NCBI GenBank assembly: GCA_963971425.1
Contig: OZ020520.1
Coordinates: 23,640,754 to 23,704,753 of the forward strand
Direction: 5' to 3'
DNA: 64,000 nucleotides
Source: Bryoerythrophyllum caledonicum
Taxonomy: Eukaryota > Streptophyta > Bryopsida > Pottiales > Pottiaceae
In this document: piece after piece, positions 1-64,000 of the stretch
Numbering within the stretch: the first letter of the stretch is position 1
How the letters are laid out: each line of letters opens with the position of its first letter
Program-made: the position numbers and the translations under genes
The notes under the pieces: model-generated
Told to the model about the DNA's origin: nothing
Database searches by the model: none
The model's input: only the letters and a program-made list of their open reading frames with translations

Positions 1-163
1 TTGGGGGGGGGTTGGGGTAGAGTGACGTGAGGCGCGGGGAGTGTACGTGCGAGGACAAAGTGAGTGCGTACAGACAGATAGGTAGAGACGGCGCAGACAT
101 CGTTCACCTCGGCACAGACAGGTTTGCGCGGTATCCTACCCAGGCTATGAGATTGGTACCCGG

Positions 164-270
164 ACTTATGATCTATACCCGGTTGTTCGACTCTACCCGG
201 CTTCTAGATCATACCCCGACAGGGTCTACACCCGGGATTGAAGTTGATACCCGACTTGGGCCTTGATACC
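164..270. repeat. Degenerate short tandem repeat with TACCCGG motifs
   Basis: The motif TACCCGG or a close variant recurs about every 20-25 bases here. The spacing is irregular and the units are diverged. Open frames crossing it reflect the repeat and are not treated as genes. It lies just upstream of the retrotransposon fragment. Confidence 0.5.
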
Positions 271-275
271 CTAGA

Positions 276-663
276 TTGATATTTATGCCATGTTGCAACT
301 TGGATTCAATTTGGAACCCAGTCCTGATACCCTGTGCAAGCCGAAACCCTGTGAGAGCCATGGGCTTTCCCACTGGCACCACCGATGTACTTGAAATTTC
401 AGAACCACAGAGACGGTTTTTACTTGGTCAGGCAATGGATTTTAATTGCCTGACTTGGATTGTATCGTTTGTGGTTGCTGAACAGAAGCGTTTAGCTTCT
501 AGTTTGACGAGTTACATGGGTTATTATGAGTTGCGGGCGGCAGGAGAACCACTTGCCTTTGTCAGGGGACAAGCAAGGTGGTTGGGGGCGAGAGGGCCTT
601 TGCACCTCATCGATGGAACATGTGGGATACCGCAAATAATTTTGCGACGACCACAACAACAGA
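276..663 (+). other. Retrotransposon 5' fragment upstream of the CACTA insertion
   Basis: An open stretch runs up to the left end of the CACTA element. If the CACTA element and one copy of its AGA target duplication are removed, the frame encoding TANNFATTT just left of the insertion runs straight into the frame that leads to the reverse transcriptase. This suggests the CACTA landed in the leader or gag-pol region of the Ty3/gypsy element. I recognise no gag or protease motif in it. No long terminal repeat could be delimited, since the window starts too close. Confidence 0.4.
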
Positions 664-2996
664 CACTATAAGAAACCCGTGTTTTTTGTTATGTCCTTAA
701 TCATGTCAGCGTGTTTTTTTTGATGTCTTGGAGCTAGCCAGTAATGTCCCCGTGAACGTGAGGATGTCCACGCGTCAATAATGAACAGTGGAGGTGGGAG
801 GGTCCCGAAACGCGCGTGCGAAATAGGAGACGCGATGATGTCTCCAACAACGCGCCCGTCTCCGAGGACGTCATCGAGGACATCTTGGGTGACGCAAAAC
901 TGCCACGCTGGCAGCGAACAAGCGTTTCACCTGAGGTAAGAATGTCGAAGTTACTGTTGTGCAAGGTAGAAAGCAGCCCAACGTTAAAAAAAACAACGAA
1001 ACGGGCAGCGGTCTGCAAGAGGAGGAAAAAAAAGGCACGAGCCTTATAAAACTAGATTTTTTAAAAAATAAAATAAAAATATAAAGTATATAAAATTGAA
1101 GAATATTCTGATTATATTTATTAACTTTGATCCTCTGAAATTTTTTATTTGTCCACTTCGTATAAAAATGGTTTCCAAAATAAAATTTAATTTTAAATAT
1201 TAAAAATACAAAATATTAATTAATATAATAATAATATTTTATAAAAAATGATTATTCTGTAATTAAAGCGGACATATTAAATTCAGTACTGTATATTTAA
1301 ATATTAAATAATATTTATTAATTAATATAATATTAAAATACCACTTTTCTACCAAAACCCGAATTATAAAGAATTTAGGGTGATTTTGTAAAGTCCTTGG
1401 TGGCTTACCCATGTGGACATATTATATATTTTGTAGTTTACAGCACTTCATCTACATGGCAAACACAATTCCATGTCGGACAAGGTGACACGTCATTTTG
1501 TGTATAGGTCCACGTCACTTGAGACATCCAATTGAAGATGTCTCGAGTAACGTCTACATGTCTTTGAGGACATCCCACAGAGACGTCTCTGAAAACATCA
1601 GCAGTGTTTGGCAAAACATTGACATGTCCTGGAAAACATCGACATGTCCTGGAAAACATCATCATGTCTTGCAAAACATAGTAGGATGAATTTCGTCAAG
1701 TTCATTGGATGAATAGAGGCGGCGAGGGTTAGCTGCTCCAGCCATAGTTAGGTCATGAGGCGGCTAGGGTTAGCTGCTGCAGCCATAGTTAGGTCATGAG
1801 ACCTTTAAGTAGAATTTGAGGTTGCACAAAGCTCGCTTTGGCCTTCATTTCTCCAAGTAGTTAGAGTTTAGAATGTAGAGGTTGGAGTTTTAGAGTGTAG
1901 ACTGAGTTTACAAGTTAGAATGTTAGAGTTTAGAGTGTAGAGGTTAGAGTTTTGAGTGTAGAGGTTAGAGTTTAGAGTGTAGAGGTTAGAGGTGCAGTGT
2001 TGGACATGCAATGTGCTGTGAGCGACATATAGACGTGACCATGTTGTAGAAGACGTATGCCGCAACACTTAGGAAACGCAGGGACGTCTTTTGAAACATC
2101 CCCGTGTCTATGGAGATATATTTTAAATTGCGTGTATATCATATTACCACATTTGCAAATAGGCCACTAAGCATGAATTTGGATGAATGTACATGTTACA
2201 TGTAAGATGAGGTATTCATGTCTTGTACTCATGTCTTGTACAACATACTCATGTCTTATACAACGTATTCATGTCTTGTACAACATCTCTTGATGTCCCT
2301 CAAAACACCATCACATACACAGCGTCAACAATACCATGCATCAGGGGATCTCACGTCAGACACGCATAAGTTCTTTGAGACGTCTGCAATGACACCCTCA
2401 GTGCCGACGACCATGGGTTGGCAATGTATTAGAGGACGCGATCATGTCCATCGCCACGTCCTCTAGGGCATGGCGATGTTCAAGGAAATCAGCATCAAAA
2501 TCCAGGTAGCGTTGGCGTAGACGTCGAGCAGGACATCTCCACGTCAACTCGGGACGTCTTAAAAAACACAGCCATGTTACCAATGACGTCCCCGCAAACA
2601 CGAATCTGAAAAAAAAACCACGCAAATATCTGCTGACGTGGCACGCCACGTCACTCTTTCCCGGGTCCACATCAGAGGCCACGTGGGTCCACGTCACATG
2701 CCACGTCATATGCCACGTCACCAATGGAGAGGATGAATTTCCCGGCCATGTGGCACTGCCCGTCATCCTGCCGCTTAGGTGTCGTCTACGTGGCGCCCAG
2801 TTGGCACCATTTCTAGCCTCCCAAAATCTCCGAAAGTCGTCCCTGTCGCAGGGATGTCCTCGCGTTTTTGGTGATGTCCCCACGCGTTACAGCGTGTTAC
2901 ACGCGTTGGTACGTTAGAGGGATGTAAATTCGGATGTCTACATGTCTCCTGGGACATGATTCAGGACGTGACAAAAAACACGGGTTTCTTATAGTG
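664..2996. mobile_element. Non-autonomous CACTA (EnSpm-type) DNA transposon
   Basis: The element begins CACTATAAGAAACCC and ends with its reverse complement. The terminal inverted repeat is perfect for 26 bases and stays similar for about 10 more. The flanks carry an identical 3-bp target duplication, AGA, at 661-663 and 2997-2999. The CACTA start and 3-bp duplication are the hallmarks of the plant CACTA/EnSpm superfamily. The 2333-bp interior encodes no recognisable transposase. It holds short repeated blocks such as CATGTCCTGGAAAACATC and CATGTCTTGTACAACAT, which look like subterminal transposase-binding repeats. It therefore needed a transposase supplied in trans. It interrupts a Ty3/gypsy element, so it is the younger insertion. 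Confidence 0.9.
1600..2300. repeat. Short tandem repeats inside the CACTA element
   Basis: Several small arrays sit here. One is a GACATGTCCTGGAAAACATC-type unit near 1618-1680. A unit of about 42 bp containing GGGTTAGCTGC and CCATAGTTAGGTCATGAG occurs twice at 1720-1802. A unit of about 22 bp based on AGAGTTTAGAGTGTAGAGGT spans about 1866-1990. A CATGTCTTGTACAACAT unit lies at 2218-2290. The CATGTC-type units resemble the subterminal motif clusters expected of CACTA elements. The others are probably incidental minisatellites. Confidence 0.6.
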
Positions 2997-2998
2997 AG

Positions 2999-5900
2999 AT
3001 CTTCACTATGGAGGGGAGAACTGGAGTGAAGGGAGAAAATTGGCTCACCAGAGGTTAGATTTGGAAGAGGTTGTGGTGAAGATCTTCTTAGAAGAAGACA
3101 CAGCTCTTCACATGGAAGAAATTGACAAACTTGGTCAATTGGAAGGACTTGGGAGCGTTGTTGAGAAGGAAGGAGGGGAGTCTCCTTCACAGGGGATTCA
3201 ATAGCAACCAAGGGTGGAAAACCCTGCTCTAAAAGAACCGAAGGAAGTGGTGACTAAGGACACTTGGAAACCAAGAGTGAGCCTGGCGGATGGAGCAGTG
3301 GAGGTAGAGGAACATGAGTTCTTGAAGGAGTATTTAGATTGTTTTACTTTCAGTTTACATGATTTGGAAGTGTTGAAGGGGCAAGAAGTGCGTATTAACT
3401 TAACCGACGAAGCACCAATTTATCGAAAGCCATACAAGTATAGCGACATGGAGCGAAAGATGATTCGTGCTCGCACAGAAGAATTGATGGCTGCAGGGTT
3501 GGTGGAGTTGGCTTCTCCAGATTATGAGTATGCATCAGCAACGGTTATGCCATCCAAGAAAGACATTTATGGTAATTGGACTCAGAAAATGATGTGTGGT
3601 GACTATAGGAGAATTAATAAATTTACTAAGTCAGACCGTTATGCCATGCCAACTCCAGAGGAGAACTTTGAGGCCATTGGCCATGCCAAAGTATTTAGTA
3701 CGTTGGATTTACGCTCTGGATACCACCAGGTTGGATTGAGAGATGAAGACAAGGAGAAAACCGCGTTCTGGGGCATTGACAGAGATGGGAAGGACCGGTT
3801 GTTTCAATGGAAGTTTCTACCGTTTGGATTGAAGAATGTTCCAGCAGAATTTCAAAGGGTTATGGACAGAGTATTCTCGGGGTTGAATTTCGTGAGATTC
3901 TATATTGATGATATCATTGCCTTTAGCAGGAATCAGAAACAACATAGATTACACTTAATGGAGGTTTTTGCTAGATTGAGGCTTCATGGATTAAAGTTGC
4001 ACCCTGGTAAGTGCAAATTCTATTTTGATCACATTGAGTATTTAGGCCACATGATTTATCCAAGTGGATTAGGTGTGGTAGCTAGCAAAGTGGAAGTAAT
4101 GATGTCTATTCCTAGACCACGAGATGTTAGTAGGTTGAGAGCATTTCTGGGGTTGTGTAACTATTATAGAAAGTTTGTCTAAACTTTCAGTGCTATTGCC
4201 AAGCCTCTAACCATGCTGACAAGGAATGATCAACCTTGGATCTGGGAAGATGAGCAAGAGGCGGCCTTTCAACAATTGAAAGACCGTTTGGCATCAGCAC
4301 CAATACTTCGGAGGCCTATAGGAGGAAGGACATACCAGCTACACACAGATTAAAGCTCGTTGGAGATTGGTGTAGTACTGACGCAAATGGATGATGATGG
4401 CAAAGAATTTGTGATTGCTTATGCCAGCCGGTCCAACAACAATGTTGAGGCTCAGTATAGCTCGTATGAAGGGGAATATTTGGCTGCGATCTAGGCAATT
4501 GTTCATTTTCGGTGTTACCTTTATAGTAATGAATTTCTGTTGGTCACAGATCATCAGCCTTTGAAATGGTTGATGGAGTCTGATAAATTGACAGGGAAAC
4601 TAGCACGGTGCCTTGATGTTCATGGAGTATGGCTTCAAGGTGGTTCATAGGGAAGGTTTGGTATATATGGATGCTGATGGCCTTAGCCGCAATCCAATTC
4701 CAAACCAAGAAGATGATACAGGTGCTAGGTGGCATACTGAGGGTGAAACCGACCCGTTGCCAGGTTGGCATTGTTCGGGTTTTCTAGGAATATTGGCATT
4801 GAATGGAGACACCATCGGGGAAGCTACTGTGGCCACAGTAGATGAGGATGGAGGTGAAGAGTCTGGAGGCGCCAAAGATATCCATGAAGGCACGAATGTG
4901 ATGGAGTTTTTGAAGGATGGAGAAATAGTGGCTTCATGGTCTCATAAGGAGAGAGATCGGGTTCTACAATGAGCTAAGAGGTTTGTGTGGGAGAGGACTC
5001 ACCTTCTAAGATTGTGGCGAGATGGTACTAAAAAGGTAGTTTCAGCTCCAATAGAAAGAGTGAAACTGATTAAGGACATAGATGAGGACCTTGGACACTT
5101 TGGAGTGCGAAGGACTTATAGTCATTTTCAGATTCACTATTGGTGTCGTGGAATGCAATCCCAAGTGCAAGCTTTGGTGGCCCGGTGTATGGTGTGTGAC
5201 CGGGTACGAGCGTCTTTTAACGCTCCAATGCCTCAGTTACAACCTTTGCCAATTATGGGCTTAGGATATAGGTGGAGCTTGGATTTTGCAGGTCCACTGC
5301 CAGTGACACCTCGACACAACAAGTGTGTGTTGGTAATCATCGAGCATTTTTCGAAATGGATGGAGTTAGTGGCATTGCCTGATAAATTCAGTGAGAGGGC
5401 CGCTCATTCGTTTCTTAACCATGTTCTGAGTCGCTTTGAAGCTCCAGCAGAGGTACTCACAGACCAAAGTAGAGAATTCTTGGGTGAGTTTCAGACGTTG
5501 TGTGAGCAAGCGATGATTGATCATCGCACTACTTCGAGGGATCACCCCGAAGCAGATGGATTGGCGGAGCGCATGGTGCAAACCGTCAAGAGGGGGCTCC
5601 GGAAGTACAACTTAAAGAAAGGACATCACCAGGATTGGGATTTGCAGCTACCGTGGATAGCAATGGGCTATAGGTTCAACAAACAAGCGTCCTTGGCGTC
5701 TTTTCACCTTACTATCTATTGTTTGGAAGGCACCCGATTTTACCGAAGGCCATTCAAGCAGATGCTGACACCGTGTTGGCTAACATGGACAATTCAAACA
5801 CGTGGGCTCAAGTGTTTGAACAACGTGCAGAGTTGTTCAAAAGGGTGATGCCTATGGCATTGGAGAACCTTTCCATTGCTCAACATCGAGATACGTTGCG

Positions 5901-6327
5901 CTATGCTACAATACGGGGAGGTGGTTATCGACCACAGGTTCGGCGTTTCACACCTGGAGACTATGTGTATTTGCAGCAAGCAGCGCCCACCACTTTGGAT
6001 GTGACAGTAGGAAGGGTAATCTTGAGAGTTTGTGAGGTAAAGGACTCAGGGGTGTTAGTGTTGGAGGGTCATGATGGCAAGATGTGGAAGGACCACACAC
6101 GTAATTGTGCGCCTTGCCACTTGCCACACATTGATGGCACAGTACACCATGGTCTCTCTCACATCTTTGCTGGATTACGTTGTCGATTGTCTAGTAGTGC
6201 CAAACGGGCAGCCACTATGGTTATTTGTGACATATGTTCTACGGAGTGGCATTTAGAATGCTTATTTCCACCTCTTTTGGAGGTACCAGTGGGTCAATGG
6301 TCTTGTCCTAAGTGTTTAGTACGTTGA
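2999..6327 (+). pseudogene. Ty3/gypsy pol pseudogene: RT, RNase H, integrase, PHD-like finger
   Basis: This encoded a retrotransposon polyprotein that copies RNA to DNA and integrates it. Reverse transcriptase spans about 3400-4180, with LPFGLKNVPAEFQRVMD and the catalytic YIDD at about 3901-3912. RNase H follows (about 4200-4610), with TD, YEGEYLAA and VTDHQPLKW. Integrase spans about 5060-5700, with a His/Cys zinc-binding region ending RCMVC, then SLDFAGPL, LTDQSREF and DGLAERMVQTVK carrying the DDE residues. The usual Gly of TDxGxEF is Ser. The C-terminus ends in a PHD-like CDIC...WHLEC...CPKC block. In-frame stops lie at 3202 (TAG), 4180 (TAA), 4351 (TAA), 4492 (TAG) and 4970 (TGA). Frame changes occur near 4605 and near 5707, the latter in a T-run. 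It is inactive. No gag or protease is visible. Confidence 0.9.
6170..6327 (+). other. C-terminal PHD-finger-like domain of the Ty3/gypsy integrase
   Basis: The last 50 or so residues contain VICDICSTEWHLECLF, then a PPLLEVPVGQWSCPKC-type ending. This matches the second half of a PHD finger (Cys-x2-Cys, Trp-His-x2-Cys, Pro-Pro-Leu, Trp-x-Cys-x2-Cys). In the first half only one Cys of the expected first pair is evident (CRLS), so the present copy is probably damaged. PHD fingers bind histone H3 tails. By analogy with integrase chromodomains, this one may once have targeted integration to chromatin, which is inference. Confidence 0.65.
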
Positions 6328-6931
6328 GGGTCTGAGTAGACAAAGTCTAGCATTAAAAATATGTTAGAGGCGATTAACGATGGGGCTCTACTTGCACCCG
6401 GCCTACCCTTTGTTTGTTAAATCTTTTAGCGTCTTTTCATGTGGATCACATTGGTTCTATGGATTTGAGAGGTTTTCATTCACGATTATCATTCAGTTTA
6501 CATGTAAACTGTGTGGTTCGCCGGTGTGAAAGGGGCTTCAGCACGGGCGAAGGAGGCGAGTAAAGGGGTACTTGGAGACCGCTTACTACTTCTTGGTATA
6601 CGAGATTATGGGCCATTTATTTCTTTTCCCTAAGTCTGAATTGCTGAAAGTGTGTAAGTGTGCATTGTATTATTGTTTGATAGAGGTAACGGTGGTGGTT
6701 ATGTCACCGTTACTCTCGAGTTGTCTCTGACTGTGCGTTCTCACCTGATTAGCACGATGTTATCTTCGCACGATGCGGTTGTGCACGACATTGATGAATT
6801 TTAGCCTCTTTTCACCTCGTAGAATTCTTGACTAGTGTGGATTCATATGTTCATTCTGAATGATTTCTAATGATCAAGTGAAAGAGCTTAGAAATTGTGT
6901 AGTTCAAAGAAAGGATAATGGATTAGTTTTG

Positions 6932-6934
<3 letters not shown>
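6328..6934. other. No gene seen; possible 3' untranslated region or LTR of the Ty3/gypsy element
   Basis: No convincing coding potential. The position directly after the pol stop suggests 3' untranslated region or long terminal repeat. A matching 5' copy was not found in the window, so it cannot be delimited. Confidence 0.35.

Positions 6935-6998
<64 letters not shown>
6935..6998. repeat. (AT)32 microsatellite
   Basis: A pure run of AT dinucleotides 64 bases long. Confidence 0.98.
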
Positions 6999-7002
<4 letters not shown>

Positions 7003-7500
7003 CTTAGGTCATGATCTGCAATCATTTCAATATTGTAAACTAGAAAATAACAAGTTAGAATTATGTTTATGAAGTTTTATTTTCTCACGAAAACAAGTAT
7101 TCATCTAAGGGTAATGCATGACCTTGCTATGCTGTTTCCATATCTCTCATAATAAATATTCTAAGACTGCGCACTTTAGTGTAAAGACATAATACAAAAT
7201 GCTACATTTTCAATTCTAATTGTAGGAATCAAATTTAACCACTAAGAATTTGCAATAAGAATCTTGTGAGGGTTAATTATAGGTATAGATGATCTTAAAG
7301 GAAAAGTTTATCTTCCCAATGTTAAAAGGATTGGCAAACTTTGACTCTTTCTAGTGTCAAATCATTAGAATTTACAAGCCTTTATTAACGGTTAGCATGG
7401 TATTAATTCCTTTGTACAAGGCGGTAACGAAACCAGGAATCCATTCACATTTATGCAAAACCGGATCACAACTCACAGCGCTTTCCGATTAACGCGAGTA
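6999..7500. other. AT-rich DNA without a recognised gene
   Basis: Frequent stops in all frames and no recognisable motif or repeat. Confidence 0.5.
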
Positions 7501-7578
7501 GATTCAAAGCATAAAGCAAAAGAGAGAACACAATGAGCAAAATTCTGCACTAAAACGAGTGCGCCTCACCTGCAATCC

Positions 7579-7825
7579 GAACTTCCTCTTCTGTAGCAAC
7601 CTCTGTCTGCTGTCCTTCACACCTGTGCCCCAGCTCTCACCCATGCAATACAAGTCTTCGCCAAAGTGCAGTCCATGGATCAGCATCCATAATAGCGAAG
7701 GAGGCGGTTGCTTTGAGCCGGCCATATTCAACCTTCTCTTCGATCTGCAGATGAAGAGATGGAGCAAATTCGTCATAGAATTTGGGAATACTCTGGAATT
7801 TAACGTCATCTTCCAGCACCTCCAC
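7579..7825 (-). CDS. Possible exon of an unrecognised gene
   Basis: A minus-strand open stretch contains FYDEFAPSLHLQIEEKVEY and then ATASFAIMDADPWTAL. The composition looks protein-like, but I recognise no family. It has no ATG, and the frame is closed by TAG just upstream, so it would have to be an internal or terminal exon. Two donor-like sites lie at or near its 3' side: GGGTGAGAG near 7640 and CAGGTGAGGC near 7570. No partner exons were identified, so this is a weak call that could be chance. Confidence 0.25.
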
Positions 7826-8216
7826 GATTCTCCCACGCTACTCCCACGCTGTCGAGCTTGTATCTGCCAGTTTACACATGATGCGCTACCAGGTGACTGC
7901 CAGTTTACACATGAAATTGGTACGTCGAAATTGGTACTATCATGACTAATTTACATGTTGCAAGACCAGAAGAGTTCACTGTCACATCGGAGGCAGTAAA
8001 AAGCTGGTGGAGCATCGGAGGGTGTTGTCTTGGAAGGTTTCTGTAACCTGGATCGTTTACCGCAATGCAGCACTTTTTTGTGAACGTGGTGGGTATGTAA
8101 ATGATCGAGACAGAGCTTCAGTTTCAGAGTCCGAAACCTGACGGAGCGCCTGCTGGTGGCAATGCAGTGGCGTCTAGAAGTGCGTCCTGGACATGGTGTA
8201 CACGTGAACAGCGTCA

Positions 8217-8760
8217 GCGTCATGAAGGGGACACCTTGAAGTTTATGTAGATTTTATATCTGTTTATTCACGATCAACAACTAAAGTTTTAGCGTTGTCT
8301 TTTTTTCAATCAGGTAAACATATGTGGAGTTTTTGGAGGTTGAAGCAGTTCTTCTTAGTGAATCTGAATTGCCTAAATATTGCCCACTTCAGGTTGTTTT
8401 TCTTTCCTTATCTGTAGCAACTTATTCCATTTCATGATGGTGATGATTACTATTCATTGGTTATTCATTTGCTTCACGGCTTTCTAACTCTGAATTAAAA
8501 ACTGCATGTTGTTTCATTTGTCTACAAATCCTGTAGTCTTGTGTGCCATCATCCATGAAGGGGGCACCTTGAAGATTATACAAGTTGAATATTTCAGATC
8601 TGTTTAGTCACAATCAACAACTAAAATTTAGCCGGTCTCCAACTTCGATGTCTTTTTTTCAATCAGGTATGCATATGTGGAGATTTTGGAGGTTGAAGCG
8701 ATTCAGAATGCTCTTCTTCTAAGTGAGTCTGAATTGCATAATTTCTTCAATGCCTAAAAC
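8217..8760. repeat. Local direct duplication, about 334 bp apart
   Basis: A segment starting ATGAAGGGGACACCTTGAAG at about 8221 recurs from about 8554. Both copies include ATCAACAACTAAA, CTTTTTTTCAATCAGGTA, ATGTGGAG and TTTTGGAGGTTGAAGC. The copies are diverged by substitutions and small indels. No coding function is evident. Confidence 0.75.
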
Positions 8761-9187
8761 CTAACACTAATCTCAGCTTTTCAACCTCCTCATCAATGCC
8801 CTAATCCCTATCCGAAACTATAGAAAACTTCACCAAATTTTATTACAATGCGCACCGAAATTTGATGGATGTGACTGGTGTGGAAATCCCCTCGGCTCCA
8901 GCCGGGATCTCCAACCCGCCTGATCATGTGATGGAGGTGTAGAAGTTGTAGTCCAACAATGGAGGTGTGTTGATAATGTCTGCCAATTAAACATAGGGTT
9001 GGTCATGGTATCCATGTCATGTCTGTGCAACTGATTCACCAATGACTCTTTAGTTTTTTAACAAGTTTTCTGTCGCTGAGGAGTCGCAAATGGTAGAATC
9101 CCTGTTGTCTTTGACGGGTGAAGGGCAAATATATGATACTAGAGTGTTACCCATGTCCTCCGGACACAACATTTTTTTGTGTTGAGT

Positions 9188-9320
9188 CCCCACCTCCCCG
9201 TCCCCTAGCCCATTCCCTCCAATCCATCGTCCCCCCCGTCCTTGTCCCCTTGTCCCCTTGTCCCCTTGTCCCCCGTCCCCCGTTCCCCGTCCCCGTCCCC
9301 GTCCCCATCCCCGCCCCCTC
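9188..9320. repeat. Pyrimidine-rich GTCCCC / CTTGTCCC minisatellite
   Basis: Tandem GTCCCC-like hexamers mixed with CTTGTCCC units form a strongly strand-asymmetric tract. Open frames over it are low complexity (Pro-rich or Gly/Arg-rich) and are not treated as genes. Confidence 0.9.
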
Positions 9321-10061
9321 CTTTTATCCAAAAACCTGACTTTTAGCTTTTCATTTTATCCAAAACCCTAACTTTTAGCTTTTAGCATTTTTCATCGACG
9401 CGTCTCTTTTTCATCCAAGCTCGACGCGTTCATTCATTCGACGCATTCTTCATCCTGTATTCTTTTATAGATATAGATATTACTTTTACTTTAACTTATA
9501 ATCTTGAAGTAGAAGTATAAAATAGAAGTTTCAAAGTAAAAGAATAAAGTAAAAAAATCAAAAGAAAAGTATAAAATCTAATCCCTAGTTAAGTCCCTCT
9601 TGAGTATCTACCATTATTATATCATCAATGGGCTTCATCCTCACCCATAATATATATATGCTAGTATACTGATCCGTTGTCTCCAACAGGTGGTATAAGT
9701 TTAGGTAAGGCAACTAAAATTGTAAAATTAAAAGTAAAATCATATATGATAAAGTAAATGCCACATGTTGCCGTGTCCTATGGCGTGATACCTAGTTGGT
9801 ATCCATAGGCCTATATATAGAGATATATATACTAGTTTTACATATTTATGACGTTAAGGCTTACATATGGTATTATTTCATTTCGTTCAGTTGTTTTTTT
9901 TATAACTTTTGGCATTATTGGTTGGGATTGCTATAGAGAACAACCAAGGTACAGCCCTTGTAGACTGATTTTCTCAGTGTGATGACACAAATCTTGGTGG
10001 AATTGTAGTTGACCCTGCTGAAGCCTCAATTGCAAGGTCTTAGCAGTACAGTTGGGGTTTG
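9321..10061. other. AT-rich DNA upstream of the F-box/kelch-like gene
   Basis: No gene recognised. The region should contain the promoter and 5' untranslated region of the next gene. A specific TATA box or start site cannot be assigned with confidence. Confidence 0.4.
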
Positions 10062-11413
10062 ATGAAGGTACAATATTTTTCCCCATCTCCTTTTCACTAT
10101 CCCAAATTTTTTTGCTATCGATGCTACCTATCTGAATTGATGTTAATTCACTAGGAAAATGAGGTTGGTACAAACACTCTAATTTTGACACTTGTTTTTG
10201 TCAGACGGAGAAGAGAGTGTCGAGGAGGACGGCTTCGCTGAGGGCGTCGGAAAGGATCAAGACTTATTTCAATCCGAAGTTGGACAAGCTCCCGCAAGAA
10301 AATCTGCTCAATCCAAAGTTGGACCCGAGTCTATGGAGCAAGGTCCCGCATGAAAATCTATTGGACATCTTTGACGCGCTACTGGTCAAGGACCACTGCC
10401 GGCTTCGGAGGGTGTGCAAGCAATGGTACAACAGGGCAAGTGAGCGACGTCGGTTGCTGACTCAGGACCGGGGCCGTGTCTGGGAGCCTTTCTTTGTGCT
10501 AATCCGAAAGAATATTGGGGAAGAGTGCTCTCCCTTCGGCACGCTCGCGCTGCAGGCTGCGTCCGGCCAATGGATGTGGCGACGGTCCTTGGCGCATACT
10601 CAATGTCATCCGATCGGGCACCTCCGGGAGAATTTCGAGGTGGAGGGCGTGGTCTTTCAGGGGCTACGCATACTGGACTTCATTACTACACGGCGTCTTA
10701 GTACAAGCAATTACCCCACAGGTGTGCTCTTCCACGTCCATCGAAACGAAAATATGTTTATGTTTGAGCCATCCAAACGCATCCAGCACGTGAACTCCAC
10801 GCCCGGGAGTGTGCTGGGGATGATGGTCGATGACGCCTCCAGAGTCTACACGCTCATCCTAGGGAGCTGCACCGCGGACACGCTTCTGCTCGACTCACGC
10901 ACGAATGTGTGGCAGTCAAAGCCATCGCGTCTGGTACGCGCTAGGCCGCCGTCCGCGAGTATCGCGCCCAAAAGCTGTGTGCAGCTCCAAGGAAAGATGT
11001 ATCTCTGGATGGACTCCGAGGAGATCCACGTCTACTCCCCGAGTTCGGACCAGTGGAGCGCTCTCGCGGCTCCTCCACGAGATGCATCGAATGAGGATGA
11101 ATTCCGCGGCCTGGGTCACTGGGCCGGCGTGCTCTACGCAATGACAAAGAACAAGCAAGGGACATTGTCAGTTTGGAAGCTCAATATGGGGGACGAACAA
11201 TGGAGTGAGTACGCGCAAATACCAAGGTCATTGTTTGCACACCTCATGCAGCCTGGGGCGGTGTTGCCAATCGTGGCATCCCACTGTAACGGCTATCTTC
11301 TCATGCACGTGCTCGCTCAACCAGACTTCGCGTCGGGTCGCGACCTTGATGACTTGAAGACGACGAGCTTGGATGAGCTTCTTTCGGCGATTTCTCAGAA
11401 CAAGTTGAAGTAG
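10062..11413 (+). CDS. F-box protein with a probable kelch-type beta-propeller
   Basis: F-box proteins are substrate receptors of SCF ubiquitin ligases: the F-box binds SKP1 and the C-terminal repeats bind the target. An F-box-like stretch is visible as SKVPHENLLDIFDALL, followed by CRLRRVCKQWYN. The rest shows repeated blocks typical of plant F-box/kelch proteins, such as SCVQLQGKMYLWMDSEEIH followed by VYSPSSDQW, and GHWAGVLYAM. The large second exon has no upstream in-frame ATG. I infer a first exon ATG-AAG at 10062-10067, a 137-bp intron 10068-10204 (GTACAA...TTTGTCAG), then the exon from 10205. The frame ends at TAG 11411-11413 but stays open for 34 more codons with kelch-like sequence to 11518. 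The stop may therefore be a premature TGG-to-TAG change. Confidence 0.75.
10068..10204 (+). other. Inferred intron of the F-box/kelch-like gene
   Basis: The donor AAG-GTACAA and the acceptor TTTTTGTCAG after a pyrimidine stretch fit GT-AG rules. Splicing joins an ATG-AAG directly in frame to the large exon. Confidence 0.6.
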
Positions 11414-11518
11414 TGCCCGAGGCAGCTGGGCCGTAGGTTCGTTCTCTTCAATATCGCCAACAGGAGGTGGGAGAAGGTGGACATGCCCTACTGGAAGCTG
11501 TGGAATTTATTGATTTAG

Positions 11519-12066
11519 GAATAATTTTCGGAAATAATTCAGTTTCATTCAGTTTGAACTTTGAACAGCTAGCATTTTATTGCACTACTTTGCCATAAGC
11601 CAACTTTATTGTACAAATCAAAATATATAACAAGCATTTTGGAGAAGCGACCACGGTGTGTTTGTCGTATCTTCTGACAACTGACAACTCTTTTTCGTTC
11701 ACATGATTATTGCCCTAAATGTACTCTCTTCTTACTGTTTGTACATTCTTTGTACAGTTGATCAATGTCAATACAGAATGTATGCTCTTCGTAGATTTAG
11801 TGCTTCAGCCACCTTGATTTTGGGTCTAGGGTTGTCGAGAGGTCGACTTGTTTAGACATAAAGGCAATGTGCTCGACGTTTAGGGCACTGTGCTTGACCT
11901 GTTTCTGATTGTAAGTGGATTTAGGGGATGAATTTTATAGAGATGATGGCAATGTACTATTCGTACTTTGCTAGGAACTAAGAGGGGGGCCACCACACAT
12001 TGGGTCCGGGGGAGGTTTTGATTTTTTTTATAAAATTATAGTTTGTGTAGGGTTGTGATTATTGCA
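11519..12066. other. Intergenic DNA, no gene recognised
   Basis: This is 3' flank of the F-box/kelch-like gene and 5' flank of the kinase-like pseudogene. It is T-rich, with no repeat or motif that can be named. Confidence 0.4.
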
Positions 12067-13666
12067 ATGGCCACTGATCGTAATACTGGAAAGCGGCTCG
12101 CGTATGTTGATTTAGATGCTCCAGATGCATCTGAGCTTCCACCTACTAGTGTTGCGGAGTCGAGCCGCAATCCTTCCAATGCACCGAAGGCACCGTCGAA
12201 GAGGGCGAAGCAAAAAATGTTTGCGCACGAGAAGGATGCCGGTTATCCACCAAAGGAGTATACCGCATTTCTTTGAGGTGTGGCAATACAATACTACCGT
12301 TGATGGTGTGAAACTGACGTGGTGCGATTCCGTCAATTTTATTTGGAGAAGGGAGAGCCAGGAATTATGTGCCTACAGGCCGACCTACAGGCCGACCTCC
12401 AGTCAAAATTCGAGCGCGCTCTGGAGAGTTCTGAATTATTCAAGGATGCATATGGCATGTATCACTATGCCTCATTCATGGAGAGAGTAATCACTCAATG
12501 CACGAGTAATGCATTGCATGTATTCGATTGTGAGGTGAAAAAACCTTGCGGGGGCCAACATCAGCCACGGGACTTGGAAGTCCTCAAGTTCCTCGAAGAT
12601 GTGAAGACCACCATCGGCAGGTTTTTAAGCTCTTGTACGAGAGGTATGCCTTGGAATGAACAAGCGATGAAGTCAGCCATAGAGGCGCATATGTTGCACA
12701 TCGTGCAATTTCTTCCAGAAGATATCGGAGTTTATGGACTTTCCGGATATGACGCCGTTGGTGGATACGGAAAGGTTCGGAAGGTCCGCATCGTGGGTGT
12801 GCGAGCCATTTCGGCATACATAGAGTTTGCCGAGAAAATGCCAACGGCGTCTCATCCGAAGGAGAAATTTAGACAACGGTCTCACGAGGCCATGATATGT
12901 CATGTTGCACACCCACGAGTTATAAAGTTTTGGGCGGTGAATACAAAGAATATGGAGGCGTATACATTGTGGTGGAATGGTGGTAGCTGGGCCCATTTTT
13001 AAAACCGTCGATTCAAAGGCAAATCCGGTGGCTTCGAGCAACTCAATCCTTTCAGCTCCATATATTTCGGCGGAGGATACAACACAAATCCTAGCCTTCC
13101 GGAAGAATAGAGCAAGACTTGCTTGGGCTTTGATGTGCACCATGGCCCAAGTCCACAAGGCAAATGTCATTCACAATGACATCGCTCCCACAAACGTGCT
13201 TCTCCACTTTCCTCTAGAGAAACCAGGGTCCGTCTTCATTGGCGTTTGTGATTGGGGAATTGCGAGCCGAGTATCACACAAAGAGCCATCAAAATATGGA
13301 TTCCGGACAGACACGGAGCTTGACAATCAACGCCGTAGACGACATTGGGTAGCTCCAGAGTTGTTTTACAAATTCGGCCCACAAGATTCGGAAACGGCAT
13401 TGGATGTGATGCAGCGGCGTCACCAATACACCCAGCTCGCCGATTCGTACTCCGTTGGGTGGATGGCTAGAGCGATTTGGGAGAAAGAATCTGACTCAAC
13501 ATTCTTCAAATCAACCGTCAACTACGCAGCTTTTCAAGTGAAGATCGAGAAATTACTGGAGCGAGATCCCCTCAAACGTCCAACACTCTGCAAAGTGGTT
13601 GACGAGCTAATGGCTAAACCATTCAACTTTGAAGTTCCGGACGCTTGCTTCCGCTATGAGATATAG
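12067..13666 (+). pseudogene. Protein-kinase-like gene, broken
   Basis: Most kinase subdomains are visible in order. They are a glycine loop GGYGKVRKV (about 12760-12780), IEFAEKMP with the ATP-binding Lys, and RSHEAMICHVAHPRVIKFW with the C-helix Glu. The catalytic loop reads HNDIAPTNVLL near 13169, and CDWGIAS sits in place of DFG near 13247. APEL, DSYSVGW and LLERDPLKRP follow. His-Asn-Asp replaces His-Arg-Asp but the catalytic Asp is kept. The N-terminus is Ser/Pro/Lys-rich. The frame is broken by TGA at 12274 and TGA at 12301, and by a one-base shift between about 12977 and 13000 in the hinge region. An unrecognised intron could explain one break but not all three. The ATG at 12067 is the first in frame. 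Confidence 0.75.
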
Positions 13667-13829
13667 ATATTTTGACTTAGCGTATTGATAGTGAAGGTTT
13701 CAATTGTTGATCATTTTGCAATATGTACTAGCATTGTGATGTAACGGTGCTTTTTGCCCATCTCGTGATAAATAAAAGATTAACATTTTTCATACACATT
13801 GCGACATGAAGCTCATGCATGCTAAGAAG

Positions 13830-14225
13830 TGAAAGAGCGCGCGCGACCCCAAAGACCATGGGCGAGGCCTAGCCCCTCCACGAACGCGCCCAATCCTCCC
13901 CCACGAACGCGCACAACCCCTCTAGGAACGCGCGCGACCTTGGCCGGACGTGCCAACCCCTCCAAGTATGCGCCCGGCCCTTCACCGTGCGCGCCTCGCC
14001 ACTTGCGGTACGCGCGCGGTCCTCGGTGCACGCGCCGAGCCCCTCACGGTACGGGCTGGGTCCACCCTTGTACGCGCCCGGCCCAACACGGGACGCACCT
14101 GGTCCTCCCATGTATGCGCCTGGCCCCTTCAGTGCGCGCCCGGCCCATATCCGCACGTGCCCGGCCCTTTCAGTATGCGCCCGGCCCATCTCCATACGCG
14201 TCCGACCCCTTCACGCGCCCGCCCC
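13830..14225. repeat. GC-rich minisatellite (TACGCGCCCGGCCC-type units)
   Basis: Units of roughly 20-25 bases built around ACGCGCCCGGCCC run in tandem. The segment 13950-14225 matches 31155-31405 almost unit for unit, so both arrays descend from one sequence and are not independent expansions. Long open frames on both strands (Arg/Pro/Gly-rich) are by-products of the repeat. Confidence 0.92.
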
Positions 14226-14332
14226 CTTGCGTGCATGCGGGCGACCCTGTTGACGACTTGTCAGCCACGTAGTTGCCTTTGTGGCAATGGGTAAATTGAT
14301 TTACCTCGAGTCATGGTCAAACTAGGGTTGAC

Positions 14333-14444
14333 CCTTATCGGACGGACAATAGCCTCTACCGGACGGACATCCGAACGGACGGACACTATCGGACGGACGG
14401 ATGGACACTACCGGACGGACGGACGGCCAAACAACTCTGTTCAC
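14333..14444. mobile_element. Relic of a hAT-like element end (CGGACGG subterminal repeats)
   Basis: A run starting GGTTGACCCTTATCGGACGG and continuing CTCTACCGGACGGAC matches, in order, the right subterminal region of the complete hAT element at about 35520-35600. Its outermost bases (AACAACTCTG) are only a diverged version of that element's ACAACCCTG end. The matching left end and target duplication were not found. Confidence 0.5.
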
Positions 14445-15343
14445 GTTGCAGCCTTGTTTGCGCCACGAATCCGAAGGCTACGTGCCGAGCAAATTTGTCG
14501 CCGCCATGTACGAACGAAAGTGCAAGGCCCCCTCAGGTGGAATACACCGCGACTGCACATCAAAGAAGACTCTGAAGAACTCCTTAGCTTACGGAGAGAG
14601 ATCTTCACATTTGCAGTTCGAAACTGCGTCTGCCTCGAATCCTTGTAGTACGAATCCGGTGGACCTCAATCCAAGAGGGCACGCTTTGAGGCCTTGCTGA
14701 CGTTGTAGTCCTTCTTGAATTTCCGCCAGTTGGCCTGAATAAAAGCTTCCGCGTTGTTGAATAGGCCCAACTCCGGCCTGATCACTTGTAGCTCCATTCG
14801 AGCGACCTCCATCCTCTTCCTCCGATCGACCCAGTCCTGGGCGGTGTAGCAATCCTCCAACACAGATTTTGGCTGCTTCACAACCACCTTAGGGTAAGGC
14901 AATTTCCGCGATGGCCCTGATCGATTGAGAATGTCCTTACATATTTTCGCGTGATCGGCCTCGGTCATGTTGCCGAGAAACTTGAAGAACTCGCGCATCA
15001 GCACCTCATCTTTCTCTGGGACCCAAAACTTGGCGTCCTTGAACTTTGCCAAGGGCGTCAAAGTTGAATTGACGTTGATGAGGTCGCCATGTGCCGTCGA
15101 AGAGATGACATCCGACCAGAGCTTGAAGGTCTCATCGGTCGCGGTGATGATCTTCACCTCGTTCGTAATCGAGAGCTCCTTCGCCTTTCCGACTTTCTTG
15201 AGCGCTGCCTGGCTCTTCGCAACGCCAATCATTGCGAAGCGCTCTCTAACCGCGGTCAAAAATGATTGCGCACAACATAAACATGGTCAAATCGGTTTAT
15301 AATTATAGTAGAAAATAAACATGTCCAGCTGAGTCCGGAAACT

Positions 15344-15372
15344 GCAAGTTAGCTCAAGTCAAGCTAACTTGC
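15344..15372. repeat. Palindrome with TAGCT core, in apparent intron
   Basis: Eleven-base arms GCAAGTTAGCT and AGCTAACTTGC flank a 7-base centre. It is one of the dispersed TTAGCTC palindromes and lies in the probable intron of the 14.7-16.9 kb gene. Confidence 0.85.
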
Positions 15373-15437
15373 AACCTGAGAGCATACAATATAAGCGATT
15401 TGAATCTTTATACAACATTATACAGATAGTGAGCAAA

Positions 15438-15472
15438 CATGCACGTTAGCTCGAGTCGAGCTAACGTGCATG
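15438..15472. repeat. Perfect 35-bp palindrome, in apparent intron
   Basis: Seventeen-base arms (CATGCACGTTAGCTCGA and its complement) surround one central base. The core is shared with the other TAGCTCGA palindromes, but the outer arm (CATGCACG) is unique to this copy and is still perfectly paired. Confidence 0.93.
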
Positions 15473-17364
15473 ACCTTGGTTAAAGAATATTACCTCAAAC
15501 TTCTTGTCATTGGCAATTTCAAGTGCCGTTCTTTGACCTGACCTGTGAAACCTGCAAATGCCTACGGCGGAGTGCTTCGGCTTTGGTCTCCCAGCTTAGA
15601 TCCACAAAGCCCGAGAGCCAAAGATATTTGTTGCCCACGTCGGCTTGAATTGGACCAAGTAATTTACGTGATTATAATACGCGGATATCTTCCTCAGCTT
15701 CCCTGGATCCTCCGTCCAGACAATGTAACACTGCCATGTTCGGAAGTGCCCTCTCATTACCTCCGGGACGTTGTCGTTTATCATTGTCTTTGATGCTGCA
15801 ACGCTGTGCTGGCCCTTCATGATATAGTAGTCGCAGTCGTTGAGGTCCTCAACCGTCGCTGGCATAACTTCCACCTTGGGCATGACCTAGAGAGTGTGCT
15901 TCTGCATCTTGACGGGCATTTCGAGGTAATTATGCTTCAACTCCTCCATGCCCGAAGGTTTGAATGCACGGATCGTCCACTCCGGCGGTGCATTATGCAG
16001 CCTCATCATGTCGAGCTCGAACTTCTTCTTTGTCTCCCTGAAAGAAGCAGCTCTCACACTCCGTCCAGAATTTTTGGTAAATTTGTTGGACGTTGCTGTA
16101 GTCAATTGCCTCTCCGAACCCGAGCACCTGAGGGAGCTCCGAGAGTGCAGAGACCATCAAATTGGCCAACTCCTCCTCTGAAACGAGCTTTGTCTTCTTC
16201 CTGAGAGAGGTCTCCGGCTGCTTGGCAGCTGAGTGCTTCTTGACAGGGGAAGCAGACAGTGTGTTGCGCAGGGTGCTTTGACTTGTTCTTGCACCCCGTG
16301 TTCTAACCAGTACAGACGCTTGACTCAACTCGTGGCTACTGGTCACGGCCCCCGAAACTATCGAAATTTCTATCGGGCGCCTCGCCGCAATATTTTTTGC
16401 CTTCTCTAAAGTGGCATAGGTATTCATTCTCGATAGAATGACGTGGAGTTTATTCGCTACAGACTCTACTTTAAGCGGCTAACCACTACTAGTCTCCCAT
16501 TTCTTTAGTGAGATTTTGTGGTCAACCTGAGCCACTATTTCATCAAATTTGGACCCCCTAAGAGAATCGACTAGATCGTGGATACAAAAGGGAGATAAAA
16601 CATTGTTCACTACAATAGTAAACATAAAAGGCTCTACGGACTCAGAGGTTGTCACACACGACAACTTAACGTGATCGTTATCTTTGTGGACTACATCAGT
16701 AATTTTGGTCGTGAAATCGGTGTGCTGGGGTTCAACGATATCACCAGCAAAGGTCCGACCAAACACTAGATTATCCGTATAGGTGGCCCACAGAAGCGTC
16801 CACTTCAATGTCATTGATGGGTCCTTGAGCTCCCAACAATCCAAGTGGTTGTTGTCGTCTCCATCGTCATCATCAAGGTCGATGGGCTTTTGCTGGAAGA
16901 AGTGCTGCAGCTGAGTTACCATCCTGCCCCTCTCAGTTCTGCACACACACCAAAACCGAGCACATATATTAGATTGCTAAATTGATCATCCAATTAAGAT
17001 GGAGAGGTTACCAATTAAGATGGAGATGTCGAGCTAAAGTGTAACTAAATACAAAGTATGTCAATAATACTCTGCAACAAAATATAGTCATTTGGAATAT
17101 TTTCCTAGACCCATTCAATCAATTCATGCCTACCTCACGTTCAACTCCCAAAGCTGTGAAAAAGCTTACGAACTGATCCAATCACTCACGAAGCTCACTC
17201 TTTAAGGTTCTCAAGTGGTTGTAGCGGGACTTAAGCTCATGTACGATTTCTGAGAGGTGAACGAGAAGTAGACATGAGTTGGGTCATCGGTAAATTCAAC
17301 CTCTGGCATGTTTTTTGGTCCGAAAGAAGTGGTGTTCGAGTTGTGGTTTAGGTCATTTGTTATA

Positions 17365-17804
17365 CACTTTAGCTCGATTCGAGGTAAAGTATGTTTGCTT
17401 TGATGAATAAAAAGATGTTTTTTCGAGAGGCAGAGATTGAGAGTAGATATTATGATCACTCTAGCTGGAGCCGGGCTTTAGTGCGCCATAGACGCATTCA
17501 ATCATCAATGGTACATTTTAGCTCTAGTCAAGCTAATGTGCGAAAAGAGATGCACTGGTCTTGTACAATTCAGCTCTACTTGAGCAAAAGTGTATTGGTT
17601 TAATGCATCTTTGTCCGCACTTTAGCTCAAGTCGAGCTAAAGTGTAGCGATTAGTGTGCTTTTTTGGCCACACTTTAGCTCGAGTCGAGTTAAAGTAGAG
17701 CCAAAAGAGCACACTGTTGGCTGCACTTTAGCTCGACTTGAGCTAAAGTGCGGCCAATAGTGCGCTCTATTGGCCGCATTTTAGCTCGACTCAAGCTAAA
17801 ATGT
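17365..17804. repeat. Array of palindromes, 52-53 bp period (core CACTTTAGCTCGA)
   Basis: Palindromes of about 27-29 bp start at about 17365, 17458, 17513, 17566, 17618, 17671, 17723 and 17776. The last six are 52-53 bp apart. The arms read CACTTTAGCTCGA and its complement, with the early units decayed. The spacer between the last two units is itself palindromic: CGGCCAATAG at 17751-17760 pairs with CTATTGGCCG at 17767-17776. The final stretch is thus two alternating nested palindromes. It lies upstream (5') of the minus-strand gene at 14.7-16.9 kb. No coding potential is evident. Confidence 0.88.
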
Positions 17805-18018
17805 GTTGATTGAAAAGCTTATTTATTGCAGTTTGTGCAGATGTGTCTTTCGTTAGATGATATTCAAGGCGTAGGGTTTAGGGCTCATGGGTGAGAGTAT
17901 GGATTTTACCTTTCAGCCATTGATTATGAACTTTAATCCGAGACAAATTCTGTTGGAACTAGACGTTTTGCAAGAACAATAACAAATCCACACACACAAT
18001 CAATCAAAGTAGCACACG

Positions 18019-18392
18019 GAAACCAGCACATTGAAACCAGCACATTGAAACCAGCACATTGAAACCAACACATTTAAACCAGCACATTGAAATCAGCACA
18101 TTGAAACCAACACATTGAAACCAGCACATTGAAACCAGCACATTGAAACCAGCACATTGAAACCAACACATTTAAACCAGCACATTGAAATCAGCACATT
18201 GAAACCAACACATTGAAACCAGCACATTGAAACCAACACATTGAAATCAGCACATTGAAATCAACACATTGAAAATAGCACAAACCAACACATTGACACC
18301 GATACAAACTAGCACAACCCATTACATTGAAACCAACACAAACCACCACAAACCACCACAAACCACCACATTGAAACCAACACATTGAATAC
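18019..18392. repeat. 14-bp minisatellite (GAAACCAGCACATT)
   Basis: About 26 tandem 14-base units, with variants such as AACCAACACATT and AAATCAGCACATT. The Cys/Phe-rich minus-strand frame over it is a repeat artefact. Confidence 0.95.
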
Positions 18393-18591
18393 ACAAACTT
18401 ATCTACGTGCTCACACATATATCAAAAGCAATGCTACACACATGTAATGTTTCAACACATTATATCAAAAGCAATGCAAGACAGAATGTGTGCACTTACC
18501 TTTAAGACTGAGAAACCCGATTCCTAGAGTTGCAAGTTTTATTCCTCGTTCACATCAATCCTCCGCGCACAGCCGTTTCAGACTCTACATC

Positions 18592-18750
18592 CTCACAAAC
18601 TCACACAAACTCACACAAACTCACACAAACTCACACATACTCACACAAACTCACACAAACTCACACAAACTTACACAAACTCACACAAACTCACACATAC
18701 TCACACAAACTCACACAAACTCACACAAACTTACACAAACTCATACAAAA
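18592..18750. repeat. 10-bp minisatellite (TCACACAAAC) with 60-bp higher-order period
   Basis: About 16 decamers in tandem. The variant TCACACATAC occurs at 18631 and 18691, and TTACACAAAC at 18671 and 18731, so six-unit blocks of 60 bp were themselves duplicated. Overlapping Thr/His/Asn-rich frames are artefacts. Confidence 0.93.
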
Positions 18751-19823
18751 ATCCCTAAACTCCAACGCTATAGTATACACAAACTCATCTACGTGCTCAC
18801 AAACTCACACAACCAAAATCCACACGTCCTACAAACCCTATCCACACAAGAGCAAAGCGCAACAGAGAAATTGCGCAGAAAACCCTAAATTCCAGCATAC
18901 TCAAACTCAACAAACCCTGTAGATAACGTAACTAACACAAACCGCAAAGACGCAAAGACGAAACGACGCATAAACTCACAAAACTAAAACAACAAGCTGT
19001 AGAACTACGACAGCAACAAACATAAAACTTCGACAGCGACAAAAAGAGAAACGAAAACTCGCGCCACGATATCGTGGGGGTACTTCCTGGGGCACCTAAA
19101 GCCGTGGAGGGTCGAAACCCTGTAGCCGTGTGGTGCTCCCGAGATACCCTTGAGATACCCTTTGCGAGATTGGGGTGAGACCCTCGGGTATTAAAGGTGG
19201 ATGCACTACAAATCATTCACCTTCATTATTGATACGCGGAATTTCAAGAAGTCAATTTAATCTTACTAGAATAAGTTCAAGATATTATGCGCGTTTAGTA
19301 TTTCTCTACTCGTAAATTTCCTACACAATTTATCTGAGCCATTAACACTACAATTTTGCTTATTCTGGGGCAACGAGCAGGAAGCAAAGAAAAGTGATTA
19401 TTTCCAATTTCAGTTGTATGATCTCAATTAAAACTTATAAATTGACATTTTCTCAATAATACACAAACTTGGATTGCACGGAAGTGAACGATTATAGTGT
19501 TTAGTGTTAGAAATAGGATTATAGTGTTTAGTTTTCTTTCATGCTTTCAGTAGATCAGCTGGCTTCGACTTGACTCGATTTCAATTTCTGCATTATACAA
19601 GGAGTAAATTCATTACCATCGGTATATATAAGTTCCTCCTACACCAGTTATTAGGTGAAGCACATTTAAGAGAGTTTTAAACCTACGATCTAAGATTCTA
19701 TTACTTTGAATTCAAGTTTTGCTTCTTTGTGAGTTTGATATTAATTACTATGAGAATCGAACAGACAATAAGTTTGTTAAGACCACATCTTGCAATAGTA
19801 TAATTTTAAAATGAATGGCACTG
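18751..19823. other. No gene recognised
   Basis: Mostly AT-rich DNA. A short GC-richer block near 19060-19190 contains GAGGGTCGAAACCCTG, which looks like a tRNA T-arm, but no full cloverleaf can be built around it. Confidence 0.4.
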
Positions 19824-19923
19824 CACACTTTAGCTCTTTTGGAGCTAAAGTGTGAATATTTTCTTCTTGGTTCCCTACATTTTGTGATGGTACACACTTT
19901 AGCTCTAATAGAGCTAAAGTGTG
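19824..19923. repeat. Two palindromes (CACACTTTAGCTC arms), 70 bp apart
   Basis: CACACTTTAGCTC at 19824 pairs with GAGCTAAAGTGTG ending at 19854. A second copy spans about 19893-19923 with a different centre (TAATA). They belong to the TTTAGCTC palindrome family, with the outer arm CACAC/GTGTG. Confidence 0.88.
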
Positions 19924-19969
19924 AATTTTTTCTTTGTTTTTCACTTCATTTTGCTTTTAGTGTAACGGT

Positions 19970-20403
19970 ACAAATAGTGTAGTTAGAGCATCTCCACCCG
20001 TGACGGGGAATTTTCCATGCCAGCGGGAGAGGTGCCCAAGTTTAAGATGACGGGAGGGGGATTACCCTTTCCCCTCCGCACCGTCCCCGAATTGGCCATT
20101 CTAAGGAAACACCAACGCTCGGTGCTGACGCCGTAATTGGCTAATTTTTTGGGGGGGTTTTATTGTTTTTTTTAATTCTCTCGTATCATTACATGATTGA
20201 ACACATGCTCCCGGGGAATTTTGGTGTCCCCTGTACTTTTCGTGAATTTACTGTTCAGAAGAACTAAAGCCGCCACTCCGGTGGGCCGAAACACCGGCTT
20301 GGGCCTCGCAGAGTGGGCTTTACCGTGTTTATTCCTACATTCCGGCATTTCTCCCGGATCCTCTGCCCCGGTGGAGATGCTCTTTTTCTAGTACACTATT
20401 TGT
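19970..20403. mobile_element. Small non-autonomous element with terminal inverted repeats
   Basis: GAGCATCTCCACC at 19986-19998 is the exact reverse complement of GGTGGAGATGCTC at 20370-20382. Outside this, ACAAATAGTGTA (19970) pairs with TACACTATTTGT (ending 20403), so the inverted repeat extends outward with a short unmatched break. The interior of about 400 bp is non-coding. GAGCATCTCC termini are common in plant miniature elements. The flanking TTA and TTT triplets are only a near-match for a 3-bp target duplication, so the superfamily is left open. Confidence 0.65.
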
Positions 20404-21387
20404 CAACAAGTTGGCAATTAGTTTTAGCCACCATTGTCGTGAATATTATCCCTCATTCGTTCACCTATTGCAGTTCATCTTGTAATAGCCCTCAATCAAA
20501 ACTCTACCCTAGCACACAAATTTGTTACTTGATAAATAGTGTTAGCTCAGAATCTTTTGCCTACCGGTCGCCATGCATTTATTCTTTTTGTCTCATCTTC
20601 AACCTCAAATTCAAATCGTCTTATTCACAACTATTCTCATTCCCATCTCTTGCATTCCCTTTACATTATTTAATATTATCTAATGAATATTTAATGTGTA
20701 ACCATATATTTGGCCAATAACTAATGACTTTGTAATGAATTTTTATACAATATATAATGTATATTTGTATATCTGTAACTTTTATGAACAATTAAAGAAT
20801 ATTTAAATATTATTTAATGAATCTTTAGAGGTTTAAAATTATATTTTATGACAATTTAATTAACATTTGTATATTTAATGATTATTTATAGAGTATTTAA
20901 TGTACTGTTATTGAATAGTTAATGAATAGTGCATAATTTTCTAATGTAAAATCAATGTGTATTTGAATCTTCAATGAGTATTTAATGAGTATTTACTGAA
21001 TATGTAATGCACATTGAATGCATATGTGATGGATATCTAATGATTATTTTACTTGTATTTCTATATTTATTGTATGTTTAAGTTTTTTCCTTTTCCAATA
21101 TTCCTTTCTTTTCTCACTTTCGTTCCCAGAAGAATGTTCTTATATTTCCAATCTTCTACTTGTAGTTTCATTTTCCCTCCATATTTTACATTCTACTTTG
21201 TCCAATTTTTGATATTTTCCTTTTGCTCCATACCTACGTCCTATTATTCCCAAGTTCTTTCTTGCAAATTCTTGTTTTTCTACATGCACTCAACCCTTCT
21301 TTACTTTGATGCTCAAGATGTAATCAAATCATCATTAAGGTTTCATACAGTAATTGTCCACAAGTAAAAAAATTTATGTTCCACTAT
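20404..21387. other. AT-rich DNA without a recognised gene
   Basis: Short words such as TATTTAATG recur throughout. Phe/Ser/Tyr-rich open frames at 20313-20720 and 21053-21367 are composition artefacts of T-rich DNA. Confidence 0.5.
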
Positions 21388-21510
21388 ATACTTGGATTGA
21401 CATTTAGTGTAGTAGTTGATATTTAGTGTAATATAGTTTTGTCACTACACTTATTGTAAATTTTACAATTAGTGTATGGATTCCTATTTAGTGTCCACTA
21501 CACTAGAAGC
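21388..21510. repeat. Dispersed repeat of about 115 bp (copy 1)
   Basis: Blocks such as ACATTTAGTGTAGTA, TTTTGTCACTACACTTA, AATTAGTGTATGG and ATTTAGTGTCCACTACA are matched in order by the sequence at about 35145-35255 inside the hAT element. The copies are diverged but clearly related. Confidence 0.65.
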
Positions 21511-21539
21511 CATCTTCTGTGTACTGGAGCTACATAGTG

Positions 21540-21880
21540 CATTTTGGCTTTCTAATCCACTCCATTTAGTGATGGTGCACAATTTAGCTCTAGTAGAGCT
21601 AAACTGTGCGTATTTTCTTTTTAGTTCACTGCACCTAGTGATGGGGCACATGTTAGCACTACTGGAGCTAAAGTGTGTGCACAAACTCCTTTTAGTTCAT
21701 TGCACATAGTGATAGGGCACACCTCTGCTAAAAACCGAGTTGATGTATGTGCAATGTGTATTTCCACTTCTTCAAACAATCATTTTGAACTCCGTACTTC
21801 TCTTTATGGTTAAGTATTCCACAAGGTGAAATAGTAATCTTTTGAATTTTAAAAGGATTTTCAAAATATGTAGACCTAAA
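21540..21880. repeat. Palindrome-bearing direct repeat, left copy (about 70-bp units)
   Basis: Units begin GTGATGGTGCAC or similar at about 21570, 21640 and 21710. They carry GCACAATTTAGCTCTAG and its complement at 21577-21609. The segment then continues through CCACTTCT, TCATTTGAAC-like sequence and TATTCCACAAGGTGAA. The same order of blocks occurs at 27695-27990. The two copies bracket the DUF7869-like pseudogene in the same orientation. Confidence 0.7.
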
Positions 21881-23100
21881 TCTCCAATAGTAATATTGAA
21901 AAGCAAAAAAATATGACGATCTCCTAGTCTTCAGTGGATATGAAGTCTAAGTATTCTTGGTACCCTAAACCAAAAAAATGTGACAATGTATGAAAATGTA
22001 TGAATTGGGATATAATGTTATTTTTCACTAGAAAAATAACATGTTTTTCCACAATATCAAACATTCTAATATTACTTCTATGTATTGAAAATATCACATT
22101 CCATACTGTGTCATAGCAAAAGGTTTTTAAGTTGCTCGACGTGCCGTCAATCGAGAAGTTTCTCTTTTGGCTAGCATAACTTTTATTGAAGACGTTCAAT
22201 GAGAAAATAAATTACTTAGAAATATGCCTCATGACTTCTATCATCCTTCTACAAAATTTTGAGAATTTAAAATATAATTTGCGACCATTGGAACGTGCTC
22301 AAAAACTAATTATTCTTTTTTTGCATGTATAAATAAATTCAAAATTACTTACATTATGAACATTAAATTATGCTTGATGCACTAAGTGATACACTTTGTA
22401 TTAGTCATATTTTATATTTTGATTATCCTTTTTTTTGTCATGAGGAGGTCTCTCCATTTCTTGTTTAAATCTTTTAATATTGTTCCACTCTCTATGTTTT
22501 ACAAATGACAAAGTCTTTAATTTCACGTCAAAACATGAAATAAATTAGGCATGGTCAAGAATTCCTCCATCTTTCATGTCATGCTTAGATTGCCACACCC
22601 TAAACTCATGATAATACAATTTGAACTCAAAAATAAGAATTTTAATCCAACTATTAGTTTGCGCACATTTCCAGTCTTTGAGTACTTAGTGGATAGTAAC
22701 CAATTTCAATTCCAAATCCAGACCATGGGGACACTTGGGATTCTTGCAAATGAATGAACATTCTAAATTGATTACAAAATAGTAACATTGTGCACTTTTT
22801 AAAAACCCCAAAGAAATGGTGTCCAAAGCATGTTTGAATACATACTTTTTTGCTCAAAATACACGTGCACATATAATATGTTTTTTGTTTTTTTTAATGC
22901 TACTTGTTCGTTAAGGTCTTTGCTTTCAACTTTATAGATAAGTCCTATTTGGATTGTAATACAAATTCTTTTTAATCATCTCAATATCTTCTCTACATTT
23001 ACCTATACCTTAGTTGAAATCCAGAATTGTCAATATCCAGAATATTAAAAGTATTATTAAATTGAAATGAATATCATCACAAGGATAATACCTAAACCAA
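21881..23100. other. AT-rich DNA without a recognised gene
   Basis: No reading frame with recognisable motifs and no clear repeats. Confidence 0.5.
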
Positions 23101-23102
23101 GG

Positions 23103-23255
23103 ACCCTAAACCCTGAACCCTAAACCTGAACCTAAATTCCAAACTCTAAACCCTAAATTCAAAATCCTAAATCCTAACCCTAAACCCTAAATTCAAAATC
23201 CTAAATCCTAACCCTAAATCCTAAACCTAACCGTAACCTTGAGCGTTACCCTAAC
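23103..23255. repeat. Degenerate interstitial telomere-like repeats (CCCTAAA)
   Basis: Many CCCTAAA heptamers are interspersed with variants (CCCTGAA, TCCTAAA, CCTAACC). A 32-bp sub-repeat containing CAAAATCCTAAATCCTAACC occurs twice. CCCTAAA is the plant-type telomere unit. Position and decay suggest an internal relic and not a chromosome end. Confidence 0.85.
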
Positions 23256-23860
23256 CCGTGTATATTACTTGCATGTGCGAGTATATTCGAGGTATGTATC
23301 CTTCCTTATTTTAGTCAACCGGAAAATAGTTGATTCAGTTCCCGCCGGGATTTCAAATTTGCACTTTTAAGGGGCTGTGGAAAAGTGTCCTCACGCCAAT
23401 CCTGAAATCGTAGCCCGTAATTGAAACGGTCGTGTGTCCATGACTGACCTCGGCGAACCTCGCTCAGTTTCTTCATTTATTTTCTCCTTAGTTTGGTTGC
23501 TGCGCAAGGTTGGTCAGTGGGAGGCTTGGAGGTGGTACAACTGTGGGAGGTTGAGGAGGGCATTATTTATAGGTTGCGCATGGTTGAGCAGGGTGCTTGT
23601 GGGAGGCAACAACGCACCGGTTGTCTACTTCATAAGGTACACAAAGTTTACTTCTTGCATTGTCCGTGTATTCTAGCAATTAGGATGTCACAGTGATGCT
23701 TATTGCTCTGATTCCAGTTGCTACTTTGATTTTGAAGCATCACTGCGAGTTTCTTGACGACTAACGCAAAGATTTGGGTTCAAGAATACAAAAAGGCAGG
23801 TTCATAGGCTGAAGAGTTTGTCCATATGAAGCCCGAAAATGACGCCGAGAATCACGGAAG

Positions 23861-24267
23861 GACAATTTAGCTCGAATTGAGCTAAGCTGTCATTCCATAA
23901 TATTAACGACAATTTAGCTCGACTCGAGCTAAACTGTTGGTGGAAATAAAGTAAGACAGTTTTGCTCGAGTCGAGCTAAGTTGTCATACTATATTGATAA
24001 TGGCAGTTTAGCTCGAGTCGAGCTTAACTGTCGTTGGAAATAAGGTAAGATAGTTTAGCTCGACTCGAGCTAAACTGTCGTACTATATTGATAACGACAG
24101 TTTAGCTCGACTCGAGCTAAACCGTCATACCTTATTTCCAACGACGGTTTAGCTCGACTCAAGCTAAACTGTCATACCTTATTTTCTATGTCAGTTTACC
24201 TCGACTCGAGATAAATTGTCATACGGTCTAATAGTCAACATTTCAGGTCGGGTCGGGCTAACATGTC
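23861..24267. repeat. Nine-unit palindrome array with an exact 47-bp period
   Basis: Units start at 23861, 23908, 23955, 24002, 24049, 24096, 24143, 24190 and 24237, each exactly 47 bp after the last. Each has a near-perfect palindrome of about 31 bp (GACAGTTTAGCTCGA plus complement) and a 16-bp spacer. Spacers 2 and 4 share GGAAATAA, spacers 3 and 5 share ACTATATTGATAA, and spacers 6 and 7 carry the reverse complement of the GGAAATAA type. The last unit is decayed. The array sits about 270 bp upstream of the DUF7869-like pseudogene. It resembles a CRISPR array in geometry only. Confidence 0.95.
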
Positions 24268-24354
24268 ATTTTCAAGGGTGAGATTATTTCATTTTTGCAT
24301 TAAAAGTGATGGCATGAAATTGCATTCTTGTCATATAATACCATATGTGTTTAC

Positions 24355-24380
24355 CTCGAGTCGAGCTAAATTTGCCTGTT
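24355..24380. repeat. Single decayed palindrome of the TAGCTCGA family
   Basis: TTTACCTCGA followed by GTCGAGCTAAA lies between the 47-bp array and the pseudogene start. Confidence 0.7.
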
Positions 24381-24539
24381 CTACAATGCCAATTCAGTTG
24401 AATCCAAGTTATTTTTCAAGCGCTAGACCTTTCCTCGATTTGAGCTTAATTACCCTCTTCATACGCTTCTTCATTGATGTCCATTCCTACAAGGTATTCA
24501 CCCATACTTATTGGAAGAGATTATATAATATTTATCTCA

Positions 24540-27395
24540 ATGGAATGCAGGATGTTGTCTTTGGAGGGCGACGATGTTAATGTTGACGCTCCCGTGAACC
24601 TAGACCTTTCTAAGTTTGATGTTATTCCGCGCCTTCTCTGGGTTGGGATGATTGTTTCGCTTCACAATGGTTCGGGTGTTCGCGTTGCGGAGGGGTTGGT
24701 TTGCAATGTCCGGTCCAGTGCAATTCTACGTTCCTTTGGTCCTCTTGGGGATTCTGATGTTGTAGAATAGGTGTCCAGTACTTTTGTTCAGGAGAAAGCT
24801 CCTAATGAATGGAGGTACTTGTTTAAGTCCTGACCAATTCAACAAGTCTTTTTGAACGGTGTAAGTCTCTTCCATCATTACCTAAGGGAGGTTTACAATG
24901 TCTGGTTGGTTGAGCATAACAAACCTCTAGGTGGGAGCTCCCGTTCGTACGACAATTCCTCAAGGAATACGCCTCCAACAGTGTCCATGAATGCTGAATT
25001 CTTCATGACCCCTCATTCCATTAACGCAGTTGCGAGTAATAGTTGTTGCATTCAAAATTGTGTTCAACACTACCCTAGAGATAAAATAAAAGTCCTCCGG
25101 GCGCGCTTGTACAGTGAGATCATTGTGCAGTTCAGAAATCATATCAAACTAGACATTCATAGACAGTTTCATAGAAACGCTGCGGGTAGGAAGGTTGTGA
25201 ACCTAGAGGGTGTGGACATTTGTGCCCATGCCTGGATGAAAATCATGGCTGTAGGTTCGAGTACTTTCTATCGGAATGCAAAGGACGCTGCCGCTGGTTA
25301 TGCGGCTTAACACCATGGAAATACCGGTTTGCGTAAGCCTAGAGGTCATACGGTTGTGGCTACTACCGCTCTTGGAGCCATCCTTGATAGACATGCAGAC
25401 GACATGCCTCACAAGTCTCGTGTTCTCTCATCTGGCGAGAAGGTTGTGGCAAAGGTCCTTCCTGCAAGTTTTAAGTGGAAGGATCAGATACCGCTTCTTG
25501 ATGATCATCTCGTTGATTGTGGATTGCCGCCAATCTCAACCTCAAGCTTGAGTAAGATTCGGCGAGTGAGCTTCTCTGAGTACTATGCCAAGAAAGGTAA
25601 AGACAACTTTGCCCGTTGTTCTACGTGTGACAAATACCAGGATCAGAAGAAGCTTACTCAACCTGGAACACAAGCATCACTACTATCAGTGCTATGGCAA
25701 AAGAAGATGTAGGTTCACATCAATTCTGCTTTTGCACATTGGGACTTGTACTACCTAAACCAATTTCGATCAAAGTCGTCGCCCCAGGAGGTTTTAACCA
25801 TCACGCATGATAAGATGGATCACTCAAAGACTGCCTCCCCAGTTTTTTCACATAAAACAAAGCATTTAGATGGGCTTTTGAAGTTGCTTCTTACAGTCAC
25901 AAGCATGCTTGCCCATGGTCATGTGGATCAGCGTTACGCCCATTACGGCCTTGATTTATACTTCCATGATGCCAATAACATGGTTGGATCGTTCGCAAAA
26001 TTATTGCGTAACCTCGAGGCGCTTCCAAAGTCATCGTCCCGGCAACTCTTTCCAGAATCTATTTCTCATCCATTGTATGCGGCGGTATTACGGGGTGCAG
26101 AGATGTGTTTGGATCCATTAGGGCAGATTCCAGATATCCCAGTTCCAAGGAGGCCTTTGCTTCCAATATTGAACGTGCAAATGGACAATGCTGTTGGTGA
26201 TAACAAAAATAGATTTTTTTTTTCTGTTTTTGGTCTCTCCTTGTTGCAAAACGCATCTTCCGTGAGGTATATGTTAATTTCATGCTAGTTGATCATACAC
26301 ATGATGATATGATGCATTGTTTGGACGTTGGAGTATGACACTGACGAAGGAGAGTTTTCCAACCATTCCTTTGTTCATGAGGTCGTTTATGAAAAATGAG
26401 AGTGTTCCCACAATCCCACATCTCATCCAAGAGGTTCTTGGCTTTAAGAAGTTAATTGGGGATATGATTGCGGATGGTGATGAAGCTTTGTAGGGTCATT
26501 CAAAGGCTCATTAGTTCAAGTTTTATGTGGACTCAAGTGGTTGTCCGGTAATGAAGTATAAAATCCTTTGTCATGATGAGGATTGGCTTCCTAAGGGAGG
26601 AGAAGGTTATGGCATCAAATTGTGGAAGGAGGATTCTAAAGGAAGGGCTTTATGGCCTCGCGGAGAACCTTATGCATTGAAGCCTTCTACGATGCGGCAT
26701 CTCCTTGAGGTGGTGAAGGGACTTTCAAGATTCATCGATCACTGGGAGCAATCATCGCGGGAGTCTGTTGAAGCCAGATCACGTTTTGAGCCGCTACTGT
26801 ACTATTGGCACGACGTTAGAGATGCTCTGACTCTTCCAATGGATATGCCAATATCATTGGAAGAGGACTTTTGGCCAACGACGCGAATTTCCCATGCCAT
26901 TGAAGATGAGTTCTCAGCAGAGGGTGAGGTTTGCGAGGAGTACCGTGAAGATGAGCATTTTGTTGGCCAGAGACGCGATCGCCCACCTCATTCTTTTAGA
27001 GGTGGCCGTGATCTTTTCGCTAGCTATTTTGTTGCATTGCGGCCTTGTGATGGAGACAAGCGCGTGTTTTGGATTGCTCAAGCAATTTCAGATCCTAACT
27101 CTAACCCGGATATGCGAAACACCGTCCGTATCCAATTCTTCTGCCCTATATCGCGCGATCGGGATGTTTAGAAGTTCTATAAAGATTGAGATACAAATTG
27201 CAACCTTTACTGGATAGTTGGAAAGGGGATAGCCATAACGTGGGAGAGTACCGATTCAATCTTGACGACATGGAAACCTAGGTCTTCAAAGAGGGATGGA
27301 GGTCATGTGCAAGATTCAACTACAAAAATTCCGAAGGGGCAAGTAGCAATTATCAAGGCCTCCTTGGAATCACTTGCCAGGTCCGAATGGTAATA
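24540..27395 (+). pseudogene. DUF7869-like (probable transposase) gene, heavily broken
   Basis: The translation matches, from memory, a large family in charophyte, moss and lycophyte genomes. Recognisable blocks are MLAHGHVDQRYAHYGLDLY, HDANNMVGSFAKLLRNL, LPILNVQMDNAVGDNKNRFF, HTHDDM, FPTIPLFMRSFM, VDSSGCPVMKYKILCHD and WPRGEPYALKPSTMRHLLE. The QMDN and HTHDD motifs look like the acidic centre of a transposase-type nuclease, but that function is inferred. In-frame stops lie at 24768 (TAG), 24831 (TGA), 25308 (TAA), 25710 (TAG), 26491 (TAG) and 26512 (TAG). Frame changes lie near 26235 and 26320. It is bracketed by the palindrome-bearing repeats at 21.5 and 27.7 kb, which may mark the same element. 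Confidence 0.75.
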
Positions 27396-27694
27396 GACTT
27401 AGATAAATGGACTTTCTTTTTCCTAGATTTTGGATTCTGATGCGTGATGCTTCATGTAGTATGGTTAGATCCATTGGTGCTGAGATTATAGGTATTTGTA
27501 TTCGATTACACTCTGTATGACTATAACTAATGTTAATGATTGCTATGAAATATTCTCTCCATTGTTTTTGCGTATCAGTGATAATTTGTAGTATGTTTTT
27601 GTTCTTTTTTAAAATAACAATGTGGTAAATTGCTTCTAATCTTAAAACCAATAACACCAGAAACTGCCTTTATGGTAAATGATAGAAAGTAAAT

Positions 27695-27990
27695 GTTGGT
27701 TTGCACTTTAGCTTTAGTAGAGCTAAAGTGTGAGCAAATCTTCTTTTTAGTTCACTGCACTTAGTAATGGTGCGCACTTTAGGTCAAGTAGAGCTAAAGT
27801 GTGTGTAATTGCTTTTTTGAGTTCATTGCACCTCTAAGTGATGGGGACACTTTAGTTCGAAGAGAGCTAATGTGTGTGCAGCTTTTTTTCCACTTCTGAA
27901 CACCATCATTTGAAACTCGTTACTTATTTTTTTAGCTAATGTATATTCCACAAGGTGAACTGAAATTCTTCTGGATTAAAAAGAGGCTCA
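27695..27990. repeat. Palindrome-bearing direct repeat, right copy
   Basis: GCACTTTAGCTTTAGTAGAG, then CTAAAGTGTGAGC, with two more decayed palindromes at about 27772 and 27845 (spacing about 70 bp). CCACTTCTGAACACCATCAT and TATTCCACAAGGTGAA follow, matching the left copy at 21540-21880. Confidence 0.7.
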
Positions 27991-28440
27991 TCAGAATATA
28001 TTTAGCTAATTCTCTTACAAGTGGCTTTATATCCGTCATTTAGCTCACTTTGAGCTAAATTGGAGCATGGTGTTAATCCGGGTTAGTAGGTTCAAGAGAA
28101 TTTTGTAACTTCTAAGGCTTCAGTGTGAATATTTAGCTATTCATATTCAATGAACACATGTGGTATAAAATAAGTGTTGACTAATGTGTTTTTCTTTTCA
28201 ATATTATAGTTAGATTTGTAATGTAACCCTAAACTGTAGTACTTATTTTTCTAGGGATTTTTGTAGTGAATATTACCTCCCAATTTAATGGAAACTCATA
28301 TCCGTTCATAGTGTAAAGTTTAGATGTGCACTTTAGCTCTTATGTTCTACATGTGTTAATTTGGAAGTCGCTAAATCTCCCAATATAACGAATATGGTGT
28401 TAATACGGTCCCCTCCTCGTCCACGAACTGTACCCTTTTG
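27991..28440. other. AT-rich DNA with one further palindrome
   Basis: CATTTAGCTCACTTTGAGCT at about 28037 followed by AAAT is another member of the palindrome family. No gene is seen. Confidence 0.55.
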
Positions 28441-29515
28441 GAGGGCACATCATACATGTGGACACTCGTTTTGATAATGACCGGATTGCCAGCATCGGAT
28501 GTACCATACATTGTTCCGGACCGCCGGAACTGCTCTCTTCGGTTTGTTGTTATCCGCCAATTGAACCTTGATGGCCGCCAAGCTGGACTGGATGTCTTTT
28601 ATCATCCGCCGGTCGCTAGGCATCTCCTCCTTGAGCTTCACAACTACCCAGTCTCGCTCCTTCCGGTACCCTTTGGAACTAGATGCTCTCCGGGGAGGAC
28701 TGAAATCCTCAAAGTCTTCGTCTTTGCTAGACTGGCTCTCCGTGCTGCTCGAGTCGCTGGATCCGGATCTAAAACTTGCATCTCTCTTCTTTTTCCGGAT
28801 CTGCTTGCCTCGCTTGGAGCTCTCAATTTTTGATCTCGACCGGGCTTGCTGTAGGGATTGCTTGGAATTTTCGTAGTTTTGAGCGGCCTCCATTGCTTCT
28901 TGTAAGGACTGAGGTTGAGCCTACCGGACATGGAATCCCATCTTCTCCGAAAATCCTGCAACATACCATTTAATTTGAACGCTCTATGCAATGTCCGGAG
29001 TTAGTTTGTGTATCAGGCTCCGGACTCTCTATCCATTCCTCCGGACAGATTCGTTCGACTTCATCTTCTTTTTGTTGAGCTTGCCTAGCGTCCGCGCTTC
29101 ACCTCCCACCTCCTAGAACGTCCAGAGAGGTTGTCGTAAGCTGATCCCAATCTATCCGGATTGGGTCCGGAACGTCTTGGTGCCATTGCAACGCTTTGTC
29201 CTTCAACAACCCTTGGAACAAGCAAAGTTTCGTGGCGTTCTCCTCCTGGTTTGCCGTAGAGGTTGCGTTGAACTCGCATAACGAGTCGTCCACATCCTGC
29301 TGTCCATCTCCTTTGAACTTTTGATATTTCAGGCGAAAGGTAGATCGAGCTAGCGCCATTTCAGCAGTTGTGGTTGCAGAAGGTTCTCCGGCCTCGGATG
29401 CGTCCCTCCGTGGTGATCTTGGTGGGGTGAGAGATTGACTGCCGGATTGACCTGTTGTTGTCTTCTTCCGGGCTGACCTTTGAGTTCCTTCACTCCGGTG
29501 AGCGCCTTGACTCAT
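28441..29515 (-). pseudogene. Retrotransposon gag gene, broken
   Basis: This is a capsid-type protein. Minus strand from 29515: a Ser/Arg/Thr-rich head (MSQGAHRSEGTQRSARKK), then the gag core FRLKYQKFKGDGQQDVDDSL and LCLFQGLLKDKALQWHQD. A TGA ends this frame at 29099. Later parts appear in other frames: LQDFRRRWDSMSGRL, then LQEAMEAAQNYENSKQSLQQ, a Lys/Arg/Ser-rich linker and a zinc knuckle at the end. The knuckle reads YIRCWQSGHYQNEC, so the first Cys of the Cys-x2-Cys-x4-His-x4-Cys pattern is Tyr (TGC to TAC would explain it). At least two frame changes are needed. No protease, RT or integrase follows within the window, so the element is truncated. It is a different lineage from the Ty3/gypsy pol at 3-6 kb or a separate copy. 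Confidence 0.8.
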
Positions 29516-30432
29516 ACGCTGCTATTTGTAGTTACTCTTAACCGGAATAGATATATTCCATCATCCTAATCTAAGGTTAGTATTTTAGGAAATCTGAAAG
29601 GAAAATGAATAAATCCCCAGCAGCGGCGTGAAAAATTGTGTTGTAGTTTGTAGAATCAATATTCCTCCGAAATGCACTCAATCGTCACTAAATGCTTCCA
29701 AAGTAAACCACTCCAGTTTTGTTCCCATAGAGATCTATTGATCTTTTCAAAATATCCAATAACAACTATACTATCAATCACTTGTTCATAGGCTAGCTAT
29801 TCTATTTACGCACTTATTGCGGATCCGGATCTTTCCGGATTCCGGAACTCATACAAAGCTTTCCGGAACTAGTTTCCGGAATGTATACAGTGGTTTCCGA
29901 ATCTAGTTTTCAGATAACCGGAGGGTAGTTTGATTTGTCTTTGTTCCTCCTCAGAGAGGCTTCCAGAAGGTTTAAACTAGTGACCGGAAGGCCATTGATC
30001 CTGTTTTTTGTAAGTGGTCGGATTCCCCACTGCCTTGTGACTTTAAGTGGCTAGACACCCACTCTCCCTACTCCGCTAACCGGTGATTTGATTGTTGCTA
30101 CGAGACCATTGCTCTCACAACATCCGGATGGCCTTCCGGAATCCGGACGTGATCACGCAGAGACAAGTCCGGACTACAACGGCGTTCCGATGAGTACTGT
30201 TGTAATTCTCCGGAGTACATGACACAATTGATTAAAGACGACTCCTTCTAGACTTACATCAAGCTTTTTCCTATCGTGGGGGTAAACTCCGGCCTCGACC
30301 GGAATCCGGGTTTACACGGATTCTTCCGTATCCTAGAGATTACCAAGAACACCTCTACAGTTCATCTCTTCCCCTCCTAGCTTCTTCCGGACCTTGGAGG
30401 TTACCAAGAACACCTCTGCAATATACCTCCAA
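29516..30432. other. Probable leader/LTR region of the gag-bearing retrotransposon (CCGGA-rich)
   Basis: The motif TCCGGA and variants (TTCCGGAATCCGG, TCCGGACTAC) are repeated many times. The position 5' of gag on the minus strand suggests long terminal repeat and leader. No second copy is in the window, so boundaries and primer-binding site are not assigned. Confidence 0.4.
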
Positions 30433-30715
30433 CCAGGGTTGCCAGGACGCTCAACGTTCGGAAGGAGGATGTTACGGGCCTATCAGGACGTCCGGTGACA
30501 TAACGGGTTTCGTCAGTTTACGCGGGGATAAATAGCCGTCCGTAGCCCCGACTGACCACCTATTCCGTCCGCTTGGACCAACCGTACGGCCGTCCGTTGT
30601 CCGCCGCGGCCGTCCGCTTTGGGCCACCGGCGTCCGTTGCCCGCCATCCGCCGAGGCCCACCGCAGTCCGCCAGGCCGTCCGCCGTCCGCCGTCCGCCAC
30701 GGCGGACGACCCTCT
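30433..30715. repeat. CCGTCCG-rich block, possible hAT-like end
   Basis: The block starts CAGGGTTGCCAGGACG, similar to the hAT terminus CAGGGTTGTCATA at 32627. It then carries dense CCGTCCG / GTCCGCC repeats, the reverse complement of the CGGACGG subterminal motif of that element. No partner end or target duplication was found, partly because of the assembly gap downstream. Confidence 0.4.
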
Positions 30716-30954
30716 CACGTCAGCTCCCCTGTATGCTATTAGGTTGACAATCTATCGTCTCCCAACGGTCAAAATCACCGTGAGTATAAAGAAAACAACA
30801 CATGGAGCCTCACTTCACTTTTGAACTTTTGTTTCCCAAGAACTTTGAGCTGCATTATGTATTCAATGTTTGGTAATCATCGAGTTCGGAAGTCTTGAAT
30901 ATCAGAGTTTCTTTTGGAACTCCTGATATTTCTTCCACATACTACCTATCACGT

Positions 30955-31154
30955 NNNNNNNNNNNNNNNNNNNNNNNNNNNNNNNNNNNNNNNNNNNNNN
31001 NNNNNNNNNNNNNNNNNNNNNNNNNNNNNNNNNNNNNNNNNNNNNNNNNNNNNNNNNNNNNNNNNNNNNNNNNNNNNNNNNNNNNNNNNNNNNNNNNNNN
31101 NNNNNNNNNNNNNNNNNNNNNNNNNNNNNNNNNNNNNNNNNNNNNNNNNNNNNN
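30955..31154. other. Assembly gap (200 N)
   Basis: Exactly 200 N, so probably a placeholder of arbitrary size. It abuts the GC-rich minisatellite, which likely caused the break. Confidence 0.99.
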
Positions 31155-31408
31155 GCCAACCCCTCCAAGTATGCGCCCAGCCCTTCACCGCGCGCGCCTG
31201 ACCACTTGCGGTACGCGCGCGGTCCTCCTTGCACGCGCCCAGCCCCTCACAATACGCGCCCGGTCCATCCCTGTACGCGCCCGGTCCAACACGGTACGCG
31301 CCCGGTCCTCCCCTGTATACGCCCGGCCCCTTTAGTGCGCGCCTGGCCCAGTATGCGCCCGATCCATCTCCGTACGCGCCCGACCCCTTCACGCGCCCGC
31401 CCCCCTGT
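31155..31408. repeat. GC-rich minisatellite, second copy
   Basis: Follows the same order of unit variants as 13950-14225, with small indels. The left part is lost in the gap. Confidence 0.92.
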
Positions 31409-32808
31409 CTAATATGTTAGTTCCCTTCAGTTGCGACTGTTAGTTCCCTTCAATTAAGTCAGCGTTTCCATATCATTGAGGGGTCTTTGAATGTTGAGAA
31501 AGAGGAATTTGACGAGTTTTTTGGAGAGCTCTCACACACTTTAGCATAGTCATCTTGTATTCTCAACAACGCAGTTGTCTGGTCACTTCGGTGTGGGAAG
31601 TACAGAGTGTATGGTGCTAGGGATAGTCCAGACGATTCTCCATCACTTTTCCTAACACCCAAGTTGTCTACCACTGCTAGCCAGGTGACACCTTTGATGC
31701 AAAAAGTGAAATTAGAACCGGATTTGAACTTCATTCACATCCTCAGCGATGACTCCGACAATGATTGTCCAGGTTTTGTTCCAGTTGAATCGAAGAAGCA
31801 ATCGTCACTTCTGGCCATGGCTACGACCACGGGTGCCAGTTTTTCTCCGCCTCCAAGCTCCAAGCCCACGGGAAATCCTAATCCTGTTCATTCTTCTAGT
31901 ACCATCGACTGTCTACGTAATCTTCGGTCTCAATCTAGATCAAAATCTATTTTAACTAAGATAGATTTTAATTCCATTAGAGTTGAGAAGGTTGACTTCC
32001 TTCGAACAGTTTTTAATAGAGATGTCCTCTTCGAGCTTCCATCCTTGGGGAAAGGAAATCCTTCTTCACAGGTTGGATCCCTGTTTGGTATGGATAAGAA
32101 ACATGACGGACATAGTTGGACAAGAACCGTGACCACTCACATTGCCAATGATTCTAACCTCACCTTCAGGACATCTTCTTGTTTGGGACATTTGCAATGT
32201 CTTAATCCTCAATGCGAATACTTGGAGCGTAAGCATAGAGCGTCTAACGTTAATGAGACGGAGTGGGAGGGCACGTCGTCAACAATATTTGGGGTCGGTG
32301 GGACTACTCCTTCTGGTTCAATAGTGGTCTACAAACTTTGCCGAGTACAGCCTACCTGCTTGGAAACCTGCCCTGCAAAAATTTACTATGTTCTGGGAAA
32401 GGACACCATATCACGTTTATGTATCCATAGGGGAACACATGTGCATCCGGTAAAATTAGGCAACTGTCGAGATTCATCCACGAAGCTGAAGACTCTCATT
32501 TCTGAGCAAGTTGAGCGGACCCCAACTGCCACAAACTCTGCAATTATATTAGAAGCAAGTAAAGAGTTTCTCGGTGAGCTACTGTTGTGTCCAGGGGGAG
32601 TGTCACAGAAGCCACTAGTCTTGGACCAGGGTTGTCATAACAGACGGGTTGAGGTGATCGGACGGGACAACCGGACGGGCGGTCCGGACGGCACGGACGG
32701 ACGGTTCGGACATGTTGCCTGAAGTGCGCCCAGTAATTTTTTGCAAGTAAGAAATTTTTACTGTGATGGCCACATCACATTTGGACGTGTCACGCCACCG
32801 TGGCACTA

Positions 32809-32850
32809 AGGCGGGGACGCCTCCCCTAGGGGCGGGGACGTCTCTCCAAC
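32809..32850. repeat. Two short GC-rich palindrome-like units near the left hAT end
   Basis: GGCGGGGACGCCTCCCCT and GGGGCGGGGACGTCTCTCC are relatives of the 32-bp-period units further right, here 21 bp apart. Confidence 0.6.
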
Positions 32851-33083
32851 CTAGGAGAAGGAGGCCTTTGGGGCATTTTGGGTGCTTAGGCACTCTTCCT
32901 CTCCATGAGGAGGGTAGAGGTTTTAGCATAGGGCGCCTTATTTTTGGTTCCGACCAGATTGCGACGCACTTAAAATAACAAGCAGATTATATCTAGGAAG
33001 GAAGGCTAAATGGAAAGTACGACTTTTGTCCTTTGACGGCATGCTCTCCAATAATGAAGACCTTTATTAGCTCTCTATTAGAT

Positions 33084-33668
33084 CAAGTAGTGAATAGCAT
33101 GGAAGCTATGCAAGTCCCCATCCATAAGGGGAAGTATAAGCTTCTAGTAGAATGTAATGTGCAAGTTTTCTAAATAAAAACTTTAAACACAAGTGCCCCA
33201 CAAAAGATTAGGAATGTACCACATACCATTAAAGATATCATATTTAATCAAGTAGTGAAAAGCATCAATCTATGCAAGTCCCCATCCATAAGGAGAAGTA
33301 TAAGCTTCTAGTAGAATGTAATGTGCAAGTTTTCTAAATAAAAACTTTAAACACAAGTGCCCCACAAAAGATTAGGAATGTACCACATACCATTAAAGCA
33401 AAAAAATAAACCAAGTAGTGAATAGCATGGGAGCTATGCAAGTCCCCATCCATAACGGATAGTATAAGCCTCTAGTAGAATGTAATGTTTAAGTTTTCTA
33501 AATAAATAACTTAAACACAATTGCCCCACAAAAGATTAGGAATGTACCACATACCATTAAAGCAAAAAAATAAACCAAGTAGTGAATAGCATGGAAGCTA
33601 TGCAAGTCCCCATCCATAATGGGTAGTATAAGCCTCTAGTAGAATGTAATGTGCAAGTTCTCTAAATA
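33084..33668. repeat. About 164-bp tandem repeat, roughly 3.5 copies, inside the hAT element
   Basis: CAAGTAGTGAATAGCATGG-type starts lie at 33084, 33249, 33412 and 33576, giving spacings of 165, 163 and 164. Each unit contains AAGTCCCCATCCATAA, TCTAGTAGAATGTAATG and GATTAGGAATGTACCACATA. The last unit is truncated. Non-coding. Confidence 0.93.
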
Positions 33669-33778
33669 AATTGTTACCATTACAAACAAAAAGGATATTT
33701 AAAACCATATAATGTTTAGAGCAAAAGTTTTGTTCACAAAATTGATTTGCTACGTCCTAAACCTTTAAATATTCCTAG

Positions 33779-34435
33779 TCAATAGTAACGTTGGTGAAGG
33801 GCTCGTTCGGTCCTCCTCAGCCTACCACGTGCTTGTGCCTTTTCGCTCGCGACTTGGACGTGGGTTCCGTCGGAGTCATCATCTGAACTTGACGTGTCAG
33901 TATCATAGCTAGGTGTGTCGTCGATCACAGTCATGAACTTGCCCAATCCACCTTCCAGATACTTGCGCCATCCCATTGGAATTATTCCATTTTCAGGGCG
34001 AGGAATTTTTACCTTCCCCGGCATCGATTTCAAAGTGGACCAATCCACTATCTTGCCCAACTTCACCTCCGCATGATCACCCCGCGCAATGAAGAGATTT
34101 ACTTCATTGCGTTTGACGAATGGGACGTCATACAACACTTGGTAAACTTCGATGCATCGGTTTTTAAACGCCTCGTCGATGCAATGTTTCAAGTTTTCCT
34201 TGTGGAAGCGCCGGTGATAGTTGTGTCGCGCCTCTGGGAAAGCCTTGTCGATGTGGCACCACTCGATGTAGTTCGCGCAATCATCAAAACTCCATGGCTC
34301 CACTACGTCCTTCCAACCTCAAAAAGCCAACTTCTCGGGATTACGAAGAACGTGCAACCGCTTCCGATGGGCGTTCCCCGCTCTTGCACGGGTCTTGTCT
34401 TGCTCCTCCTTGGCCAATTGTCCGGATGAAGACAT
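33779..34435 (-). pseudogene. Cargo open reading frame in the hAT element, one internal stop
   Basis: A single intronless frame of 218 codons runs from ATG at 34433-34435 to a stop at 33779. It is interrupted only by TGA at 34319-34321 (…LAF, stop, GWKD…). The predicted protein has a basic N-terminal region, then WSFDDCANYIEWCHIDKAF, HYHRRFHKE-like basic sequence, YQVLYDVPFVKRNEVNLF, and an acidic Ser/Asp tail (DTDTSSSDDDSDGTH). It matches no hAT transposase motif I know, so it is either a captured host fragment or a TE-specific gene. Survival of a nearly intact frame inside a non-autonomous element is notable. Confidence 0.5.
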
Positions 34436-34585
34436 GGTGTGCACGTGTGAATGCAAAATTTTGGCATGGATGGATAAATTAGACCTCGCACAACGCCGAC
34501 ATCCAGCTCAATGAAGAGAAGGTGGATAGGAGTATGCGAGGCGGGGACAAATGAGGTCCCCCATCCATTAAAATAGTAATCCGGT

Positions 34586-34700
34586 GGGGACGGAGACTTC
34601 TCCGCCCCTGCCTTGGTATGGGGCGGAGACGTCCCCGCCCCTGCCTCGGTAGGGGCGGAGACGTCTCCGCCCCACCAGGGCAGGGGCGGGGACGTTTGGT
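34586..34700. repeat. GC-rich palindromes at 32-bp period (array 1 in hAT)
   Basis: Units centred on GACGTC start at about 34588, 34620, 34652 and 34684. The third, at 34652-34673, is a perfect 22-bp palindrome with arm GGGGCGGAGAC. The linkers are about 10 bp (CTGCCTCGGTA type). Confidence 0.9.
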
Positions 34701-35144
34701 TGTAAATTGGGAGGGGTTCGTCTCCACAAAACTTTCCAAGGAGGCGTTTGAGACCACTCTTGCTTGGCCGAGGCACTCCTCATCTCCATGAGGCGGGTGC
34801 ACAATTAAATATGGGGTGATTTATTTTTGGTTCCGACAAGATCCTAATGCACTTAAAATAACATGCAGATTATGTCTTTCCCTAGTTCTAGGGAGGAAGG
34901 CGAAATGGAAAGTACAACTTTTGTACTTTGACGGCATGCTCTCTAATAAGAAACACCTTTAGTAGCTCCCTATTAGTTTTGGAGCAAATATAAGAGTGTA
35001 GAAAATTATTTCCTTCCAAATTTAAAAAAAAATTCCTTGTCTTTAGTGGAAAATAACGCTTCAACTCAAGTCAAAGATTTTCACATATTGCCAAAAATAT
35101 AACGGGCAAGGTACCAAAAACAAAAACGTCTTACCACATAAATT

Positions 35145-35255
35145 GATACATAGTGTAGTAAATGGCATTTAGTGTCCGGTTATGTCACTACACTAAGTGC
35201 CTCATTTGCAATTGGTGTATGGGTTCACATTTAGTGTATACTACAGTAAACATAA
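35145..35255. repeat. Dispersed repeat of about 115 bp (copy 2)
   Basis: Matches 21388-21510 block by block: ATAGTGTAGTA, GCATTTAGTGTCC, TATGTCACTACACTAAG, AATTGGTGTATGG and ACATTTAGTGTATACTAC. Confidence 0.65.
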
Positions 35256-35310
35256 ATTTTAGTTTACCAACATAGTGTCAATAGTTAAACACTATTAACT
35301 AACTCATGAA

Positions 35311-35396
35311 GGGGCGGAGACGTCCCCGCCTCTGCACTAGTAGAGGCGAAGACGTCCCCGCCCCTTTATGGGCAGGGGCGGGGACGTCTCCGCCCC
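35311..35396. repeat. GC-rich palindromes at 32-bp period (array 2 in hAT)
   Basis: Units start at 35311, 35343 and 35375, exactly 32 bp apart, each about 22 bp and near-palindromic around GACGTC (GGGGCGGAGACGTCCCCGCC type). Confidence 0.92.
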
Positions 35397-36448
35397 ACCT
35401 CCCTCTTGCCATTAGTCCCCGATCCTACTCAAACATGACCCTCTCCTACGTGGCAGCTATGTGGTGCCAACATGGCTGCCACATCGCCTGTTTTTTACCT
35501 AGCGGATAAGTCAACCCTCAGTTGACTTATCCGGACGGGCGAGAGCTCTACCGGACGGGCGAATCGGACGGACGGGCGTACCAGACGTCCGTCCAGTATG
35601 ACAACCCTGTCTTGGACGAACTAGTTCCGATGCTGGAGAAATTTAAGCAAATGACATCTCCTAGTATCTGTAATAAGGTTACAACTTTTAGATATTTGCG
35701 CCGCTTTGGTATAATGGATAACATTACTAAACTTTGGGGATCAAACAACTGGGTATTTGTACAGGAGAATAGATTTCCGGGCCAAGGCGCCGATTCGGAC
35801 AAGGTGTTCGTGTTTAAGATGGCGGAAGTTGGTCCAGGCAGCGGCGTTGACCTTGTGAAGCAAATGCAACCTGGAGGGGACCTTGAAGATTCCTGGATCA
35901 TGTTTGATCATGTCAAACGAGTGAAGGGATGGACCACGATGGGTTGTCATGTGTACGACTCAACTTACTGCCGTGTGATGACGATTGCCGTATGTGACAT
36001 GCAATCCGAAGACGTCAAAGCTCAGCTAGTGTTTTGGAAGAACTTGAATGCAGTTGCTGCACGACACGATGTTTCGACAGTTTCATTCAAGGGATTTATG
36101 GCTGATAGCGCACATGCCAACTAGAATGCAGTCCGCATTCTTTACGGGAGCGGTGATGCTTCGGTACCGATGGAGAATCGGGAGAGAACGTGCCTTTTTT
36201 ACTGGACTCAATCCCTTGAAAAACACACGAAGGCTGACATTAGAGCCGACCTTCAAGCACAATATCATCAGCTTTGCAAGCTGTACAAAGATGCAAAGAC
36301 AATGGAGGAAGCCGAAGCAAAGTACTTGGCAATCAAAGCGTGGTGGTTATCGTCGGGCGCAACATCTGATGCTGGTGCCGTACGTCTTGATTTGTGGCTT
36401 GCCTTTTGGCATTTCCGATATCGTCAATGGGGTGGGTTTATGGTATCG

Positions 36449-37140
36449 GTATGTCCCTACTTTATTCATTCCACATAGCTTTTATAATTGCCGAATTCCT
36501 TTTAATTGAATTTTCAGTTTTTGACATATTTGGGCACCAATGCAACGGCAGTCTGGATCTTGTTGTCTCAGAAGGTGTGCTGTTAGCGGCACACCCCTGC
36601 TGTGTAGACCTTGATAGTGAGGATTGTGCTACTTTTTGGAGATGTGCCGTCAACGGCACACCTTTTTCCTGTGATTCATAAACCTTGAATAGGCTTCTTG
36701 AAGACATGTCTGCCGGTATCGGCACTCCTATCTTCTAAGATTAAACCGCTTCATGTGGCGCACCATTGTTCTCTGCCGTTAGCGACAGAACAGATTGGGC
36801 AAGTTCACTGTGTCAGATTTCTTTCTTCACAATTATTGCGCCGTCTTCTTTTTCTTCTCTTGGAATTTCTTTAAATTAGTTCGCCTGTGTCTTTTACACT
36901 TGCAGTTGGATGTGCCGTTGACGGCACACCTTCCTTTGGTTTACCTCTTCCATTGCAATGTACTAACTACTGGAAACCGTTCAATTCTTTCTTTCTTTAA
37001 GGCGGGACCTGAATATTGGTTTTACTTCTTTATACGTAGTCTAGCCTCGTTGTCTTGCTCTTCTGGATTGATCTCAATCCCCATTTTATGCTTATTTTAT
37101 TCAAGTTATTTGATCCTATATTCTTGATTGAGGTCTGCAG
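36449..37140 (+). other. Inferred intron of the MULE-like gene, with palindromes
   Basis: The donor TATCG-GTATGT and acceptor GGTCTGCAG-GAAC, with a T-rich stretch before the acceptor, join two in-phase coding parts. Inside are TGTGCCGTCAACGGCACA (36643-36660) and TGTGCCGTTGACGGCACA (36911-36928). A near-match, GGTGTGCTGTTAGCGGCACA, lies at about 36574, with a decayed form near 36712. Confidence 0.7.
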
Positions 37141-38589
37141 GAACTTTTCGAATCTGAATTGGCTGAAATGCCATCTTGCAATTTAGCGGAGACTGTCCAC
37201 AACAAGTGGTTGCAGCAATCTGGAAAACGTGGAAATAATCTATACGTTGCCACTGTCGATGACATGGTTCGGGCATTCATGCAAGTCGTGGCTTGCTATC
37301 AATACTCGAAAGGTGAGCGAGGAGGGCAAGGGTCTGGGAAGGAAGAACTTCGACTTCGTGCTGCTCATCGGATTGCTCAACGTTCGGGGAACTCAAAATC
37401 ACTTCATGAGGCTTTCTGTAATATGCCTAGAGCTGTTGAGTTTTGCACTCGCCCTCCGCATTTGGAAGGAGAGGAAGTCTTCTTGTCCCTGAAACAGAAG
37501 CCAGACCTTCCTCCCGGATCTGAGTTCGATTCTCATCGTCTAGACATGATCAGCGTTTCACGTCCTAGGGTTGCGACAAGGGCGTCTTCACGAATTACCG
37601 TGGACCTTACTACTGACAATTGTGTGTATTCAACACTTGCGGAAGCTCCAACGAATCTCGCCAATATCCCTAGACCAGGAACTTCAACAAGGATAAGCTA
37701 TAATATGGGTGTATTGGAGACTGCCTGTGACGAGAGCAAGTGGCATATTGCTAGGCTTCCGAGGACATCAGCGAAAGCCTGTTTTGCACAACATGTTGGT
37801 ACGAAGAAGAAGTGTACTGCTCGAATTGTGCAGAACAACAAGAGTAATGCCGCACCAACTTACACTGGCATGATGAAGAACTATAAGAAGACGCGACTTG
37901 ATGAGATGCAGTTTTTCTTCTGTAACGATGACATCAATCGCTGTGTGATGGGATCAAAGAGGGACTGGATAATTTCCAAGCCAGCGGTCCACGACGTTTG
38001 GCCGGTGAAAGCTGGCACGTCCCATAGGAAGGCCGAGATTCTACGACTTGGAAATGTAGGTTTTCGACTCGCCGAACGCGTAATGCTCTCTCCCCGGAAG
38101 TTGTTCTCTCATGATGGTGCATTGTTTGACCTGAAATCTGTTCCAACTCCGGTGAACTCAGATGAGCATCCGAAGCCGAGATTCGGCAAGAACGTCCGTC
38201 GGAATCCGAAGGCCCCAACCACAAGACATCGGAACACCTGCGCATTTGCGCTTTCGGTTCTTGGAAAAGTCAGTAACCTTCTTATGCTCCCTGACCCTGC
38301 CTTTGGCTGCATTCTCTCATTCGAGTCCAAATCCATAACAAAGGTTTCAAACTGCATGATCTCTATCAGTCAATTTCCTAGTTGTGACTGCCTGTCTTTC
38401 AAGGAGATGTCCAGCAAGTCTCTTGGCAGACGTCCTTAGTGGTGTTATTGCAAACACCTTTATTTTATCTTCACCATTATTTGTGAACTAGATTCAGAGG
38501 TGGATGTCTTTATGCACGCCCCTAGTTTTAGCGTCAACGAGATTAAGCGTGTTCTTGAAGTCTTGCTTCAGAAAGAGGGCTGCACCTAG

Positions 38590-39176
38590 TGTTTGATTTC
38601 ACGAAGTATCACTTATACCTATTTTCTATAATACATAAGAGACGGTGAGACTATAGGGCCACCGCTGTATCGGCAAGAGTTTGAATTGTTCTTGAATTGC
38701 TCAATGTTTTTCTGAGAATTTTTTTTCTCACTTTTTTTATCTTAACTTTTTTTCCTTTCTTTTTCCCACCTTTTAATTTTTGGTCACTTTTTTCGCATTT
38801 TTTTTCAGAGGCTTTTTTTTTTAACGTTTTTTTCCTTCTTTTTTTTTTTCTATTTTTTTTCCCCGGGGTAGGAGTCGTTCCTGCAATTGCCTACTATCGC
38901 CTATCTCGTAAAGTAGAAGATTTTACAATAGAGAATCGAACCCTAGACCTCATTCTTCTTGGTATCCGACATTTTCCTCGGGGTAGTTTATGGTCGTCTC
39001 GGACCGTCGTTCAAGTATGGACCTCAAACACTTTTTGAAGGACCGTAAACCTTGTTACAGGTCCACGGTCATTTCCGTGAAATTGTCGTGCTCTTTTTTC
39101 AGTCGTAAGGCCGTCTTGGAATCCTTATTTCATATTATGTTCGGTAATATAATGTTCAGTTCCTGTAGTCTGATGA
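38590..39176. other. T-rich DNA, no gene recognised
   Basis: Long T-runs at 38700-38870 give Phe-rich open frames that are artefacts. Confidence 0.5.
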
Positions 39177-39425
39177 CTATCGTATAGAAAAAAAGTTACT
39201 TTCGTGTAGTAAAAAAGTGACAATTTTCAAAAACTTTTTACCATCTTTTTTCTTACCGCTCACTATCGTATAGAAAAAAGTTACTTTCGTGTAGTAAAAA
39301 AGTGACAATTTTCAAAAAAAAATTACCATCTTTTTTCTTACCGCTCACAGTTCACCGCTCATGTCTCACCGCTCACGCCGCACCGCTCACTGCGCATGCC
39401 TCACCGCTCACCACTCACACCTCAC
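39177..39425. repeat. 86-bp tandem duplication followed by CACCGCTCAC minisatellite
   Basis: CTATCGTATAGAAAAAA starts at 39177 and again at 39263, with matching sequence through TTACCGCTCA. From about 39340 the tail of the unit (CACCGCTCAC and variants) expands into short tandem copies. Confidence 0.85.
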
Positions 39426-40374
39426 CGCACGCAAGATAGCTTCGTCCAATGCCTACTTTTACTATCCAACCTTAATAAATTATAAACAAACCATGACCTA
39501 AGCATCGGGCAAAGATGTGCACAACATCCAACGGTTGATGGAAAAAATTGTGGACTTTAGAGGGTATACTACATTATCCATCAAGAAATTCTAGCAAGAA
39601 TTTTTTTACTTTGAATAAAAGAGGCTCACATGTGCACTAGGTTGATAGCTTCGCATTGACATATCATAAGTGAAGAGAACATTTACACATGATCGTCTAC
39701 TTGATTGTATACAAAAATGTTTCAAACTTATACGAATTAAAACAAAAGTGTTGTATGCAATGAAAGAGATCAACAATCACAAAACAATGAAGAATCTTTG
39801 AAAGACAAATTTCAATCAACATTTAAGACCAAAATCATGTCGCATCTGTATGAAATACAACATTGTATGCAACATGGCATTCATTGTATAGCAGTGTATT
39901 TGATGTATTCGGTAATGTATTCCTAGCTTTTCCAAGAGTTCTATAACTCCAAATCGTGATCTGATTTTTGCAAAATGTGTGCGCAAATTTGAACTTTGCG
40001 TTTCACAACCTAATTCCTCATGGATTTCATGCAAATTGAGTTTTAACACCTCCAGAGTCCCATCTTGGGTCTCGTGGGCACTAAAGGGTTAACAAAGAAA
40101 CTAGAGCCTTAGAGATTATTTGTTACTACCGAAGTTGCAGTGACACCTGACTTTCTCATTTCTTCTGGGACTAAGTCGTTAATTACATTCTGGTGCAGGA
40201 CACTTGCCGAAGAAGTTATTTTTGGGCCTATTTCTAAAACCTAATTTCAGCCACAAATCATCAATAAAATACGTGTGAGTTCATTCTTCGAACTGAAGCT
40301 TACCAATGGTGATCCGCATACGCTAAGTCGCCTTCATGTCTGCAATATTATGCCACCTTTCCAAGTATATGATA
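39426..40374. other. AT-rich DNA, no gene recognised
   Basis: No motif-bearing frame or repeat noted up to the edge of the large direct duplication. Confidence 0.4.
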
Positions 40375-40950
40375 TATGTCAACTAAATGTTGTTCTTCCA
40401 CAGGAACTTGAATCGCAACAACTTCACCAAAAAGGCTTTGAGTGATCTTCCTTAGACGTTTGCGAACCATGCCAGTTCTTTGCTTCAAACTTCATGTATC
40501 ATGCTGCAGACATAATAAACATCAATCGAAGATATATCAGGTAAGATACATTCAAGATGTATAATATGCAGAAACTTTCATGGTGTGCATATTATGAATT
40601 GCCACACGACCATGAACTAATCAGTGTTTGAAGGGAGGCTCTTGATTGGATACTAAACCTCATACCCCATTTGCTCCTTGATTCCAGGTTTGATGGCAAC
40701 CCGTCCTGAACCTGTGTACAGTGCAGCTGGTTTTTCATGGAGATGTTTCTGTGAACAAAATTGCACACTTTACCCAGGTAGATTCCAAATGTGGAGAGTA
40801 TCTGTCTTCGAGTTTTGCTCTCATTCCAACATACCATGTGTGCATGAACACTCAACTTCTTCGCTTCTGTGACAATGCTATCCCAGAATTGCAACCGCAA
40901 AGCAAGAGCCATGTTGCTGCCAAGAGTGCCCTCTGTACTTGGGATCCACC

Positions 40951-43290
40951 TCAAAGATAGATTACTCTTGGTCTCTCTGTGAGCGGCTGGCGACATATGG
41001 GACACTCCTTCGGCCCTTCATTCCATCTCTTCTCGGAGCATGTTGTGCACACATTGGCATGCATGCACGGAAGAAAGCATGCCCTCTTGTGAAGCTTCTC
41101 ACCATCTTCGCTTGTTGCAATTAAGAATGCCTCCAGCCCATGGAAACAGATGCAGCATTCTTGGTTGGACTTGGCCTTTTCCATGAGCTCCTGCTCTTGT
41201 TCCTTAGCCTTTTCCATCAGCTCCTGCTCTTGTTCCTTCAATGCAGCTTTGTTCGCTTCCTCTACAATCTGAGCCAGTATAGAGTAATAATGATTCACTG
41301 ATCGGAAGGTACAATCACTAGTTTATAAGAAGTTTCACAAGACAATAAATCTCAGCAAACAAAAGACGAGTGAGAAATGATTGATAGCCTTAGACAATTG
41401 GGAAATCTACAAAATGTTAAGGACTTAGTACCTCTGTAGCTCCTGAAGAGAAGAACTTTTGAAGAACGGAAACCTCCTTTTCTGTCTGCCGTAAAAATGT
41501 TACCAATTTCATTTTGGACAGCATGGCCTCCTCCATAAGCGTCTGAGATTTGGTCGCCCATTCGTCGAGATGCTGGTCATGTATACATGGAAAACGTCAA
41601 ACAACGAAGAAGAAGTGTGACTATTAGTGTCTAAAACTCAAATTTTGTCTGCATATCATCCTCAAGAAGGTGATCAGGCCCTAAAAGAGTTCAATCATTC
41701 ACCTGGATCATCTCCTTGTCCTGTTTCTCCACCAGAAGTCGAGTAGATACTACGTGGTCAAGTTCAATCTGTGTCAATTGTCTCTTGGTGGCTGTGGCAC
41801 GCCGCATTTCGGCTGTTATCCTCGGTATGGTCTCCAGCTCACGCTGAGTTCCTCGATGTATCCTGCATTGACAGACGTCTTTAACCGCAATCATTGTAAC
41901 TTTCAAAGCAATTTTTGTTAGTGCCATTCATCCAGTTTGCAAAACTTGAAGTTTGCAGTAAACAGGAATTGGACGGTATAATCTCACAGTCTTGAAGTGA
42001 ACGCATTGGCAGCATGTTCACGCTCTTCACCCATTCACTCTCCAAGCGAACTCAGCCGCTCAAATGATGCTTTTGCAAAACGAACCCCATTAAGCGCACA
42101 AGCCTCCTTCATGTGAGATCGACGGAACGTCATCGCTTTCAAAAAGGTTTCGATGCCGCCCTCCAGGCTATCCTGACACTGGTCAAGAGCAACACTCAAA
42201 CTTTGCATCAAGGCACAAGAAGAACTTGAGAGACATGATTTATGCCGTCACTATAGGACACCTGGAACGCACAGGATCTACAAACTTGCTAAACATTTCT
42301 CGATCCAAACCCAAAGTACTGTCACTAAATGTACCAGAATGTACCGTAACGATGCTTTGCTTTGGAGTGCACGCAACATTCTGTCAAGATGATTCATCAA
42401 CTTACGACTATTGATCTCAACTTCGACTCAAAGTCCTTAGGCTCCATGATATCAATCTCCTCCACGTTCTCTGCATCGTCCAATTTCCGTAGCTCGGCCT
42501 GAAATTCTTCATTCTGAATTGCTGATAAACATTGAGGGGTACCAATCATATGTATCTGCACCATGAACACAACTCAGCACATTAATTCTCACAACTTGAA
42601 CATTCATGTAGCCTGTGGCTCAAGAAATCAACCCAAAGTGTAGGAAGACCATCATATACCGGGACGTCCTTGTTGATCTCCTTGGATATGTCTACTGCAA
42701 ACCAGTTGACAAGCTTTCTGTGAGGGTCAATCCTTGCCATATCTTCCACAGTAGCGTACTTGAGCGTCCAACCAGCCATCAACTTTGGATATGTTGGATA
42801 TTTTTTTCTCAGCAAAATATTATTGCTGTGACGGTCCAAATACATAGCCCAGATGAACCCCTCCGCACTCGGTGGAAACACATACACTGGACACTGATCA
42901 CATTTCACGGACTCAATAGTGATCGCCATCATTGTAACTGTGCTTGGATGTACTGTCATGCATCTCTTGGGGAGAGTTAACTTCATCTCTGCATCGGAAT
43001 CATGGACATAAGGATCAGTGAAGAAGGCCTTCCTCTTCCCCACAAGAGTTGGTGGCCAAACACGGTCCATCTCTGGCACCAGAGGGTTTGAACGGACTGT
43101 GCCAGCCCTCTAGGTTGAAGACTAGTTTTCTTCGGGGCGCTCTCGTCTTGCTAGCCCTGCAGACCCTGACCAGTGGATCAAGATTGTCGTCCTTCGAATC
43201 AGTATCAAATTGTGCCAAGTTTGCTCTCTACTAGTGGGCTGCTATCGCCAACTTTCGAGTAGTCAGAACGATATCTCCTTCGCCCTGTTC
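40951..43290 (-). CDS. Multi-exon coiled-coil / C3HC4 RING protein, copy 1 (partial model)
   Basis: A probable RING-type E3 ubiquitin ligase. The last exon (41270 to 40951) follows an acceptor CTGGCTCAG. It encodes a coiled coil with an 11-residue repeat EQEQELMEKAK (two copies), then a C3HC4 RING: CCIC, CFLPCMH, VCTTC, CPIC, ending RPRVIYL. Upstream exons bounded by GT-AG sites are 41572-41432 (HLDEWATKSQTLMEEAMLS) and 41862-41703 (RELETIPRITAEMRRATATK). Others lie near 42180-42000, 42556-42420 (AELRKLDDAENVEEIDIMEP) and 43079-42640 (RVWPPTLVGKRKAFFTDPYV). The start is unresolved. Near 43080 the frame must change between an upstream stretch (DDNLDPLVRVCRASKTRAPR) and the next exon. Both copies share this, so it may be an undetected splice event or an old shift. 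Confidence 0.6.
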
Positions 43291-45690
43291 AAACCACAAA
43301 GTTACAAGTCTAGCAGCACAATTCAATTTAGTTTTCCTCTTCTGAGATAAGAACAGATATGAGAGACGGGCGTTAAGCTCAACTGAGCCAGCATGTAATG
43401 TTGATATGCATAATCACACAGCTTCGAGGAGCTAATGAATTTCGAGTTACAGGTTTGAACTTGCAGCATTCGAAAAACTGCAACTTTGCATGCTATACAT
43501 TCAAGCAAACTTGCTTGAACCTTCACATGCCATTCGAACAATATTGTTGAGCAGCAGAATCACTGGGGTAAAGTAAAAAAAAGAGCACTGTACGATACCG
43601 CTTTCATAGAAAAGAAATGTTCCACAGCGACTTTTCAACGTAGAATCCGAGGAAAGCCACCGCACACAATCTTCGGGTCTTGAGCTAGCAAACCTACTAC
43701 GAAATGAATTGTACATCATAACAGCAACAGTCGGTGACAAAAAAGTCCCTCCCCAAGATTGTGTACTCTGATATGGCAACATTCAATCACATGATGCAAC
43801 ATGTCAAGGTCAATATACAAGTTTGGAAGCAGCAACCACCGATGATGGTGTTGCGTACCGGGTGAGCCTCCGAGTTGGCGCAGGAAATATTCCAGTGCCC
43901 CCTCGAGCAAGGATAAGAGCGCGGCCTGCGCCTTCTCCCACGCCTTGCCAGAGTAGCAGGTGGGCTCCCGTAGCGGCTCCCTGTTTGCGACCGCTGCCAC
44001 GGAGAAGTCTAGACTGGCGCTGTTGGTGTTTGGTGTTGGTGTTCACGGCGGATCACCTGAGCGATGCTGATGAGGCGAAGATCAGTCGCTATGATAGATA
44101 GTGAATTGGCGGCTGCCTAAACTTATCACCATCATATAAATGGAACCAACTTGTGTGGAGTGAACAAGGCATCATCATTAACCCTTCGACTCTTAAACGT
44201 CACAAGGTGCCGTTGATGGCCACAATATTCTTCATGCATAGTACCATATTTGAACATGATAATGTTCAAATATTGAAAGGAGCTCCAAAATGAAAGATGT
44301 TAGTTAAAGAATTTTGAATTTAAAGGTGTCACTCTTGTAAGACTTTAATACATTTTATGTAACCTATAGGATAAAATACTAGCTTGCATGTACAATTCGC
44401 GATTGACGTTTACGGATTAACCCAGGAATGTCCGAGGAGCCTAAAATAGGCTTCTTGGATGACAGTTTGAGGATGCTTATCGACGCAAATGAAGTTTGTT
44501 CATCCAGTTAATAGTTATTTTTTGGAGAGTTCATTGAATGTGTAAGTAATTATAGATGCTGATGAAACTTGCCTCATTGACGTAGTCATGTTTTATAGAG
44601 AAGAAAATCTCTGTAACATGGGTCTCAATGTAATGTAGTTTAGACTCTTCTAGCTTTTGTTGTGCATTAGACTTTGAACCATTCAGCTTTTACTTTTCGA
44701 GTTTGAGACCAACTAATGAAACAAAGCTTATGAAATCTAGTTTCCATTCCAGCTTAATCCATAACGGACCAAAGTCCCCTCGGGGGGACATTTTGAGTTT
44801 AAGTAAGGTACCACGTTCTCAATTCTAGGCATTATTTTTTTAGATTTTTTATCGGATAGGCAACTTTTGATTAGCTTTGCGTAGACACAAATTTCGTAGA
44901 ATTCCGGTTTTTGGTTCAAAAGTTATAGTTTATTTTCACTTACATATACAAATAGTGCAACATTTAGTGTGACATATCACAATTACTATCATTATACTCT
45001 AATAACTTCTAAATTTAATAGAAATTCAAGTTTCTGACCATTTAAAAGAAAGAAGTTGTCCTCTTGAAAGGAAACTCAGATTTGCATCTACCATATGGAT
45101 TTGTGAACTTCAAAAATTTGGAAAGGATATGATATATGCAAAATAGAAAGTGTATTGTTGATTCTCAGCACATAGTTGCATAGGAGGAATTTTTAGGACA
45201 TCATCTACACCTCTTCTACTTCTAAAATTTGGTGACATGTGTCTAACATGATCCTTTTCAAGTTAACATAATAAATTCACGACCCGTAGTGCAAAAAGTT
45301 GCCATAGAAGGTGGTCGAAGTTTGTTGAAGGTGTTTAGTATGACCTCAAAAAGAGATTATGTCTCACTCCAAAGGCTGGTATCTTTCAATCCGTGCAATC
45401 AAACTTACCAAAATTTTCACCACACACTTTCATACAACTTTAGTACAAGATCCTACGGTTAAATTTTGAGAAAAAACCTATAGTACCATTTCTTGTTGAA
45501 TGCGCTGAAAATGGCAGTTTTGGAGTGATTAAAAGGGGAAAATGTCTTGATCCTTTAGAGATTAAGCTTTTAAAAAATACATAAGATTGAATAAGTTATT
45601 GCAATTTGAATGTTGGGCCTATAACCATGGTTGACCGGTTTACTAGTTTCAGCTCAACACAAAAGTTTCATCTACACTCCTAGTATTGGC
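43291..45690. other. Non-coding part of duplication copy 1
   Basis: This includes a GC-richer stretch (43860-44040, minus-strand frame with GKAWEKAQAALLSLLEGALE) that could be a 5' exon of the RING gene and that copy 2 lacks. The rest is AT-rich. A 60-codon minus-strand frame at 44737-44919 recurs in copy 2 with several amino-acid changes, so it is not supported as a gene. Confidence 0.45.
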
Positions 45691-45762
45691 ACTGGAATGT
45701 ACGGTAGGGTGACATTCAAATTGGCGTTTGGGCAACTCCAAGGATGGTGTCCCACACTCTTG

Positions 45763-46700
45763 CCAACTATGACACCCTCCACACGGCTGCAAAATTGTTA
45801 TTTTACCCTCAAATTTTGGGGACAACATCATTTCTATGTTGAAAACATGCATATCAAATCTCAACTGCAGGGGACTTACAAAACAAAAGGTATTATAGGT
45901 TTTCCACCATGGGGTAGTTGAGAGAAAAGTTTCACATCTGCCAACTTTGACACCCTTCCAAGGATTGAGGAAACTTTTTTCGCCCATGGAATTTTTGGAG
46001 TGAAAACAATATTATGTTGATTACATGTGTGGAAATTTTCAAGTCCCAAAAATGCACGGAAAAAATCACATCCCAAATCTACCATCATGTGTAGTTGTAA
46101 GAAACAAAGGGAAAACCCATTTTACTACTTCCAACTTTGACACCCTCCCTAGGGCTTAGAGATTGTTATTTCAACATGAAATTTTTGACACACAGTCATC
46201 TTTATGTTGGTAACAGGTGGAAAAATTTTCAAGGTCAGAAAATGTATTCAAAAGAAGATATGGAAAATCTACTAACATGGGGGTTAGCTATGAGAAAAGT
46301 TTCACAGGTGTCCACTTTGACACCCTCCCAAGAATTCAAAAAAATTATTTGTCCATCAAATTTTGGGTATGAAGTCACTCTCAAGTCAAATACAAGTGTG
46401 GAAAATTTCAAATCAAAAATATCTTCACAAAAAAACATATACCAAGTCTACCAACATGTGTTGTTGTGAGAAACAAAGGGGAAAGCTTACCACTACTTCC
46501 AACTTCAACACCCTTCCTAGGATTGAGTTTTTGTTGATACATAATGAAATTTTGGCCACAAGATCATCTCTATGTTGGTAACATGTGAGATAGATTTCAA
46601 AGCCAAGAGATGTATACACAAAGAAAAATTATTCCATATCTACCAATGTTTGTAACAATGAGAAACTATATTGAAGGGGTATATTGAGAATGTCGAAATA
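45763..46700. repeat. Satellite-like array, about 184-bp units in A/B dimers (copy 1)
   Basis: CCAACTTTGACACCCTCCC-type starts lie at 45763, 45941, 46131, 46311 and 46499 (spacings 178, 190, 180, 188). A weaker sixth TTTGACACC is near 46705. Unit junctions alternate between TGAGAAAAGTTTCAC and GAGAAACAAAGGG-TACTACTTCC forms. The true period is therefore a dimer of about 368 bp. Long open frames on both strands are repeat artefacts. Confidence 0.9.
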
Positions 46701-47790
46701 TCTTTGACACCTCGTGCTCGTCATTGATTTTATTCATGTGACTAAGAAACCAAACATAAATGCTTCTCAAAAAAATCAATAAAATCTACATGTAGAATTG
46801 AAGAGGTGTTTCATGTAGAAGAACCCACTTGGTCATAAGGTGTGCATTATGTACGTATGACAAGTTTTCTCCTCCAAATATCTATTGAGCACTATTTAAA
46901 GGAATGTTGTGTATATTTTGTCATGTGATTTGTCATAGACTGAATGTTGAGATGACATTGAGGGCTAAGAATGTCATATTGTGATGCATGAGTGTTAATA
47001 TAGATGTAGGGCATATGGGTTGAGTGGACATATTACATATGGGCTGAGTGTTGCTGACTGATTGAATGGACATATCACATATGGGTTGATTCATTGAGTG
47101 GACATATCATTTTTCTGGTTGAGTGTTGCTGACTGGTTCACTGAGTGTGGACAAATCACATGTGGCATGAGTATTGTGGGAGTCTGAAACTCCCACTTGG
47201 TGACCCCTACCAAAAAAATTAGCTAAAATTGTGACTATTAGTTTAGTAGTTAGTAATACGTAGAAGTAGTTTGTAAATGACTGGCAAAGTAGTTAGTAAT
47301 AGGTAGAAGTGGGTTGTATAATAATTAGTGAAAGTAGATGATTGCTTACTATTAATAAACTAGTTAATTAGTGTTATAGTGGTGATATAACCGGGCCTTA
47401 AAACCACCAAGGTTATGTTTGGTAAGACCTAAGAAGAATGCCACAAAGGATCTCGGGGATAAACGTCCAAATCAACACTAAAAACTAATTTAGCTAGTCA
47501 AGGTCTGCATCAAATAGATAGACTATTTATTAGTCTTTCTTTTTAGTTTAGTTGTTTAGGTTATCTTTCTACTTTATTTGTTGTAGAAAACTTAAATTCT
47601 TATTTTGAAAGATTAAGAATTTGATTTTATATGAAAGAGAAAAGAAAAGAAAAAGAAAAGATAAGAAAATAAAATAGAAATATATAAATAAATAAAATAC
47701 CTGTTGATGACCGGCCAGTACCAAGTATCAACCGGGTACTTCGTACTCGAGGGTATCAGGCGAGGTATGAGGCCGTAGGGGTATCAAGCG
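46701..47790. other. AT-rich DNA with short repeats (GGACATATCACATATGGG)
   Basis: The motif GGACATATCA(CATATGGG) with GAGTGTTGCTGACTG recurs several times at 47025-47165. No gene is seen. Confidence 0.5.
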
Positions 47791-47794
47791 AGCA

Positions 47795-48012
47795 CAAGGG
47801 CAATATCACCAACAGCACGAGGGAGATCACCAATAGCACAAGCACAAGGGGGATCATCTACAACACGACCATAAGGGAGATCACCAACACCGCGACCACA
47901 AGGGAGATCTCCTATAGGAACAACACAAGCACAAGGGCGACAACACCAACACCGCGAGCACGAGAACACAACCTGGAGAAAGAAGAAGAAGAAGAAGAAG
48001 AAGAAGAAGAAG
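47795..48012. repeat. GGGAGATCACCAACA minisatellite and (GAA)n microsatellite
   Basis: Irregular AGGG(A/G)GATCACCAACAC-type units run to about 47955. A GAA/AAG trinucleotide run follows at about 47976-48012. The right edge of homology with copy 2 falls in this array. Confidence 0.8.
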
Positions 48013-48699
48013 GAGGTGGAAGGAGAGTTGGAACCACCTAGGGTTTGGAAGTTGCAACCTAGGGTTTAGAAGTTACAAATTAGGGTTGTGGAAGAGTGTG
48101 ATGGAGGAGGTTTTAGACACAAAAGGAGGTCGAGATTCCTAGGCGTGGAAGAGATGCAAGGATATTCACAACCACGGCAAGAAGATTTAGAGACTAAACC
48201 ACAATTCCAAGAAGGTTGCGGGTCCAACAAGGAGGTGGCAAGAGTTGTGAACAAGGTCATTCTTGCCAATTGATGGGTTTTTTTTCTTTGTACAACTATC
48301 TTGTTTGTTCAACTATCTTGTTTGTTAGATCTCTTCTCATTTTTCTTTTCCCAGAGTGAATTCCGGTTGGCTTCTTTCCGGTCTAGAGAAAAGTCTCCCA
48401 GTAGACTCTACTTAGACCTCATACGTCCTAGATCTTGAGTTCTTGTTACTTATGCGTCTATTTTTTTGTTACATCATTTGTTTTCCATTATTCCGGCCTT
48501 CTAGCAAGTCTTCCTTCACGTTTTCCCTGTTTTTCCCCCTTTCCTAGGTTTTTCCTAAATTTTCCATCTTTTTCCCAGTCTCTTTGTTCACCCGGGTAAC
48601 CTCCTTCAAAAACTCTTGTTCTCCTAAGTGATCTCTTTTTGCTTGAAGTGGTCACTTGTGATGTTGTTTTGTTAGTCGTGTTACTAGATGCGTGAGATG

Positions 48700-50372
48700 C
48701 CTACATGCACGATAATCTAGAAAAGTGTTCCGGAGAAAATACACCGGTTGCCCGGTATACTTGTATTTTCCAAGCCGGACCGGAAATTGTGATAAGTTGA
48801 TAGGGCGATTGGTGGAAGTACAGGCACATCCCAGTAGTTTGTCCATTTCGGACAACACGACTCCACCAAGGACGTTGAAGCTTTACAAAATTGATCCTAA
48901 CAAAAGGGAGGGGACGGAGCAAGGAGGAAAATTGGAAGAAGATCTCACCGAGATGGGCTGCATGGGATTATACGAGAAACCGTGGGTCTTCCAGAAGAGA
49001 TATGTGGCTGCGGAGTTGTTACCTCCCGGGAAACCCCGGGAAGTCTACCGGGCTAATCCCCAGACATGGACCACAGAAGTATGGCGTGATGTGCATTGCT
49101 TTCAACAAGAAGAAGGGTGAACACCTTGGATCAACCGAGAGTTGTTGGATAAACACTTATCAAATTTCTACAACGTATCGGAGTGCTACTAGAGTTATCA
49201 ATTCACGAACACTGGTTGAGATAGATGGTTGAATTTTAAAATCCAATTTTCGACCCCAACCGATGTGAAAGAGTCATAGCACGGCTGGCCACCACCTACA
49301 TACATGCATTCTTTGAGGATTCTTTCCCGAACTGGGGATATTTGGAGGAAGAAGCAATTCTACCACAGCTTCGGACAATTCAACAAGGTGTTCCAAGACC
49401 TTCTTGACTCCATACCTCATGCTCTTGTATGACTATTATGATTGTCTGGAACCGGAAGAGAAGAGAATTTGAAGACAAGGGATGGCTCTCCAGGACCATG
49501 CTCCTCAAGCCTTTCTCCAACACACTGAGCTACGGTTGGCATTACCGGCAATCCCACGGGAGGAGTCATCATCTTAGTCACTCTTGAACGAGGGTAGGTC
49601 ATCCTAGTCTCATCGGAAAAAACCACCACCACCTTGCCGGCCATCAAAGAATTTCACACTGGTAAAAAACATAGCTTAGTTTTCTCGGGATGCAATTCGA
49701 AATATCTAACAGATGAAGATGGAGCTTCTGAAGGCAAGGAGTCTTCAGAGGGCTCTTTGGAAGGTGTTTAGAGTAGAAAACATCGGAGACATTTTGACTG
49801 CAGCCTGGGAGGACCGGTAACAATTGACCAAGGTGAAGAAGGATCTCCAGACATTCCAGAAGGAGCACCTTGACACAAAGGTCAACGCACAAAAGACTAT
49901 GGTGGCACTAACTAAATAACTTGCGGGACTGACGAGTGCCACCATACCATTGCAAGCCCAAAGCCCACTCCGAAAAGACAAACCTTCTTTTGTACAGAAG
50001 CCCACCCCGGAAGATGATGATCCATCCACTTAATGTCTAATGAGTAGAGCAAATTCTCTATCTTCCAAAGAGTGGAGTGTGAAAGTTTATAAGAGGCAAC
50101 GAGGTCTCTCACTCAAACCTCCCAGGAAAGAACCAGTTGATCTTTCTTTCTCACAAACGGATTCTTTGGTTGAGTCTCCGGTAGCTATGCTTGTTGATCC
50201 AGTGGAGATTTCTCATGTATCGGTGGATACTCTCAATATACCAGTGGATACTCCCAATCCACCGGTAGACCTCCCGGTTGAGACTTCCAACCTTTTGGTG
50301 AATTTTCTTGACCATGTATCCGTGGATACTCTCAATCTTCCACTTAATCCTTCCATGGATCAACCAAGGTAA
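48700..50372 (+). pseudogene. Decayed coding region of unknown family
   Basis: Fragments with protein-like composition are scattered over three frames with many stops. One holds KYTGCPVYLYFPSRTGN and GLYEKPWVFQKRYVAAELL, then TWTTEVWRDVHCF. A later fragment (50040-50372) is rich in Val/Pro/Asp with a repeat of the type VSVDTLNIPVDTPNPPVDLP. It may be a gag-like part of a retrotransposon, given the surroundings, but no diagnostic motif is visible. Confidence is low on function and moderate that it once coded. Confidence 0.35.
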
Positions 50373-52095
50373 TTCAAATCTTCCGGATGAGTCTTCTCAT
50401 TGAGCATATGTTATTTATGATATGTTACTGTGGTTTTATCCTATGGCTTGAGGGGATATTGCTAAGTTGCTTGATTAACGCTACGGTGAGAATAGTGATG
50501 TCAATGGGGCTCTATTTTGCACCCAGTCACTACCACTTGGGTGTTTTCTCCGGCTACCTACTTTTGTTGAAGAAAGTTTACCGGTTTCGGATTGGAAGTC
50601 TTCCGATTTACAAGTCTCGGACGGGAAGTCTTCCGGTTTCGTGTAGAGAGTCTTTGCTTCAGGAAAACGCAGGGTTCTTGGCTGCACTTAGTTTAGAGAG
50701 GAAAATGGAGAATATGGAACATATAATTTTGTGTCCAAGTCCATATTAACTCATAAGTCCTTATTCAGCATACGAGAAAGGCCTCCAATCTTCAACTTGT
50801 ATAATGAAACTCGATGTACATATAATAAGACATAATGTAGATGTCTTGTAGAACTTGTCTCTCAAAAACTTAACTCAAAACATTAATTATCCTTAATATA
50901 AATCAAGCCTTAATTAAACTCAGATTAAATTAACTAATTTCACTTAATAATAATTTATTAATAGTTAAGATAATTATATTTAACTAATATGATTAACCCT
51001 AATTGATCCACTTAATCTTAGTTAAGCTAACTAATTACACTTAGACTAGATAATTTTACTTAATACAATTAACTTTGATTAAGATAATTAATTTCCTAAT
51101 TAACCTCAATCCCACATACCCTCACCCTTACATACCCTAACCACTTCATACGCTTCTCCTATATACCCTTACTTCCTTTGAAATCATTTATCTAACCTCT
51201 CATTAAGTATAAACCGAACTCAAACTCTCTTTTAAACTCTTGATTAACCTTCTAATTCAAAATACCACTACGGTTTCATACAAACTCGGAATGAGACATG
51301 CTACACCTATTTGAAAAGCCACTAAAATACACCACATACATACCAAATTTCACTTCCAGAAACTCATCAGGCCAGCCGCTATGTGCAATCAAAATTACAT
51401 CTTACAAAAACTCAAGTCATATGACCCCTCTTCTTTCAAACTAGTGCTATGACTTTACAAAAGCTTGAAATAGAGCATTTGATAGCTCTTTTGAGAGCTA
51501 TTTACAGTGTACAAACACTCATCAAAGATGTCATTTAGATATACTTTGTACAACTTGCTACAAGGCTTCAAACCTACTGCTCATGAAAACATGGGGCAGC
51601 AGACCCCTTTGTGTTCAACAAGGCGCCGTTCACTCATACTTTTAGCTCTAAGACCGAGTGATAGCTTTATAGAGAGCTAACAATAAAGGCTACAACATAC
51701 TTGAAATCCAAAACAATCTAAAACAAAAAGAACCAGAGAGAGCCCTTGCAGTCCAACCCCTCCTTGGTAAGGAAGAACCCAACCTCCAAAACGGGGAAAT
51801 GAGCCAATCACAACTAATCTAAGCCCATTCAAAGGCCACATGGGCATCTTAAACCCTATTGGTTGTTCAAATTCTCCCCCTTATCAACTCTTATCATCCT
51901 TCTATCCCTTCTATCCTTTGTATTTTTAAACACTAACTATCTGGTCATCAATCTAAATACCGGGTTTCTTCAACAACAACAAACTACAAATAAATAAAGA
52001 GAAATAACAATAAATTGTCTCAACTTCAGCCCCTAGATGGATTAAACATATAAAAAATCAAGAATCTTACGAAGAATAGCAGCAATGTAACTTGC
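50373..52095. other. AT-rich DNA without a recognised gene
   Basis: TTAATTAA-type words dominate 50880-51100. No motif-bearing frame. Confidence 0.5.
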
Positions 52096-52102
52096 TCACC
52101 TT

Positions 52103-52473
52103 TCACTACCCAGGAGTCTGAGCGGGCCTTGAAGCCAAAGACGGTGACCAAAGTCATTGGACAAGCGGGTAACCATTTGATCTTCAATAGTGTTTTGAAA
52201 ACACCCTTCAAACACCACTTGATGACCTTCAATAAGCACATCTTCAGCCTCCAAGACGATTACTAAAGTTTTTGCCTCCGCTTGCAAACTTCTTAAACTT
52301 GTCAAAGAAACTTGTTTAGGATCGAAAGCGGAACGTGGTTGAACACGACGCTCAGAAGGCCCTGATTCCTCTCGCTCACGTCGCCTTGATGTTGATGGAT
52401 GAGAAAGTTGAATTGGATCATTCGATAAGTGAGCTAAAGAGAACTCCCAATCATCAGGGTCTTGTGAAGCCAT
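52103..52473 (-). CDS. Possible first exon of an unrecognised gene
   Basis: An ATG at 52471-52473 opens a clean frame of about 123 codons: MASQDPDDWEFSLAHLSN, an Arg/Ser/Glu-rich stretch (RRREREESGPSERR), then SLTSLRSLQAEAKTLVIVLE and VVFEGCFQNTIEDQMV. Close to its end lies a good donor, GAAAG-GTGAGC, after which the frame soon stops. A spliced first exon is therefore plausible. No downstream exon was identified and the family is unknown. A retrotransposon-encoded protein is also possible. Confidence 0.4.
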
Positions 52474-54450
52474 ACTATCAACCTATAGAAACTAAGAAGA
52501 TACACTCCAAACTAATAATGACCTGAAATAAAGTATAACGCAAGGCAACCATCTACCCTTTATATGTTTTTCAATAACTTCATCAAGAAGTTTGCCTTTC
52601 TTAACATTAACTCAATTACATTTCTTTAATAGTAAACGGTTAAGCAAATTTAAGTAGCAATAGATGCCTTTCCATCTAAAAGAAAGTTCACAGTAAAGCC
52701 AGATTAAGGGAAAAAACGGCTTATCTGTAGCAATATAAAACTATTGTAGGCTCGATGATAATCGCCAAGTTGCAGACTTGGTTGGCTGTTAAAGCCCGTT
52801 TGTTATCCGCCGACTGATTCCGAATTCGATCTCATTGAACTCGTTATACTATTCGGACAACTGCAGCTTGGCACTTGCTAGTGAGAGCAGGAAAATAAGC
52901 AGCCAACTGGCAAGGTACCTACCCTTACGCTAGAGTGACAAATGTAGTACATCCAAGCTAGGCTAACAAGCTCCAATTCTTCCCACATTGAATTAAATTG
53001 TAGGTCATTCTACGACCACACTTTTTGCATCTACATTATCTTTTTACATACTGTAGTTATTTACATCACAACACCGGTTTACGGGTCTCACCGGTAATCC
53101 GCCAGTGACTAGGCAATCCTCAATTCTAGGATCTAGATGTCTTTTCCACCTTTTGGGGATCTAATTTTAGAGGATAGTTGGTGACCTTTGTGTACTTAAG
53201 GAGCCTTCAGCTGTTGTATCAAGTACTCTTCTCTTTGTTTCTTTGCTTATGTCTTGCCTTCATTGCTTGTGTCTAGAGTCAATGTTGAGTTTGTGTGAGT
53301 AGAGAGAGAGGGAGTTGAGTCCTCCTAGTGGGTCTTTACTAGGATGTGCAAGGTTGTGGCTTATTGAGTGCTATGTGGTTGAGTGTAAGCAAAGGCTTTC
53401 GGAGGGCGTAGAATACCCAGGCTAGATGGTGGAGTAAGATCCAGGATCTACTTCAAACCCTAGACCGGTTGGACCGGATAGAGTTGCTTACCGGATAGGA
53501 TCCGAGAAGTCCACTGCTATTTATGATAGCATCCCTTAAGTGGGAAGTGTTTGGATTGGTGGGAAGGAGGGGTGACATCTCCCTTCTTGGTACACCGGGA
53601 GAGATTCTGGCTAAGCCTGAGTCCGGAGTATTCAGGGATTTCTACCCTTGTAGTGGATGAGATTCCTTGATCCCCGTGGAAAGTTGTCTTATTTATATGA
53701 TTTGCTTAGCATTAGACTATTGTGATTCTTGTATCTTCCTTGTTTGATTCATTGGGTGTGGTTGTAGTTGGAATCCGGCTTTGAGTGACCGGTTCACCGG
53801 AACTATTTCCAGTAGATTGTGAAGGCCGGTGAACTAGCTGCAACCTTTTAACTCTTTTATGGTCTAGAGCTAGATTGTGGATATTATAGCCTTTGGACTG
53901 TGAGAACGAAGGGCAGTGACTTTCTGAACACTGTAAAACTTACAGGAAAATCACTCTGACACACAATAGAGTTTAAACTAAACATTTAAGGATACTTATT
54001 ACCGGTCATTGAGGTACCGGGAAAGCCATCGTCCAGATTGTGCTCAGGTAATAAGTGTGAATTGTCTTTTGATTTATAAAGTTTGACACACGATAAAAAT
54101 CACTGGAAACTATCTTGTTAGGTGGGCTCCCTTAAGGTTAATTTTGGTTGACTTTGAGAATTACGAACTACTAGACTACGACAAGTATGTCCAAGAGTAT
54201 TTTTTGGTTCACTCATTTTATGCACATGCCATGGTGATCACTTAATGCACATGCCAGTGTAAGTATTATATTGTTGACTGATTTACTTAGTGCACATGCC
54301 TTGAACTCAGTCCTTTGTGTTCACTAATCCATATAATCGAAATGCCATAGATTGAGTGTTATATCGGCTACTTGTTGATGAGTGTTTAGTGTCGTATCAA
54401 CATCATAAAAAATAGTCCACAATAGCAATTTCAAATGAAATTTGTGATCA
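52474..54450. other. No gene recognised
   Basis: Contains CCGGT-rich text at 53050-53830 reminiscent of retrotransposon leader or LTR DNA, and short TGCACATGCC repeats at 54220-54300. Nothing is assignable. Confidence 0.4.
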
Positions 54451-54451
54451 C

Positions 54452-55425
54452 ATTGTAGGTTTCAGTGAAGGAGGAAATACAAGAGTTCAAATTGTAGCCA
54501 ATACTAGAGTTTCTGTTAGAACAGTTTAGAGCTTAGTAAAAACGTTTAAAGAAGATGGAACTTACAAGCGCAAACCTTGCGGTAGAAGTGATGCTAAAAA
54601 ACTTAGTGGAAGAGATGTGCATAGTATTGTGCATTACGTAAAAATTCATTGTCGCTCCTCAGTCTCAAAGATTACTAGTATATGCCATACTCAAGTGGGT
54701 AGACGTACTATTCAAAGGGTATTATATAAATGTAGTATTTTTGGTCGAATTGTTGTTAAGAAACCTTTCTTGACACCCCATCACATGTCTCAGCGGATAG
54801 CTTTTTCTCAGGCGTCCGTGAATGGAGTCCCGAGGAGTAGGAGTGTGTTGTTTGGACATATGAATTTACTTTCGGGATTGGAGAAAGTTCTTGGCAAATT
54901 CATGTTTGGAAAAATGCATATGAGCGCTATTTATCAAATTATATAGCTCCAACTTTTTAAAGTGGACGGACATCTTTGATGATTTCGGGTGTATTTGCTG
55001 GAGGACAAAAGTTTCAACTTGTCTTTATGCCAAAAAGTCAACGTTCTGCTAAGCATTTTGTGGAAGTGGTCTACGATGGCAAATAAATTCATTTCTTGGA
55101 TAGAGTTCATGAAGGAGTGCTTACGGAAGATGGCGCACATGTTCATTGCAACAAAACATGTAAAGAATGAAGGCAAATCCACCAACTCAAAAAGCTCAAT
55201 TGGCCTACAAACTCTCTTGACCTTAATCGAATTGAGAATGTCTAGAAGATGCTAAAAGACGTTGTGCAACATGGCAAGGAATGCCCTAGAAACTAAGAAG
55301 TGTTGAAGGTAATTCTTGAAAGAGAGTGGAATTTAGCCAATGGTACAAAGCTCCTTCAACTATGTCATTCTATGCGCTCAAGGTTACAAGCATTGATTGA
55401 TGCTAAACGAGCACATACACATTGA
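54452..55425 (+). pseudogene. Tc1-type (DD34E) transposase, broken
   Basis: The N-terminal paired-type DNA-binding region is visible: RVQIVANTRVSVRTV, then YKRKPCGRSDAKKLSGRDV, RRTIQRVLYKCSIFGRIV and KKPFLTPHHMSQRIAF. After a frame change near 54830-54900 the catalytic region continues: VWKNAYERYLSNYIAPTF, MISGVFAGGQKFQLVF, EDGAHVH and LNWPTNSLDLNRIENV. The spacing between the Asp of EDGAH and the Glu of RIEN is 34 residues (counting one stop position), which is the DD34E signature of the Tc1 family. Stops interrupt in several places (for example TAG in the helix-turn-helix and TGA between the catalytic residues). Terminal inverted repeats and a TA duplication were not found. The 3' end abuts the inverted satellite array. 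Confidence 0.85.
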
Positions 55426-56372
55426 TAGATATGGAATAATTTTTTTTGTGTATACATCTTTTGGCTTTGAAATCTATCTCACATGTTACCAACATAGAGA
55501 TGATCTTGTGGCCAAAATTTCATTATGTATCAACAAAAATTCAATCCTAGGAAGGGTGTTGAAGTTGGAAGTAGTGGTAAGCTTTCCCCTTTGTTTCTCA
55601 CAACAACACATGTTCGTAGACTTGGTATATGTTTTTTTCGATAGATCTTCTGGATTCAAAATTTTCCACACTTGTATTTGACGTGAAGGTGACTTCATAC
55701 CCAAAATTTGATGGACAAATAATTTTTTTGAATTCTTGGGAGGGTGTCAAAGTGGGCACCTGTGAAACTTTTCTCACAGCTAACCCCCATGTTAGTAGAT
55801 TTTGAATATCTTCTTTTGAATACATTTTCTGACCTTGAAAATTTTCCCACAGATTATCAACATAAAGTTCATCGTGTGTCAAAAATTTCATGTTGGAATA
55901 ACAATCTCTTAGCCCTAGGGAAGGTGTCAAAGTTGGAAGTAGTAAAATGGTTTTTCCCTTTGTTTCTCACAACTACACATGTTGGTAGATTTGGGATGTG
56001 TTTTTTTTCGTGCATTTTTTGGACTTGAAAATTTCCACACATGTAATCAAAATAATGGTGTTTTCACTCCAAAAATTCCATGGGCAAAAAAAATTTCCTC
56101 AATCCTTGGGAGGATGTCAAAGTTGGCACCCCTGAAACTTTTCTCACAGCTACCCCATGGTGGAAAACCTATAATACCTTTTGTTTTGTAAGTCCCCTGC
56201 ACTTGAGATTCGGTACGCATGTTTTCAACATAGAGATGATGTTGTCCCCAAAATTTGAGGGTAAAATAACAATTTTGCAGCCGTGTGGAGGGTGTCAAAG
56301 TTGGCAACAGTGTGGGACACCATCCTTGGAATTGCCCAAACGCCAATTTGAATGTCACCCTACTGTACAACT
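55419..56372. repeat. Inverted copy of the 184-bp satellite-like array
   Basis: The reverse complement of 45698-46644 (and of the matching part of copy 2). Homology stops sharply at both ends: at about 55419, against the end of the Tc1-type transposase frame, and at about 56372 (CCCTACTGTACA). It forms long inverted repeats with the arrays on both sides. Confidence 0.93.
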
Positions 56373-56964
56373 CTGGTGAGATTTTCAAAATTTTGAAGCA
56401 TACTCTGTGTTTCATATGAGTTTTCTTCACTTTTTCTTTGAAATATCACAATAATCATAAATTTTCATCCACAAATCTTCATTTATTGTAATGAAGGCAA
56501 CACATGTGCTCTCATCTTTGAAAAAATGAACCCTAAATGAAAAAAGTATCGAGCTGGGCTTTTGCAAATCTCAATCACGTTGCCATGGTTGCAATTTATA
56601 TTTGCAGTTCTTGAGATTTTGTACAGAGACGCAAGAGGACAAGAGGTATGTGGGGGCATATTTTTATTCTTATTGGACATATAATAAAAGATGGCATCTT
56701 AACCCCTAAATTTCCAAGAGTCCCCTCAGGGAACTCTAGAAGGTTCGGGCATGTTCATATGGTGTAATTTAATTAGAATTTTCTTTGATAATTTTAATGT
56801 AGATGGGCATTACTAAAATCTTTTTGTGAGTCCAATTTTTCCTAAATCCAACATTTCATGAAAAAGCTATGGGATTTTGAAGTTCAAATGGGGAGAGCGG
56901 ACACGTCGGGCAACTCTAAGAACATTTGTTAGGACACTCTATTGAATGTCACACATACATGATA
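56373..56964. other. AT-rich DNA between inverted array and duplication copy 2
   Basis: No gene recognised. Confidence 0.4.
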
Positions 56965-57440
56965 AATGTCAACTAAATGTTGTTCTTCCACAGGAACTTG
57001 GATCGCAACAACTTAACTGAAAAGGCTTTGAGTGATCTTCTTTTTACTTTAATTAACAATGCCAGTTCTTCGCTTCAAACATCGTGTATCGTGCTGCAGA
57101 GATAATAAACATCAATACAGAGATATGCCAGGTAAGATACATTCAAGATATATATGCAGAAACTTATATGTGCATATTATGCATTGCCACACGACCATGA
57201 ATTAATCAGTGTTTGAAGGGAGACTCTTGATATGATACTAAACCTGATACCTCATTTGGTCCTTCATTCCAGGTTAGATGGCAACCCGTCCTGAACATGT
57301 GAACAGTGCAGCTGGCTGGTTTTTCATGGAGATGTTTCTGAGAACAAAATTGCACACTTTACCCAGGTAGGTTCCAAATGTGAAGAGTATCTGTCTTCGG
57401 GTTTTGCTCCCATTCCAACATAGCATGTGTGCATGAACAC

Positions 57441-59830
57441 TCAACTTCTTCGTTTCTGTGACAATTCTATTCCAGAATTACAACCGCAAAGCAAGAGCAA
57501 CAACAATGCCCTCTGTACTTGGGGTCCACCTGAGAGATAAATTACTCTTGGTCTCTCTGTGAGCGGCTGGCGACATATGGGACACTCCTTCGGCCCTTCA
57601 TTCCATCTCTTCTCGGAGCATGTTGTGCACACATTGGCATGCATGCACGGAAGAAAGCATGCCCTCTTGTGAAGCTTCTCACCATCTTCGCTTGTTGCAA
57701 CTGAGAATCCCTCCAGCCCATGGTAACAGATGCAGCATTCTTGGTTGGACTTGGCCTTTTCCATGAGCTCCTGCGCTTGTTCCTTAGCCTTTTTCATAAG
57801 CTCCTGCTCTTGTTCCTGAGCCTTTTTTATGAGCTCCTGCTCTTGTTCTTTCAATGCATCTTTGTTCGCTTCCTCTACAATCTGAGCCAATATACAGAAA
57901 TAATGATTCACTGATCTGAAGGTACAATCAGTGATCACAAGTTTACAAGAAGTTTTTCAAGACAATAAATCTCAGCAATCAATAGACGAGTGAGAAATGA
58001 TTGATAGCCTCATACATTTGGGAAATCTACAAAATGTTAAGGACTTAGTACCTCTGTAGCTTCTGAGGAGAAGAACTTTTGAAGAACGGAAGCCTCCTTT
58101 TCTGTCTGCCGTACAAATGTTACCAATTTCATTTTGGACAGCATGGCCTCCTCCATAACCGTCTGGGATTTGGTCGCCCATTCGTCGAGATGCTGGTCAT
58201 GCATACATGGAAAACGTCAAACAACGAAGAAGAAGTGTGACTGATAGTGTCTAAAACTCAAATTTTGTCTGCATATCATCCTCAACAAGGTGATCAGGCC
58301 CTGAAAGAGTTCAATCATTTCACCTGGATCATCTCCTTGATCTGTTTCTCCACCAGAAGTCGAGTAGATACTAGGTGGTTAAGTTCAATCTGTGTTAATT
58401 GTCTCTTGGTGGCTGTGGCACACCGCATTTCGGCTGTTATCCTCTGTATGGTCTCCAGCTCACGCTGAGTTCCTCGATGTATCCTGCAGTAACAGATGTA
58501 TTTTTAACCGTAATCGTTGTAACTTTCGAAGCAATTTTTGTTAGTGCCATTCATCCAGTTTGCAAAACTTGAAGTTTGCAGCAAACAGGAATTGGAAGGT
58601 ATAATCTCACAGTCTTGAAGTGAACGCATTGGCAGCATGTTCACGCTCTTCACCCATTAACTCTCCAAGCAAACTCAGCCGCTCAAATGATGCTTTTGCA
58701 ACCCGAACCCCATCAAGCGCACAAGCCTTCTTCATGTGAGATCGACGGAACGTCATCGCCTTCAAAAGGGTTTCGACGGCAACATCCTTAAACTGGTCAT
58801 AAGCAACACTCAAACTTTGCATCAAGGCAGAAGAAGAACTTGAGAGACATGATTTATGCCGTCACTATAGGACTCCAGGAACGCACAGGATCTACTAACT
58901 TGCTAAACATTTCTCGATCCAAATCCAAGTTTCTGTCACTAAATGTACCAGAATGTACCGTAACGATGATTTGCTTTGGAGCGCATGCAACATTCTGTCA
59001 AGATGTTCATCAACTTACGATTATTGACTTCAACTTCGACTCGAAGTACTCAGGCTCCATGATATCAATCTCCTCCACGTTCTCTGCATCGTCCAATTTC
59101 CGTAGCTCGGCCTGAAATTCTTCATTCTGAATTGCTGACAAATATTGAGGGGTACCAATCATACGTATCTGCACCATGAACACAACTCAGCACATTAATT
59201 CTCACAACTTGAACATTCATGTAGCCTGTGGCTCAAAAAATCAACCCAAAGTGTACTATAGGAAGACCATCATATACCGGGACGTCCTTGTTGATCTCCT
59301 TGGATATGTCTATTGCAAACCAGTTGACAAGCTTTCTGTGAGCGTCAATTCCTGCCATATCTTCCACAGTAGCGTACTTGAGCGTCCAACCAGCCATCAA
59401 CTTTGGAAATGTTGCTCTCAGCGAATGTAAACTGGAGTCATGGTGAAAATACATAGCCCTGATGAACCCCTCCGCACTCGGTGGAAACACGTACACAGGA
59501 CACTGATCACATTTCACGGACTCAATAGTGATCGCCGTCATTGTAACTGTGCTTGGATGTTCTTTGATGAATCTCTTGGGGAGAGTTAACGTCATCTCTG
59601 CATCGGAATCATGGACATAAGGATCAGTGAAGGAGGCCTTCCTCTTCCCCACAAGAGTTGGTGGCCAAACACGGTCCATCTCTGGCACCAGAGTGTTTGA
59701 ACGGACTGTGCCAGGCCTCTAGGTTGAGAACTAGTTTTCTTCGGGGCGCTCTCGTCTTGCTAGCCCTGCAGACCCTGACCAGTGGAACAAGATTGTCGTC
59801 CTTCAAATCAGTATCAAATTGTGCCAAGTT
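57441..59830 (-). CDS. Multi-exon coiled-coil / C3HC4 RING protein, copy 2 (stop lost)
   Basis: Same exon set and RING as copy 1 (CCIC, CFLPCMH, VCTTC, CPIC). Three differences stand out. The 11-residue coiled-coil repeat is present three times (EQEQELIKKAQ, EQEQELMKKAK, EQAQELMEKAK). The RING neighbourhood reads CYHGLEGFSVATSEDGEKL. The TGA after RVIYL is gone, so the frame runs on for about 30 residues (SGGPQVQRALLLLLLCGCNS...) to 57441. The putative 5' exon seen near 43.9 kb in copy 1 is deleted here. It may be a degenerating paralogue. Confidence 0.55.
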
Positions 59831-60204
59831 TGCTCTCTACTTGCGGGCTGCTATCGCCAACTTACGAGTACTCAGAACGATATCTCCTTCGCCCTGTTCA
59901 AACCACAAAGTTACAAGTCTAGCAGCACAAATCACTTTAGTTTTCCTCTTCAGAGATAAGAACAGATATGAGAGACGGGCGTTTAGCTCAACTGAGCCAG
60001 CATGTAATGTTAGATATGCATAATCTCACAGCTTCCAGGAGCAAATGAATTTCGAGTTACAGGTTTGTACCTGCAGCATTCGAAAAACTACAACTTTGCA
60101 TGCTATACATTCAAGCAAACTTGCTTGAACCTTCACATGCCATCCGGACAATATTGTTGAGCAGCAGAATCACTGGGATAACGTAAAAAAAGAGCACTGT
60201 ACGG

Positions 60205-61850
60205 TATTGATGTCGATGGCGGTTCACCTGAGCGATGTTGATGAGGCGAAGATCAGTCGCTATGATAGATCGTGAATTGGCGGCTGCCTAAACTTGTCAC
60301 CATCATATGAATGGAACCAACTTGTGTGGAGTGAACAAGGCATCATCATTAACCCTTCGATTCTTAAACGTCATATGGTGCGTTGCTGGCCACAATATTC
60401 TACATGCATAGTACCGTGTTTGAATATTATAAAGTTCAAATATTGAAAGGAGATCCAAAATGAAAGATGTTAGTTGAAGAATTTTGAATTCAAAGGTGTC
60501 ACTCTTGTAAAACTTTAATACATTTTATGTTTCCTACAGGATAAAATACTTGCTTGCATGTATAGTTTGTGATTGGCGTTTAGGGGTTAACCCAGGATCG
60601 TCGGAGGAGCCAGAGATTGGCTTCTTGGATGACAATTTGAGGTTGATTATCGACGCGAATGACGTTTGTTGAACCAGTTCTTAATTGGAGAGTTCATTGA
60701 ATGTGTAGGTTATAGATGCTGATGAAACTTGCCTCATTAATTGAGGTAGTCATGTTTCATAAAGAAGAAAAACTTTGTGACATGGGTCTCAATGTAGTGT
60801 AGTTTAGACTCTTCTAGCTTTTGTTGTGCATTAGAATTTGAGCCATTCAGCTTTTACTTTTCGAGTTTGAGACCAACTAATGAAACAAAGCTTATGAAAT
60901 CTAGTTTCCATTCCAGCTTAACCCATAACGGACCAAAGTCCCCTCGGGAGGACATTTTGAGTTTAAGTAAGGTACCACGTTCTCAATTCTAGGCATTATT
61001 TTTTTAGATCTTTTATTGAATGGACAACTTTTGATTAGCTTTGCGTAGACACAAATTTTGTAGAATTCCGGCTTACGGTTCAAAAGTTACAGTTGATTTT
61101 CACTTACATATACAAATAGTGCAACATTTAGTGTGACATATCACAATTACTATCATTATACTCTAATAACTTCTAAATTTAATAGAAATTCAAGTTTCTG
61201 ACCATTTAAAAGAAAGAAGTTGTCCTCTTGAAAAGGAAACTGAGATTTGCATCTACCGTACGGATTTGTGAATTTCAAAAATTTAAGAAGGATATGATAT
61301 ATGCAAAATAGAAAGTGTACTGTTGATTCTCAGCACATAGTTGCATAGGAGGAATTTTTAGGACATCATCTACACCTCTTCTACTTCTTAAATTTGGTGA
61401 CATGTGCCTAACATGATCTTTTTCAAGTTAACATAATAAATTCACGGCCCGTAGTGCAAAAAGTTGCCATAGAAGGTGGTCGAAGTTTGTTGAAGGTGTT
61501 TAGTATGACCTCAAAAAGAGATTATGTCTCACTCCAAAGGCTGGTATCTTTCAATCCGTGCAATCAAACTTACCAAAATTTTCACCACACACTTTCATAC
61601 AACTTTAGTACAAGATCCTATGGTTAAATTTTGAGAAAAAACCTATAGTACCATTTCTTGTTGAATGCGCTGAAAATGGCAGTTTTGGAGTGATTAAAAG
61701 GGGAAAATGTCTTGATCCTTTAGAGATTAAGCTTTTAAAAAATACATAAGATTGAATAAGTTATTGCAATTTGAATGTTGGGCCTATAACCATGGTTGAC
61801 CGGTTTACTAGTTTCAGCTCAACACAAAAGTTTCATCTACACTCCTAGTA
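60205..61850. other. Non-coding part of duplication copy 2
   Basis: Nearly identical to 44040-45690. AT-rich, with no gene supported. Confidence 0.5.
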
Positions 61851-61927
61851 TTGGCACTGGAATGTACGGTAGGGTGACATTCAAATTGGCGTTTGGGTAA
61901 CTCCAGGGATGGTGTCCCACACTCCTG

Positions 61928-62830
61928 CCAACTATGACACCCTCCACACGGCTGCAAAATTGTTATTTTACCCTCAAATTTTGGGGACAACATCATCTCT
62001 ATGTTGAAAACATGCATATCAAATCTCAAGTGCAAGAAACTTACCAAACAAAAGGTATTATAGGTTTTCCACCATGGGGTAGCTGTGAGAAAAGCTTCAC
62101 ATCTGCCAACTTTGACACCCTCCCAAGGATTGAGGAAACTTTTTTCGCCCATGGAATTTTTGGAGTGAAAACAATATTATGTTGATTACATGTGTGGAAA
62201 TTTCCAATTCCAAAAATGGCACGAAAAAAAACACATCCCAAATCTACCAACATGTGTAGTTGTGAGAAACAAAGGGAAAAACCATTTTACTACTTCCAAC
62301 TTTGACACCCTCCCTAGGGTTGACAGTTTGTTATTTCAGCATGGAATTTTTGACACACGGTAATATTTATGTTGATAATATGTGGGAAAATTTCCAAGGT
62401 CACAAACTGCATTCAAAAGAAGATATTCAAAATCTACTAACATGGGGGTTAGCTGTGAGAAAAGTTTCACAGGTGCCCACTTTGACACCCTCCCAAGAAT
62501 TCAAAAAAATTATTTGTCCATCAAATTTTGGGTACGAAGTCACCCTCAAGTCAAATACAAGTGTGGTAAATTTCAAATCAAAAAGATCTTCACAAAAAAA
62601 CATATACCAAGTCTACCAACATGTGTTGTTGTGAGAAACAAAGGGGAAAGCTTACCACTACTTCCAACTTCAACACCCTTCCTAGGATTGAATTTTTGTT
62701 GATTCATAACAAAATTTTGGCCACAAGATCCTGTCTATGTTGGTAACATGTGAGATAGATTTCAAAGCCAAAAGATGTATATACAAAGAAAAATTATTCC
62801 ATATCTACCAATGTTTGTAACAATGAGAAA
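61928..62830. repeat. Satellite-like array, about 184-bp units in A/B dimers (copy 2)
   Basis: Spacings of 178, 190, 181 and 187 repeat the alternating pattern of copy 1 with few substitutions. Confidence 0.9.
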
Positions 62831-64000
62831 CTATATTGAAGGGGTATATTGAGGATGTCGAAATATCTTTGACACCTCGTGCTCGTCATTGATTTTATTC
62901 ATGTGACTAAGCAACCAAACATAAATGCTTCTCAAAAAAATCAATAAAATCTACATGTAGAAGTGAAGAGGTGTTTCATGTAGAAGAACCCACTTGGTCA
63001 TAAGATGTGCATTATGTATGCATGACGAGCTTTCTCCTCCAAATATCTATTGAGCACTATGTAAGGGAATGTTGTGTGTATTTTGTCATGTGATTTGTCA
63101 TAGACTGAATGTTGAGATGATATTGAGGGCAAAGAATGTCATATTGTGATGCATGAGTGTTAATATAGATGTAGGGCATATGGGTTGAGTGGACATATTA
63201 CATATGGATTGTTGCTGATTGATTGAATGGACATATCACATATGGGCTGATTCATTGAGTGGACATATCATTTTTCTGGTTGAGTATTGCTGACTGGTTC
63301 ACTGAGTGTGGACAAATCACACGTGGCATGAGTATTGTGGAAGTCTGAAACTCCCACTTGGTGACCCCTACCAAAAAAATTAGCTAAAATTGTGACTATT
63401 AATTTAGTAGTTAGTAATACGTAGAAGTAGTTTGTAAATAACTGGCAATGTAGTTAGTAATAGGTAGAAGTGGGTTGTATAATAATTAGTGAAAGTAGAT
63501 GAATTCATTCTATTAATAAATTAGTTAATTAGTGTTATAGTGGTGATATAATTGAGCCTTAAAACCACCAAGGTTATGTTTGGTAAAACCTAAGAAGAAT
63601 GCCAGGAAGGATCTCGGGGATAAACTTCCAAATCAACACTTAAAACTAATTTAGCTAGTCAAGGTCTTCATCAAATAGGTAGACTATTTATTAGTCTTTC
63701 TATTTAGTTTAGTTGTTCAGGTTATCTTTCTACTTTATTTGTTGTAGAAAACTTAAATTCTTATTTCGAAAGATTAAGAATTTGATTTTATATGAAAGAG
63801 AAAAGAAAAGAAAAAGAAAAGATAAGAAAAGAAAATAGAAATAAATAAATAAATAAAATACTGGTTGATGACCGGCCAGTACCAAGTACCAACCGGGTAC
63901 CTGGTACTGGAGGTATCAGGCGAGGTATGAGGCCGTAGGGGTATCAAGCGAGCATAAGAGCGATATCACCAACAGCACAAGGGAGATCACCAATAGCACA

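Follow-up and report, generated by a model that had tools for sequence, protein, structure and literature searches.

A 47-bp palindrome array in a moss genome is a module of an abundant DNA transposon of about 19 kb that carries a DUF7869 gene

In this work, we examined a stretch of 64,000 nucleotides from the moss Bryoerythrophyllum caledonicum (hereafter the window) and found that its odd 47-bp palindrome array is a defined module of an abundant mobile element, of which the genome holds 2,410 matches to the terminal inverted repeat (TIR) and 6,048 exact sites of the palindrome core. The array-bearing element is, with near certainty, an abundant DNA transposon of about 19 kb, because it has TIRs at both ends and is bordered by exact 4-bp target site duplications (TSDs). 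What the array does within it is less settled, and we give about an even chance to the reading that it consists of gene-proximal, repeated, two-fold-symmetric candidate binding sites for a protein of the element.

The array comprises nine gapless units that start at 23861 + 47k, exactly as a sequence-only reading of the window had described them, each made of a 31-bp palindrome and a 16-bp spacer; TRF, run on the window, likewise returned a period of 47 (23861-24224, 7.7 copies). The palindromes had been called near perfect, which is true of units 1 to 8 (12, 13, 12, 13, 14, 14, 13, and 12 of 15 arm positions paired) but not of unit 9 (start 24237), which is degenerate at 9 of 15. Across the array, 112 of 135 arm positions pair, against maxima of 55 to 58 for any start in six first-order Markov windows, and local palindromes with a score of at least 12 number 14 in the window versus 0, 0, 0, 1, 0, and 0 in six Markov windows. 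In order, the spacers are A-like, B, A, B, A, B', and B'-like, followed by two unrelated ones. Two alternating types, inverted in the right half, had been proposed; this is so for spacer B (gttggaaataaggtaa), which recurs as its reverse complement in units 6 and 7, whereas spacer A is never inverted and the last two spacers belong to neither type. The array lies inside the transposon, ca. 280 bp upstream of a broken DUF7869 gene. Telomere-like repeats of the CCCTAAA type also occur within the element (23091-23236), about 0.6 kb before the array.

Evidence for the host transposon came from a search of the same genome (437 Mb, 894 contigs) with the 407-bp array as the query. Among the best 40 of 528 first-look candidate places, which were the ones scored, the 39 other than the window matched at 79 to 90% identity. 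When 20 kb was fetched around 10 of these 39, homology extended at least 2 kb to either side of the array in all 10 (with a 1.7-kb interruption in one), and 8 of the 10 ended at a common right terminus. The association of arrays with an element, offered earlier as a genome-wide expectation, was therefore borne out, since the array travels with the element in 10/10 other fetched copies; it is fixed to a mobile element and is not a decaying minisatellite without such a link. Three copies continue leftward past 14440, the point at which the window copy breaks off, and the left end, reached in two of them, is an inverted copy of the right terminus. These two complete copies measure 19,031 bp (C1, near 51.97 Mb) and 18,497 bp (near 59.09 Mb); both are flanked by TTAG as a 4-bp TSD, and both have a 24-bp TIR at each end, which begins AACACC (AACACCATATTCG...). 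Allowing at most two mismatches, the TIR matches at 1,206 and 1,204 places on the two strands genome-wide, and the reversed control at 0 and 0. From the first 100 places listed, facing ends 16 to 20 kb apart were picked by eye; 11 such pairs were seen and 10 were read, of which nine have an exact 4-bp TSD (TAAT, CATG, ATTA, CTAT, AAAT, GACA, AATG, CAAT, and TATT). The tenth pair consists of two left-type ends and is probably not a single element. The features of the window copy are as follows (evidence in parentheses).

14440 to 28401, no strand: left-truncated transposon copy, 13,962 bp of a full length of ca. 19 kb (shared right terminus, complete copies, TIR, TSD)
14666 to 16976, minus strand: leftward ORFs of the element (ORF list; Pfam on the three longest window pieces, no match)
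15341 to 15472, no strand: two left-side palindromes, with 17/17 arm pairs in one of them (palindrome scan)
17368 to 17803, no strand: second array of palindromes, in front of the leftward ORFs, at steps of 52-53 bp (TRF and palindrome scan)
19824 to 19953, no strand: palindrome pair, step 69 bp (TRF and palindrome scan)
21567 to 21721, no strand: palindrome pair, step 69-71 bp (TRF and palindrome scan)
23861 to 24267, no strand: palindrome array of nine 47-bp units (TRF and arm-pairing statistic; found in 11/11 aligned copies)
24350 to 24370, no strand: one further palindrome, after the array and before the DUF7869 gene (palindrome scan)
24552 to 27171, plus strand: broken DUF7869 gene, probable transposase (ORFs; several in-frame stops and a frame change)
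27703 to 28059, no strand: right-end palindromes, step 71-73 bp, plus one at 28039 (TRF and palindrome scan)
28378 to 28401, no strand: right TIR, 24 bp (complete copies and genome-wide TIR search)

Several other features of the window and of the family's distribution were seen along the way. Adjoining the truncated left end, positions 11954-14404 match, at 88% identity, sequence next to another copy and represent a further dispersed repeat, within which lies a protein-kinase frame (12941-13663). Retroelement genes (reverse transcriptase and integrase) followed by a PHD-finger frame occupy 3205-6324, and a run of 200 N at 30955-31154 is either an assembly gap or a withheld stretch. A second, GC-rich palindromic tandem repeat of about 32 to 33 bp (AGGGGCGGAGACGTCTCCGCCCCTGCCT type) is present at 34582-34695 and 35310-35396; it is part of another abundant repeat (most of the best 40 of 3,947 candidates show 91 to 97% identity). 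The array-bearing family, an old one, is enriched on C1 (65.2 Mb of 437.4 Mb), where 25 of 40 arrays and 26 of 40 right ends are located (p of ca. 1e-11 and 1e-12, respectively, for lists that are top-scored and not random). The C1 arrays are confined to 13.8-59.1 Mb, and of the 150 top-scoring DUF7869 places, whatever their family, C1 has 8, none of them between 12 and 61 Mb. Such a concentration could reflect an extensive region of low recombination or a sex chromosome.

The array was placed correctly at 23861-24267, but palindromes of the same kind reach far beyond it, from 15348 to 28049. Their core is TTTAGCTC-N5-GAGCTAAA (i.e., TTAGCTC-N5-GAGCTAA), and in the window it clusters at 15.35-15.45, 17.4-17.8, 19.8-19.9, 21.6, 23.9-24.4, and 27.7-28.05 kb, with steps of 47, 52-53, 69, and 71-73 bp; outside 14.4-28.4 kb, the window offers only two hits to the core, both at 3 mismatches. 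Of the two complete copies, one has 27 palindromes, among them an uncertain one, and the other has 22 (both counts leave out sites at stretch boundaries), whereas ca. 11 kb of flank searched for each copy has none. The sites are distributed through the element, and the outermost one is about 650 bp from the left TIR. The suggestion that the repeats are subterminal repeats of a DUF7869-like element was right in linking the array to such an element and wrong about the position, as the distance to the right TIR is 4.1 kb and that to the left one (in a complete copy) ca. 14.4 kb. A control for the exact core sites gave 0 genome-wide. The 67 distinct core sites listed form 8 clusters: six span 10 to 14.5 kb and have 7 to 13 sites each, and two consist of a single site. 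For 44 of the 67, an exact TIR is no more than 20 kb away; zones of this kind make up 1.8% of the span.

Comparison of the palindromes with one another revealed a constant inner part and a variable outer part. In 36 palindromes, 483 of 612 arm pairs hold, against a maximum of 422 after reshuffling of the right arms, a contrast that is inflated, as these palindromes were selected for at least 11/17 pairs and are mutually related. Pairs 4 to 9 from the 1-base center are nearly invariant, positions 1 to 3 are paired in 69 to 83%, and positions 11 and 14 to 17 show all four Watson-Crick pairs. Nine units are present in 10 of 11 aligned arrays and ten in the other, with 1-bp indels; the palindromes are kept and the spacers of units 1 to 4 vary between copies, which, read from the alignment, is turnover by duplication and exchange. 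When homologous sites were followed through dispersed copies (15 sites, 116 rows, with two sites drawing paralogous rows), we counted 86 single breaks, 1 double mismatch, and 2 compensations versus 0.70 expected; because of this excess of single breaks, dead copies are, as far as these rows tell, decaying without visible constraint.

The DUF7869 gene (DUF7869 being a domain of unknown function) starts in the window with an ATG at about 24552, as judged by upstream comparison and alignment, and Pfam PF25273 is matched in the 25713-26285 piece with an E value of 3.9e-8; in a copy on C6, a 638-amino-acid frame is intact (E value, 3.3e-41). The encoded protein is probably the element's transposase, given that it is present in both the window family and a sister lineage (described below) and has acidic motifs (MHDKMD, QMDN, and HDDID in the alignment), candidates for part of an RNase-H-like catalytic core. 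A PDB search by sequence and profile gave no meaningful match to a solved structure, and NCBIfam gave none for P0001; of the five proteins scanned in total, only three had matches there, all below the cutoff (phosphatase, and for L017 by chance). A scan of viral contigs for relatives yielded one pattern-matching stretch and none that was confirmed, and the name DUF7869 turned up no publication in the library searched. The genome has 3,607 first-look DUF7869 candidate places, of which the best 150 were scored. As for the leftward ORFs, an NLI/FCP1-type phosphatase frame (L030:2157-3008; Pfam NIF; E value, 1.9e-14) is among those of the copy at 51.97 Mb, and a similar frame was recognized by eye in the sister lineage (L017:2355-3230).

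The sister lineage, to which L017 and L065 belong, carries a DUF7869 gene with 65% DNA identity to that of the window (L065, over 2,440 bp), and in both loci a period-34 array stands in front of it. An example of its palindromes is CACATTCAGCTCG-ACC-CGAGCTGAATGTG; the arms are changed on both sides (TTTAGC/GCTAAA versus TTCAGC/GCTGAA) and still pair, and the inner AGCTCGA core is kept. Arrays of 34 bp are also found in L066 and in L067, where nine units precede an uninterrupted frame of 956 amino acids (one of 20 such frames among 86 scored). The spacing is 45 and 69 to 71 bp in L068 and L070, L069 has a single 45-bp palindrome pair, and L071, a further member of the lineage, has no palindromes upstream of the gene. 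The earlier statement that unit length has stayed fixed is therefore true of the window family, bar 1-bp indels, but not of the sister lineage, with its 34 or 45/71 bp. In L017 and L067 to L070, the last palindrome ends 133 to 134 bp before the ATG. The array could belong to the promoter or to a 5' intron of the DUF7869 gene, as the triplet where a splice acceptor would lie reads CAG in L067, L069, and L071 and TAG in L070, although it is CAA in L068. Neighboring 34-bp arrays less than 25 kb apart are in outward (-/+) order in 10/10 pairs, 3.8 to 22.5 kb apart (e.g., C1:34808418 and C1:34818165), and L065 is 97.7% identical to L017 over 1,874 bp in the opposite orientation. Together, these arrangements suggest a large inverted duplication or a foldback form.

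In six other DUF7869 families, the core was found in 0/6 upstream stretches, each of which enters an open frame of 119 to 179 amino acids at the gene side, such that the gene start is probably covered. Because these families and L071 are without it, DUF7869 genes do not, as a rule, require the array. Other families carry unrelated tandem repeats, namely, direct repeats of ca. 55 to 62 bp in L039 and L040 and a 25-bp repeat in L044. Those of L039 and L040 lie upstream of the DUF7869 gene and are iteron-like (TGAGACATATGCCTCCC, at steps of about 55 to 62 bp); a possible view is that they are an analogue of the palindrome arrays.

How might these observations be explained? Each palindrome would be a candidate two-fold-symmetric site for a dimeric DNA-binding protein encoded by the element, the simplest candidate for the binder being the DUF7869 protein itself. 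Arrays close to the gene could then serve autoregulation, and the scattered sites could mark or bridge the long element or aid its recognition. Unit number would have been raised by tandem duplication, and template switching between palindromes could flip a spacer in exact register, since the flanking palindromes are each their own reverse complement; such switching would account for the inverted B spacers and perhaps for part of the arm matching. The binding-site reading is favored by the restriction of the core to the element (22 to 27 sites per complete copy and 0 in the flanks). It is also backed, on comparative grounds, by the same array position in a sister lineage of 65% identity whose arms have changed on both sides, and the second array at 17368-17803, upstream of the leftward ORFs, would count in its favor as well. 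Three considerations speak against it: the core is absent from the other families (0/6) and from L071, a dimer site does not by itself demand covariation of the outer arms, and the dispersed copies are without sign of selection. A more elaborate and, in our estimation, unlikely possibility is that the ca. 25 sites per element form a distributed palindrome code in which the core is invariant and the arms need only pair, and in which spacing varies while position and palindromy persist; this would provide a combined sequence-and-structure signal by which the transposase could find, regulate, and perhaps fold a 19-kb element.

A simpler explanation, which we consider somewhat unlikely, is that the array is a mutational by-product without function, i.e., that slippage or unequal exchange multiplied a palindrome, while template switching matched the arms and flipped the spacers. 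The turnover of spacers between copies, the one copy with an extra unit, and the in-register inversion of the B spacers are what such a process would leave behind, as are homologous sites that lack a selection signal and the unrelated tandem repeats of other DUF7869 families; moreover, template switching between inverted repeats is described as homogenizing arms and inverting spacers (PMC8604942). However, a by-product does not readily explain why many separate sites, which differ in period and flanks, share one inner core, or why that core also stands upstream of the gene, in the same place, in a lineage of 65% identity.

It is distinctly unlikely that the sites are read by structure, with DNA or RNA hairpins or cruciforms being recognized, the arms needing only to pair, and the core supplying specificity. 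The use of all four Watson-Crick pairs at the outer positions would fit this, and so would the long RNA fold of the array, which is far more stable than its shuffles. On the other hand, the 1-base center and the inner pairs are needless for a hairpin loop, yet positions 1 to 3 are mostly paired; arm covariation has a mutational alternative; and none of the Rfam matches in the element attains the gathering score. The fold itself differs from the row of hairpins that had been expected of a transcript: the predicted minimum-energy structure of the window array is mostly one long hairpin (-220.3 versus a shuffle mean of -95.4 kcal/mol). Such a hairpin, if transcribed, could feed small RNAs directed against or for the element, but we regard this as very unlikely, as the long hairpin relies on the inverted spacers of the window copy, which other copies have only in part, and the 11 weak Rfam matches in 14440-28401, microRNA families among them, are all below the gathering score. 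Finally, the chance of a CRISPR or CRISPR-like array is practically nil, the resemblance in constant step and palindromic repeats being superficial: the spacers are not unique but duplicated, inverted, and common to several copies, the period varies between lineages, the array travels within a transposon, and there is no adjacent cas gene, no Cas family being among the Pfam matches of 33 ORF pieces (20 from the window; general Pfam and not a dedicated Cas library).

Candidate binding sites for an element protein remain our preferred reading of the array. With a TIR, a TSD, a candidate binding sequence, and the 956-amino-acid sister frames in hand, both the role of DUF7869 and that of palindrome arrays in giant transposons become testable.

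Among eukaryotic DNA transposons, the Sola superfamily is placed by a 4-bp TSD, and the moss element, with its TIR and 4-bp TSD, is like Sola in these features. En/Spm elements contain many short copies of a motif, direct and inverted, that are read by the element-encoded protein TNPA. The moss element is similar in having many short copies of one motif and differs in their location, the motif, the TIR, and the protein family, and binding is here a candidate property. Placement in EnSpm/CACTA fails: the TIR begins AACACC and not CACTA, the TSD is 4 bp and not 3, and the repeats are not clustered at the termini, with the main array 4.1 kb away from the right TIR and the sites dispersed. Template-switch quasipalindromes, with their arm homogenization and spacer inversion (PMC8604942), represent a mutational process and not an element, one that alone leaves the conserved core and position unexplained. 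The literature searches gave no paper on this element; the nearest parallel in the literature consulted is the soybean CACTA pair Tgmt* and Tgm1. Tgmt* is 20.5 kb long, and the subterminal repeats of Tgmt* and Tgm1 can fold into 2 and 12 stem-loops, are found no farther than 159 bp and 732 bp from TIRs that begin CACTA, and accompany a 3-bp TSD; the repeats combine an invariant submotif with a more divergent one and are discussed as protein-binding domains (PMC2613891), in a report that also names the TNPA-binding subterminal repeats of En/Spm. The moss element differs from Tgmt* and Tgm1 in its internal main array, its TIR (AACACCATATTCG...), its 4-bp TSD, and its DUF7869 gene, and it resembles Tgmt* in being a plant DNA transposon of ca. 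20 kb whose stem-loop-capable repeats are built of invariant and divergent parts.
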